A stretch of DNA of 48,979 bases from Candidatus Dojkabacteria bacterium (GTDB lineage Bacteria > Patescibacteriota > Dojkabacteria > SC72): contig JAGPFQ010000001.1 in NCBI GenBank assembly GCA_018056375.1, positions 311,361 to 360,339 on the forward strand, given 5' to 3'. A program made the translations under genes and the position numbers. Each line of letters begins with the position of its first letter. Position 1 is the stretch's first letter. The notes below the pieces were generated by a model. That model was not told where the DNA came from. It searched no databases and worked only from the letters and a program-made list of their open reading frames with translations. Positions 1-48,979 of this stretch are shown one piece after another.

Positions 1-1038
1 TCCTATCAAAACCAATGCTTCTTCCTTTGTGTTTGTAGTTAATTGTTGTCTTTCAAAATTAAGTTTCTCCAATTCCTCTGCTATATCCTGACATAGTTTG
101 TCATCATTACTAACTAGTAGTTTAACAGCATCCAGAGGTGAACCTATTCTTCCTGCAGCATTGATTCTAGGACCTAGAACATACCCTAGATGATATGAAT
201 TTACATCTTCAGGATTAATGCCAGCTCGGAGACATAGATGGTTTAAACCTTTTCTACTTCTTTTTCTAATCTGTTCTAATCCGTATTTAACAAATATCCT
301 GTTTATCCCTACAAGAGGCATGATATCTGTAATTGTTGCCATAGCAACTAGATCTAAACCCTTTGTTTCTGGAGTTAATTCAAAATCCATACCTACCTGT
401 TTTTTAATCTCTTGTATTAGAAGAAATGCAACTGCTGTTCCACATATTTGAGTATATGGATATTCATGATTAGGATACATTTGGTGCACTAATGGATATT
501 CTAAATCCTCACTTAAATCTTCTGGTGGTTGATGATGATCGGTAACAACTATCTTTAAAGGTTGCTTTCCTTTACTACCCTTCATATATTTTTTGATTAG
601 CTGCTCATCTCTAACACCACAATCAACAGAGATCAAGAGTTTCCCTCCTAGCTCAAGTACTGAGTTAAGAGAGTCTTCTGTTAAACCATACCCCTCTTCT
701 ATCCTACTAGGAATATATGGAATTATATCTATCTTTTGTCCCAGGAAAGTTGCTAGGTCTCTGTAGAGAAATTCCCAAAGTATTGAGCTAGCACATATAC
801 CATCACTATCAAAATCACCATGTATGATAATCTTCTCTCCTTTTTTTACAGATGAGAGAATTTCTTTTGCTGCTCTTTGACTATCATAAAGTTTCGAGGA
901 TGAAGGAATATCCTTAAGAGAAGGAGAGAGATATCCTTCAACATCTTCTATACCTCTTTTCTTAAGAAGATAGTTAAGAATATCACCTTCAATTTTACCT
1001 TCTGGGAGTATCCACTCTCCCCTACTTTTCAGACTCAT
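1..1038 (-). CDS. recJ: Single-stranded-DNA-specific exonuclease RecJ, C-terminus cut by window edge
   Basis: 5'-3' single-strand exonuclease of the DHH phosphoesterase family, acting in recombination and repair. Reading the minus strand from the ATG at 1038 gives 346 uninterrupted codons to the window edge. The DHH-family metal motifs appear in order: HGDFDSDG (motif I), SVDCG (motif II), VVTDHH (motif III) and a GPRINAAGR segment before the DHHA1 part. The C-terminal DHHA1/OB region lies outside the window. The start overlaps the end of recX by 17 nt in another frame, so recA, recX and recJ form one DNA-repair operon. The chosen ATG gives [14 protein letters not shown], a normal RecJ N-terminus. 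Identification is firm; only the 3' end is missing. Confidence 0.93.
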   Translation of the reverse strand, partial: MSLKSRGEWILPEGKIEGDILNYLLKKRGIEDVEGYLSPSLKDIPSSSKLYDSQRAAKEILSSVKKGEKIIIHGDFDSDGICASSILWEFLYRDLATFLGQKIDIIPYIPSRIEEGYGLTEDSLNSVLELGGKLLISVDCGVRDEQLIKKYMKGSKGKQPLKIVVTDHHQPPEDLSEDLEYPLVHQMYPNHEYPYTQICGTAVAFLLIQEIKKQVGMDFELTPETKGLDLVAMATITDIMPLVGINRIFVKYGLEQIRKRSRKGLNHLCLRAGINPEDVNSYHLGYVLGPRINAAGRIGSPLDAVKLLVSNDDKLCQDIAEELEKLNFERQQLTTNTKEEALVLIG

Positions 1039-1675
1039 TTTCAAAGAATGTTTCAATTAAACTCCAATTAAAGCCTTTCCTAAGTAAAAAGTCTATTTTC
1101 TTCCTATCATCTCTTTGTAGTTTTACATCTTTGAACTTTTTTCTATATGCTTGTTCTAACATAGCATATTCATCTTCAACTAAAAGGTCTAGTTTCTCCT
1201 GTGCTAAATCCTTAGATATACCTTTGGAAAGTAATTCTGAAAGTAAAACTCCTTTACCTCTTGGTTTGTTCTTAATTCTGGAGAGGATAAATTGCTCTGC
1301 ATACTCTCCGTCATTAATGTAAGAATATTCCTCTAGTTTTGCAAGAACCTTATCTACTAAACCTCTCTGTTGTTCATTCACAAGATGAGAAAACCATTTT
1401 CCTTTCTTTTTTATCAACAAAGTATTTATATATGTTTTTACCTGTCTCTTACTTTTAATAGCCCTGTTTAAATAGTTTGCGGCTCTGTTAAAAAGTCTTT
1501 CTTCTAAATCTGAAAGCAAAATTTCTTGATATTCATCAGAAGTTATCTCCTTACCTACAAACAAATTGTATTTAGCTATAGTGTTGACAGAGATACCACA
1601 TGCAAACTCTCCATCAAGAAACATGTTTACTCTGTTATTGTCTTTTTTCTGAGTTGATAGAGCACTTATTTTCAT
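1022..1675 (-). CDS. recX: RecX family regulator of RecA
   Basis: RecX binds RecA filaments and modulates their activity. The 217-residue product is basic and helical, with the tandem three-helix repeats of the family: a block around [19 protein letters not shown], then [14 protein letters not shown] and the [18 protein letters not shown] segment typical of RecX. The frame stays open upstream to 1714 without a good ATG. The ATG at 1675 is preferred because it overlaps the recA TGA as ATGA, the usual sign of translational coupling. Its position directly behind recA agrees with the family's role. Its own 3' end overlaps the recJ start. Confidence 0.88.
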
Positions 1676-2691
1676 TTCATTGTAGCTCTTACATCCTTCT
1701 CTATCTTTGCACAAAGCTTTTTATCTGTCTTTAGAAGGTCTATAACTGAATCTCTACCTTGTGCTAATTGCTCACTTCCATACTTCATCCAAGAACCAGA
1801 TTTCTCTACAATTCCTAATTCTACAGCTGCATCTAAAATACTACTCTCTTTATCAATACCCATTGGATATATCATATTAAATGTAGCTTCTTTGAAAGGA
1901 GGTGCCATTTTGTTCTTCACAACTTTAACTCTCCTAGAATGACCTATCACTACACCATCTTTCATAATCTTGTCCTTCTGTCTAATATCCATTCTAATCG
2001 AGGAGTAGAACTTAAGAGCATTACCACCTGTCGTTGTTTCAGGATTACCAAACATTATGCCAATCTTCATTCTCAACTGATTAAGGAAAATTATGGTTGT
2101 TCCACTCTTACTAGCAACGGCTGTAATCTTCCTAAGAGCTTGGGACATCAACCTAGCCTGAAGACCCATATGACTATCTCCCATATCTCCTTCTATCTCT
2201 GCTCTTGGTGTCAATGCTGCTACAGAGTCAACTACAATTACACCAAAAGCTGCAGATCTAACTAAAGTTTCGAGAATCTCTAATGCTTGCTCTCCAAAAT
2301 CTGGCTGTGAGATGTAAAGATTATCAATATCAAGACCTATGTTCTTAGCATATACAGGATCAAAAGCATGCTCTGCATCAATGAAAGCAACTGCTTCACC
2401 CTTCTTTTGAGCTTCTGCCAAAATATGTAAAGCTAAAGTTGTCTTACCAGAAGATTCAGGACCGTAAATCTCAACAATTCTACCTTTAGGAACACCACCT
2501 ATGCCTAGTGCTAAATCCAATGAAAGAGCACCTGTTGGAATTACATCAATATCTATTTTTTTCTCATCTCCTAGTTTCATAATGGAGCCTTTACCAAACT
2601 GCTTCTCAATCTGAGAGATAGCTATATCAATTGCTTTTTTCTTAGGAGACTCAACAGCTGTTTTTGCCGTACTTTTCTTTTCTTCTGCCAT
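1672..2691 (-). CDS. recA: Recombinase RecA
   Basis: ATP-dependent strand-exchange recombinase, central to homologous recombination. The 339-residue length is normal for the family. Visible features are the Walker A loop GPESSGKTT (about residues 77-85), the MAW-like [10 protein letters not shown] segment, the Walker B stretch [12 protein letters not shown], and the L2 loop with [17 protein letters not shown]. The N-terminus is Lys-rich and low in complexity, as often seen. The ATG at 2691 is the only sensible start. No LexA-type box was recognised in the 97 nt upstream, so SOS control cannot be asserted. The TGA stop overlaps the recX ATG. Confidence 0.97.
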
Positions 2692-2788
2692 TTTTATAGG
2701 GTAGTCAATTTAGATATGTTTAAGGATAACAGAGAGGGACTTGAGAGTAAAGAGTGATGAAGAAATATTTAATTAACCGTTAATTTCT

Positions 2789-3376
2789 TTATACAAAATG
2801 TTTAGTAATTACATCTGCAAGATTTTTTATAAACACTTCTCTAAGTTCTTTTTCTTCTCGAATATATCTTGCTATCTCAATCTGTGAAGAAGGTATTCTA
2901 AGTTTTGAAGCAAGAAATTCTCCAAGACTTTTCCTCGAAGATTCCGGAAAATTATATACAACTGTACTACAACCATCTAGTTTCCCTTTTGCTAAATTTT
3001 CTTCTAATAATGATGTTAGATTTTTTGAATTCCTAAACCCTAAAGGATAGTAAAAAGCAAAATCTAAATGACTATCAAGTGCCATCCCGTGGATATCGAT
3101 AAAATATTTAATATCATTTCCTTCACAGATTCTTTTGACTGCTTTTTTGTATGGATTTCTAACTAATGGGAAATAGCTAGGGTCATAATCAATATTTTTG
3201 GATAGATATATACCCCATGCACCTGTTAAAGCACAAACTTCTTTTACTATCTCACCTGTAAACTCCTCAGCTTGTCTGTATTTACCACTCAAATTAGGTC
3301 TCTTATGTAAAGAGTTGTGTGGTGCAGAGAGAAGTAATGGTCTCTTCCCTTCTATAACTGTAAATTCTTCTTTCAT
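2789..3376 (-). CDS. N-formylglutamate amidohydrolase-like protein
   Basis: Member of the N-formylglutamate amidohydrolase / zinc carboxypeptidase-like fold. The 195-residue protein carries SAPHNS (residues 17-22), DIHG (94-97) and QIEIAR (165-170), positions expected to hold metal ligands and the catalytic Glu. It is shorter than hutG-type enzymes and no histidine-degradation genes are nearby, so the true substrate is open; a small amide or peptide is possible. The ATG lies 6 nt downstream of a -10-like TAGATT preceded by TGC, with ATGACA 17 nt further up, so the mRNA may be leaderless. Confidence 0.72.
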   Translation of the reverse strand: MKEEFTVIEGKRPLLLSAPHNSLHKRPNLSGKYRQAEEFTGEIVKEVCALTGAWGIYLSKNIDYDPSYFPLVRNPYKKAVKRICEGNDIKYFIDIHGMALDSHLDFAFYYPLGFRNSKNLTSLLEENLAKGKLDGCSTVVYNFPESSRKSLGEFLASKLRIPSSQIEIARYIREEKELREVFIKNLADVITKHFV

Positions 3377-3405
3377 ATATACAATCTAGCATATTATTTA
3401 AATAT
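3376..3405 (-). promoter_or_regulatory. Putative promoter of the amidohydrolase-like gene
   Basis: On the minus strand a -35-like ATGACA (5 of 6 to TTGACA), a 17-nt spacer ending in TGC, and a -10-like TAGATT lie 6 nt before the ATG. This predicts a transcript starting at or beside the start codon. Confidence 0.45.
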
Positions 3406-3462
3406 TGTCATACTTTTCAAAATACATTAGAATATGAAGAATATAATTTTATTTTTTAATAT

Positions 3463-4110
3463 ATGAAGAAAGTAAAAAACATTTTACTAGCAGTTATGCT
3501 TATCCTCTTTATACCTTTTGTGTATACAGAAAGCGCTTTTGCCCAAAGTGTTGGCAAGATAGAATATGAAGTAGATTTTGATTTTGACCAAATGTTTGAT
3601 ACGTATGAGAATGGTAAACTTATAGATTCTATAGAAGTATCATTAGAAAATTTAAAAGAAGAAATTAGTGATAGTAATATTGAAGATATCTCAGGACCTT
3701 TGCTCGGTTTAATAGGAGGAGCTTCTGCACTCGCCTTTGCTGGTATTTATATTACAGCTATAATAATTTCCTTAGCTACATATATTTACAGTGCAATTAC
3801 ACTTAAAAAGGTTGCTGATAAATTAGGACATCCAAAGTCATGGTTTGCATGGGTACCTGTACTAAACTTAGTACTCAAATTCCAATTAGGTGAACAAAAC
3901 CCTTGGCTATTACTTCTAGGACTAATTCCAATTGTTGGTTCAGTAGTAATCATGGTACTTACAGTAATTGTTACAATAAAGATTTGTGAGAAATCAGGAC
4001 ATGAGAAATTACTAGGACTCTTAACATTAATTCCTATTGGAGCAATTGTTCTTTGGGGAATTCTAGCTTGGGGTAAAGTCGAACCTGCAAACAAACAAGT
4101 AACAAAGTAA
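3463..4110 (+). CDS. Secreted-leader membrane protein with DUF5684-like domain
   Basis: Function unknown. Residues 1-27 look like a cleavable signal peptide (basic start, hydrophobic core, ESAFAQS). An acidic extracellular segment follows (EVDFDFDQMFDTYENG), then a membrane helix around residues 85-112. The last ~100 residues have the pattern common to DUF5684-like proteins: a short helix, HPKSWFAWVPVLNLV, a second hydrophobic hairpin ending LLGLIPIVGSVVIMV, and a third helix before GWGKVEP-like residues. The gene stands alone between divergent and convergent neighbours and ends just before a strong bidirectional terminator. Localisation is well supported; activity is not. Confidence 0.7.
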   Translation: MKKVKNILLAVMLILFIPFVYTESAFAQSVGKIEYEVDFDFDQMFDTYENGKLIDSIEVSLENLKEEISDSNIEDISGPLLGLIGGASALAFAGIYITAIIISLATYIYSAITLKKVADKLGHPKSWFAWVPVLNLVLKFQLGEQNPWLLLLGLIPIVGSVVIMVLTVIVTIKICEKSGHEKLLGLLTLIPIGAIVLWGILAWGKVEPANKQVTK

Positions 4111-4136
4111 TAAACTAGTAAGTAAGTAGGTCAATG

Positions 4137-4166
4137 AAAAAGAGGAATATCACTATTCCTCTTTTT
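4137..4166. terminator. Bidirectional intrinsic terminator
   Basis: A perfect 13-bp stem (4137-4149 with 4154-4166) and a 4-nt loop, with A-run on the left and T-run on the right. It serves both convergent genes; the rmuC stop codon lies in the loop and right arm. Confidence 0.85.
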
Positions 4167-5286
4167 TTATGTCTACGAGTAGTTGTTCTGATTGTTGGTT
4201 ATCAAGACCTTCCAGCTTAACCTTATCCATTTTCCTCTCTAGCTGTCTAAACCTTGTAGTACTAACATCAGTATATTGCTTATGTAAGCTATCTAATCTG
4301 TCCCCTATCTTGTAAAATGCTTCTGAAAAGACACCAAATTCCTTCTCAAACTCTTTTACATGACCAATTATATTATGAATATTCTTCTGTACTCTAAAAT
4401 TCTCATATGACTGCCTAATCATCCTTAACATAGCAGTAAAACTAAAAGGACCGGCTAAAACCACCCTCTTCTCTACTGCTTCCTGACAAATCTCTGGCAT
4501 CTTGTCATAAATATATGAAAAGATCATCTCGTTTGGAATAAAAAGAATAACAAAATCTACGGTATTATCCTCAGGACTAATATAGTCTCTAGATGTTACC
4601 TGTTTAATCTTCTCTCTAACATCTTTTTCAAAATCTTTCATATATGCTAACTTCATCCCCTTATCATCAGTTTCGGACATTTTTTGTAAATTGGCATATG
4701 GAAATTTAGAATCAACATTAATTCTTGTCCCATCAGGAAGAAATACAGAAAAATCAGGTCTAGTCTTTGTACCTTCCTGCTGTTTGTTAAATTCATAATC
4801 TACACCTTTTACAAAACCTGCCATCTTAAGAAGATCTTCTGCTACCTGCTCACCAAACTGACCTCTAACTTGATTATCAGACAGAACCTTCTTCAAACCT
4901 TCTGTACTAACAGATAGTTGCTCTGTAATCTTTCTACTCTCATCAACAGAAGTTTTAAGAGCCGAGTATGTATCAATCCTCTCTTTCTCTGCCCCTTTCA
5001 TATATTTCTCCATCTCCTTTACTATCCTAGTAATCTCCTCTCGCTTATTCTCCAAATCCACCCTATTCTGCTTTGTCTCTGAAGAAAGTTTTTCATTCGC
5101 CATCCTTACTAAATCTTCATTAGCCTTACTCAAAACATCAGGAAGTAACTCATTTAACCTATTACTAATACTATCCTCCATCTCTTCAGTTGCTTTCTTG
5201 CTACCCCTTTTGAAAAGAAAAGAGATGCCTACTCCTAAAAGTACACCACCAACTAATGCAATAATTACTAGTAAAGAATCTGACAT
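4153..5286 (-). CDS. rmuC: DNA recombination protein RmuC
   Basis: RmuC-family membrane-anchored nuclease-like protein, thought to limit rearrangements at inverted repeats. The 377-residue protein has an N-terminal membrane helix (about 4-24), a long coiled coil (about 30-140), then the conserved core: QVRGQFGEQVAEDLL, RPDFSVFLPDGTRINVDSKFP, and VDFVILFIPNEMIFSYI followed by VVLAGPFSFTAMLRMI. The D...VDSK pattern is the proposed PD-(D/E)XK-like site. Start and length are normal. It is transcribed towards the shared terminator at its 3' end. Confidence 0.9.
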   Translation of the reverse strand: MSDSLLVIIALVGGVLLGVGISFLFKRGSKKATEEMEDSISNRLNELLPDVLSKANEDLVRMANEKLSSETKQNRVDLENKREEITRIVKEMEKYMKGAEKERIDTYSALKTSVDESRKITEQLSVSTEGLKKVLSDNQVRGQFGEQVAEDLLKMAGFVKGVDYEFNKQQEGTKTRPDFSVFLPDGTRINVDSKFPYANLQKMSETDDKGMKLAYMKDFEKDVREKIKQVTSRDYISPEDNTVDFVILFIPNEMIFSYIYDKMPEICQEAVEKRVVLAGPFSFTAMLRMIRQSYENFRVQKNIHNIIGHVKEFEKEFGVFSEAFYKIGDRLDSLHKQYTDVSTTRFRQLERKMDKVKLEGLDNQQSEQLLVDIKKEE

Positions 5287-5330
5287 AATGATAAAATGTT
5301 ACATATTAATACTTTATTATAACAACAAAT

Positions 5331-6578
5331 ATGGCTAAATTGTTAGGTAAAGAACGAAAATTCATAATAAACCTATTCCTAACAACAGTACTTGGAGGAA
5401 TAGTTGGTCTTTTAAACTATGCTTTTAATATCCTAGTAGCTAAATATACATCACCTGTAATATTTGGGACATTCAGTGCTGCTCTTGGCATTATATACCT
5501 ATCACAAATAGCTGGTACATCAGTACAATCTCTAGTTACTAAAACAGTTGCTCAAAACAAAGATAAAGACCTCAATACATATAAATGGAGCTCTCTAATC
5601 TCCTTCTCAATATTAGGAGTAGTAGTAGCAGGAATTTTCTTCCTACTTAGACATCCTATTGCAGAGATTGCATCTCTCCCTGTTGAATATATGCTTTATT
5701 TAGCAATCGCATTGATTTTCTCATTCATCTCCCCTGTATCTAAAGGATTGTTATTAGGAGAAGAAAAAGTTATTACAGTTAACTTTATCTTACTAGGTGA
5801 GACATTACTAAGGTTTCTTGTCGGCGTAATTGCTATAAATAGAGGAGGAGATATTCCTTTGCTCATTCTTTCCAACACTATACCGACAATTGCTACTACT
5901 ATTTTAATAATTCCTTTGCTTCAATACAAAACAGTAAAGAAGAAAATAGTTGGACAAAACTGGAAGGAATTTTTTCTAATGAGTATCTCATTTCTACTAC
6001 TCACCATGCCCTTCACATTAGACTTGATATTAGTGAATGAAGCATTTAGAGCAGAATATTCTTCTCTCTCCCTTTTAGGGAAAATTGTATATTTTGCATG
6101 TGTGATAACCTCTTCTGTTATGTTTGCAAGATTAACCAATGAAGAAAAAGCTAAACGAAAAAGAAGAAGTTTATTAATAGCACTAGCCTTATCTTTAGCT
6201 ATAGGAGTTGTTCTTTCTGCTATCTTCTTCCTCTTTGGAGAATTGGTTGTAAAATTCTCTGTTGGAGAACAATACCTAAGTATTGTTAAATATCTAGGGA
6301 TTTTTGGATTATGTATGACTGGATATTCAATTGTATATATGATTGCCAACTATTTTATCTCAAACAATACATATTCCTACATTTTAATACTCTTCTGTGC
6401 AACTGTACTACAGATAATATTGTTTACTTTGAGAAACTCTTCTATTGATATTGTTGTTAAAAATCAAATAGTTCTGTATAGTCTCTTAACATTATCAACT
6501 ATATTATTTCTTGCTATTAAATTTATAAAAGATATTAGAGATGAAAAAAAAGAGAAAAACAATAAAAGAAAAAATTGA
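5331..6578 (+). CDS. Polysaccharide-type flippase (MOP superfamily)
   Basis: Multi-pass membrane protein of 415 residues with about 12 hydrophobic helices and a basic C-terminal tail (KKEKNNKRKN). The N-terminal pattern (NLFLTTVLGGIVGLLNYAFNILVAKYTSPVIFGTFSAALG) resembles Wzx/MATE-like oligosaccharide flippases rather than MurJ. It probably moves a lipid-linked glycan across the membrane, but no glycosyltransferase genes are adjacent, so the substrate is unknown. A -10-like TATAAC sits 7 nt before the ATG. The 3' end overlaps the mscL start by 38 nt. Confidence 0.75.
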   Translation: MAKLLGKERKFIINLFLTTVLGGIVGLLNYAFNILVAKYTSPVIFGTFSAALGIIYLSQIAGTSVQSLVTKTVAQNKDKDLNTYKWSSLISFSILGVVVAGIFFLLRHPIAEIASLPVEYMLYLAIALIFSFISPVSKGLLLGEEKVITVNFILLGETLLRFLVGVIAINRGGDIPLLILSNTIPTIATTILIIPLLQYKTVKKKIVGQNWKEFFLMSISFLLLTMPFTLDLILVNEAFRAEYSSLSLLGKIVYFACVITSSVMFARLTNEEKAKRKRRSLLIALALSLAIGVVLSAIFFLFGELVVKFSVGEQYLSIVKYLGIFGLCMTGYSIVYMIANYFISNNTYSYILILFCATVLQIILFTLRNSSIDIVVKNQIVLYSLLTLSTILFLAIKFIKDIRDEKKEKNNKRKN

Positions 6579-7026
6579 GGGATTTGCTGAAAGATTTAAA
6601 GATTTCGCTTTTAAAGGATCTGTCATAGATATTGCTATCGGTATGATAATTGGTTCAGCCATAACCTCTGTTGTAGAATCTCTAATTAAAGATATTATCA
6701 ATCCACCTCTTGCTAAATTACTCTCAGGTATTGATTTTAGTCATAGATATTTTGTTTTAGGACAAAATCATTATGAATCTCTTGAAGCAGCCCAAGAAGC
6801 AGGAGAAATAGTATTTACATATGGTAATTTTATAGATGCTTTAATATCTTTTCTAATAACTTCATTTACACTCTTTATTATTATCTCCTGGATTAGTAAA
6901 TTGAGTAAGAAACACAAAAAAGATGAACAGGAGAAATATGAAAGTACAACAAAAGAGTGTCCTTTCTGTAAATCCAGTATTGATAAAGATGCTAAGAAAT
7001 GTCCTTTCTGTACTAGTGAAATTTAA
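6541..7026 (+). CDS. mscL: Large-conductance mechanosensitive channel MscL with C-terminal zinc ribbon
   Basis: Homopentameric channel that opens under membrane tension to protect against osmotic downshock. Residues 13-60 hold the N-terminal amphipathic helix and pore helix (FKGSVIDIAIGMIIGSAITSV), and residues 92-120 the second helix (FVDA/LIxF-like YGNFIDALISFLI). After a charged linker the protein ends in two CPFC motifs, with cysteines at 140, 143, 154 and 157: a zinc-ribbon that ordinary MscL lacks. The start overlaps the flippase gene, and no later in-frame ATG would keep the first helix, so the overlap is real. Confidence 0.9.
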   Translation: MKKKRKTIKEKIEGFAERFKDFAFKGSVIDIAIGMIIGSAITSVVESLIKDIINPPLAKLLSGIDFSHRYFVLGQNHYESLEAAQEAGEIVFTYGNFIDALISFLITSFTLFIIISWISKLSKKHKKDEQEKYESTTKECPFCKSSIDKDAKKCPFCTSEI

Positions 7027-7035
7027 GAGCAGTTT

Positions 7036-7730
7036 ATGAAGAAAAACATTTGGAGAATTATTATACTTATTTTACCTTTAATCCTAATTATTTACCTGCT
7101 TTTACTAAGGAGTTTTAGTTTTCCTGTATACCAAAGAGTAGGAGCTGAAGACAATCTTTTAGAATGGGGACAATTCTTTCTCTACTTATTTTCTGGTATT
7201 TTAACAATACTATTAGCAATTAAGTACAAAGAAAACAGGTTTCTCTTAGTAATATATATTATCCTTACCTTAGGTCTACTCTTCATAGCTTTTGAAGAGA
7301 TTAGCTGGGGAGAAAGAATTCCTTTTTTACCTAATATTCTCTCTTTACCAACAGAACTTATGGAGCGAAATGTACAAGGAGAACAGAATATTCATAATAT
7401 AGACAGTATTCATTCCATTATTGGATATATTTATATAGCATTAGGATTTATAGGTTGTTTTGCATGGATTGGGAAAAGATTGATTAAAAATCAACAAATA
7501 TTAGAGAAGCTTTTAAGAAAACACTTAATCATATTATACCTGAGTGGAATTACTTCTTTTACTTCTTTCCTCTTTTTATTAATCTATTATCCAGAAACAA
7601 ATATGGTTTTATGCCACAGGATTATGAAGTTGCAGAAACATGTTTAGCTTTAGGTGTATTTCTTTTCTTTCTTCAAAGCTATATCAAAGAGAAAAAAGGA
7701 AAATGGATGATATTGGATTCGAACCAATGA
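7036..7730 (+). pseudogene. Polytopic membrane protein with a likely frameshift near its 3' end
   Basis: The in-frame product (203 residues, ending at 7647) has about six hydrophobic helices and the segment AFEEISWGERIPFLPNI...ERNVQGEQNIHNI, a pattern of an uncharacterised bacterial membrane family. Its last residues (MVLCHRIMKLQKHV) look unlike a membrane protein. The neighbouring frame from about 7602 reads GFMPQDYEVAETCLALGVFLFFLQSYIKE, a convincing final helix, ending at TGA 7728-7730 inside the opposite-strand tRNA-Val gene. One inserted base near 7602 would restore a continuous protein of about 230 residues. The lesion could be real or a sequencing/assembly error. Confidence 0.6.
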
Positions 7731-7777
7731 CCCCTACAATGTGAATGTAGTGCTCTAACCAGCTGAGCTAATCATCC
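7704..7777 (-). tRNA. tRNA-Val (anticodon CAC)
   Basis: The minus strand folds as a cloverleaf: acceptor GGATGAT/ATCATCC, D-arm AGCTCAGCTGGTTAGAGC, anticodon stem CTACA/TGTAG with loop TTCACAT (anticodon CAC, reads GUG), and T-loop GGTTCGAATCC. The discriminator is A and the CCA end is not encoded. Confidence 0.93.
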
Positions 7778-7791
7778 AAACTATGCTGATT

Positions 7792-7800
7792 ATTATATCA
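7792..7800 (-). promoter_or_regulatory. Extended -10 of tRNA-Val(CAC)
   Basis: TGATATAAT on the minus strand, 14 nt upstream of the mature tRNA. The same extended -10 recurs before many genes in this window. Confidence 0.55.
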
Positions 7801-7854
7801 AAAAGAATAGTAGAAAACATAGAAACACAAAGAGATTTTTATCAAAGAAAATGA

Positions 7855-7866
7855 TAAAATTTAAAA
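7855..7866 (+). promoter_or_regulatory. -10 box abutting a start codon
   Basis: TGA followed by TAAAAT (7855-7860) and 6 nt to the ATG at 7867. This predicts a leaderless mRNA for the phosphotransferase gene. Confidence 0.4.
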
Positions 7867-8874
7867 ATGTTAGATCCTCAATTAGAAAAAACCGTTATTA
7901 AACTTTACAAAGATGTAGGAGAAATAATTGATAGCAAAAGAGTTAAAGAAGGACATCTAAGTAATAATCAGATTATTCGCAACAAGAACCAAAAGTTTTT
8001 TCTTAAACAGTACAATCAAGAACATACAATTGAAGAGATAGAAGATATTTTTAAAGTGTCAGAGTTCTTCTATTCAAATAAGATACCAATAGTTCTGCCA
8101 ATAAGAAATAGCCTCAAACAATTATATTTTCAATTTAACTCCAATATTTATGCACTCTTCCCTTTTATAGAATCGCAAAGTGTTAGCAGAAATAACATCA
8201 AGAAAGAAAATATTATTTCCCTCGCAGAAACTTTAGCTAAAATGCATCTACTTAGCTCTAAGGGTATCCCTATACAGATAAATAGTTATCAAAAGACTGC
8301 AAATAGAGAGAAATTTTTAAACACTTATGCAGAAATTATGGATGTACTCGAATCAAAGAAACAACTAAATACTTTTGATAAATTAGCTCTTAAAAATCTA
8401 AAACATAAAAAATTGTTAGTAGAAAAGAGTTCTGACATAGAAAATCAGTTTATAAGTACATATTTCAACCACCTTTTACATGGAGATTATCATGAGAAGA
8501 ATGTATTTTTCGATAAACTAGGAAATGTGGAATATATTTTTGACTTAGATATGACAAAGATAGGAAATAGATTAAGTGAACTAATCCGATCAATGGATTT
8601 TATCTGTTTAAATACTGATTACAAGAGTACAGAGAATTTAGAAAAAGCAAAATTATATATTCATACATATAAAAAGATATACCCTTTTAAGAAGAAAGAT
8701 TTTGAAATAGCATTAAGGGAATATAGTATAAAGAAAGCCCATTCTTTATGGATAGAATCAACACATTACCTAAATCATAGTTCTAGAGTTGATCATTTTT
8801 TAGAGAATGAAATTAGAATTTTAAATTATTTTCCTAAAAATTCTGAAACATTTATAAAAAAACTAGAAATCTAA
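7867..8874 (+). CDS. Aminoglycoside phosphotransferase / choline kinase-like protein
   Basis: Protein-kinase-like small-molecule kinase of 335 residues. The N-lobe has FFLKQYNQEH, with the probable ATP-binding Lys. The catalytic loop is LHGDYHEKNVFF (about 204-215), with the Asp base and Asn ligand, and the metal-binding Asp lies in IFDLDMTKIG (about 224-233). Substrate is unknown; family members phosphorylate sugars, amino alcohols, homoserine or antibiotics. It faces a convergent NUDIX gene, the same pairing seen at 22-25 kb. The start is supported by the adjacent -10-like box. Confidence 0.75.
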   Translation: MLDPQLEKTVIKLYKDVGEIIDSKRVKEGHLSNNQIIRNKNQKFFLKQYNQEHTIEEIEDIFKVSEFFYSNKIPIVLPIRNSLKQLYFQFNSNIYALFPFIESQSVSRNNIKKENIISLAETLAKMHLLSSKGIPIQINSYQKTANREKFLNTYAEIMDVLESKKQLNTFDKLALKNLKHKKLLVEKSSDIENQFISTYFNHLLHGDYHEKNVFFDKLGNVEYIFDLDMTKIGNRLSELIRSMDFICLNTDYKSTENLEKAKLYIHTYKKIYPFKKKDFEIALREYSIKKAHSLWIESTHYLNHSSRVDHFLENEIRILNYFPKNSETFIKKLEI

Positions 8875-8902
8875 TTAAGAGAAATATGTGCTTGTTATAT
8901 CT

Positions 8903-9301
8903 TTAATCATTTATAATCCCTAGTAGCTTGAAAGTATCTTCCATGCCTTTGTATTCACTAATCATTCGATCTTCCTTAGTTATCCATCTGTATTCTTCTG
9001 ATTCATTAGAATCAACTTTAAGATTAGAAATATCTTCTACATTAATTAAGTATGCTAATATCACCCATCTTCTTTCACCTGTAATATGTATGAATGGTTC
9101 AGCTGTTTTAATAATAGTGCCATCTAAATTTGTTTCCTCTTTTACCTCTCTAATGACAGCTTCCTCTGCAGATTCATGTTCTTTAATATGACCTGTTACA
9201 CAATTCCAATATCCAGGATTTGATCTATGTGCAGCTCTCTTTAAAACAATGTATTTATCTTTATACTGAATTAAAGCATGTACTGTAATGAGTGTTTGCA
9301 T
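8903..9301 (-). CDS. NUDIX hydrolase
   Basis: Hydrolyses a nucleoside diphosphate linked to another group. The 132-residue protein has a NUDIX box at residues 37-59, G-x5-E-x7-REVKEETNL, with the usual Gly after EE replaced by Asn. The N-terminus (TVHALIQYKDKYIVLKRA) and the YWNCVTGHI lead into the box are standard. The enzyme may clean oxidised or non-canonical nucleotides or process a sugar-nucleotide; the box does not tell which. The ATG is 6 nt from a TGATATACT extended -10. Confidence 0.85.
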   Translation of the reverse strand: MQTLITVHALIQYKDKYIVLKRAAHRSNPGYWNCVTGHIKEHESAEEAVIREVKEETNLDGTIIKTAEPFIHITGERRWVILAYLINVEDISNLKVDSNESEEYRWITKEDRMISEYKGMEDTFKLLGIIND

Positions 9302-9307
9302 AAAGAA

Positions 9308-9316
9308 AGTATATCA
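9308..9316 (-). promoter_or_regulatory. Extended -10 abutting the NUDIX start
   Basis: TGATATACT on the minus strand, then 6 nt, then the ATG. Predicts a leaderless or nearly leaderless transcript. Confidence 0.5.
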
Positions 9317-9331
9317 TGAACATTGAAAAAT

Positions 9332-9574
9332 CTAACCAACCTTTGTTTGGGATTGCTCTGGAGTTTGAACTTCTTCCTTAATTACATCTTTAGGCTCTTC
9401 TACTTCTAACTGGTTACCTTGCTCCTTCTTCATATATTTTGACATAGCAACAAACCCTCCTACAAGAACTATAAAAAGAATCCCTGTAAGAACATTTCTT
9501 GTAATAATACCTGCGATGATACCACCAAGTAGTAATGCAACTCCTATTAAAATTTCTTTCTTTTTAATATCCAT
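9332..9574 (-). CDS. Small membrane protein, unknown
   Basis: An 80-residue protein: short basic N-terminus (MDIKKKE), two closely spaced hydrophobic helices (about 8-45) and an acidic, Glu/Gln-rich cytoplasmic tail. No family was recognised. The frame opens at a TTG (9580), but the ATG at 9574 is preferred because a near-consensus promoter ends 5 nt before it. Gene status rests on that promoter and the coherent membrane topology. Confidence 0.6.
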   Translation of the reverse strand: MDIKKKEILIGVALLLGGIIAGIITRNVLTGILFIVLVGGFVAMSKYMKKEQGNQLEVEEPKDVIKEEVQTPEQSQTKVG

Positions 9575-9579
9575 ACTCA

Positions 9580-9608
9580 ATAATAGTATGTGTGTTTGAC
9601 TCTGTCAA
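9580..9608 (-). promoter_or_regulatory. Near-consensus sigma70 promoter giving a leaderless mRNA
   Basis: On the minus strand a perfect TTGACA (9608-9603), a 17-nt spacer, and TATTAT (9585-9580), then 5 nt to the ATG at 9574. This is the clearest promoter in the window; transcription should start at the start codon. Confidence 0.75.
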
Positions 9609-9640
9609 TAATTAGGATATGTATTTGAACTAGTGAAAAA

Positions 9641-9715
9641 TGGACGACACAGGATTCGAACCTGTGACCCTCTCGGTGTAAACGAGATGCTCTAGACCAG
9701 CTGAGCTAGTCGTCC
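9641..9715 (-). tRNA. tRNA-Val (anticodon TAC)
   Basis: Cloverleaf on the minus strand with acceptor GGACGAC/GTCGTCC, anticodon stem TCTCG/CGAGA and loop TTTACAC (anticodon TAC, reads GUA and GUG by wobble). T-arm ACAGGTTCGAATCCTGT is perfect. Discriminator A, no encoded CCA. It lies 12 nt behind tRNA-Leu and probably shares its transcript. Confidence 0.93.
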
Positions 9716-9727
9716 ATACACTTCATA

Positions 9728-9813
9728 TGCTGAGGACAGGAATCGAACCTGCAAGGGATTTAACTCCCACTACCACCTCAAGGTAGCGTGTCTGCCAGTT
9801 CCACCACCTCAGC
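9728..9813 (-). tRNA. tRNA-Leu (anticodon GAG)
   Basis: An 86-nt class II tRNA on the minus strand: acceptor GCTGAGG/CCTCAGC, anticodon stem CTACC/GGTAG with loop TTGAGGT (anticodon GAG), a long variable arm, and T-arm GCAGGTTCGATTCCTGT. Discriminator A, no encoded CCA. Confidence 0.93.
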
Positions 9814-9824
9814 TAAGTGCTGTA

Positions 9825-9853
9825 ATTCTATCAAAGAGGAAAAAGAAACTCAA
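9825..9853 (-). promoter_or_regulatory. Promoter of the tRNA-Leu/tRNA-Val unit
   Basis: Minus strand TTGAGT, 17-nt spacer ending TGA, then TAGAAT, 11 nt before the tRNA-Leu 5' end. Confidence 0.55.
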
Positions 9854-9937
9854 CCGATTTTAGTTACTTTTAGATTTGCAATGTTTACAGTTTTGGTTCA
9901 AAATGATTAAAGCTAAATTTATAAAAAAGAAAAGAAT

Positions 9938-11230
9938 ATGAAGATAGAAAAGATTTATGCAAGAGAAATACTCGATTCTAATGGAAATCCAACAATTGAA
10001 ACAACTGTTGAGTTGTTAGATGGAACAAAAGGTATAGCATCTGTACCATCTGGAGCTTCAACTGGAAAGACAGAGGTACTTGAGCTAAGAGATGGTGACA
10101 AGGAACGATACAATGGAAAAGGAGTCCTTAAAGCTGTTGATATCGTAAACAATACTATAGCTCCTCTTTTTAAGGACAAAACAATAGAGAATCAAGAAGA
10201 GTTTGATCGAATACTATTAGAAGCAGATGGAACAGAGTTAAAGACCAAACTAGGTGGAAACAGCATTCTCTCATGTTCAATTGCATTCTGTAGAGCCGTT
10301 GCTAACAGCTTTGGCATAGAGATGTATCAATATCTAGGAATGATATATTGGGCAGATAAATATTCTAATGATAAATTCCAACTACCTACTCCACTACTTT
10401 TGGTTCTAGAAGGAGGAAAACATGGTGACTGGGCTACAGATATACAAGAATATATGGTTGTACCTAACATAGAGAGATTTGGAAGTTTTGCAGAGTCACT
10501 ACGAGCAGGTGTTAAGGTTTACAAAAATTTGGAACAAATTCTTATCGAAAAAAACTACTCAATAGGTGTTGGTTTTGAAGGAGCATTTGCACCAAAAGAG
10601 ATAAAAGGAAGCAATGAAGAAGCATTTCAAATAATGGTTGATGCAATTAAGAGATCTGGTTTCAAAACAGGAAGAGAATTTAATATAGCAATCGATGTTG
10701 CATCTTCTGAATTCTATGATGAGGATGAAAAAGTTTATAAACTTAATGCAGGAAAGACTCATTTAACTACAGATGAGTGGTATTCATTACAAAAAGAAAT
10801 GTACTCCAAGTACCCTATCATCTCCGTCGAAGATCCATTCCATGAGGATGATTGGGAGACATGGGCTAGATTCACAGCTGACTTTGGTAAAGATGGTAAA
10901 AGAATTGTCGGCGATGACTTACTAACTACAAATGTTAAGAGAATTGAAAAATGTATCAAGGAGAAATCTGCAAATACTCTCTTAGCCAAACCTAATCAAA
11001 TTGGGACTGTTACAGAAACCTTGAATGCTATAAGGATGGCCACAGATAATGGTATGGATAGTATTGTCTCACATAGAAGCGGAGAGACTGTAGATGATTT
11101 CATAGCAGATTTAGTTGTTGCTACTCCTGCTAAGTTCTCAAAATTTGGAGGACCTGTTAGAGGAGAGAGGGTTGCAAAATATAATAGATTGTTAGAGATA
11201 GAAAAATTTCTCAAAGGTGTTGATTTTTAA
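9938..11230 (+). CDS. eno: Enolase (divergent)
   Basis: Interconverts 2-phosphoglycerate and phosphoenolpyruvate in glycolysis. The 430-residue length and N-terminus (AREILDSNGNPTIET, then SVPSGASTG) are standard. Conserved active-site pieces include QEYM (Glu near 168), SVEDPFHEDDW, GDDLLTTN, a Lys in LLAKPNQIGTVTET and SHRSGET. Two places depart from the usual enzyme: the DEGGFAP motif reads FEGAFAP, keeping the Glu but changing its neighbours, and the NGGxHA loop reads EGGKHGD. The enzyme is probably active and belongs to a divergent subgroup. It is the only glycolytic gene here. Confidence 0.92.
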   Translation: MKIEKIYAREILDSNGNPTIETTVELLDGTKGIASVPSGASTGKTEVLELRDGDKERYNGKGVLKAVDIVNNTIAPLFKDKTIENQEEFDRILLEADGTELKTKLGGNSILSCSIAFCRAVANSFGIEMYQYLGMIYWADKYSNDKFQLPTPLLLVLEGGKHGDWATDIQEYMVVPNIERFGSFAESLRAGVKVYKNLEQILIEKNYSIGVGFEGAFAPKEIKGSNEEAFQIMVDAIKRSGFKTGREFNIAIDVASSEFYDEDEKVYKLNAGKTHLTTDEWYSLQKEMYSKYPIISVEDPFHEDDWETWARFTADFGKDGKRIVGDDLLTTNVKRIEKCIKEKSANTLLAKPNQIGTVTETLNAIRMATDNGMDSIVSHRSGETVDDFIADLVVATPAKFSKFGGPVRGERVAKYNRLLEIEKFLKGVDF

Positions 11231-11276
11231 AGAGTACTAATGTAATGTTTATATAGATTAAGTTAAATGTATATGT

Positions 11277-13010
11277 ATGAAAAACACTAAAAACCTTTCT
11301 ACCACAAGAATTTTCGCACTTGGAAGCTTAGTGGTTCTTGCTCTCTTTGGATGCACCTTCTTTTTAATTAAGGGATTCAAAACAAGAGCATATACAACAG
11401 TAGATATACCTACTGAGGTTACTGTTGGAAATGCATCTCCTAAGTTTATGGATGGTTACGAGCCAGTAGAATCTCCTGCAAGTAGCACCACAAGTCCAAC
11501 CGCAATTGGAGGAGTTATCACTTTCAAAGCAAATGCTGAGGATAGTAATGGAGAACCATACTATATGACTATCTGTAGAACAGATAGTATAACTGAACCT
11601 GACACAACAGGTCCAGGTACATGTTCTTCTGTTGCTAATACTCTCTGTACTAGTATAGAGACAGCTAACGGACAACAAGCTACTTGTCAGTATACAGCAA
11701 AAGCAGGAGACTCCTGGAATAATCAATGGTATGCATTTGTTTGTGATAATAATGCACAACCTGCATGTTCTGTCGCTCATCAGGGAGTTTTAGGTGCAGA
11801 TGAAAGTTCTCCTTTCTATGTAAATCATGCCCCTACATTTACAGCTATTTCTAATAACTCTCCTAAAAATCCAGGAGCAACAGTTACATGGACAGCAACA
11901 GCCTCTGACCCAGATAACAACCAGGTAAAATTAGTTGTTTGTAAAAAGGATGCAGCAAACGGTGGAGGAATTTCTAACGGAGCTTGTGTTGGAGAGAGTT
12001 GGTGTGTAGGTGAACTTTCAGCATCAAATCCTACCTGCTCATACGAGATGGATGAAGTACATGTAGCGGGGACATTTGATGCCTATGTATATGTTGTAGA
12101 TGCTCACAATTTACCCGCATCTGGAGGATCACAAGAAGCAAACTCTACTTTTACTGTAAATAATATGGCTCCAGTAGTAACAAATGTAACACTAAACGAT
12201 GGCAATAATATCGTACTTGAAGAAAACACTACTGTAAATGTTGAGGTAAAAGCAACCGTTACTGATAAGAATGGTTGTTCAAATGTACAAAGTGTATATG
12301 CTAATGTTTACAGATCCTCTGTAACATGCACCAATATTGGACACCACAATCCTAACAATTGTTATACACCGGTTACATGTAATCAAGTAGAGTACTCATG
12401 TGTAGAATCAAGCGGTGTTGCAAACTATGTTTGTAAGGTTTCTATGCAGTTCCATGCAGACCCTACTGATGCAAACACTCCATATACAGCTGACAACTGG
12501 CTAGCAAATGTACATGCAGAGGATGCAGCTAGTGCTACCCATAATCTAGTATTAGGAACAGGAATTGAAGTTAATTCTCTACTTGGTTTTAGCATAACAG
12601 GAACTATCAACTATGGTGAATTAAAACCTGGAGATTCTAATGAATACTTAGACAAAGTTTTAACAACAACACCAACAGGAAATACTGGTCTTAACCAAGA
12701 CCACTCAGGTTCTGCAAACATGTGTACAGATTTCAGCACGTGTTCAACTGCAAATGGTTTAACACCTATCCCTGTAAGCAATCAAAAATATGCTTTAACC
12801 TCGGGCATCCTTTATAGCGATCCTGACGATGCCTTTGTTTTAGGTACATCAGCTAGTACTGTTCTGTTAAAAATTCCAAAGCCATTAAGTACAACCCCTA
12901 CAGGAGCAAATACATACTGGGGTATAAACATCCCTAGTGGTACAGCTACAGGTGTGTATAGTGGTAGTAATACAATAACAGCACAGAAGAGTGCTACTGG
13001 TGATTGGTAA
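11277..13010 (+). CDS. Cys-rich secreted surface protein, paralog A
   Basis: A 577-residue exported protein of unknown function. An N-terminal hydrophobic segment (about 14-33) follows KNTKNLSTTR and acts as signal or anchor. The body is Thr/Ser/Asn-rich with many paired cysteines and beta-sandwich-like repeats beginning VTVGNASPKF, ITFKANAEDSNGEPYYMTIC, VTWTATASDPDNN and FTVNNMAPVVTNV. The C-terminal ~150 residues form a separate domain ending YWGINIPSGTATGVYSG and DW. It shares this whole plan with the gene at 14494. The cysteines suggest disulphides outside the cell. No sortase motif was found. Confidence 0.72.
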   Translation: MKNTKNLSTTRIFALGSLVVLALFGCTFFLIKGFKTRAYTTVDIPTEVTVGNASPKFMDGYEPVESPASSTTSPTAIGGVITFKANAEDSNGEPYYMTICRTDSITEPDTTGPGTCSSVANTLCTSIETANGQQATCQYTAKAGDSWNNQWYAFVCDNNAQPACSVAHQGVLGADESSPFYVNHAPTFTAISNNSPKNPGATVTWTATASDPDNNQVKLVVCKKDAANGGGISNGACVGESWCVGELSASNPTCSYEMDEVHVAGTFDAYVYVVDAHNLPASGGSQEANSTFTVNNMAPVVTNVTLNDGNNIVLEENTTVNVEVKATVTDKNGCSNVQSVYANVYRSSVTCTNIGHHNPNNCYTPVTCNQVEYSCVESSGVANYVCKVSMQFHADPTDANTPYTADNWLANVHAEDAASATHNLVLGTGIEVNSLLGFSITGTINYGELKPGDSNEYLDKVLTTTPTGNTGLNQDHSGSANMCTDFSTCSTANGLTPIPVSNQKYALTSGILYSDPDDAFVLGTSASTVLLKIPKPLSTTPTGANTYWGINIPSGTATGVYSGSNTITAQKSATGDW

Positions 13011-13058
13011 TTGAAGTAATTAAAAATAAATTAATATTTACATATATTTTAAAATAAT

Positions 13059-14420
13059 ATGAAGAACATAAAAAATATTTTACAGAAAGTAGCCCTAGGG
13101 GTTATGTTCCTTGCTCTAAGTGGAGCACTGGTAAATGCAGGCTTTGGTGTTTCTCCTGCAGATATCATTAACAAGCATCTCAAACCAGGTTCAACACATA
13201 CTCAAGAATTTAAACTCTCGAGATCTGGTAGTCTTGAGGAGATTGAGATTGTTTTAGAACCAGAGTTTGGTGAAGCTAACAGTTGGTTAGTTTTCAAACC
13301 TGGAAGAACATTCACTTTTAGAAAGGGAGAGAGAGTCAAGACTTTCCAAATTCAAGTAAGGGTACCGGAAACAGCTGTGTACAAAGAATATTCTGGTTCT
13401 CTCAGGATTAAGGCTAATCCTGTTGATGCAGCTGTCAAAGGAGTTACAATAGCACAAGCTCTAAAAATTAATGGAGAGCTTGCCCTGACAGAGGAGAATA
13501 TTGAGAGTTTAGCTATTACTTTAATAGAGGTCGATGATATCGTAAAAGGTAATCCTGTTATAGTAGACATTACCGCTAAGAATGAGGGTAATGTAGATGT
13601 TTCTCCTACAGCAAAAGTTACAATCATGGATTTTGAGAAAAATGTTTTAGAAGAGCATGAACTTTCAAATCTAGGAATCGTAAAAGAAGATGAACAAAAA
13701 GTCCTCTCCGGTCAATTTGCTACAAATTTAGACTTAGGTGAATACTATATTGAAGTCGAAGTATTTCTTAATGCTAATTCACTAAGAAAGGAAACTCTAG
13801 TATTCAAAATTCTCGAGAAAATTCCTGTAGCAGTAGGAAAGACTGAAAAGACAGAAGAAACTGACAATAAATCCACTTTTGTAACATTCTTACAAGATAA
13901 CAAAACATATGTTCTATGGATTGTTGTAGCAGTATTAGCAGCTTTGATAATTTACTTCTTAATTAGTAAATTATGGAAGGATAAATCAGAAGAAGAGAAA
14001 GAGAAGGCCTCTTCTATCGTATTAGGTAGTAAACCTTCTACAAGACAAGTTCTTTCGATTGGTTTTGGATTCTTAGTGTTTGTTGGGTTACTCTCTTCTA
14101 GTCTTGTAGGAATTGAGGTAAAAGAAACTATTGTAAAAGATCGAAAGGAAGAGGTACAGGGTACACAAGATATGATAATGGAGAAACAGCAACCAATGCT
14201 TAATGTCATCCAAAGTGTTGATCGTCAGGGAGATACAATATATCCAGTATATGCAAAAGCTGATACAACATCTGAAGTGGTATATGAAGCAAAAGAAAAT
14301 GAAACATTTACAGTAATTGAAGAAACAGCTGGTTGGTACAGAGTTTCACTATCAAATGGAGATACTGGTTGGATTAGTAAATCAATAATTAAGTCTGTTA
14401 ATAGGCAAGAAGTTAATTAG
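13059..14420 (+). CDS. Membrane-anchored surface protein with DUF916-like beta domains and C-terminal SH3b
   Basis: 453 residues in this order: signal peptide (about 5-27), beta-rich region starting FGVSPADIINKHLKPGSTHTQ (a DUF916/WxL-locus style immunoglobulin fold with a hydrophobic NPG-like turn), a second domain with VDITAKNEGNVDVSP, a membrane helix (about 287-308), a basic linker, a second hydrophobic helix (about 330-350), and an SH3b-like domain (about 385-447: YPVYAKADTTSEVVYEA...GWYRVSLSNGDTGWIS). The SH3 domain may bind cell wall peptide. Lying between the two Cys-rich paralogs, it is a candidate anchor for them. Function is inferred from architecture only. Confidence 0.68.
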   Translation: MKNIKNILQKVALGVMFLALSGALVNAGFGVSPADIINKHLKPGSTHTQEFKLSRSGSLEEIEIVLEPEFGEANSWLVFKPGRTFTFRKGERVKTFQIQVRVPETAVYKEYSGSLRIKANPVDAAVKGVTIAQALKINGELALTEENIESLAITLIEVDDIVKGNPVIVDITAKNEGNVDVSPTAKVTIMDFEKNVLEEHELSNLGIVKEDEQKVLSGQFATNLDLGEYYIEVEVFLNANSLRKETLVFKILEKIPVAVGKTEKTEETDNKSTFVTFLQDNKTYVLWIVVAVLAALIIYFLISKLWKDKSEEEKEKASSIVLGSKPSTRQVLSIGFGFLVFVGLLSSSLVGIEVKETIVKDRKEEVQGTQDMIMEKQQPMLNVIQSVDRQGDTIYPVYAKADTTSEVVYEAKENETFTVIEETAGWYRVSLSNGDTGWISKSIIKSVNRQEVN

Positions 14421-14430
14421 GAATAGAAAG

Positions 14431-14462
14431 GATACAACTGTCTTTTATGAGGCAGTTGTATC
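14431..14462 (+). terminator. Possible terminator hairpin
   Basis: A 10-bp perfect stem GATACAACTG / CAGTTGTATC around a 12-nt loop, 11 nt past the SH3 gene stop. The following T-tract is weak (TTCTTG), so it may be a processing or attenuating hairpin. Confidence 0.45.
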
Positions 14463-14493
14463 TTCTTGTAATTAATACAATTTAAAAAGCATT

Positions 14494-16251
14494 ATGAAGA
14501 AAACAAAAAGTTTTTCTGGGAAGTTTCTAAAAACATTCCTGTTACTATTAATACCTGTTTTAGTAGTAACTACTATATATATCTTTAAAGCTAAGGCTCA
14601 GACAGGGGATGTAGAACTGATTACCACATATGTTACTGTGGGGAATACTGCTCCTTCATTTACAACTGGACCTACAGAAGCTATTCAACCAGACAACAAT
14701 CCCAGTACACCTTCAGTACCAGTTCAAGAGAATGGTACAATTAAGTTTACTGCCAAAGCGACAGATGCAAATGGAGAAAGTTATTACTTCATAGTTTGCC
14801 CTACTAATGATCCAGTCACAGCAAGTCCTACTGGAGGTGTACCTATATGTACTACAGGAACAAAATACTGTGACACTGGTTCAACAGCAATAGCCTCAGG
14901 TACAGAAACAAGCTGTACATATACTGCCACCAGTGCAAATTGGGAGAATGAGTGGTGGGCATCCGTTTGTGATAATAACCCATCAGGATCCGCATGTTCA
15001 GTACCTAATAAAGGAAGTGGTGATTCAGGTTCTCCTTTCTATATAAACCATCCACCAACATTCCATTCAATCACAACAACACCTTCAACACCAGCTATAA
15101 ACCCCAATGCCTCAATCTCATGGAATGCAACAGCTTCTGACCCAGATTATAAATCAGCGACACCAGCAATAAACACTGTAAAGCTACTAATCTGTAAAGA
15201 AAAAGAAGCAAATGGTGGAGGCATTTCTAATGGAGCCTGCGTCGGAGGTTTGAGTAATACATGGTGTTCTAGTTCCGCCGTAACATCCAATCCTAGTTGT
15301 AGTTTTACTGCCACCGCTCCTATGCAAGCAGGTACTTATAAAGCATATGCATATATTGTAGATAGTTTTAATATTCCTTCTCAAAGTGCCGCACAAGAAA
15401 CAGAGGTGACATTTACTGTTAATAATGTAGCACCAACAGTGACATATGTAACACTAAATAGTGGGAATGATATAACTCTGACTGAATCTTCAACAAAAGC
15501 AGTTACAATAACAGCACAAGTAAGTGATAATAACGGATGTAGTACACTCTCAAATGTAAAAGCATCTCTTTACAGGTCCAGCATTGGTTATGCTGGATGT
15601 AGTGCTTTAGATGGAAATAACTGCTATCCAGAACTCACATGTACAACATCAAACTGCACAAGTATAACAGCAGATTATACTTGTACTGCAAATATGCAGT
15701 ACTATGCAGACCCTACAGATACTGGTTCTAAATTTGCAAGCGACAACTGGCTAACAACTGTAAAAGCTACTGATACAGGTTCTCTCTCTGGAAATGCACA
15801 GGTCACTACAGGAGTAGAGGTTGCAAAGCTAGTAGCTTTTAGTATATCACCAAACAATATAACATATGGTAATGTGGGAGCAGGAGTTAGCATTCCTCTT
15901 ACTATAGCACTTACAACAAGAGCAACAGGAAATGTAGGTATAAACCAAACACATCATGCTGATTCTCAAACGCCTTATATGTGTACAAACTACTCTAGTT
16001 GTACAGGAGGTACACCCATTTCCATAACTAAACAACAATACTCTATGACTTCAGGAACAGCATACGGTTCGGGAACTTCTCTCTCAACTTCACCAGCAAC
16101 AGTACTACTTAAAATCAAAAAGCCAATTTCTTCAACTGCTCAACAAAAGAATACCTACTGGGGAATTGAGGTACCTTCAGGTACTGTGGCAGGAAGTTAT
16201 CAAGGACAGAACATTATAACCGCAGTGATGTCTGCTACTAGTGATTGGTAA
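14494..16251 (+). CDS. Cys-rich secreted surface protein, paralog B
   Basis: A 585-residue exported protein and a clear paralog of the gene at 11277. Shared landmarks in the same order are an N-terminal hydrophobic anchor (about 14-30), VTVGNTAPSF, the TDANGESYYFIVC segment, SWNATASDPDY, ANGGGISNGACVGG followed by WC, FTVNNVAPTVTYVTLNSGN, the MQYYADPTD segment, and the final YWGIEVPSGTVAGSYQG and DW. Similarity is spread over the full length but divergent at many positions, so the duplication is not recent. Expected outside the membrane; role unknown, perhaps cell-cell attachment or a surface layer. Confidence 0.72.
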   Translation: MKKTKSFSGKFLKTFLLLLIPVLVVTTIYIFKAKAQTGDVELITTYVTVGNTAPSFTTGPTEAIQPDNNPSTPSVPVQENGTIKFTAKATDANGESYYFIVCPTNDPVTASPTGGVPICTTGTKYCDTGSTAIASGTETSCTYTATSANWENEWWASVCDNNPSGSACSVPNKGSGDSGSPFYINHPPTFHSITTTPSTPAINPNASISWNATASDPDYKSATPAINTVKLLICKEKEANGGGISNGACVGGLSNTWCSSSAVTSNPSCSFTATAPMQAGTYKAYAYIVDSFNIPSQSAAQETEVTFTVNNVAPTVTYVTLNSGNDITLTESSTKAVTITAQVSDNNGCSTLSNVKASLYRSSIGYAGCSALDGNNCYPELTCTTSNCTSITADYTCTANMQYYADPTDTGSKFASDNWLTTVKATDTGSLSGNAQVTTGVEVAKLVAFSISPNNITYGNVGAGVSIPLTIALTTRATGNVGINQTHHADSQTPYMCTNYSSCTGGTPISITKQQYSMTSGTAYGSGTSLSTSPATVLLKIKKPISSTAQQKNTYWGIEVPSGTVAGSYQGQNIITAVMSATSDW

Positions 16252-16257
16252 AAGAAT

Positions 16258-17322
16258 CTAAAGAGAAAGTCTTGGTTCTCTATCTATACTCAAAATCTTA
16301 GATGGAGTTTCCAAGACTTTCTTGTTTAGAATAGAATAGTAAGCAGCAATACCAATCATACCTGCATTATCACCCCTAAACTCCTTCTCAGGATATACAT
16401 ATTTCAAACCATTCTTTCTAGCAACCTGACCTACCTTCCTTAATATCTCCTCACTATTAAACACACCTCCACCTACAAACAAACCCTTTATCTCTGGATA
16501 CTTCTTAATTGCTTTTGTTAGCTTGAGAACCAAAGATTCAATAATCATATCAAGAAAACCCCTACAAAAATCATAAACCCATTCACTATCCCTTTCATAC
16601 TCCTCCCTCAACTCCTTAGTTTTGTACAAAGCAGCAGTCTTTACACCAGAATAGCTAAAATTAAGATCGTTAGAGTGCTTCATAGGGATTGTAAAAGTAA
16701 TCTTACCTCTCTTCCCCTTCTTAGCAAATTCAGTAAGAGTAGGACCACCGGGATAACCAAAGTTAAGCATCCTCCCCACCTTATCAAAAGCCTCTCCCAC
16801 TGCATCATCCAATGTCTCACCTAACTTCACATATTTCCCAATCTTCTCAACATATATCAACTCAGTATGCTTTCCTGAAATCAGTAAACCTAAAGCAGGA
16901 AAAAGAGAATCTACATCTCCCTTTACCAAACCATTACCATTAGAATTCAAAAGTAAACCAGAAAGAAGATGCCCTTCCATATGATTAACAGGAACAAATG
17001 GTTTCTTGTACTTAATTGCTAAGTCCTGTGCAAACTTCAAACCAACCTCTAAATCAATAGCTAAACCCGGACCATATGTACAAGCAACATACTCTACATC
17101 CTCAATACTAACCTTTGCCTTCCTTAATGCCTCATCATATACCATAGGAATATTCTTCTCATGCTCCCTACGAGCGATATCAGGAACAACACCACCCCAC
17201 TGAGCATGAATCTCTACTTGAGAAGAAACAACAGAACTAAGTACCCTACGACCTCTCAAAACAGCCACAGAAGTATCATCACAACTAGTATCAAATGCAA
17301 TTATCAAAGGATTTTTACTCAT
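16258..17322 (-). CDS. tsaD: tRNA N6-threonylcarbamoyladenosine transferase TsaD
   Basis: Transfers threonylcarbamoyl to A37 of ANN-decoding tRNAs. The 354-residue protein has the ASKHA fold with AFDTSCDDTSVAV at the N-terminus, the metal motif NHMEGH (113-118), and SGKHTELIYV, FDKVGRMLNFGYPGGP and FVGGGVFN motifs. An upstream TTG at 17331 is in frame, but the ATG at 17322 is chosen: it overlaps the end of the tsaC-tsaE gene by 8 nt (ATGAGTAA) and gives a normal N-terminus. Translation is probably coupled. No TsaB gene is in the window. Confidence 0.93.
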   Translation of the reverse strand: MSKNPLIIAFDTSCDDTSVAVLRGRRVLSSVVSSQVEIHAQWGGVVPDIARREHEKNIPMVYDEALRKAKVSIEDVEYVACTYGPGLAIDLEVGLKFAQDLAIKYKKPFVPVNHMEGHLLSGLLLNSNGNGLVKGDVDSLFPALGLLISGKHTELIYVEKIGKYVKLGETLDDAVGEAFDKVGRMLNFGYPGGPTLTEFAKKGKRGKITFTIPMKHSNDLNFSYSGVKTAALYKTKELREEYERDSEWVYDFCRGFLDMIIESLVLKLTKAIKKYPEIKGLFVGGGVFNSEEILRKVGQVARKNGLKYVYPEKEFRGDNAGMIGIAAYYSILNKKVLETPSKILSIDREPRLSL

Positions 17323-18403
17323 ATACCTCAATACTCCTTTCCTCCAAAGAAATATATTTAATTACAACCTTAAACATCCTTATACCCATATTATCACACA
17401 AAGCAGAAATCTCTTGAAAAAACTTATCCGCCCACTCTATCAATACAATATCACCATTCTCCAAATGCTCTATCAATCCAGACTTCTCCAACTCACCCTC
17501 CTCTAATCTCCAAGTATCCATATGTGCAAAAATCCTCTTCTTACCACCTCTCATATACCCATACTCATTGATTAATGTATATGTTGGAGAATTTACAATC
17601 TCACTAACACCAAGAGAATCTCCAACACCCTTGGCAAACTGTGTCTTACCTGCCCCAAGTTCTCCACTTAATGCAACAACTGTAGGAATATCTAAAGAAA
17701 GATACTTATCTGCGAAATCTTTAGCAAATTTAATTGTCTCTTCCTCACTCTTTGTCTCTACTTCCAAAATCTTCTTGTTCTTAATCAATGCATCCTCAAA
17801 CTCAATCTTACCTTGCCTTAATACTGAAAGTTCATTCAATGTCGTATCAAGAACTGTAGATGGTTGATTCTTAGGCAACTCACCTGCATCTAAAAAGAGA
17901 TCTATCAAATCAAAACTCTTCTTAGGTAAATCTTTAATCAATTGGTCAACACTGTACGGTGCTGACCTATATGACATATTTGCTGATGTAGCAGTAATTG
18001 GTTTACCAAACTTTTTAATTAATTCTAGTGTAAAATCATAGTCTGGATATCTAATACCTACTGCTCCTTGTTGAGAAACTACTGGTGGAACAAGATTACC
18101 TTCACTCATTGATATTACTGTAATTGGTCCAGGTAGATAGTTTTTGTAAAGATTCTCTGCCATTTCATTAATCTCTACGTATTCTTCAGCCATCTCTTTA
18201 TCTGATACTGCAATTGATATTGGTTTAGAACCCCTGAGCTTCTTGTACTGCATAATCTTCTTAAGAGCTTCTGGGTTAGTAGCATCACCACCTAATCCGT
18301 AACATGTCTCTGTTGGGTATACAATTAAACCACCATTTTTTAATACTTCAATGGCTTTTTTAATTGCTTCGTCTTTATTTTTAATTGTATCTATTCTTTT
18401 CAT
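17315..18403 (-). CDS. TsaC-TsaE fusion (threonylcarbamoyl-AMP synthase + t6A ATPase)
   Basis: One 362-residue protein joins two t6A steps. Residues 1-205 are a Sua5/YrdC domain (GGLIVYPTETCYGLG, the KLRGSKP stretch, ITATSANMSY, STVLDTT), which makes threonylcarbamoyl-AMP. Residues about 215-362 are a TsaE P-loop ATPase with GELGAGKTQFAKG near residue 247, NSPTYTLINEY and HMDTWRL, then IEWADKF. Together with the overlapping tsaD this puts three t6A activities on one mRNA. A TATAAT box on the minus strand (18426-18421) lies 17 nt before the ATG. Confidence 0.92.
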   Translation of the reverse strand: MKRIDTIKNKDEAIKKAIEVLKNGGLIVYPTETCYGLGGDATNPEALKKIMQYKKLRGSKPISIAVSDKEMAEEYVEINEMAENLYKNYLPGPITVISMSEGNLVPPVVSQQGAVGIRYPDYDFTLELIKKFGKPITATSANMSYRSAPYSVDQLIKDLPKKSFDLIDLFLDAGELPKNQPSTVLDTTLNELSVLRQGKIEFEDALIKNKKILEVETKSEEETIKFAKDFADKYLSLDIPTVVALSGELGAGKTQFAKGVGDSLGVSEIVNSPTYTLINEYGYMRGGKKRIFAHMDTWRLEEGELEKSGLIEHLENGDIVLIEWADKFFQEISALCDNMGIRMFKVVIKYISLEERSIEVYE

Positions 18404-18426
18404 GGTATAATTATGAGGTTATTATA
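18403..18426. promoter_or_regulatory. Divergent promoter region between tsaC-tsaE and 18478
   Basis: Plus strand TGGTATAAT (18403-18411) points to the gene at 18478; minus strand TATAAT (18426-18421) points to tsaC-tsaE. The two -10 boxes are 9 nt apart, so the polymerases could not both be bound at once. Confidence 0.45.
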
Positions 18427-18477
18427 CAAAGAATATGGCTATATATCCATATTTTTACTTTATTGATACTTACTAAT

Positions 18478-18945
18478 ATGGAACCTAGAGGAAGAAGAGA
18501 ACCCTATATTGACTACATACTACCAAGTACTAGAGTTGATGTGATAGATAATGATGGTACAGAGAGAGAGTTTGAGGTCTTTGTAGAACCAGAAGGACCA
18601 TACAGTGACAAAGCTTTTGCATTTGCACCAGTAAAAGATATGGATGATGTAGCTCTCTTCCAGATCCAACCTTTAGATGATTACTCAGACAAGACTTATC
18701 ATCTACACAGATTAGAGTTTGGAGACACTAATGTTATTAGATCAATGGTAAAAACTTGCGGATACCTCAAAAAGGATGCAGATGAAAAGTATGCTGTAAA
18801 TAGTCAAGATTTCAGCTTTCAAGATTTAAAAAGATCTATGACTATTGATAACAGGAAATATGTAATAACATATATGATAAATGTTGATGGTCCAATCAAC
18901 CCATATACAAAATATCTTAAAAGGATTGAGAATCGAATGAAATAA
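18478..18945 (+). CDS. Unknown protein, tandem family member 1
   Basis: A 155-residue soluble protein with no recognised family. Related to the next gene: both begin with YILPST, have an FxFAPV/FGYAPV segment followed by LFQI, and end with DGPINPYTKYLKR / EGPINPYKNYLKR. The upstream frame is open to 18385, but the ATG at 18478 aligns with the start of the paralog and follows a TGGTATAAT promoter. No signal peptide or membrane helix. One Cys only, so redox partnership with the nearby thioredoxin is not suggested by composition. Confidence 0.65.
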   Translation: MEPRGRREPYIDYILPSTRVDVIDNDGTEREFEVFVEPEGPYSDKAFAFAPVKDMDDVALFQIQPLDDYSDKTYHLHRLEFGDTNVIRSMVKTCGYLKKDADEKYAVNSQDFSFQDLKRSMTIDNRKYVITYMINVDGPINPYTKYLKRIENRMK

Positions 18946-19001
18946 TTGGATATCAATTAACATCTCAAGTAATTTAAGTCTCACTTAGTTTGTTCTAATC
19001 A

Positions 19002-19010
19002 TGGTATAAT
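19002..19010 (+). promoter_or_regulatory. Extended -10 before tandem family member 2
   Basis: TGGTATAAT, 32 nt ahead of the ATG at 19043, so this unit would have a short leader. No good -35 was seen. Confidence 0.45.
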
Positions 19011-19042
19011 GTAGTACAAAGTTTAAGATTAGTATAAAAGAT

Positions 19043-19504
19043 ATGACAGAAGATAAAGAATTAAATGAGTTAAATATTAACTACATATTACCCAGCACAG
19101 AGGTAAAGGGAGATGATGGGATTGATTACTCCGTGTACGTTCATGATTTTACTAAATATACTAATAAATATACTGATGTTCCCTTTGGATATGCACCTGT
19201 TTTAGATGAAGAGAATATCTCACTATTTCAGATAGTGGCAGCTGGAGACAAGAATAATCCTGAAAATGCTGAAAAGCTTAGTAAACTTCCATTTGGGGAA
19301 GAGTCTTTTCTTAAACACTTCATTGGATTAGGAAAAGAATTAAGAAGACATGTACAAAGTGATATGGAGAAAGGAGAGATGCAAAAATGGTCTATACCAT
19401 TTGAGTTTGAAGGAGAGAATTACACAATGACATATTTACCAGATATTGAAGGTCCTATTAATCCATACAAAAATTATCTAAAAAGATTGAGTACAAGAAA
19501 GTAA
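19043..19504 (+). CDS. Unknown protein, tandem family member 2
   Basis: A 153-residue soluble, acidic protein, paralogous to the gene at 18478 (YILPST start, FGYAPV...LFQI middle, GPINPYKNYLKR end). It has its own extended -10 and is followed 21 nt later by the thioredoxin gene, so the two are likely co-transcribed. No cysteine and no membrane segment. The stretch ENYTMTYLPDIEG near the C-terminus is echoed in the gene at 19865 (ENFNFYYMPDGMG), suggesting a third, more distant member. Function unknown. Confidence 0.65.
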   Translation: MTEDKELNELNINYILPSTEVKGDDGIDYSVYVHDFTKYTNKYTDVPFGYAPVLDEENISLFQIVAAGDKNNPENAEKLSKLPFGEESFLKHFIGLGKELRRHVQSDMEKGEMQKWSIPFEFEGENYTMTYLPDIEGPINPYKNYLKRLSTRK

Positions 19505-19525
19505 TTAAATTATTATTTCATCCCT

Positions 19526-19843
19526 ATGGAGACATTACATTTAACACAAGACACATTTCAAAAAGAGATAAAGGACTTTGAAGGAGTCGCTTTGGTTGAT
19601 TTCTGGGCACCTTGGTGTGGTCCTTGTCAGATGCTTGGTCCTATTATTGAAGATTTAGTTGGAGAATTTGATGATGTGAAGATTTGTAAAGTTAATGTTG
19701 ACGAAGAAGGAGCACTAGCTCAAGAATATGAAATTATGAGTATCCCATGTGTACATATCTTTAAGAACGGAGAGATTGTTGAGACATTGATTGGTGCACA
19801 AGCAAAAGAGTCTTACAGAGCAGCTATACAGAAGCATATTTAA
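19526..19843 (+). CDS. trxA: Thioredoxin
   Basis: Disulphide reductase of 105 residues with the classical WCGPC site (Cys31, Cys34) in VALVDFWAPWCGPCQML, the cis-Pro region MSIPCVHIFKNGE, and the C-terminal GAQAKESYRAAIQKHI. The extra Cys before the cis-Pro region (IPCVHIF) replaces the usual Thr, a variation that can tune redox behaviour. It is flanked on both sides by members of an unknown paralogous family and probably shares their transcript. Cytosolic, no signal sequence. Confidence 0.95.
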   Translation: METLHLTQDTFQKEIKDFEGVALVDFWAPWCGPCQMLGPIIEDLVGEFDDVKICKVNVDEEGALAQEYEIMSIPCVHIFKNGEIVETLIGAQAKESYRAAIQKHI

Positions 19844-19864
19844 TTAAATTTATATGTAATAATA

Positions 19865-20488
19865 ATGACAGAAGAGAGATTAAACAACAACGATAATAAT
19901 TTTGAATATACTCCTATATTCCCCGCACAAGATCCTGCAGAAAAACAAAGGAAATATGAAGAAGAAACTCAAAGGATAGAGAAATATTTTGATAAAGCTA
20001 TGGTAGAAATACCTCTAGATGGTAAGAAAAGAATATGGTTGGAGAAACAGACAAATCCTGAATATTGCATTATGATAGGCAGTAGCGATGAGGAGAGTAA
20101 ACACCTATTCCTCTTGTTAAAGCCACGTACAAAGCATAAGAGTGAAACTGACAAACAGTTTGAACAGATGCGTCGTGAACTTCTGCTTCAATCCATGCAA
20201 ATGGAAGATCTAAATAATATATACAATGTGTTTGAAGGAACCGTTCAGAAAGTTCAGAAATTAATTGATGGAAAAGAAGGAGATCCAAATAAGGTTTCTG
20301 TATCCGAAATGATAGTTCCTGTTTGCTTAGAAGAAGAAAACTTTAATTTCTACTACATGCCTGATGGTATGGGTAGTCGTAATTATGATGCATTGAGAGA
20401 TGCAAAACGAAGAATTGGTGATAGAAATATCAAACATGAAGATGTCGATCCTGTGAAAGATTATATGGAGTCTGATGATACAAACTAA
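19865..20488 (+). CDS. Unknown protein, possible distant tandem family member 3
   Basis: A 207-residue, highly charged soluble protein. The N-terminus (FEYTPIFPAQDP) and the C-terminal IVPVCLEEENFNFYYMPDGMGSRNYDA region resemble the corresponding parts of the two family members upstream, with a helical, Gln/Glu-rich middle inserted. It starts 21 nt after the thioredoxin stop, so it belongs to the same unit. The homology is suggestive, not certain. No catalytic motif was recognised. Confidence 0.6.
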   Translation: MTEERLNNNDNNFEYTPIFPAQDPAEKQRKYEEETQRIEKYFDKAMVEIPLDGKKRIWLEKQTNPEYCIMIGSSDEESKHLFLLLKPRTKHKSETDKQFEQMRRELLLQSMQMEDLNNIYNVFEGTVQKVQKLIDGKEGDPNKVSVSEMIVPVCLEEENFNFYYMPDGMGSRNYDALRDAKRRIGDRNIKHEDVDPVKDYMESDDTN

Positions 20489-20517
20489 TTGTTATTATCT
20501 AGCACTTTTGATATACT
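20489..20517 (+). promoter_or_regulatory. tRNA-Asp promoter
   Basis: TTGTTA, a 17-nt spacer ending TGA, and TATACT, 15 nt upstream of the tRNA. Confidence 0.6.
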
Positions 20518-20532
20518 CTCTACTACCTATAT

Positions 20533-20609
20533 GGAGTGGTAGCTCAATTGGTTAGAGCATCGCACTGTCACTGCGAAGGTTGCGGGTTCGACCCCCGTCC
20601 ATTCCGCCA
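20533..20609 (+). tRNA. tRNA-Asp (anticodon GTC), CCA encoded
   Basis: Cloverleaf with acceptor GGAGTGG/CCATTCC (one G-U), anticodon stem TCGCA/TGCGA with loop CTGTCAC (GTC, Asp), T-arm GCGGGTTCGACCCCCGT, discriminator G and encoded CCA. It is the only tRNA of the four here with a genomic CCA. Confidence 0.95.
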
Positions 20610-20663
20610 TATACCCAACCACTACTTTTGAAATATTCTCCTAAACTAAGTGCAAACCAAGGT

Positions 20664-21949
20664 ATGTGTAAAACATTACAATCTGAATCACTGAAAAAAC
20701 AAATAGGTAGGATAAAACCAAATCCTAAACTTTTTATCCATACACCATATACTATTTGCCCAGAGTGTAAGAAAAAATCTCTTGGAGTATTCACTATATA
20801 CAATCAAAGTTTCTCTTTAAAATGCTACAAATGTGGTTACTCCTCTTCTGAAAATTTACCGAATATAGAAAAGAAACTTATATACCTTGACCAATTCGTA
20901 ATCAGCAACATTATGAATTCTCTTGACAAGAAAAGTCCTAAATACAAAAAATCAAGAAAGATACATACTGGTTAAGATTATTCACCATCCTTAGCAGATT
21001 AATACAAGCTCAAGTAATTATTTGCCCATATTCTCGCTACCACTTTAAAGAATCTCTGTCCACACCTGTTTTTAACAAGCTTAAAAAACTATACAAGCAT
21101 TTATCATATGGAGTACAACTCAATGACCATCAACAAATCTTTAATTATCAAGTACAGCAAAAATTCGAGGAATACATATCGACAAATCGTTCTTCTTACT
21201 CAATACCTATTACAATGGAAAATTACAACAAATGGGAAGACCGCTTGCAAATCAATTTAGAATTCAATATTTCTGAAGAAGAGAAAGATGCTATACATGA
21301 AGAGACTATTGAAATGCATAAAGGATTAATTGAAATAATACAAGATAACTGGCAGAAGCATAAGAAATCATTGGATGAAAGTTACAGAGAGGAGATAGAT
21401 AATTATGGACCTGCAGTTGCAAGAAATTATATTAAACAATGTTCCGAATTTGGAGAAACCACTTATTTCCCAGGCTCTCTCCTTTGTCTTTTTTCTTCTA
21501 TGCTTTCTATCTGCAGAAAATACAACATTCCAGAAGATAAACATGTTGAGACTATTAACACTTTCTTAACATCAGGTATTATGAACGATATTCCATATGC
21601 AAGAAATAGCTCATATATGTTTGCAGCTGTCAGGCAAAAAATCCAATCTGGGATGAAACCTTCAAGTCTTTCCCAGGGAACAAATACCGACATAATTGCA
21701 ATCTCGACATATATCCCCTATGTAGATGCAATGTTCATAGATGATGAACAAGCGAATTATATAGCAGAATTAACAAAGCAAAAAAAGTTTAACTACAAAT
21801 GCAGGGTTTTCTCTACACGAACTAAAGAAGATTTTATACAATATCTTTCTGAACTCGAAGCAAAAATCCCAAAAAGTCACTTTGAACTTGTAGGTAGACT
21901 ATATGGTCCTAATTGGACTAAACCATACTTAACCATGTTCGAGAAATAA
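20664..21949 (+). pseudogene. Zinc-ribbon protein with PIN-like core, broken by a frameshift
   Basis: The first frame (ATG 20664 to TAA 20973-20975) holds a zinc ribbon, CPEC...CYKCGY, then IYLDQFVISNIMNSLDKKSPKYKK. The frame two positions on continues without a gap as YWLRLFTILSRLIQAQVIICPYSRYHFKESL and stays open to 21949. Joining them near 20966 (one base missing) gives a ~430-residue protein. The early Asp (YLDQF) and the late IIAISTYIPYVDAMFIDDEQ segment are spaced like acidic residues of PIN-type nucleases, an inference only. It lies just after tRNA-Asp, an accessory position. It may be inactivated, or the missing base may be an assembly error. Confidence 0.6.
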
Positions 21950-22075
21950 ACTTTTTTATATCATACACCCTAATTTCTTAGCTGTGGCACTCTCTATATT
22001 ATGGTTCACTACACAATATACTGTCATGGTTAGTACTCCCTGTTCAAAGAATACTTAAGAAAGAAGAAATAGATA

Positions 22076-23017
22076 TTACATACTCAAGATCTCTTCCATC
22101 AACCTCTTACAATATTCTAAATCTGCACCACCTGTTGTAGCTTCCCAAAAACCCCCTATCGTTCTACTCGCTAACATTGTCTTAAAAGCAAAGTTAAAAG
22201 TATCTAAATAATTCTCAGGAAGAAGTTTAATAAATTCATTTAGATACTCCTTAGCTAAATCAGGTCTACTGTATGTTAAATAGAGTCTGGTATACATAAT
22301 AGCAACATCATAGAATCTAGGAGATGTTGTACTAGCAGATTCTCCATCAGTTAATATCAATTTACCATCACTATACAATATATTCCTTGGAGTAAAATCA
22401 TTATGATTCAAACCCATCTCATCCATCTTCTCATAGTTCTTAACAACATCAAGTAACTCTGTTAAATCCTCACCACTCTCTTTAGCAAAATTCTCTGCAA
22501 CTTTAAAGTAGTGAGTAGCCTTATCCTTAATTGAAGTAATTGCTTTCTCTGCATGTTCTCTCTCTTGTTGGTTCTTAAAAAGATTAATACCTTTAACACA
22601 ATCAATACTGATATTAATATTAACAAGATCTTTTAATATCTTACTATCTATCTTCTCTATCATAGAATCTAAAGTATAACCTTCTACAAACTCATATATT
22701 GCATATACCAATGTATTATCAATATATCCATTCTCTAAGAGAGGTGTAATATTAAAATCTATCCCTACCCTTTTTAATTCATCATGCCAAGATATTTCAT
22801 TAAGAAGTTTTTCATTTAAACCTTCTGAGGTTGATACTTTGATAAATACTTTTTGAGTATTAAGATTACCAATAATATTTAGAAATCTACCTGTTTCATT
22901 AATTTCTTTTACATCTACTTTCTTTGATAGAAAGAATTTCTTTATCTCATCTACATCTACCTTTTTACCAGATAACCAGCTATGTCCTGATGCTGTTTTG
23001 AAGTTATCTTTAATCAT
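22076..23017 (-). CDS. Aminoglycoside phosphotransferase-like kinase
   Basis: A 313-residue protein-kinase-like small-molecule kinase. The catalytic loop is LNHNDFTPRNIL with the Asp base and Asn, and the metal Asp lies in LILTDGESAS; the N-lobe Lys is in KVFIKVSTSEG. The frame is open upstream, but the ATG at 23017 follows a TGATATAAT box by 7 nt and removes an implausible hydrophobic leader. Substrate unknown. Divergent from a NUDIX gene across 66 nt and part of a cluster with a second kinase and a nucleoside phosphorylase. Confidence 0.75.
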   Translation of the reverse strand: MIKDNFKTASGHSWLSGKKVDVDEIKKFFLSKKVDVKEINETGRFLNIIGNLNTQKVFIKVSTSEGLNEKLLNEISWHDELKRVGIDFNITPLLENGYIDNTLVYAIYEFVEGYTLDSMIEKIDSKILKDLVNINISIDCVKGINLFKNQQEREHAEKAITSIKDKATHYFKVAENFAKESGEDLTELLDVVKNYEKMDEMGLNHNDFTPRNILYSDGKLILTDGESASTTSPRFYDVAIMYTRLYLTYSRPDLAKEYLNEFIKLLPENYLDTFNFAFKTMLASRTIGGFWEATTGGADLEYCKRLMEEILSM

Positions 23018-23024
23018 ATGATTT

Positions 23025-23033
23025 ATTATATCA
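23025..23033 (-). promoter_or_regulatory. Extended -10 of the kinase gene
   Basis: TGATATAAT on the minus strand, 7 nt before the ATG at 23017: a leaderless start is predicted. Confidence 0.5.
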
Positions 23034-23067
23034 TGTATAAAAATAACATATAGTAGGAATAGCTTTG

Positions 23068-23076
23068 TGATATACT
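23068..23076 (+). promoter_or_regulatory. Extended -10 of the NUDIX gene
   Basis: TGATATACT, 7 nt before the ATG at 23084. It mirrors the divergent box at 23025-23033. Confidence 0.5.
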
Positions 23077-23083
23077 CCAATAT

Positions 23084-23593
23084 ATGAAAACTAAATTCAA
23101 AACATTTTACTGGAGTAAAAATACAGAGGTAATATTTCAACCTTTTACAGAATTACCTAAAGATATTCCTGTTACTTCTTGTATGGGTATGGCTGTATTA
23201 AACAAAGAACAGTTAGTACTCTCAAGTCCAGATAGAGGTTGGGGATTACCAGGTGGACATTCAGAAGAAGGAGAAACACCGGTAGAAACTCTTGTTAGAG
23301 AATTGGAGGAAGAAGCTGCTGTTGAGATTGATTTGGATACTCTCCAAGTAGTTGGTGGTTGGTTAATTAAGAAAATTCATAAGACAGAGAAAAATAGTAA
23401 ATATCCTAACCTTGCCTACCAGTTATTATTCATAGCTGATATTAAAAAGGTTAATGAATTTACAGAAAAATTTGAAGTTCATCAGCGTATATTTGTACCA
23501 ATAAAAGATGTACTTAACTATACTGGTGGTCCTAATTTCATACCAATATTTAACTATGTTGTAGATACATACCCAGAGAGATTTACTAAATAA
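23084..23593 (+). CDS. NUDIX hydrolase
   Basis: A 169-residue NUDIX enzyme. The box at residues 58-80 reads G-HSEEG-E-x7-RELEEEAAV, with Ala in place of the usual Gly after EE. The lead-in WGLPGGH is typical. It lies 17 nt ahead of a nucleoside phosphorylase gene and is probably co-transcribed, so a nucleotide or nucleotide-sugar substrate is reasonable. Small insertions after the box (KKIHKTEKNSKYPN) set it apart from the NUDIX protein at 8903; the two are not close paralogs. Confidence 0.85.
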   Translation: MKTKFKTFYWSKNTEVIFQPFTELPKDIPVTSCMGMAVLNKEQLVLSSPDRGWGLPGGHSEEGETPVETLVRELEEEAAVEIDLDTLQVVGGWLIKKIHKTEKNSKYPNLAYQLLFIADIKKVNEFTEKFEVHQRIFVPIKDVLNYTGGPNFIPIFNYVVDTYPERFTK

Positions 23594-23610
23594 AATTTAA
23601 ATATCATAAC

Positions 23611-24396
23611 ATGTACAAAGAATTAACAAAGAAAGATTGGAAGAGGATTACTGGTTTTCCAGAAGATAGAAAGATTGATGCTATCATAGTTAGTGGTAAT
23701 GCTTTAGCAAAAAGAGAAAAAGAAACAGGATTTTTAGAACAAGCTCTATCCAATTACAAAGATGTAAAGAAAGTTAAATATATACAAGATAATTTCTTCT
23801 CTTCAATATATGAATTTGAGATTGGAGATAAACTAATATGGTTTGATGTAGTGTATGGAGGAGCATACCTCTCTGAACTCTTACACATAGGTTGCCTATT
23901 CGGTAGTAAGAGAAACTATCTAGTTGGTAGTTGTGGTGGATTACAGAAGGATTTAGAAACAGGAGATTTAGTAATTCCTACATATACATATGGAGATGAG
24001 AGTACTACTAGAATGTATCAACCTGATGTTAAAGATCACAAACATTATGCAGACAAAGAACTAAGGGAAGAGTTTGTTAAGAGTATGAGTGATTACAAAG
24101 TATATAGTGGATCAATTATGACATGTCAGGCAATGATGGGAGAAACATTTGAAGATATTAAGAGGTGGGAAGAGGAAGGATACTTAGGGGTAGAGATGGA
24201 GAGTTCTACATTCTTTGCAGTATCAAATAGTTTCAATGTACCTAGTGTAGCATTACTACATGTATCTGATAATTTAGTAAAAAATATACTCTATGGAGAT
24301 GATGAATTAGCACAGAAGAAGGAATACAGAAACAAGATTAGAGTGTATAAATATGAGAAGATTATTAGGAATATAATGGATTCCCCTTCTAATTAG
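23611..24396 (+). CDS. Nucleoside phosphorylase family protein
   Basis: 261 residues of the PNP/UDP phosphorylase fold, which cleaves nucleosides with phosphate to a base and ribose-1-phosphate. The phosphate/ribose loop LVGSCGGLQKDLETGDLVIPTYTYGDE and the ribose-binding GVEMESSTFFAV segment are clear. The exact base preference cannot be read from the sequence. It follows the NUDIX gene by 17 nt and overlaps the convergent kinase gene by 4 nt. With its neighbours it looks like a nucleoside salvage or clean-up set. Confidence 0.8.
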   Translation: MYKELTKKDWKRITGFPEDRKIDAIIVSGNALAKREKETGFLEQALSNYKDVKKVKYIQDNFFSSIYEFEIGDKLIWFDVVYGGAYLSELLHIGCLFGSKRNYLVGSCGGLQKDLETGDLVIPTYTYGDESTTRMYQPDVKDHKHYADKELREEFVKSMSDYKVYSGSIMTCQAMMGETFEDIKRWEEEGYLGVEMESSTFFAVSNSFNVPSVALLHVSDNLVKNILYGDDELAQKKEYRNKIRVYKYEKIIRNIMDSPSN

Positions 24397-25232
24397 AAAG
24401 ACAAATGTTCTATATACTCCTCACTACAACCTATCTCCCTAAAGAGATCGAAAAGTAGTCCTACCCTTTCATCCTTTCCTCTCTTCTTCCAACTTACTAT
24501 CTTTCTTAAAGCAACGATGAAGAGGAATGATTCAAGAGCTTTTTTATCAAACTTAAAAACATTATCATATGCTTCATATACCTTAATTCCAAATCTAGAA
24601 TCATTAATTATTGATTTTGCAATATCCATTAGTGGTGAGTTAAATCCAGCTTCATTACCATAATCAATTAGATAATATTTATCATCTCTAACTAGAACAT
24701 TATTTGAAGAGAAATCCATATGACAGAATACAATCTCAGGATTTGCTTCTAAATACTCCTCTATAATATTGTAATGGTAAGGAAGATGTTCTTGTGCTAC
24801 ATCTACTTTCCTTAAGAATTGCTTGTTTATATATTCTGGGAATGTTTTAAACTCTCCTTTCATTGTTCCAGGATGTATTTCACCAAAACCACTCCCTTTT
24901 ATCTCATGCATAGCCTTCATCATGAGAGCTAATCTATCAAAGGAATCTTCCTTAATATCTTTTGAGAGATTACCACCATCTATATATTCCATAAGCATAC
25001 ATGCCATGTCATTATGTATTTTAATCTCTACTGTTTCTGGTGTTAGTATTCCTAATGGTTTGAGTAATGGAGATATTTCTTGATAGAGGTATTTGTTTGG
25101 TATGTTTAGTTTAAGGATGTAGTATTCTCCATCTATTTTTACTTTAAATGTGGATTTACTTGCTCCTGAATCTATATCATATATCTCTTCTACATTTGGG
25201 TAGAGTTCGTAAATGATTTCTTTGTAGTTCAT
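24393..25232 (-). CDS. Aminoglycoside phosphotransferase-like kinase
   Basis: A 279-residue kinase-like protein. The N-lobe Lys is in YYILKLNIPN, the hinge is MLMEYIDGGNL, the catalytic loop FCHMDFSSNNVLV and the metal site YLIDYGNEAG. It resembles homoserine/choline kinase-type phosphotransferases, substrate unknown. It is distinct from the kinase at 22076 in sequence and lies at the other end of the NUDIX-phosphorylase pair, transcribed in the same direction as that kinase. Confidence 0.75.
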   Translation of the reverse strand: MNYKEIIYELYPNVEEIYDIDSGASKSTFKVKIDGEYYILKLNIPNKYLYQEISPLLKPLGILTPETVEIKIHNDMACMLMEYIDGGNLSKDIKEDSFDRLALMMKAMHEIKGSGFGEIHPGTMKGEFKTFPEYINKQFLRKVDVAQEHLPYHYNIIEEYLEANPEIVFCHMDFSSNNVLVRDDKYYLIDYGNEAGFNSPLMDIAKSIINDSRFGIKVYEAYDNVFKFDKKALESFLFIVALRKIVSWKKRGKDERVGLLFDLFREIGCSEEYIEHLSF

Positions 25233-25390
25233 TTTGGTTATATATATTTAATTTATATTTATGCTTAGGAATATTATTTATTAATTATACTACATTAGTT
25301 AATCTAAAATTTATTTTTGTTCTCTATATTTCTGATATTGTTCTGATTGTAAGAATTTTGTAATAAGTGGATGGTAAAATTCCAATATAG

Positions 25391-25840
25391 ATATCAATCA
25401 AAATACTCCCAACCGACTATTTCAGACCACTAAAGATTGCATATAGAGAATTGTTAGAACAATATTTTAAAAACTACCAACACAATATTTATACCACAGG
25501 GTCAAAGATGCAGATATGTGTAGAATCATCTGAGTACCAATCACGAATTTTAAAATACACAGAAGAATTTCTATTGGAAACAGATAGGGCAGAACCGAAA
25601 CCTAAGAGAACAAAATTTTCAAGAAGACTAAAAAATAGTATGTACAGTCTATCCTTTCCTAATAAAAAAGCTAAGTTTCTTGGTTTAGAGATAGCAGATA
25701 TTATCTCATATGGTTATTATCTTTCATCACATCATAGAAGATGTAAAAATGAACTCTATAAAGATATTTGGAAAGTTATAGAGAAAAGAAAGAAGGATAT
25801 TGAACAGAAATACCAAATGATATGTGTAATTAGAATGTAA
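25391..25840 (+). pseudogene. DUF3800 fragment lacking its N-terminal half
   Basis: The frame opens after a TAG at 25388-25390 with no ATG at a plausible place and encodes only the C-terminal half of a DUF3800 protein: PTDYFRPLKIAYRELLEQYF, MQICVESSEYQ and FLGLEIADIISYGYYL. The N-terminal DxSG-like segment, intact in the copy at 29125, is absent; 158 nt upstream hold no recognisable remnant. The two copies are not close in sequence, so this is not a simple duplication. Probably a decayed accessory gene. Confidence 0.55.
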
Positions 25841-25868
25841 AAAGGGAGTCGTACGTGCCAACTCCCTT
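25838..25868 (-). terminator. Intrinsic terminator of the minus-strand unit
   Basis: An 8-bp stem AAGGGAGT/ACTCCCTT (25842-25849 with 25861-25868) and 11-nt loop, followed on the minus strand by TTTTTAC. It lies 53 nt past the stop of the gene at 25922. Confidence 0.65.
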
Positions 25869-25921
25869 AGGTGTTAGATTATACAATACTAGATTTAAGA
25901 AAAGCAAGAGGTTTTTATTTA

Positions 25922-26566
25922 TTAAATATCCTTTATTATCTCCACTAATTCTTTATAATCATTCTCATATATCTCCTCTGGTACAAAGTCTGTACTTTCA
26001 GGTGACATATTCATTGAAGTTAAGAGATTAATACACTCTTCTTTTTCCTCTTTATCTTTAATAAAATCACATCTAATTCTGTTTGTTTCAGGTATGTAGA
26101 ATACTACTATCTCATCACCCTTCCCTACTCTATCTATATATACTTTTACAGAAAGATGACTGTTAAGTGATCTTACAAGAGTTACTTCTTTTTTTCCAAC
26201 CGTTACCTTCTCATCAGCCTTTGTACCATCAGAGAAAATCCATTCATCTTTTTCTTTGTTGTATATAATTGGTCCTGTTTGGCTCATGAGTATTAGGGTA
26301 TTAATATTTTTACAATATTGAATATCTGCAATTTCTAGGTATTTAAGTTTTATTTCAGAAAATTCTTTAGGATATACTGTATAGAGTAATGTACAACCAT
26401 TTTTACCTTCTTTACCTTTTTCTATTATTGTATATTTAGATGGTATTAGACCTTTTATATCTTCACCTATATCCCTATTCTTGTTTAAGAATAGATATAT
26501 GGTAATACCTATACCTATTATTACTAAAAGAATTATTAGTAATATTTTTGTTTTGTTTTTTAACAT
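25922..26566 (-). CDS. Membrane-anchored protein, unknown
   Basis: 214 residues: basic start (MLKNKTK), one hydrophobic helix (about 8-28), then a charged beta-rich domain with three or four cysteines (GCTLLYTVYP, QYCKNIN, RCDFI, ECINLL). The topology suggests an extracytoplasmic domain held by an N-terminal anchor; no lipobox was seen. It follows a gene of similar plan at 26595 with a 28-nt gap and shares the terminator downstream. No family recognised. Confidence 0.55.
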   Translation of the reverse strand: MLKNKTKILLIILLVIIGIGITIYLFLNKNRDIGEDIKGLIPSKYTIIEKGKEGKNGCTLLYTVYPKEFSEIKLKYLEIADIQYCKNINTLILMSQTGPIIYNKEKDEWIFSDGTKADEKVTVGKKEVTLVRSLNSHLSVKVYIDRVGKGDEIVVFYIPETNRIRCDFIKDKEEKEECINLLTSMNMSPESTDFVPEEIYENDYKELVEIIKDI

Positions 26567-26594
26567 TGGTATATGTTAGGTTAATTTAAATATA

Positions 26595-27371
26595 TTAATC
26601 TTTAAATAGTCTTAGTTGTATATCCCCTATTGTTTTCTCTAATACAAAAGTATCGTTCTTAAGTTTCCATACTCTAAATACTTGTATGTGGGACATAGAT
26701 GGGTCATGGATAGATGTTACTAACTTCTTCTTACCTTGGTTGTCATACAACCTAAAAAACATTGGATGTTCTACTGTCCAATTATCTTCTTTTTTATCTT
26801 TAGTGTTAAATGGTATTTTAACAGCTTTACCGTCTTCTAGTTTGTAGATGGTTATACTATCCTTAGAACCACTCTCCCATTTTCCAACTACTAGGTATTC
26901 GTATTTACTAGATGAATATATGACCATACTTACCTCCCCTTCTATACTCCCTTCTCCTTCCCATACCTCATACCTTACATTGTCTTCTACAACATTACCG
27001 TTGTATTTCAGATTACAACCTTTAGGGTCTCCATATACAATGTTATCTATATCTTCTTTAGGACAGTTTAGTTCTAGTGTATATTCATCTTTTAATGTCC
27101 ATATTACATTTACATCTGATTTTTCTTTAGTTAATTGATATTTAGGTTTATTTACTAATTGATCTATTTGTTTATATCCTTCTATATCCTTATTCCAATC
27201 GTATATATATTTATCTATGTTATATGTTTTCTTTAATTCTTTTAGTTCTAATGAATATTTCTTTTCAAATGATATTTGTTCTGGTGTTTTTTTATTTATT
27301 ATATATATGTATATGGATATACAGATGATTAGTAGTAGGAGAAGAGGAAGATATTTTTTTAGTTTAGACAT
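26595..27371 (-). CDS. Membrane-anchored protein, unknown
   Basis: 258 residues with an N-terminal anchor (about 8-26) and an extracytoplasmic domain containing LELNCPKEDIDNIVYGDPKG, TIYKLEDGKAVKIPF and VTSIHDPSMSHIQVFRVWKL, alternating strands that could form a beta-propeller-like or sandwich fold. It has the same general layout as the downstream gene but no clear sequence match to it. A minus-strand TATAAT (27382-27377) lies 5 nt from the ATG. The two genes form a short operon divergent from hsdM. Confidence 0.55.
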   Translation of the reverse strand: MSKLKKYLPLLLLLIICISIYIYIINKKTPEQISFEKKYSLELKELKKTYNIDKYIYDWNKDIEGYKQIDQLVNKPKYQLTKEKSDVNVIWTLKDEYTLELNCPKEDIDNIVYGDPKGCNLKYNGNVVEDNVRYEVWEGEGSIEGEVSMVIYSSSKYEYLVVGKWESGSKDSITIYKLEDGKAVKIPFNTKDKKEDNWTVEHPMFFRLYDNQGKKKLVTSIHDPSMSHIQVFRVWKLKNDTFVLEKTIGDIQLRLFKD

Positions 27372-27411
27372 GGTTTATTATATGGGGGATAAGGAAGAAG
27401 GACAAGGGAAA

Positions 27412-27420
27412 TGATATAAT
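27412..27420 (+). promoter_or_regulatory. hsdM: Extended -10 of the hsdM transcript
   Basis: TGATATAAT; transcription should begin near 27427, which is the first base of the 33-nt repeat at 27428. The leader is thus about 60 nt and includes the whole repeat. Confidence 0.5.
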
Positions 27421-27427
27421 AAGGAGA

Positions 27428-27460
27428 ACTACTGAAGTACTGTATAGTATGTAGGTAGTG
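27428..27460 (+). repeat. Inverted repeat copy 1, 5' leader of hsdM
   Basis: 33 nt beginning ACTACTGAAGTACTGTATAG. Its reverse complement recurs at 29928-29960 with 2 mismatches, and similarity extends about 10 nt further upstream (AATAAGG.GAAC). The element is itself an imperfect dyad with matching ends (ACTAC...GTAGT) and core TACT.TA.AGTA. Confidence 0.8.
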
Positions 27461-27485
27461 CGCTATTAACTTAGACCTTTTAAAT

Positions 27486-29018
27486 ATGTCAAACAAAGAA
27501 ACACTAGAACAAAGACTCTTCAAAGCAGCAGATAAATTAAGAAAGAATATGGATGCTGCAGCATACAAACATGTAGTTCTAGGCTTAATCTTCCTTAAAT
27601 ATATCTCCGATTCCTTTGAAGGACTTTTTAATGAACTAACAGAACAACAAGATCAAGGAGCAGACCCAGAAGATAGAGATGAATACAAAGCAGAAAATGT
27701 TTTCTTTGTACCTAAAGAAGCAAGATGGTCATATATCCAATCTAGAGCAAAACTACCAACAATCGGTGAAGATTTAGACTATGCCATGGAAGTCATAGAA
27801 AAAGAAAATCCTTCTCTCAAAGGTCTTCTTCCTAAGGTATTCAACAAAGAAGAACTAGACAAAATGACACTAGGTGATTTAATTGATCTAATTAGTAACA
27901 TTGATTTAGAAAAAGAAGCTAAAGAATCTAAAGATATATTAGGAAGAATATATGAATACTTCCTTGGAGAATTTGCACTTGCAGAAGGAAGAAAGGGAGG
28001 ACAATTCTACACACCTAAGAGTATTGTAAAAACAATGGTTGAGATGATTGAACCATATAGTGGTAGAGTATATGACCCGTGTTGTGGGAGTGGCGGAATG
28101 TTTGTAATGAGTGATAGGTTCATACAAGAACATCAAGGTAGAAGAAATGATATCTCCATATTTGGGCAAGAATCTAATCAGACTACATGGAGACTATGTA
28201 GAATGAATCTAGCAATTCGAGGTATTGATGGTACACAGGTACTATGGAATACAGAAGGTTCTTTCCTTAATGACTTACATCCTAACCTTAAAGCAGATTT
28301 CATTCTAGCTAACCCACCCTTCAATGATAGTGATTGGTCAGGAGAACTACTTAAAGATGATGCTAGATGGACATACGGTATCCCTCCAGCAGGTAATGCT
28401 AACTATGCTTGGATACAACATATGATCTATCACTTAGCACCTAATGGAGTTATGGCAACTGTTCTTTCAAATGGTTCTCTTTCATCAAATACATCTAATG
28501 AAGGAGAGATTAGAAAGAATATATTAAAAGCAGATTTAGTAGATTGTATCCTTATGCTTCCTAAACAACTTTTCTACAATACTGGTATTCCTGCTTGTAT
28601 ATGGTTTTTAAGAAGAAACAAGAAGGATGATAAGTACAAAGATAGGTCTAAAGAAGTACTATTCATAGATGCAAGTGAAGTTGGATATATGAGGGATAGA
28701 ACACATAGAGATTTTAGTAAGGAAGATATACAGAAGATAGCAGATACATATCATGAATGGAGAAAGATTGATGGTGAGTATGAGGATATTAAAGGTTTTT
28801 GTAAATCAGCATCATTAGAAGAGATAGAGAAGAATGGTTGGGTATTAACACCTGGTAGATATGTAGGTATACCAGAGGAAGAGGATGATGGTATTCCTTT
28901 TGAAGAGAAGATGGATGTATTAGTAAAAGATTTAAAGAAGACCATGGATGAATCTAAGGTATTAGATGAAGAGATAAAGAAGAGTTTGAAAGAGGTTGGG
29001 TTTGATTTGAATAAATAA
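27486..29018 (+). CDS. hsdM: Type I restriction-modification DNA methyltransferase subunit HsdM
   Basis: N6-adenine methyltransferase subunit of a type I restriction enzyme. The 510 residues hold the HsdM N-terminal helical domain (1-150: [36 protein letters not shown]), then the Rossmann methylase core with GGQFYTPK (about 170), the AdoMet motif [12 protein letters not shown] (about 196) and the catalytic ANPPF (about 274), and a C-terminal HsdS/HsdR contact region. It is separated from hsdS by three inserted genes, which is unusual. A leader of about 60 nt carries an inverted repeat. Confidence 0.95.
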
Positions 29019-29124
29019 GAACAATATATATAATTATTAGTTCATATATTATTTTTCCTTTTAAGGTTTTTTTAATAAGTGAATTGTATAATAAAAGCTG
29101 ATGTTAATTTTTTAATTTATTATC

Positions 29125-29922
29125 ATGTATATAGCATATTTTGATGAAACTGGTGATGATGGGTATCCTGGATACTCCTCAAAAGCTTTTGTATTAACTT
29201 CTTGCTATATACACCACAATAATTGGAAAAAGAATTATGAACATCTTGCAAAATTAAAAAGAAATTTGAGAAACAAATATGGATTACCAATTAAAACAGA
29301 GATACACACAAAGAAGCTACTTCTAAATAAGAACCCTTACAGAAATCTTGGATTAACTGATGAAAAGAGATTCGAACTTTGTTTTGATATTGCAGATTGT
29401 ATCAAAACAATGGACATTAAATGTATCAATGTAGTTATAGATAAAACTAAAATCACAAAGAAGAATAAAGAGGCTTATAAAGATATTTTAGATGTCTCTC
29501 TTAAATTTAATATACAAAGGATTGAGAATGATCTAAAGAAACAGGATACAAACAACAAGTTTATGATCATAACTGATGAAGGAAGAATAAAAAAGATGAG
29601 ACAGACTGCAAGAAGAATACAGAAAATAAACTATGTACCTTCAATCTACAATAAATTTAAATATAGAAATGAAATAAAGACATTAATAGAAGATCCTTTA
29701 CCTAAAGATTCTGCTGAGTCATATTTTATTCAAATTACTGACTTTATATCTTTCTTCTTCTATCTCTTTATATTAGAAACTGACAATATTGATTCTTGGC
29801 ATAATAGATTGAGTTGGTTAAACATTAAGGATGTTGTAAAAATAATAGAAGAGATTAAACCCATACTAAATACAGATGCAAGTAAGAAAAGAGAATATGG
29901 GATTGTTTCGTATCCAGAATAA
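29125..29922 (+). CDS. DUF3800 domain protein
   Basis: 265 residues of the DUF3800 family, whose members are found in defence and mobile regions and are proposed, not proven, to have RNase H-like nuclease activity. The N-terminal YIAYFDETGDDG carries the conserved acidic pair, FMIITDEGRI a further Asp/Glu, and QITDFISFFFY the C-terminal Asp helix. A TATAAT at 29092 region precedes it, so it may be separately transcribed. It lies between hsdM and the second copy of the inverted repeat, so these two genes form a bracketed unit. Confidence 0.8.
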   Translation: MYIAYFDETGDDGYPGYSSKAFVLTSCYIHHNNWKKNYEHLAKLKRNLRNKYGLPIKTEIHTKKLLLNKNPYRNLGLTDEKRFELCFDIADCIKTMDIKCINVVIDKTKITKKNKEAYKDILDVSLKFNIQRIENDLKKQDTNNKFMIITDEGRIKKMRQTARRIQKINYVPSIYNKFKYRNEIKTLIEDPLPKDSAESYFIQITDFISFFFYLFILETDNIDSWHNRLSWLNIKDVVKIIEEIKPILNTDASKKREYGIVSYPE

Positions 29923-29927
29923 AGAAA

Positions 29928-29960
29928 CACCACCTACATACTATACAGTACTTCAGTGGT
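29928..29960 (-). repeat. Inverted repeat copy 2, downstream of DUF3800
   Basis: Reads as copy 1 on the minus strand (ACCACTGAAGTACTGTATAG...), 31 of 33 positions identical. The similarity continues to about 29972. It starts 6 nt after the DUF3800 stop, so the pair exactly brackets hsdM and DUF3800. Confidence 0.8.
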
Positions 29961-30067
29961 TCACCCTTATTGTTACATATTAATATATTATTGTAAACCC
30001 CCTTATATTATTAATCATAAAACAGACATATTTCTTTATTAATCAAGCTTTTTTAGAGTATGGAGTG

Positions 30068-30076
30068 TGGTATAAT
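30068..30076 (+). promoter_or_regulatory. Extended -10 for the distal R-M genes
   Basis: TGGTATAAT, 30 nt before the ATG of the small basic gene at 30107. The -35 region is only a T-run. Confidence 0.5.
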
Positions 30077-30106
30077 ATAGTATATAAGTTATCATCTTTA
30101 AATACT

Positions 30107-30286
30107 ATGGCAGTAAATAAACCTTATGGAGATAATCAAAGAAAAGGACAAGTTAGAAAGAGAGTTCAAGTAAAAAATCCTAAGACTAAAAGATATGTAA
30201 AGATTAATACAGAAACAAAGAAGTTTATGGATAATAAAGCTAAGAAACATAGTAAGTTTAAGGGGGTTAGGAAGTTAAAGAAGTAA
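30107..30286 (+). CDS. Small basic protein, unknown
   Basis: A 59-residue, strongly basic protein (AVNKPYGDNQRKGQVRKR, then NPKTKRYVKINTETKKFMDNK and KFKGVRKLKK). The charge suggests nucleic-acid binding or contact with a phage or R-M component. The frame is open a little further upstream, but the ATG at 30107 follows TGGTATAAT. Its stop abuts the next ATG (TAAATG). From general memory, similar small proteins occur beside type I R-M genes in candidate-phylum genomes; this was not checked. Confidence 0.6.
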   Translation: MAVNKPYGDNQRKGQVRKRVQVKNPKTKRYVKINTETKKFMDNKAKKHSKFKGVRKLKK

Positions 30287-30952
30287 ATGGACTATATAAT
30301 GAGAGATCATATAGAAAAATATAAAAAACTTAAAGAAAATAAGACTAAAGAATATGTAGAATTAGATAAAGAAGTAAAAATTTTACTAAGCGAAATTTCA
30401 CATAATATTATTACTAAACAGAAGAGCAAAGAAATTGTTGATAACATAGAAAAAAGAAACTTGGCTAAAGATGAACACTTTATCTTAGGAACATATTTTC
30501 CTATTTTAATCAGCTCTGTAATAAAAGCAGTCAATTTTCTCTATGGAGAAGACAAGGATTTACTTGACCCTGCAGGACAAGAAGAGGCTTTAAGTTCACG
30601 ATTAAGAAGTTATATTGAAACTAACCTAATAGAGGAATTTAATAATATTGAAGATATAAAAGTTGATTATAACTATACCAAGCATACACAAGAGCCGAAA
30701 AGGATAGATTCTATTGGAATAAAACCAGACATACTAATTCATAGGAGAAACACAGACACTTTCAATATTGTAGCAATAGAAATTAAACATCAAAGGAAGT
30801 TAAGCAAAAAAGATCTATGGAAATTAAAAAAGTTAACAGAGGATAATGGAGAATATAAGTATGACTTAGGAATAGGTTTAGAACTAAATAAAGAAGACTA
30901 TAATATGTACTTATTTTACAATGGGCAACAGATTAATGAAAAAGCAGTATAA
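30287..30952 (+). CDS. PD-(D/E)XK nuclease-like protein in the R-M locus
   Basis: 221 residues. An N-terminal helical half is followed by a nuclease-like core: GIKPDILIHRR, then FNIVAIEIKHQRK, the D...E-x-K arrangement of PD-(D/E)XK enzymes, with a following helix (KKDLWKLKKLTED). The segment DLLDPAGQEEALSSRLRSYI precedes it. It could be a nuclease or an inactive scaffold. The start abuts the small basic gene; the 3' end overlaps hsdS by 32 nt, so it is co-translated with the specificity subunit. The alternative ATG at 30299 is possible. Confidence 0.62.
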   Translation: MDYIMRDHIEKYKKLKENKTKEYVELDKEVKILLSEISHNIITKQKSKEIVDNIEKRNLAKDEHFILGTYFPILISSVIKAVNFLYGEDKDLLDPAGQEEALSSRLRSYIETNLIEEFNNIEDIKVDYNYTKHTQEPKRIDSIGIKPDILIHRRNTDTFNIVAIEIKHQRKLSKKDLWKLKKLTEDNGEYKYDLGIGLELNKEDYNMYLFYNGQQINEKAV

Positions 30953-32108
30953 ACTAAAAGATATAGGGGCATTCAAGGGTGGAGTAACTAGTATAAAGCC
31001 AACTGACTATGGGTATGGGACACCCTTTATAACTTATAAAAACATTTTTCAAAATCCTAAGGTAGATATCAACATGCTAACATTAATGAATGTACCGAAG
31101 AAAGATTTACAGAAATGTTCATGTAAATATGGAGATATCTTTTTCACAGCGTCCTCTGAGGTTTTTGAAGAAGTTGCTATGTCATCAGTATTACTTGACA
31201 AAGGAATAAAAAACTTAACTTTTAATGGATTCTCAAAGAGATTTAGACTATTCGATTTCAACACCCTATTACCTGAATATGCTGTTTATTATTTTAGATC
31301 TAGGGAATTTAGAAATTCAATAGCAGCAATAACAACCGGTGATATAAGATTTAATGTTAGTCAAGAGAATTTATCAAATATAACTATCACCCTCCCTCCC
31401 TTATCAGAACAAAAAAGAATAGCTAATATACTATCTTCTTTTGATAATAAGATAGAGATATTAAAGAAAGAAAATAAGATATTAGAAGATATAGCAGAGA
31501 ATATATTTAAAGAATGGTTTGTTAAATATAATTTTCCTAATAAAGATGGTAAACCATATAGAGATAGTAATGGTAAGATGATTGATAGTGAATTAGGACC
31601 TATACCTGATGGATGGAGGGTTGGGAAGTTGGGGGAGATAGTGGATGTTACTTCTGGTAAAGCACTGCCAAAAGATGAACTGAAATCCGATGGACAATAT
31701 CCTTTACTAGGAGCAAATGGAGAGATTGGGAGAACTGACAAATACTTATTGAACAAGACTGTTATTTATACTGGTAGAGTTGGAACATTAGGTAATGTTT
31801 TCCTTTATGATGCCCCTGCATGGTATTCTGATAACACTCTAATTATTTCTCCAACCCAAAGTTTCTTATATTACATTTTCTTTGTTCTTCAAAGACAACA
31901 ATTAGAAAAATTAGACAGAGGTTCTACTCAACCGTTGATAACACAAACAGATTTAAAAAATATTTTAGTTGTAATTCCAGATAATGATATATTAACCCTA
32001 TTCAACAAGACAATACAAGGAGGAAATGATAGAATTACAATGTCAAAAAGACTTCTGAAAACTTTAGATAAAATAAAAACTGCCCTATTATATAAATTGT
32101 TAGGGTAA
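30921..32108 (+). CDS. hsdS: Type I restriction-modification specificity subunit HsdS
   Basis: DNA-recognition subunit with two target-recognition domains. TRD1 spans about 1-165, the central conserved spacer (LPPLSEQKRIANILSSFDNKIE and the coiled coil to IFKEWFVKYNFP) about 160-215, TRD2 (DGWRVGKLGEIVDVTSGKALP onward) about 225-355, and a second helical spacer to the end. 395 residues is normal. It overlaps the PD-(D/E)XK gene by 32 nt and lies 8 nt before the OLD-like gene. An ATG at 30936 is an alternative start. No second hsdS or inverted TRD copies are present in the window. Confidence 0.93.
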   Translation: MGNRLMKKQYKLKDIGAFKGGVTSIKPTDYGYGTPFITYKNIFQNPKVDINMLTLMNVPKKDLQKCSCKYGDIFFTASSEVFEEVAMSSVLLDKGIKNLTFNGFSKRFRLFDFNTLLPEYAVYYFRSREFRNSIAAITTGDIRFNVSQENLSNITITLPPLSEQKRIANILSSFDNKIEILKKENKILEDIAENIFKEWFVKYNFPNKDGKPYRDSNGKMIDSELGPIPDGWRVGKLGEIVDVTSGKALPKDELKSDGQYPLLGANGEIGRTDKYLLNKTVIYTGRVGTLGNVFLYDAPAWYSDNTLIISPTQSFLYYIFFVLQRQQLEKLDRGSTQPLITQTDLKNILVVIPDNDILTLFNKTIQGGNDRITMSKRLLKTLDKIKTALLYKLLG

Positions 32109-32116
32109 AGTAAAAT

Positions 32117-33931
32117 ATGAGACTAAAATCATTCAGAATTAAAAATTACAAGTCAATCAAAGATACAGGAGATGTCTCGTTATCAGAAAACAACAATGTC
32201 TTTGTACTCGCTGGTCAAAACGAATCCGGCAAGAGTGCTATATTATCAGCTCTTTCAGATTTTTCCGATAACACAGAAGACTTCGACCCCGAAAGTACTC
32301 AATATTCATTAGAAGATGAAGAGCCAAAGCAATGTGTCGAATGTAAGTATCAAATAGAAGAAGATGATGAATTCTACAACAATGTAGTAATAGATATTTT
32401 CGAACATCTAGGACTTGAACTTACTGAAGAAGATATGGAAAGTATTTTGCCCCAATTAGAGTCTCACCGAGAATTCACCTTGATAAAAGAAAAGTTAGAC
32501 GATGGTGTTAGATTTTATATTGATAACGACATATATCAACTAATAAAAAACAAGGTCATTTTAGAATTTGTAACATATGATGAAGAAGATGTGGAAAACA
32601 CTACAGAAGAGGAAGAGAATAGTAACAAAGTAGGAAGTATTTCAGAAGAAGAACTTGCCGAGATAATATTCCCACACTGCCCTGCCATAACTTTGTTTGA
32701 TGATTTCTGCTCCTTACTACCTGACAGAATTCTTCTAAGTGATCTAAAAACAAAAAATGAAGAAGCCAAAGGATATATAGCAGTAAAAAACTTAGAAAAA
32801 ATTCTAGGTGTTGATTTTACAGTAAAAGAACAGCAAATAGAGAGTAAGCGATCTGTTCTTCAAGAAAATGAAAACACAACATTATCTGTAGACTTCCAAA
32901 AAGACTGGCAACAAAAAATATATAACACTAACGAAGTTAAATTAGAGTACAACTTCCAAAAAAGAAATGGAGAGGGAGCAGAAGGTTCATTTATTGAATT
33001 CTATGTCAGCACAAAAAAAGAGGAAAAACTCTATCCCCATCAAAGAAGCAAGGGTCTAATTTGGTTTCTCTCCTTTTGGTTAGAACTTAAAGCAAGGAGT
33101 TTAGAGGAAAATGGAACCGTTCTACTTCTAGATGAACCCGACCAACATCTTCACATAAAAGCCCAAAAAGATATGTTGAAATTAATAAACAAGCTAGCAG
33201 ACGATGGGAATCAGGTTCTTTATTCAACTCATTTGCCATATTTAATTGACATCGACAATTTAAGTGCAGTCAGGTTGGTATACAATAGTGAGGAAAGTGG
33301 CACCCAGATAGAAAAACTTACAACTGCTAAGATTGACAGTGCGAATAAAGCTGATGCACTAAAGCCAATAGCTGATGCAATAGGAATGGGTACAGATTAT
33401 TTTCTACATCCTGATAAAGATAAATGTATCATTTTGGAAGGTTTGTCCGACTTCTACTATTTTACAGCAATGAAACAAATCTTAGATCCAAAAGGTTCAT
33501 ATGTTTTCCTACCAGCCACAGGAATATCTAAAATTCCCGTTCTCATTTCTTTCTGTATAGGATACGGTAAAAAATGGAAGGTTATTACAGATGATGGTCC
33601 AACTGCTCGAAATATATTCCAAGATATTACTGAAAGTTTTTTTGATGGAGATGCAACAAATGGACAAAAGCAATTTCACATTTTAAATGGAATCAAAGGA
33701 GTGGAAAATATGTTTGATTATGAAGATCTTAAGCTGATAGATGGACAGATAGGTACCGATCGAAAAAACAAAGAAGATGTTGTTGGAAAAAAGCGAAAAG
33801 TTGTATTCTCTACTATGTTCTACGAAAGAATTAGAAACAAAAAAATTAAAAAAGAGGATCTATCTCCAGATACTATAGAAAGATTCGAAGATGTTTTTGC
33901 TTTTATCAAGAAAAGAACCAGAGCTTTATGA
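32117..33931 (+). CDS. OLD-family ATPase/TOPRIM nuclease-like protein
   Basis: 604 residues combining an ABC-type ATPase with a C-terminal TOPRIM domain, the plan of OLD and GajA-like nucleases. The Walker A loop is AGQNESGKSA (about 33-42), the Walker B/D-loop LLLDEPDQHLH (about 335) and the H-loop STHLPYLI. The TOPRIM acidic residues appear as IILEGLSDFYY (about 437) and VITDDGPTA (about 490). No UvrD-like partner (GajB) is adjacent. It sits between hsdS and hsdR, and its TGA overlaps the hsdR ATG (ATGA). To the eye it uses more C-ending and CG-containing codons than its neighbours. Confidence 0.8.
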   Translation: MRLKSFRIKNYKSIKDTGDVSLSENNNVFVLAGQNESGKSAILSALSDFSDNTEDFDPESTQYSLEDEEPKQCVECKYQIEEDDEFYNNVVIDIFEHLGLELTEEDMESILPQLESHREFTLIKEKLDDGVRFYIDNDIYQLIKNKVILEFVTYDEEDVENTTEEEENSNKVGSISEEELAEIIFPHCPAITLFDDFCSLLPDRILLSDLKTKNEEAKGYIAVKNLEKILGVDFTVKEQQIESKRSVLQENENTTLSVDFQKDWQQKIYNTNEVKLEYNFQKRNGEGAEGSFIEFYVSTKKEEKLYPHQRSKGLIWFLSFWLELKARSLEENGTVLLLDEPDQHLHIKAQKDMLKLINKLADDGNQVLYSTHLPYLIDIDNLSAVRLVYNSEESGTQIEKLTTAKIDSANKADALKPIADAIGMGTDYFLHPDKDKCIILEGLSDFYYFTAMKQILDPKGSYVFLPATGISKIPVLISFCIGYGKKWKVITDDGPTARNIFQDITESFFDGDATNGQKQFHILNGIKGVENMFDYEDLKLIDGQIGTDRKNKEDVVGKKRKVVFSTMFYERIRNKKIKKEDLSPDTIERFEDVFAFIKKRTRAL

Positions 33932-36900
33932 ACGAAGACCAATTAGAACAAAATATAATAGAGATAATAGAGAAACAAGGATATAAATATATATATGGTC
34001 CTAATATAGAACCAGATACTCCTAACAGTGAAAGAAATACATATGAAGATGTAATACTAATAAAAAGATTAAGAGAAAATATATCAAGACTAAACCCTCA
34101 CATATCCCAATCAGTAAAAGAAGAAGCTGTAAAAAGAATATTAAGCATACACACTCCAGACCAAACACACAACAATGAAAACTTTCACAAATATCTAACA
34201 GAAGGAATAAAGATAGACAGCTTACAAGACGGAGACATGGTTGGAGATAGAGTAATACTAATTGATTTTGAAAACCCTCTTAACAATGAATTCATAGTAC
34301 TAAACCAATACAGAGTAATATACAATGGAATAAAGAAAAGACCAGATATAATAATCTTTGTAAACGGACTACCACTTGTAGGTATAGAACTAAAAAACCC
34401 AACCGATCCAAAAGCCACACTACTCTCCGCATACAACCAATTCCAAACATACAAAACATACATACCCCAACTATATGACTACAACTCACTCCTAGTAGTA
34501 TCAGATGGAATAGATGCCAAATATGGATCACTAACATCCCCATGGACTAGATTCATGACATGGAAAACCAAAGATGGATTAAAAGAAGATCCAAACACAG
34601 AACCACAGATAAATACATTAGTAGAAGGACTACTAAAACCTGAACGATTATTAGAGGTAATTAAAGACTTCACCGTATTCGAAAAAGAAGAAAAATATGA
34701 TGAAGAAACAGGATTAAAAAGTATAACAACAGTAAAAAAGATAGCAGGATATCACCAATACTATGCAGTAAAAAAAGCAGTAGAATCAACCCTAGAAGCA
34801 GCAAAAGATAATGGAGATGGGAAAGCAGGTGTAATGTGGCATACACAAGGCTCTGGCAAATCCCTCTCTATGGTTTTCTTCACAGGTAAAATTGTAGAGA
34901 AGCTAAACAACCCTACTGTCGTGGTTATAACAGATCGAAACGACCTAGACGATCAACTCTTTGAAACCTTCAAAGCATCTCACCAACTACTAAAACAAAT
35001 ACCTCAACAAGCAATATCTAGAAGAAACCTTAGAGAACTACTAAACACAACAGGAGGAAGAATAATATTTACAACAATACAAAAATTCTTCCCATTTGAT
35101 GATGAAGATACACATCCCCTACTCTCTGAAAGAAGAAATATTGTTGTAATTGCTGATGAAGCACACAGATCACAATATGGATTCCAAGCAAGAGTAAAAT
35201 ATGTAAAAGATGAAGAAGGAAATGAAATATCTACAAGGACAGCATATGGTAATGCTAAATACCTAAGAGATGCACTACCTAATGCATCATTCATTGGATT
35301 TACAGGAACCCCAATTGATTTTGAAGACAGATCTACACCAAGAGTATTTGGAGACTACATAGACATCTATGACATATCACAAGCAGTAGATGATGGAGCA
35401 ACTGTTAGAATCTTCTATGAAAGCAGACTAGCACAAGTACACCTAAAGGAAGAATACAAACAAGAACTAGATGATTTAGTAGAAGGATATATCGAAGAAG
35501 AAAATCCAACATTAACAGAACAAGAGAAGATTAAATGGAGCAGATTAGAATCAATTGTAGGACACAAAGAAAGACAAAGAGATGTTGTAAAAGATATCCT
35601 AAACCACTTTGATTCAAGATCAGAAGTATTTGAAGGAAAAGCTATGGTTGTTTGTATGAGTAGAAGAATTGCAATTGAAGTTTACAAAGAAATTGTAAAA
35701 CTAAAACCAGAATGGCATAGTGAAAATGTTGATGATGGTACAGTCAAAGTTATAATGACAAGCTCCTCTACTGACCCATTAGATTGGCAACCATTTAGTA
35801 CTACAAAAGAAGAGAAGAAGAGACTAGCTCAAAGATTCAAAGACCCTGAAGATGAACTAAAAATGGTCATAGTGGTAGATATGTGGCTAACAGGTTTTGA
35901 TGCTCCTTGTGCTACTACGATGTATATAGATAAACCGATGAAAGGACATACCCTAATGCAAGCAATTGCAAGGGTTAACAGAGTTTACAAAGAAAAAGCA
36001 GGAGGTTTAATTGTTGACTATATTGGAATTGCAACAGAATTAAAGAAAGCTCTTTCTGTATATTCTGCAAGTGGAGGAAAAGGAAGACCAACATTAGATA
36101 TCAATGAGGCTGTAAATGTAATGAAAGAGAAATATGAGATTGTACAGAACCTACTGTGGGGTTTTGATTACAAGAGATATTTTAAGGTTGGAGTTAATGA
36201 AAAGTTAACAGTATTACTTGAGACACAAGAATTCATACTTGGAAAAGGAGATAAGGGGAAAGATGAGTTCATTAAATATGTAACTGAACTATCAAAAGCA
36301 TTTGCATTAGTCGTACCAAATCCTGAAGCAATGAAGATTAAAGATGAGGTTGGATTCTTCCAAGCAGTAAAAGCAAGACTCATTAAGTATGAAACAGGTC
36401 CAGGAGGTGGTGGAGACAAAGATATAGATACTGCAATTAGACAGATTATTGATAAAGCTGTTGTATCTGAAGGTGTCATTGATATATACAAAGAAGCAGG
36501 ATTAGAAAAACCAGACATCCCTATTCTCTCTCCTGAGTTCTTAGATGAAGTTAGAAATATGAAATACAAAAACCTATCCTTAGAACTTCTGAAAAAACTT
36601 CTTAATGATGAGATATCTGTTAGAGGAAGAACAAACATAGTCCAAAGTAGAAAGTTCTCACAGATGCTTCAAGAAGCTATTAGAAAATATCAAGCGAATA
36701 TTCTTACAACAGTACAGGTTATTGATGAGTTAATAGAGATTGCTAAGGGATTAAAGAAGGAAGATGAGAACTTAGAAGCCTTAGGTTTAAGTGTAGAAGA
36801 GGTTGCTTTCTATGATGCTCTTGCAAACAATGAGAGTGCAAAGAAAGTATTAGGAGATGAAATTCTAAAAGAGATAGCTCAAGATCTTTTAGTACAAATT

Positions 36901-37074
36901 AAGAAGAATGCAACAATTGATTGGACTATTAGAGAATCTGCAAGGGCAGGATTAAGAGTTTTAGTTAGAAGGACATTAAGGAGATACAACTATCCTCCTG
37001 ATCAACAGAAACAAGCAGTTGATTTAGTCTTACAACAAGCAGAGTTGTTAACAGAAAATAGTGTTAGTGAGTAA
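33928..37074 (+). CDS. hsdR: Type I restriction enzyme subunit HsdR
   Basis: ATP-dependent translocase and endonuclease of 1048 residues. The nuclease site is KRPDIIIFVNGLPLVGIELKN (about 136-156), the Walker A loop HTQGSGKSLS (about 305), DEAHRSQYG (about 409), FTGTP (motif III), and helicase motifs V/VI around MWLTGFDAP and ARVNR. The C-terminal helical domain is complete. Translation is coupled to the OLD-like gene through ATGA. Its 3' end overlaps the convergent ddl by 11 nt. It is intact and looks functional. Confidence 0.95.
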   Translation: MNEDQLEQNIIEIIEKQGYKYIYGPNIEPDTPNSERNTYEDVILIKRLRENISRLNPHISQSVKEEAVKRILSIHTPDQTHNNENFHKYLTEGIKIDSLQDGDMVGDRVILIDFENPLNNEFIVLNQYRVIYNGIKKRPDIIIFVNGLPLVGIELKNPTDPKATLLSAYNQFQTYKTYIPQLYDYNSLLVVSDGIDAKYGSLTSPWTRFMTWKTKDGLKEDPNTEPQINTLVEGLLKPERLLEVIKDFTVFEKEEKYDEETGLKSITTVKKIAGYHQYYAVKKAVESTLEAAKDNGDGKAGVMWHTQGSGKSLSMVFFTGKIVEKLNNPTVVVITDRNDLDDQLFETFKASHQLLKQIPQQAISRRNLRELLNTTGGRIIFTTIQKFFPFDDEDTHPLLSERRNIVVIADEAHRSQYGFQARVKYVKDEEGNEISTRTAYGNAKYLRDALPNASFIGFTGTPIDFEDRSTPRVFGDYIDIYDISQAVDDGATVRIFYESRLAQVHLKEEYKQELDDLVEGYIEEENPTLTEQEKIKWSRLESIVGHKERQRDVVKDILNHFDSRSEVFEGKAMVVCMSRRIAIEVYKEIVKLKPEWHSENVDDGTVKVIMTSSSTDPLDWQPFSTTKEEKKRLAQRFKDPEDELKMVIVVDMWLTGFDAPCATTMYIDKPMKGHTLMQAIARVNRVYKEKAGGLIVDYIGIATELKKALSVYSASGGKGRPTLDINEAVNVMKEKYEIVQNLLWGFDYKRYFKVGVNEKLTVLLETQEFILGKGDKGKDEFIKYVTELSKAFALVVPNPEAMKIKDEVGFFQAVKARLIKYETGPGGGGDKDIDTAIRQIIDKAVVSEGVIDIYKEAGLEKPDIPILSPEFLDEVRNMKYKNLSLELLKKLLNDEISVRGRTNIVQSRKFSQMLQEAIRKYQANILTTVQVIDELIEIAKGLKKEDENLEALGLSVEEVAFYDALANNESAKKVLGDEILKEIAQDLLVQIKKNATIDWTIRESARAGLRVLVRRTLRRYNYPPDQQKQAVDLVLQQAELLTENSVSE

Positions 37075-38080
37075 CACCCAAAACCACCCTCTCACATAAC
37101 TCTTCAAATGATATACCTACTACCATAGCTTCCTGTGGTAATAAACTAGTAGGAGTCATACCAGGTAATGTATTAGCTTCTAAACAAAAAAATTTGTTTT
37201 TTGTATCACTAAGTAAAAAATCTATCCTAGAATAACTACCTAAACCCAATACATCATGTACTCTCAATGCAATACTCCTTACCTCTTTCTCTTGTTCTTG
37301 GGTTAAGTTACTAGGACATACCTCAATACTAGCCCCCTTCTGATACTTGTTCTTGTAATCATAGAAACCTTTCTTAGGTATAATCTCAATACTAGGTAAC
37401 ACCTCCCTATTCAATATACCTACAGAAAACTCCCTACCCTTAATATACTCCTCAAGAAGAATATCATCAGAATACCTCCTAGCCTCTCTAACAGCATCAT
37501 CTAACTCATCCTTACCTCTCACTATCCTAACCCCTACACTAGAACCACAATCCAATGGTTTAACTACACAAGGAATATCAAACACAGGTATCTCTTCTCC
37601 TTTCCTAACTATTATATACTTAGGAGTAAGAATACCATTCTTAACAAACATATCCTTACTCCTACCCTTATCCATAGCTAACATAGAAGATTTAGAATCA
37701 CTACCTGTATATCTAATACCTAAATCCTCAAATATTTTCTGTAACTTACCATTCTCTCCAATATCACCATGTAATCCTAAAAATACAACATCACTATACT
37801 TACATATCTCTAATACATTCTTCCCTATCTTCTCACTACCATATATCTTTTCTAATTCTTTTAAATCAGGTTCATTTTTAGGTACTACATATTTAAATGG
37901 TTCACCACCTTTCTTAAACAACTTAGATATACCACCCTTAGGAATATCACAACCTAAATACAGATCTAACATACATACACTATGATTATTCTTTAACAAA
38001 GCATTCCCTATTAATGCACCAGAAGACAGAGATACATCTCTCTCAGGACTAAGACCACCACATAGTACTACAATATTCAT
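37064..38080 (-). CDS. ddl: D-alanine--D-alanine ligase
   Basis: Makes the D-Ala-D-Ala dipeptide of peptidoglycan. 338 residues of ATP-grasp fold: GGLSPERDVSLSSG at the N-terminus, LHGDIGENG, PCVVKPLDCGSSVGV, EYIKGREFSVGIL, and the metal/product motif EANTLPGMTPTSLLPQEA. Length is normal. A TATACT lies 6 nt from the ATG, predicting a leaderless mRNA. Its presence shows the cell makes a peptidoglycan wall. Confidence 0.93.
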   Translation of the reverse strand: MNIVVLCGGLSPERDVSLSSGALIGNALLKNNHSVCMLDLYLGCDIPKGGISKLFKKGGEPFKYVVPKNEPDLKELEKIYGSEKIGKNVLEICKYSDVVFLGLHGDIGENGKLQKIFEDLGIRYTGSDSKSSMLAMDKGRSKDMFVKNGILTPKYIIVRKGEEIPVFDIPCVVKPLDCGSSVGVRIVRGKDELDDAVREARRYSDDILLEEYIKGREFSVGILNREVLPSIEIIPKKGFYDYKNKYQKGASIEVCPSNLTQEQEKEVRSIALRVHDVLGLGSYSRIDFLLSDTKNKFFCLEANTLPGMTPTSLLPQEAMVVGISFEELCERVVLGVTH

Positions 38081-38086
38081 AGTTAG

Positions 38087-38092
38087 AGTATA
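38087..38092 (-). promoter_or_regulatory. ddl: -10 box abutting the ddl start
   Basis: TATACT on the minus strand, then 6 nt, then the ATG at 38080. Confidence 0.45.
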
Positions 38093-38106
38093 TATTATTT
38101 CAATAC

Positions 38107-39000
38107 CTACCTAAACCTAAAAAATGCTTCTACCAACCTCAATACAATATCAGCAGTAATACCACACCTATCTAACAAAGGATTAAGTTCAACTAACTCA
38201 AAAGATATTATCTTTTTCAAAGTAGACAGATCTGCAAGTAATTTCTCAACTTCCTGAAGACTCATACCTCCTGATACTTGTACACCAGTCCCTGGTGCAA
38301 TATTAGGATCTAACACATCTAAATCCAAAGATACATGCAACTCATCAGCTTTACTACTAATATATGAGACTACTTCTTTTAGAACCATATCTAATCCCAT
38401 ACTCTGTATATCAGACATAAAGTAGGTCTTAACACCTAACTCCTCAACCATTTTTGCTTCAGCACAATCTAAATCTCTAAGACCAATGTAAACTATATTA
38501 GATGGTTTTAATACATTCCCCTTCTTTGCTAACAAACTCTTTCCCATACCCATCAGGAATGCTACAGACATACCATGTATATTCCCAGACAGAGAAGTCT
38601 CTTCTGTATTAATATCAGCATGAGCATCTATATATATAATTCCAGGATTAGAATATTTATCTAACACAGCTGAAAAAGAACCCAATACTATTGAATGGTC
38701 TCCTCCAATAATCAAAGGGAATTTATCTTGGGAGAGAACATCTGTTGTCTTTCCATACAACAAATCTCTAGTTTTTTTTACTAATTCCAGATTCTTCATA
38801 TTACCTACCTCTGTATTTTCATAGCTGTTTTCTAGTTTAAGATCAGAACTATTAACCATATATCCCAACTTCTCAAGGAGAGGAATAACCCCCTTAAGTC
38901 TAACAGCTTCAGGTGCAAGTCTTGCACCCAAAATACCAGCTCCCATATCAAAAGGAACCCCTATTAACTCTACTTCTTTATCTTCTCTCATTTTGAACAT
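38107..39000 (-). CDS. Arginase / ureohydrolase family protein
   Basis: A 297-residue binuclear manganese hydrolase that releases urea from arginine or a similar guanidino compound. Metal ligands are visible in GGDHSIVLG, IDAHADINT, NIHGMSVAF and DLDVLDPNIAPGTG. GAGILGARLAPEAVR at the N-terminus favours arginase over agmatinase. No other arginine or polyamine genes are adjacent, so the purpose of ornithine and urea release here is unclear. Two ATG codons (39000 and 38991) are possible starts. Confidence 0.88.
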   Translation of the reverse strand: MFKMREDKEVELIGVPFDMGAGILGARLAPEAVRLKGVIPLLEKLGYMVNSSDLKLENSYENTEVGNMKNLELVKKTRDLLYGKTTDVLSQDKFPLIIGGDHSIVLGSFSAVLDKYSNPGIIYIDAHADINTEETSLSGNIHGMSVAFLMGMGKSLLAKKGNVLKPSNIVYIGLRDLDCAEAKMVEELGVKTYFMSDIQSMGLDMVLKEVVSYISSKADELHVSLDLDVLDPNIAPGTGVQVSGGMSLQEVEKLLADLSTLKKIISFELVELNPLLDRCGITADIVLRLVEAFFRFR

Positions 39001-39028
39001 AGCTTAGAATATATTTGATATTGCAGGA

Positions 39029-40051
39029 TTATTCAATAACCCCACCACCTACAATATAGTCATGGTCATAGAATACTACTGATTGACCAGGTGTAATAGC
39101 TCTCTGAGGTGTATCAAATACTACTTTTACCTTACCATCACTCATAGGAGATATTGTACAACCTGCTTCCTTAGCCCCATACCTAATCTTAGCAGTAACT
39201 CTCATCTCCTTCTCTAACTTCTCAAACATAATCCAATTAAGATTACTAGCTACCAATGTATCACCCAATGTATCCTCATCATCACCTAATACAATAATAT
39301 TCCTCTTAACATCAATATCTACTACAAACAAAGGTTTGTTACTTGCAATACCCAAACCCTTCCTCTGTCCAACAGTATAGTTGTATACACCACCATGCTC
39401 ACCTAATACATTCCCTTTAACATCTACAAACTTACCATTAGGCATCTTCTTCTTAGTTGTTCCCTCAATGAATCCAACATAGTCGTTATCTTCGATAAAG
39501 CATACCTCCTGACTATCCTCCTTCTCTGCAACAAACAAATCATTCTCCTTAGCTATCCTCCTTACCTCTTCCTTCTCCATCCCCCCTATAGGGAACAATA
39601 TCCTAGATAGTTGTTCTTGTGTAAGTCTGTAAAGAAAATATGCTTGATCCTTACCACTACTCTTCCCTTTCTTAAGAAGATATCTACCATCCCTCTCCTC
39701 TATCTGTGCATAGTGACCAGTAGCAATATATTCAGCACCCAGGCCCATAGCTCCATCTAGTAATGCATTAAACTTAATCTCCTTGTTACATACCACACAT
39801 GGATTAGGTGTTCTTCCTGCTAAATATTCATCTACAAAATATTTCATTACCTTTTCCTTAAAGATATCTCTAAAATCAAAAACATTAAATGGAATATCTA
39901 ACTTCTTAGCTATCTTTCTAGAATCCTCTACAGCTTTCTCTGTTTGATAGATTTCCATAGTACCACCTATGACATCATATCCTTGTTGTTTAAGAAGAAG
40001 TGCAGCTACAGAACTATCTACACCACCACTCATTGCTATTAATACTTTCAT
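39029..40051 (-). CDS. mnmA: tRNA-specific 2-thiouridylase MnmA
   Basis: Adds the 2-thio group to U34 of Lys, Glu and Gln tRNAs. 340 residues: PP-loop MSGGVDSSVAALLL (7-20), the NPCVVCNKEIKF catalytic Cys region, TGHYAQ, SQEVCFIEDNDY with the second catalytic Cys, YTVGQRKGLGIA and the C-terminal RYGAKEAGCTI barrel. Complete and normal in length. A TATAAT box lies 6 nt from the ATG. The sulfur donor may be linked to the SUF genes nearby, though no cysteine desulfurase is in the window. Confidence 0.95.
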   Translation of the reverse strand: MKVLIAMSGGVDSSVAALLLKQQGYDVIGGTMEIYQTEKAVEDSRKIAKKLDIPFNVFDFRDIFKEKVMKYFVDEYLAGRTPNPCVVCNKEIKFNALLDGAMGLGAEYIATGHYAQIEERDGRYLLKKGKSSGKDQAYFLYRLTQEQLSRILFPIGGMEKEEVRRIAKENDLFVAEKEDSQEVCFIEDNDYVGFIEGTTKKKMPNGKFVDVKGNVLGEHGGVYNYTVGQRKGLGIASNKPLFVVDIDVKRNIIVLGDDEDTLGDTLVASNLNWIMFEKLEKEMRVTAKIRYGAKEAGCTISPMSDGKVKVVFDTPQRAITPGQSVVFYDHDYIVGGGVIE

Positions 40052-40057
40052 ACCCTG

Positions 40058-40063
40058 ATTATA
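40058..40063 (-). promoter_or_regulatory. mnmA: -10 box abutting the mnmA start
   Basis: TATAAT on the minus strand, then 6 nt, then the ATG at 40051. Confidence 0.5.
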
Positions 40064-40150
40064 CTGTATCTCCTAAGAAAAGAAGAGTTAAAAAGAAAAG
40101 TACAAAAAGATATGGTATATTGTTAAAAGATTACATGACAAATTAAAAAT

Positions 40151-41116
40151 ATGAAAATAGTTTTAAATAATGCTAAATATGAAAAAGCTAATTTTGCTAA
40201 TGAGCAAGAATTAGAAGATGCTGTTCTTAAACATTCCAAAGAGATATTTGGAGAAGACTGCCTCTACATCTCTGTCAAAAGAAGAATTCAAAATCAAAGG
40301 AATAGTTTCATTAATATCCCTGATGCATATGTAGTGGATTTTAGGGGAAGACCAAAACTTTGGGTTGTTGAGAACGAACTTTCTACACATGATTCCTTTA
40401 AACATATTGGAATACAAATGCTTCAGTTTGCATCACAATTTACAGAAGGTTCTTTTCAAGTTAAAACAATTCTTCTAGAAGCCATAAATGATGATAAAGG
40501 ATTACTTGAGAAAGCAAATACTCTAACAAAGAAAATTAAATATCCAAATATAGGGGCAGTTCTGGACTATGCAATATTTAGAAATGATTTTGGTTTTATC
40601 ATTGTAATAGATGATATTAATGAAGACTTACGTAGTGTAACACAAGAGCTAGCAAGACAACCAGAATTACTACAAATACAAAAATATGTGTCTGCTGAAA
40701 AGAAAGAAGCTATGTATGCTTACGAAGAACTACTTAGTGATGTTGTTGAATCTACATCTGCATGGGTTGCTGATATGGATGATATCGATACCATTGTTGC
40801 CCCTGCAAGAGAAGAAGGATTTAAGAGAGTTTTCCTGGGAGAGAAGGAATGGTATTCGATAAAGATTGCTTCTTCAGTAATTCCAAGATTGAAATATTTA
40901 GCAATGTATGAAGTTGCTCCTGTTAGTGCAATTAGGTGGATTGGTAAAATTGAATCTATTCAACCCTATGAAGATACTGGGAAATACAAGATCATTCTTT
41001 CGGATATAAAAGAGATTCCTGCAATTAAACTAGGACACCCAAGATATACACCATATGGACATAGGTACACTACATTTGAACTATTAATGAAAGCGAAGAC
41101 CTTAGGAGATTTGTAA
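40151..41116 (+). CDS. Nuclease-like protein of unknown function
   Basis: A 321-residue soluble protein. The N-terminal third looks like a restriction-endonuclease-type fold: INIPDAYVVDFRGRPKLWVVENEL, with PD at the expected place and E-N-E where E-x-K is usual, followed by a helix (SFKHIGIQMLQFASQF). The middle is helical, and the C-terminal ~100 residues (LKYLAMYEVAPVSAIRWIGKIES...TTFELLMKAKTL) recall a separate beta-rich domain seen in uncharacterised DNA-linked proteins. Stands alone between mnmA and the suf genes. Activity unproven. Confidence 0.55.
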   Translation: MKIVLNNAKYEKANFANEQELEDAVLKHSKEIFGEDCLYISVKRRIQNQRNSFINIPDAYVVDFRGRPKLWVVENELSTHDSFKHIGIQMLQFASQFTEGSFQVKTILLEAINDDKGLLEKANTLTKKIKYPNIGAVLDYAIFRNDFGFIIVIDDINEDLRSVTQELARQPELLQIQKYVSAEKKEAMYAYEELLSDVVESTSAWVADMDDIDTIVAPAREEGFKRVFLGEKEWYSIKIASSVIPRLKYLAMYEVAPVSAIRWIGKIESIQPYEDTGKYKIILSDIKEIPAIKLGHPRYTPYGHRYTTFELLMKAKTLGDL

Positions 41117-41124
41117 GATAATAT

Positions 41125-42156
41125 CTAAAACCCTAACTTAGCCTTCTCTAAAATATCCAACATCCTCTCCTGTACCTTCTCTGGCATACCCTCTATAGAT
41201 TTGTTTACAAAACCCTTAACCACTATCTCCTCAGCATCATCATGACTAAAACCTTTTGTTTGAAGATACTCTATCTCCTCACTAGAAACCTTACCTAAAA
41301 AAGCCTCATGTGTTAATTGAGTATTACTGTTCTTAGAAAAAAGTTGGGGTATAGCGGTAACCTTAGCTCCATCTGTTAGTAGTAGAGCATTACAATCAAT
41401 ATGTCCCTTTGAGTTATCACCCACACCTTCTAGTATTGTGTTGGTAACAAAATCACCACCACCATTAACAGCGGATGAATGAATCTCACCTACACTATCC
41501 TTACCCAAAAGCTTAATATTACCCCCAAGATCAATATTTGATTTAGGATGGATATATGAAAGGGAATTTAAAATGGTCTGACCATCATCATCTACCTCAA
41601 CAGTAGGATTAGAAATAATCTCCTTAACCTTCTCCCAAACAATATAGTTGGATATATATCTACCACCCTTAGCAACATGAACCTTAACATTTGGATATAC
41701 CTTAGAAGTACTACCCCATGAATGAATCATATTAAATATTAATGTAGCATTCTCACCAACAAAAATATCTGTCACAGACCTATGTATATTCCCTTTAACA
41801 TGCTTACCTGAAAGACAACCCGTAAAAAGCTCGAGATGACCACCCTCTTCTACTACAATTATATTCTGTACTCTCTGTTCCAAACCTTCCTCTGATGTAA
41901 GAAAACATGTCTGAGCATTACCAAAAGAATTCTTAGAACACTTAATGAAATATCCTGTATATTTCTTCCAATCATTCTTCTGAAGAACTAACTTCTTCTC
42001 CTTAACATATTTACCAACCAAAGGATTAGATATACTCAAAACCTCCAAAGTTTCAGTATCACTCTCAAGTAACAAAGGTTCATTATCATTAAGAACAATA
42101 TATGGATCAAAACCGATGTTCATATAGTTGTCGAGAAAGTCTTCCAAGTTCATCAT
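41125..42156 (-). CDS. SufB/SufD family Fe-S scaffold protein
   Basis: Component of the SUF iron-sulfur assembly complex with SufC. The 343-residue right-handed beta-helix protein has the core block GCLSGKHVKGNIHRSVTDIFVGENATL, SAVNGGGDFVTNTILEGVG, HIDCNALLLTDGAKVTAIPQL and the C-terminal LTHEAFLGKVSSEEIEYLQTKGFSHDDAEEIVVKGF. It is shorter than SufB and only one such protein is present, so it may act as a homodimer. A strong SD (AAGGAGGT) lies 6 nt before the ATG, which overlaps the sufC TGA. Confidence 0.88.
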   Translation of the reverse strand: MMNLEDFLDNYMNIGFDPYIVLNDNEPLLLESDTETLEVLSISNPLVGKYVKEKKLVLQKNDWKKYTGYFIKCSKNSFGNAQTCFLTSEEGLEQRVQNIIVVEEGGHLELFTGCLSGKHVKGNIHRSVTDIFVGENATLIFNMIHSWGSTSKVYPNVKVHVAKGGRYISNYIVWEKVKEIISNPTVEVDDDGQTILNSLSYIHPKSNIDLGGNIKLLGKDSVGEIHSSAVNGGGDFVTNTILEGVGDNSKGHIDCNALLLTDGAKVTAIPQLFSKNSNTQLTHEAFLGKVSSEEIEYLQTKGFSHDDAEEIVVKGFVNKSIEGMPEKVQERMLDILEKAKLGF

Positions 42157-42884
42157 TTCTTTACCTCCTTACAATTTACACATTTACTGTATCCCTTCTC
42201 CTTAATACATTCCAATATCTCCATCGGTTTACCAACACAAGCAATCTTACCTCTGTACATTACAGCACCCTCAACAGCATCAATATATTTCAGAATATCA
42301 CCAGAATGGGTAACGATAATGCCCATTGCTTTCTTCTTCTTAAGAAGGTCCCCCATATATCCCCCAACCTTCTTCAAGTTATCAAGATCAATACCTGAAT
42401 CAGGCTCATCAAAAAGAAACACCTTCGTATTCTCAAGCATAGCTAAAGAAAGAAGCTCACTCCTCTTCACCTCACCACCAGAAAGACCAACATTAATATC
42501 CCTCTTAAGAAACTTCCTAGCATCCAAACTATCAATATCTTTAGAATACTCCTTCCAAACCAAATCATCCCCTACACTCTCCTTAGCAACATCCTCAAAC
42601 TTAACACCCTTCAAGCTAGGAGGATTCTGATACATATATGCAAGACCACTCTTAACTCTCTCATCTATCTTTAAACCATTAATCTTCTTACCATCAAGTA
42701 AAATATCTCCACTTACCTCATACTTAGAAAAACCCATACATGCTATAAAAAGTGTTGACTTACCACAACCATTAGGACCAAACAAAACAAAAAACTTACC
42801 AACAGGAACTGTAAAGTCCTGAGTCAGACCTTTAATTATCTCCTGCCCATCTACTGTTACTGAAAGATTCTTTACTTTAAACAT
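42153..42884 (-). CDS. sufC: SUF system ATPase SufC
   Basis: ABC-type ATPase that drives SUF Fe-S cluster assembly. Residues 36-45 are the Walker A loop GPNGCGKSTL, the Q-loop is MYQNPPSL, the signature LSGGEVKRSELLSLAML and Walker B VFLFDEPDSGID; all fit SufC rather than a transporter. The frame is open further upstream, but the ATG at 42884 aligns with the family and follows TGGTATAAT by 7 nt. Translation is coupled to the SufB/D gene by ATGA. Confidence 0.9.
   Translation of the reverse strand: MFKVKNLSVTVDGQEIIKGLTQDFTVPVGKFFVLFGPNGCGKSTLFIACMGFSKYEVSGDILLDGKKINGLKIDERVKSGLAYMYQNPPSLKGVKFEDVAKESVGDDLVWKEYSKDIDSLDARKFLKRDINVGLSGGEVKRSELLSLAMLENTKVFLFDEPDSGIDLDNLKKVGGYMGDLLKKKKAMGIIVTHSGDILKYIDAVEGAVMYRGKIACVGKPMEILECIKEKGYSKCVNCKEVKK
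42163..42170 (-). promoter_or_regulatory. Strong Shine-Dalgarno of the sufB/D gene
   Basis: AAGGAGGT on the minus strand, 6 nt from the ATG at 42156. It decides this start and contrasts with the leaderless-looking first genes. Confidence 0.75.
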
Positions 42885-42891
42885 ACCTCCC

Positions 42892-42900
42892 ATTATACCA
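42892..42900 (-). promoter_or_regulatory. sufC: Extended -10 of the suf operon
   Basis: TGGTATAAT on the minus strand, then GGGAGGT and the ATG at 42884. The GGAGG touches the ATG and is too close to work as an SD, so a leaderless mRNA is more likely. Confidence 0.55.
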
Positions 42901-42985
42901 TGCAAAAAGAGAAACATATCCAATATTTATCTTTACAGAAACCCAAAAGAATGCTACCATTACTAAGATTTCAACACATACCCAT

Positions 42986-44806
42986 ATGGAGAAAAAAAAG
43001 AATGAAGAAAAGAAAACACCAAATCTTTTGAGACTACTGGTATTCATCTATGAGAAATATTACAAAAAGAATGAATATACATGGCAGATTTGGGCATATA
43101 CCGTATTACAATTCCTCACAAGAATATATCCTCTTGTTTACAACTTTGTACTAGCAAAAATCATTGATGAGATTACTCAAATCTACAATAAGGGTATAGG
43201 CTTTGAATCTTTAATACCAATAATGATTACATGGATTGTTCTCACACTACTTGGGATATTAGCTAACAACTTCTACAGATATGTTGACAGTCTTAGAGCA
43301 ATTTGGAGAGCACATCTAGAAGACAGGGTGTATTTACAAAAATATTTAGAGATAGAACCTAAGGCATATGAAAATCCAGAATTTGTAAATATGAAGAATA
43401 CGCTCTCCTGGAACTCATGGGATATCTCAGGTTCAATCTATGATTCTATGAATATACTCTCCCTACTTCCAGTCATCATTATCTCATTCATCTCCATCTC
43501 ATCATTAGTCCCTTCATTTGCATTACTTGGAATTCTAGCAAGCATACCATCAGCTCTGATTGTAAAACATTTTGGAAAACGAGTATGGAATATCTGGGGA
43601 GACAAAGGAGAAGAGAAAATCAAATATGCTAGCTACAGAGGAACATTCTGGAGTACACAATTTGAAAAGATGCAAGAAGCTTTTGTATTTAAATATGGGA
43701 AATATCTTGTACAAAAAGCTGATGATCTTAACAAAAGGTTTAGTCAGAAACTTCAGAATAATGTTAAGAAAAGGTATGGATGGAGTATCATTGCAGACCT
43801 CTTCTCCTGGGCATTAACCATTTTTGTACTTGTATATTCAGTCAAACTAGTATTTAATGGACAACTTACAGTTGGTATGCTTACCTTTGTCCTCGCTACA
43901 TATGCAAAATTTAGTTCTGACATTGGAGAAGTACTATATATCATTTCCTCAATTACAGGAAACAGAAAGATTATTGAAACCTTCTACAATCTACAAAACT
44001 GGAAAAACACACAAGTAAGTGGAGATGTTCTTTTGAAGAACGTAGACAAAGGTGTCTCCATTGAATTCAAAGATGTCTGGTTCAAGTATGACAGAAGTAA
44101 GAATTGGGTGTTGAAAAATATCAACTTCTCTGTAAAAGCAGATGAGGACATTGCTGTAGTTGGAAAGAATGGTGCAGGCAAAAGTACATTGATAAAACTA
44201 CTACTTAGAATATATGACCCACAGAAGGGACAAATCTTAATTAATGGTGTAGACATCAAGAAACTCAATTTAGACGAATACTACAAACTTGTTGGTATTC
44301 TCTCTCAAACATTTAATAAATTTAATATCTCTGCATCCGATAATATTTTCATTGGTGATATTACAAACCTCAACAAAGAAGATATTGTTACAGCTGCTAA
44401 AAAATCAGACATACATTCAACCATTGAGAAGCTACCCAAGAAATATGACACATTCATTAGCAGGGAGATAAAAGATGGAACAGAGCTCTCTGGTGGAGAA
44501 TGGCAGAAGTTAGCAATGGCCAGAGCATTCTTTAGAGATGCTAAATTCTTAATTCTCGATGAGCCTACTAGTGCAGTAGATAGTATTTCAGAAGAGAAAA
44601 TATTTGAGAACTTTAGAGAAAATTCTAAACACAAAACAACACTAATAGTATCACACAGATTTGCTACTGTAAGAAATGCAAACAGAATTCTAGTTATTGA
44701 CCAAGGAAAAATTGTAGAAGATGGACCACACAAAGAATTAATGAAACAGAAGGGATTATATAGCGAGATGTATTCCAAACAAGTTGGACAAAACAGTTCT
44801 AAGTAA
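42986..44806 (+). CDS. ABC exporter, fused membrane and ATPase domains
   Basis: A 606-residue half-transporter that should work as a homodimer. About six helices fill residues 30-345; the nucleotide-binding domain has Walker A GKNGAGKSTL (about 393), the signature LSGGEWQKLAMAR (about 501), Walker B FLILDEPTSAVDS (about 520) and the H-loop VSHRFATVR. It resembles MsbA/multidrug-type or peptide exporters; substrate unknown. The gene is convergent with a membrane-protein gene 3 nt away. Its promoter was not clearly seen. Confidence 0.88.
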   Translation: MEKKKNEEKKTPNLLRLLVFIYEKYYKKNEYTWQIWAYTVLQFLTRIYPLVYNFVLAKIIDEITQIYNKGIGFESLIPIMITWIVLTLLGILANNFYRYVDSLRAIWRAHLEDRVYLQKYLEIEPKAYENPEFVNMKNTLSWNSWDISGSIYDSMNILSLLPVIIISFISISSLVPSFALLGILASIPSALIVKHFGKRVWNIWGDKGEEKIKYASYRGTFWSTQFEKMQEAFVFKYGKYLVQKADDLNKRFSQKLQNNVKKRYGWSIIADLFSWALTIFVLVYSVKLVFNGQLTVGMLTFVLATYAKFSSDIGEVLYIISSITGNRKIIETFYNLQNWKNTQVSGDVLLKNVDKGVSIEFKDVWFKYDRSKNWVLKNINFSVKADEDIAVVGKNGAGKSTLIKLLLRIYDPQKGQILINGVDIKKLNLDEYYKLVGILSQTFNKFNISASDNIFIGDITNLNKEDIVTAAKKSDIHSTIEKLPKKYDTFISREIKDGTELSGGEWQKLAMARAFFRDAKFLILDEPTSAVDSISEEKIFENFRENSKHKTTLIVSHRFATVRNANRILVIDQGKIVEDGPHKELMKQKGLYSEMYSKQVGQNSSK

Positions 44807-44809
44807 TAA

Positions 44810-45433
44810 CTATGTCAAACAAACTCCTTCAGGAGAACATCTCTTCTCCAATTTCTCTTTACACTCTCTATATAAATTCACATTGTTTAAATCTTTAGAC
44901 ATAAACAAAACAGCTCCTATCAGACCAATAACTAAAAGAAGAACAAAAAGTATATTATCTACTTTAGACCCTTCTTCAAAAGTATTTCTAATTTCATCAC
45001 TTTTCATAACCTTCTTAAAACAAAACAAACCTACCAAAGGAAGAATAACCTCTAGAGCCAGTAGAGGGTAAATTAAGTTCTTCATTGCAATACGAGATTG
45101 AGAAAAAAATATGAAAAAAATACTCCAAAAGACCATAAACATTTCAATAATTATTACCATTTTAAGATACTTTACAACACCCATCGATTTACCTCTTACC
45201 ATTCCAATACCAATAATAATATAGAGAACTGATAAAAAAGAATGAAGAAAAAGTAATAAATATTCTAGAGGGAAATAACAAAGTTCAACAAACGACATAG
45301 CTGTCAGAAACTTTAATAGAAGAAAGGCACAATACCTCAAAAACACATTGATTAAAATAAGAATTCCTACTACCTTAATCCTCTTTTTCAATTTAATAGT
45401 AGATTCATCATACAATTCATTCTCTAGACTCAT
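44810..45433 (-). CDS. Polytopic membrane protein, unknown
   Basis: 207 residues with about five hydrophobic helices (around 20-45, 50-75, 85-110, 120-140, 155-178) and a Cys-containing C-terminal tail (ECKEKLEKRCSPEGVC). No family recognised. It begins 81 nt from the divergent DUF167 gene and ends beside the ABC exporter on the opposite strand, so no functional link can be claimed. Confidence 0.55.
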   Translation of the reverse strand: MSLENELYDESTIKLKKRIKVVGILILINVFLRYCAFLLLKFLTAMSFVELCYFPLEYLLLFLHSFLSVLYIIIGIGMVRGKSMGVVKYLKMVIIIEMFMVFWSIFFIFFSQSRIAMKNLIYPLLALEVILPLVGLFCFKKVMKSDEIRNTFEEGSKVDNILFVLLLVIGLIGAVLFMSKDLNNVNLYRECKEKLEKRCSPEGVCLT

Positions 45434-45514
45434 TCTTTCATCTCAATCAATTTATTACCTCATCCTGTATAATACGGATATATCATTTAAGTATAACATA
45501 GATAAAAAGAAGAA

Positions 45515-45733
45515 ATGACAATAGAGATTACAGTAAAGACAAAACAGAAGATATCTAAAGTAGAGAAGATAGATGACAAAACCTACAAGGTCTTTGTGAA
45601 ATCTACCCCTACTCAAAATAAGGCAAATATTGAGATTGTAAAACTTCTCTCTGACTACTTTAACGTTGCCAAGTCTAATATCAAGATTAAGTTAGGAAAA
45701 ACAAGTTCTAAAAAGGTTGTAGAAATCGAGTAA
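45515..45733 (+). CDS. DUF167 (YggU) family protein
   Basis: A 72-residue protein of the widespread DUF167/YggU family, function unknown. The pattern VKTKQKISKVEKIDDKTYKVFVKSTPTQNKANIEIVKLLSDYF followed by IKLGKTSSKKVVEIE matches the family fold and its conserved P...KANxE...L motif. Size is typical for the short, complete form. Two -10-like boxes (TATAAT near 45470, TATAAC near 45493) lie upstream. Confidence 0.85.
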   Translation: MTIEITVKTKQKISKVEKIDDKTYKVFVKSTPTQNKANIEIVKLLSDYFNVAKSNIKIKLGKTSSKKVVEIE

Positions 45734-45878
45734 CCACATACGGTAACCTCTTTAGTTTGTTCACTCTGGATAATGACTATTTACATTTTTTCATATTTAT
45801 TTAACATGCTATGAGTATTTCACATCGGTGAATTGGTGTAGTAGAATGGGAGTATATATAAAATAAGTGTGTAAATAT

Positions 45879-46628
45879 ATGGAAGAGTATTTAATGGATG
45901 ATTGTGGTTACTGTTGCAATTGTTGCTTAGCAAATAACGAGGTAACACAGATGCCTAGAATAGGAGATAAAGCTCCAGAGTTTAAAGCAGTTACTACACA
46001 AGGAGATATTGAATTTCCTAAACAGTATGAAGGAAGCTGGGTCATTCTCTTTAGCCACCCTGCAGACTTTACACCTGTATGTACTTCTGAATTTATGACT
46101 TTTGCAGCAAGAGAGAAAGAGTTTGAGGAATTGAATTGTAAGCTAGTTGGTCTTTCTGTAGATGGTCTTTACAGCCATATTGCATGGTTAAGAACTATTA
46201 AAGAGAAGATGGAATGGAATGGTATGAAGGATGTAGAGGTAACATTCCCATTGATTGAAGATATTACAATGGAAGTATCTAAGAAATATGGAATGATTCA
46301 ACCAGGTGAAAGTGAGACTAAAGCTGTAAGGGCAGTATTCTTCATTGATCCAAAAGGAATCATTAGAACAATCATCTACTACCCACAGAGTACTGGTAGA
46401 AACTTTGATGAGTTACTAAGAGTCCTTAAATCTCTACAAACTGCAGATGAGTTTGGTGTTGCTACACCAGCCGATTGGAATCCAGGAGATGATGTAATTG
46501 TACCTACAGCTGGTTCATGTGGTGTTGCAAAAGACAGAATGCAAGATGGAGATATGGATTGTAAAGATTGGTTCTTCTGCACAAAGAAATTAAGTAAGGA
46601 AGAGATAGAACAAAAGATTAAAGTATAA
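45879..46628 (+). CDS. Peroxiredoxin with Cys-rich N-terminal extension
   Basis: Reduces peroxides. The Prx6/archaeal-type core contains FSHPADFTPVCTSEF with the peroxidatic Cys at 68, KLVGLSVD, and the C-terminal arm CGVAKDRMQ and DCKDWFFCTKKLS. Before the core, residues 9-16 read CGYCCNCC, five cysteines in eight residues, not normal for the family; a metal site or extra redox relay is possible. The frame opens at a GTG (45867); the ATG at 45879 is preferred. It lies 10 nt before the next gene. Confidence 0.85.
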   Translation: MEEYLMDDCGYCCNCCLANNEVTQMPRIGDKAPEFKAVTTQGDIEFPKQYEGSWVILFSHPADFTPVCTSEFMTFAAREKEFEELNCKLVGLSVDGLYSHIAWLRTIKEKMEWNGMKDVEVTFPLIEDITMEVSKKYGMIQPGESETKAVRAVFFIDPKGIIRTIIYYPQSTGRNFDELLRVLKSLQTADEFGVATPADWNPGDDVIVPTAGSCGVAKDRMQDGDMDCKDWFFCTKKLSKEEIEQKIKV

Positions 46629-46638
46629 CAAAGAATAA

Positions 46639-47532
46639 ATGGAAGAGTTAAAACCTGACTTTGTTGATATTGCTCGAGAAAATATTCAGTATTCCTTTAG
46701 TGTGAAAGAGGACAATGATGGTAATATCGTTGTAGGAGAAATACATGTTAATCCAAAAGGACTATCAGAAGAAGAAAGACAGGAACAAACAAAACTATTA
46801 GAAGAGCAACCAGAAGATACTCTCTTTGTAGTAGAGTACAATACGTTCAAGAATAAGAGGTATGTCCAAATAGGAGGAGTTGAAGACACATTAATGGGTA
46901 GGACAATACAATTTGCACAGGAGAAAGATAGAAATCTCATCTTCATGGACGATGAGAACGGTACTGAAGATGATCAATGGTGGAAGAGCAATGCCTCTTG
47001 GTATGCATTATGGCAAAGAATGGGTTCAACAATATCGAGAGAAGATTTCTTCTATATGAGAACGGTTGTTCAAATTATGGACACACTCACAAGAGACCCA
47101 AAAGGTGCCGAAGAATATATACAAAAAGCACTCGAATATACCATGAGAAATCAAGAACTATCTGTTATAGAGAAATCTACACTTCTTAATGCCATAAAAG
47201 GGACAATTACAGGACTAGAACAAGGAGGTTTAAAAAAGATGAACGAAGCAGTTATGACATTCATTAATTATGATGGAAGAATTAGAGATAGATATTATCA
47301 AGAAAAGATAGTTTATATAAAAAAAGCAAACCCAGGGAAGAAAATATTTGCTGTGTTTGGGAAAAACCACCAAGAAACTATTCTTGAAGCATTAAACAAT
47401 CCTAATGGTAGTAGTAATACACAACCACAAAATGAAGCAAAAATGCATTGGACTATCTCAGAACTAAAGGAATATTCAAATGCACAAAAGGAATTAAGTA
47501 AAGAAGAGATTGAAGAGAAAGCCAAGGAGTAG
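46639..47532 (+). CDS. TIKI/ChaN/TraB-like protein (tentative)
   Basis: 297 residues. An N-terminal VVGEIHVNP strand, a following LFVVEYN strand with Glu, and a C-terminal KKIFAVFGKNHQETI strand match the GExH...E...GxxH skeleton of the TIKI superfamily (ChaN, TraB, erythromycin esterase-like), whose members bind haem or metal or act as hydrolases. The middle is helical with conserved Arg residues (DGRIRDRYYQEKI), also a TIKI feature. No signal peptide is evident, unlike ChaN. Probably co-transcribed with the peroxiredoxin. The assignment is by motif only. Confidence 0.5.
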   Translation: MEELKPDFVDIARENIQYSFSVKEDNDGNIVVGEIHVNPKGLSEEERQEQTKLLEEQPEDTLFVVEYNTFKNKRYVQIGGVEDTLMGRTIQFAQEKDRNLIFMDDENGTEDDQWWKSNASWYALWQRMGSTISREDFFYMRTVVQIMDTLTRDPKGAEEYIQKALEYTMRNQELSVIEKSTLLNAIKGTITGLEQGGLKKMNEAVMTFINYDGRIRDRYYQEKIVYIKKANPGKKIFAVFGKNHQETILEALNNPNGSSNTQPQNEAKMHWTISELKEYSNAQKELSKEEIEEKAKE

Positions 47533-47558
47533 ACTCTTTAATTTTAACAAAATCAAAT

Positions 47559-48002
47559 ATGAAAGAAGCAAAGAAGAAATTTAATATAAAAACATTCATT
47601 GTTGTTGTCTTCTTTTCTCTATTGTATATATTCCTACTTTCATCATTCCCTATCAAAAACAAAATATGCTGTATGTATGGCTCTACTAGATACCACGGTC
47701 CATTATTCCTAGTTTCAAAAACAGTAGAAAACTATGAAGAAGCACAATACGTGTATGAATACTCTACTCCTAAATTAATTAACCTTGGTTATACTATTAA
47801 TATCAATTGGAGTACTATTATCATAAATGTTTTTCTAACTATAGCCCTCTCTTTCCTCATACAAAAGATTCTCACAAACAAGATTTATCACAAGAAATAC
47901 TTTTGGATATATACAGTTATAGTGGGAGTTGTGATAACAATATTATTCTACCTATTCTTCAGGTCTATACTACTCAATTCTGGACATTATATCGCAGGTT
48001 AA
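47559..48002 (+). CDS. Small membrane protein, unknown
   Basis: 147 residues with three hydrophobic helices (about 12-31, 83-104, 115-138), a Lys-rich start and a short external loop with two cysteines (KICCMYGSTRYHG). No family recognised. It begins 26 nt after the TIKI-like gene and is convergent with proS, 11 nt away. Confidence 0.55.
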   Translation: MKEAKKKFNIKTFIVVVFFSLLYIFLLSSFPIKNKICCMYGSTRYHGPLFLVSKTVENYEEAQYVYEYSTPKLINLGYTININWSTIIINVFLTIALSFLIQKILTNKIYHKKYFWIYTVIVGVVITILFYLFFRSILLNSGHYIAG

Positions 48003-48013
48003 CAACTCTCTAA

Positions 48014-48979
48014 CTAATATGACCTTGCAAACAATGCAAGTTTAGCACCATCTTTACCTGTATAGAAGCATTTACCTCTCTCATCCTCATGCTCAAATGG
48101 AAAACATCTTACCGTTGCCATTGTCTCTTCCTTAAGCTTAGCCTCATCATCACTATCACCTACCCAATATCCCAGTACAAACTTACTCTCTTCAATTGCT
48201 TTCTTAAAAGCATCATAGGTTTCAACCCTTACAGTATTCTCATCCATTCTCTTCTTTGCAATATCAAAGAGATTCTGCTGAATATCTTCTAATAATCTCT
48301 TAATCTCTTTTGTAAGATCTTCCATCTTTACAGTAACCTTCTCACCTGTATCTCTTCTTGCAAGAACAACATGACCTTCCTTAATATCTCTAGGACCAAT
48401 CTCTAATCTCAAAGGTGCACCCTTCTTCTCCCATTTGTAGAATTTTTCACCTACCCTTAAATCAGTATCATCAACCTTAACTCTAAAATCTTTCTCAAGA
48501 GTCTCTTGAAGTTTCTCAACCTCTTTATCTACCATCTCCCTATCTTCAGGTTTTGGCCAGACAGGAATTATGACAACCTCATATGGAGCAACTTTTGGAG
48601 GAACAACAAGACCACTATCATCACTATGAACCATAATTAAACCACCAAGACTTCTTGTACTCATTCCCCAACTTGTTTGGTAACAATATTTAATATCACC
48701 ATTCTCGTCTACAAACTTAATATTGAATGCCTTTGCAAACTTATCACCAAGATTATGTGAAGTTGCAAATTGAAGTGCCTTACCATCTTGCATCATTGCT
48801 TCTGTTGTATATGTAATATCGGCACCTGCAAATCTTTCTGAATCTGTCTTCTTACCAACGAATACAGGAATGGCTAAAATCTCTTCCGCAAATTTTTTGT
48901 ATTCTAACAACATCTGCTGTGCTCTTTCATCTGCTTCTTCTGGTGTAGCATGTGCTGTATGACCTTCTTGCCAAAGAAA
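48014..48979 (-). CDS. proS: Prolyl-tRNA synthetase, N-terminus cut by window edge
   Basis: Class II synthetase charging tRNA-Pro. The minus strand is open for 321 codons from the window edge. It begins in motif 2 (FLWQEGHTAHAT), continues with ERFAGADITYTTEAMM, HNLGDKFAKAF and the motif 3 region, then the anticodon-binding domain (APYEVVIIPVWPKPED, DDTDLRVGEKFYKWEKKGAPLRLEIGPRD) and a C-terminal zinc-binding-like extension ending in FARSY. The layout, with GAPLRLEIGPRD and no large insertion, is the archaeal/eukaryotic-like ProRS type. The start lies beyond the right edge. Confidence 0.94.
   Translation of the reverse strand, partial: FLWQEGHTAHATPEEADERAQQMLLEYKKFAEEILAIPVFVGKKTDSERFAGADITYTTEAMMQDGKALQFATSHNLGDKFAKAFNIKFVDENGDIKYCYQTSWGMSTRSLGGLIMVHSDDSGLVVPPKVAPYEVVIIPVWPKPEDREMVDKEVEKLQETLEKDFRVKVDDTDLRVGEKFYKWEKKGAPLRLEIGPRDIKEGHVVLARRDTGEKVTVKMEDLTKEIKRLLEDIQQNLFDIAKKRMDENTVRVETYDAFKKAIEESKFVLGYWVGDSDDEAKLKEETMATVRCFPFEHEDERGKCFYTGKDGAKLALFARSY

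Follow-up and report, generated by a model that had tools for sequence, protein, structure and literature searches.

A predicted OLD-family ATPase-TOPRIM protein encoded between hsdS and hsdR in a type I restriction-modification operon

The hsd operon and the gene between hsdS and hsdR

The window, a 48,979-nucleotide stretch of a 0.81-Mb, 98% complete Candidatus Dojkabacteria genome, contains a type I restriction-modification (R-M) operon whose genes, as assigned with Pfam and NCBIfam models, lie in the order hsdM, a DUF3800 gene, a 221-aa gene, hsdS, ORF604 and hsdR, with a D-Ala-D-Ala ligase-type gene 3' of hsdR on the opposite strand (Table 1). hsdS stops at 32108 and, after a gap of 8 nt, ORF604 begins at 32117; the stop of ORF604 overlaps the hsdR ATG (33928) in the form ATGA, and Pfam searches identified HsdS and HsdR as its neighbours, with no UvrD-like GajB beside it. 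The open reading frame coordinates and domain matches bear out the original prediction in these respects. That prediction also took the ATGA overlap to tie ORF604 synthesis to R-M; the overlap is real, but it is not specific, as many cargo genes of this slot have overlaps of the same type. We therefore rejected the overlap as a specific coupling signal, since it is common whatever gene occupies the space between hsdS and hsdR. A scan for promoters and terminators gave counts no higher than in shuffled sequence, and because the promoters were indistinguishable from chance, it is the spacing and strand of the genes that suggest expression from a single transcript.

The interval between hsdM and hsdS (the M-S slot) includes, besides the DUF3800 gene, a 59-aa ORF and the 221-aa gene. 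A TATAAT-like box lies immediately upstream of the 59-aa ORF, which matches a phage protein family; protein searches found one relative, at L134:3182-3364 in another genome (G033), and no hsd genes were found next to it. The 221-aa gene overlaps the start of hsdS by 32 nt, and its weak profile match and motif make it a possible new nuclease cargo of the M-S slot. Another N6-methylase gene of the source genome, distinct from hsdM, is truncated by a contig end (G000 contig 7, L135:1949-3088).

Table 1. Features of the hsd operon in the window, residues of ORF604, and cargo of the hsdS-hsdR (S-R) slot in related operons. Positions without a locus prefix refer to the window.
Feature	Position	Strand	Evidence or remarks
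hsdM, type I methyltransferase subunit, 510 aa	27486..29018	+	Pfam N6_Mtase 6e-113, HsdM_N; 80-83% identity to HsdM in three same-family operons
M-S slot cargo 1, DUF3800 protein, 265 aa	29125..29922	+	Pfam DUF3800 6.8e-15; DUF3800 gene in same slot of L090
M-S slot small basic 59-aa ORF	30107..30286	+	61% identical relative in G033; phrog_12550 1.5e-15
M-S slot cargo 2, 221 aa, possibly PD-(D/E)XK nuclease-like	30287..30952	+	weak PADLOC PD-Lambda-3_A 7e-6; D-x(n)-EIK motif by eye
hsdS, type I specificity subunit, 395 aa	30921..32108	+	Pfam Methylase_S 4.3e-37, two stretches
ORF604, predicted OLD-type ABC ATPase + TOPRIM protein, S-R slot cargo	32117..33931	+	one intact open frame, 604 aa; profiles, fold models, alignment
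hsdR, type I restriction subunit, 1048 aa	33928..37074	+	NCBIfam hsdR 1.1e-191; orthologs at 70-78% identity
Walker A GQNESGKS, residues 33-40	32213..32236	+	K39 in 34/35 aligned relatives, gap in the remaining one
Walker B LLLDEP, residues 336-341	33122..33139	+	D339 33/35, E340 35/35
TOPRIM motif 1 EGLSD (E441, D445)	33437..33451	+	E441 35/35, D445 32/35; TsOLD E377/D381 (PMC7049728)
TOPRIM DxD position D492-D493-G494, second acid lost	33590..33598	+	D492 35/35; position 494 D in 18/35, G in ORF604
E530, second-metal glutamate	33704..33706	+	34/35; equivalent to TsOLD E480 / BpOLD E508
K561, candidate catalytic basic residue	33797..33799	+	K or H in 32/35, R in 1; BpOLD K562-like
AAA_13 RloC/PrrC-type, S-R slot	L095, L098, L106		PADLOC PDC-S06; L106 also PrrC, 47 bits
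CBASS pair, S-R slot	L103:3724-5583		complete: SMODS/AGS_C cyclase + SLATT_4 membrane effector
Shedu, S-R slot	L105		
AbiP2-type reverse transcriptases, S-R slot	L090:5925-7400, L109:5665-7182		45% identical to each other; distant type I operons
HATPase_c_3 with HSDR_N_2, S-R slot	L094		
PIN_12, S-R slot	L099		
DUF4062, S-R slot	L101		
KAP NTPase, S-R slot	L107		
DUF3644, S-R slot	L110		

Domains, predicted fold and active site of ORF604

Pfam matches to AAA_15 and AAA_21 span residues 1-378 of ORF604, and this half has the organization of the N-terminal ABC ATPase of the OLD family, including Walker A and B motifs and an H-loop; H372 of the H-loop and R310-S311-x-G313 are conserved as well. 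The C-terminal TOPRIM fold of the family is present in the AlphaFold model of the C-terminal region and in the full-length match. PADLOC profiles ranked AriA first (97 bits), followed by Old (71), AbiLi (62), GajA and NsnB (61) and, lower, AriAB (56). Searched against solved structures, the profile of the ORF604 family placed TsOLD (6p74) first (8.6e-24), with GajA and AriA weaker, and scored 88 bits for TsOLD compared to 42 bits for the AriA structures. The full-length AlphaFold2 model (pLDDT 77.7) likewise had TsOLD 6p74 as its best PDB fold (E 1.1e-13), followed by GajA, with low global TM-scores that fit a multi-domain model of uncertain domain placement. The C-terminal 190 residues (model pLDDT 89) were most similar to the C-terminal regions of BpOLD and XccOLD (E about 5e-4, TM about 0.5), with TsOLD lower, and helices at residues 552-555, 560-573 and 584-603 follow the TOPRIM core in the model. 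Structure prediction, proposed as a check of the original assignment to OLD- or GajA-type ATPase-TOPRIM proteins, thus supports that assignment, with TsOLD and GajA as the nearest solved folds. Based on the structure matches, the trailing helices and the missing GajB, ORF604 is, by its predicted fold, an OLD-family protein that has class-1-like gene content and a class-2-like C-terminal helical region.

To assess the TOPRIM half, residues of ORF604 were mapped onto those tested in BpOLD (PMC6755086) and TsOLD (PMC7049728), and conservation was taken from an alignment of 35 proteins. Of the metal-A (E, DxD) and metal-B residues, E441, D445, D492 and E530 are retained, and these residues and K561 align with those of active OLD proteins; the second residue of the DxD motif is Gly494. 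A failure of the TOPRIM acids to align with active OLD proteins, which had been named as evidence against the original prediction, was thus for the most part not seen. ORF604 also has Asn531 at a position where 33 of the 35 proteins have Asp. Together, Gly494 and Asn531 could indicate a weakened nuclease, and ORF604 might then be a nuclease-poor or regulatory OLD protein, in which function lies with the ATPase half and the missing second DxD acid impairs the TOPRIM half. We consider this quite improbable, given the five retained residues listed above, the finding that about half of the relatives have no D at position 494, and the observation that BpOLD with the single D457A change still cleaved as before (PMC6755086), although in P2 OLD all single TOPRIM mutations tested, including D455A at the second DxD acid, abolished killing (PMC7049728). 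Because the results for these two proteins differ, the nuclease activity of ORF604 is not decidable from its sequence.

Cargo of the hsdS-hsdR slot and distribution of ORF604 relatives

Orthologs of HsdR (70-78% identity) were found in three genomes of the same family, and their operons keep the order M-S-R while the intervening genes differ. In all four operons, including that of the window, the content of the S-R slot is different: an AbiP2-type reverse transcriptase in L090 (PADLOC 590 bits), a different OLD-like gene, distantly similar to ORF604, in L092, and two genes without clear family in L091. A wider survey, in which 380 genomes of the phylum were searched for HsdR and the same-family operons were added, yielded 21 operons with a readable hsdS-hsdR interval, leaving out L096, with broken hsdM and hsdR, and L112-L113, at contig ends. 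One or more cargo genes occupied the slot in 20 of the 21, only L111 being empty; the genomes are variously related, so these counts are not independent events, but the operons were found through HsdR and not through their cargo, and the occupancy was therefore not selected for. Recognisable defence or nuclease/conflict domains were present in 13 of the 20 cargo-bearing slots (Table 1), the OLD-like gene of L092 being one of these cases, with a weak AbiJ-like gene alongside the AbiP2 reverse transcriptase of L109, and several further slots held cargo without family assignment. The original prediction that RloC-type guards use this position elsewhere was confirmed by the AAA_13 genes of three operons. 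Since related operons have altogether different defence genes at this position, the hsdS-hsdR interval resembles a loading dock for reserve defences more than an integral component of the restriction enzyme. In L096:9877-16477, both hsdM and hsdR of a related operon are broken by frameshifts or stops, suggesting that this hsd system is decaying in its genome.

The M-S interval is loaded in a similar manner, with DUF3800 (window and L090), DUF4145/PD-T7-4-like (L090), PIN_12 (L092), AbiTii (L107), Schlafen/AlbA (L109) and an OLD relative (L020). Proteins of 182-193 aa without Pfam match, 25-40% identical to each other, recur in this slot (L090:8647-9195, L092:5883-6464, L091:5989-6543). Closely related OLD genes occur in the order M-OLD-S-x-R at L127:6508-15498 and L020:3758-12413, where the insertion point differs from that in the window.

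No relative of ORF604 was detected at E<=1e-15 in the 31 other genomes of the same family, hsdR was not found in the 7 other genomes of the genus, and among 85 other genomes of the class there were just two weak relatives (28-29%). The nearest relative, at about 50% identity, is from G349 (L017), which belongs to the same phylum but lies outside the class of the window, and it stands alone, without an R-M partner, adjoining ftsEX-like genes. Vertical inheritance of ORF604 in the host lineage was rejected on the basis of its absence from the 31 family genomes and the absence of hsdR from the other genus members. A later arrival, which the original prediction had read from a codon choice less AT-biased than that of neighbouring genes, is supported by this distribution of relatives. 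The codon argument itself fails: GC3 of ORF604 is 0.263, compared to 0.245 +/- 0.038 in the 30 other genes of the window, and its codon log-likelihood is -1.415, compared to -1.333 +/- 0.091. Both values are within 1 sd, and ordinary codon usage of this kind was rejected as a mark of late arrival.

To examine the gene neighborhoods of the family, we used the phylum sample together with the classes of the window and of G349, in which 18 genomes had a relative. Nine of the 18 relatives had an N6-methylase or hsdS gene no more than four genes away, in various positions: S-OLD-R in the window, M-OLD-S in G185, G599 and G167, beside hsdS at a contig start in G395, after M-S in G610, and near type IIG-like or M-S fusion genes in G303, G506 and G505. 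A tenth (G022) comes after an MvaI/BcnI-type restriction gene. With 60 N6_Mtase genes in 116 genomes, roughly 0.5% of genes would be that close by chance, and the relatives are thus enriched about 100-fold near R-M genes, as a simple count that ignores kinship and sets nine cases including hsdS adjacency against a rough expectation covering N6_Mtase density only. In a quick tree, the sister of ORF604 was the stand-alone G349 gene (support 100); next to this pair were a gene from a viral contig and a Pontibacter gene in whose vicinity a type IIG enzyme is encoded, and the R-M-embedded members were scattered over several clades, forming no single lineage. The OLD-like cargo of L092 had a very long branch beside another long branch, and its placement was not used. 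The plasmid relatives inspected were alone or near BREX genes and had no hsd partner, and at L012 a relative lies close to BREX brxL. Viral contigs gave no matches in a pattern scan that used ORF604 alone, and 62 loci in a scan with the family profile.

Because R-M-embedded members span several clades and plasmid relatives are alone or near BREX, the family seems to be freely mobile and to have entered R-M operons on repeated occasions. Loci showing the gene as a mobile stand-alone had been named as evidence that would count against the original prediction, and the picture is divided, with the closest relative and the plasmid relatives on one side and the half of the phylum relatives that adjoin R-M genes on the other. 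A specific functional tie to R-M is weakened both by the stand-alone relatives and by the CBASS, Shedu, AbiP2, PIN and KAP genes that also occupy the slot.

Two readings of this tie can be weighed against these data. ORF604 could be a passive passenger that came to rest at a permissive site in a mobile operon and is functionally unrelated to its neighbours beyond shared expression, as the diverse and unrelated cargo of the slot, the similar loading of the M-S slot and the existence of stand-alone relatives might suggest. Near-universal occupation of the slot, often by defence-type genes, suggests instead selection for co-carriage, and together with the enrichment of relatives near R-M genes makes the passenger reading a very doubtful one. 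At the other extreme, ORF604 could be a dedicated guard that physically monitors HsdMSR, as PrrC does EcoprrI, and is set off if that enzyme is blocked by an anti-restriction protein of a phage. Like PrrC, it lies within a type I hsd operon, and it occupies the hsdS-hsdR slot that RloC/PrrC-type genes use in homologous operons; PrrC itself, whose host locus is of type IC, becomes active once EcoPrrI is inhibited by Stp of phage T4 (PMC12707154). The recurrence of relatives in R-M operons and the top PADLOC rank of AriA, which in PARIS senses the anti-restriction protein Ocr while AriB cuts tRNA (as summarised in PMC12839542), point in the same direction. However, the R-M-embedded members do not form one lineage and the family profile is nearer to TsOLD than to the AriA structures; and because the slot is shared with unrelated autonomous systems and an R-M partner is missing beside the closest relative, we regard a dedicated guard as rather unlikely.

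A candidate second-line effector and its known counterparts

On balance, ORF604 is probably an exchangeable and probably co-expressed abortive-infection effector, a second-line defence carried in a type I R-M operon. As such it would be self-contained, with an ABC ATPase joined to a TOPRIM nuclease domain, and its transcription and translation would probably accompany those of the R-M genes. The ATPase probably senses a state caused by the phage; when restriction fails or is blocked, it would release the nuclease, which might cut DNA or tRNA and stop the infection at the cell's expense. We prefer a second-line effector because of precedents in other systems: P2 Old, which needs ATPase and TOPRIM residues for killing recBC cells (PMC7049728); PARIS and PrrC, as described above; DarTG2, found between hsdS and hsdR in EPEC at a site that the authors call a potential hotspot (PMC12255303); and the OLD-ABC/TOPRIM modules proposed as backup effectors of BREX (PMC12839542). 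A bolder and still doubtful combination is conceivable, in which, among bacteria whose genomes are very small, the space between hsdS and hsdR in a single type I R-M lineage is a general dock that swaps complete back-up modules (OLD, RloC/PrrC-type, AbiP2 reverse transcriptase, CBASS and Shedu), and ORF604 is a fused PARIS-like guard, firing its TOPRIM nuclease once the restriction enzyme of its own operon is disabled by anti-restriction proteins.

Defence genes embedded in R-M operons, including the hsdS-hsdR slot, and recruitment of OLD-TOPRIM proteins to R-M-like systems have already been published. A limited literature search found no paper on an OLD gene within a type I hsd operon; the preprint of Payne et al. 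2024 on embedded defences (cited in PMC12255303) may hold such cases. ORF604 provides a concrete, testable case of an OLD ATPase-nuclease positionally tied to a type I restriction enzyme, and the cargo of this HsdR lineage, interchangeable and present in nearly every operon, is a more interesting part of the results than ORF604 itself. One slot in one R-M lineage, holding different known immune systems in different bacteria, offers a ready set of cases in which to ask if embedded effectors are guards of restriction or mere travellers. Candidates for new defence genes are the M-S genes with weak annotation and, in the sister operons, the uncharacterised cargo of the S-R slot.

Among known systems, the class 1 OLD proteins (P2 Old, Thermus scotoductus OLD and E. 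coli YbjD/OldB) share with ORF604 the single-gene ABC ATPase and TOPRIM layout without GajB, and TsOLD was the top match both by profile and by full-length fold. Class 1 genes have been described as single genes away from other defence genes (PMC10568477), a description of solitary OLD genes that the placement of ORF604 inside an R-M operon contradicts. ORF604 also differs from class 1 in the Gly at the second DxD position, and in its extra helices, since TsOLD has no C-terminal helical domain and the C-terminal part of ORF604 is closer to class 2. GajA of Gabija, a class 2 OLD, has the same ATPase-TOPRIM order, and the C-terminal helical region of ORF604 is like that of BpOLD and XccOLD; membership was nevertheless rejected, as no UvrD/PcrA/Rep-like GajB helicase is adjacent, the neighbours being HsdS and HsdR. 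The GajA profile also scored comparatively low. The retron-associated class 3 is characterized by an adjacent reverse transcriptase gene and ncRNA, and no reverse transcriptase gene was identified next to ORF604 with Pfam. PARIS (class 4) provides the top PADLOC match, AriA, but has separate ariA and ariB genes, whereas ORF604 combines ATPase and TOPRIM in one polypeptide with no separate AriB, and membership was rejected for this single fused gene. PrrC and RloC share the hsdS-hsdR slot with ORF604 but act through an anticodon-nuclease domain, to which the TOPRIM effector is unrelated. DarTG2 is likewise defence cargo between hsdS and hsdR, differing in cargo and host and regulated by RptR (PMC12255303). 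The OLD-ABC/TOPRIM modules at BREX loci are similar to ORF604 in that an OLD-TOPRIM protein has been recruited to an R-M-like operon, the host being BREX in that case (PMC12839542) and type I R-M in the operon described here.
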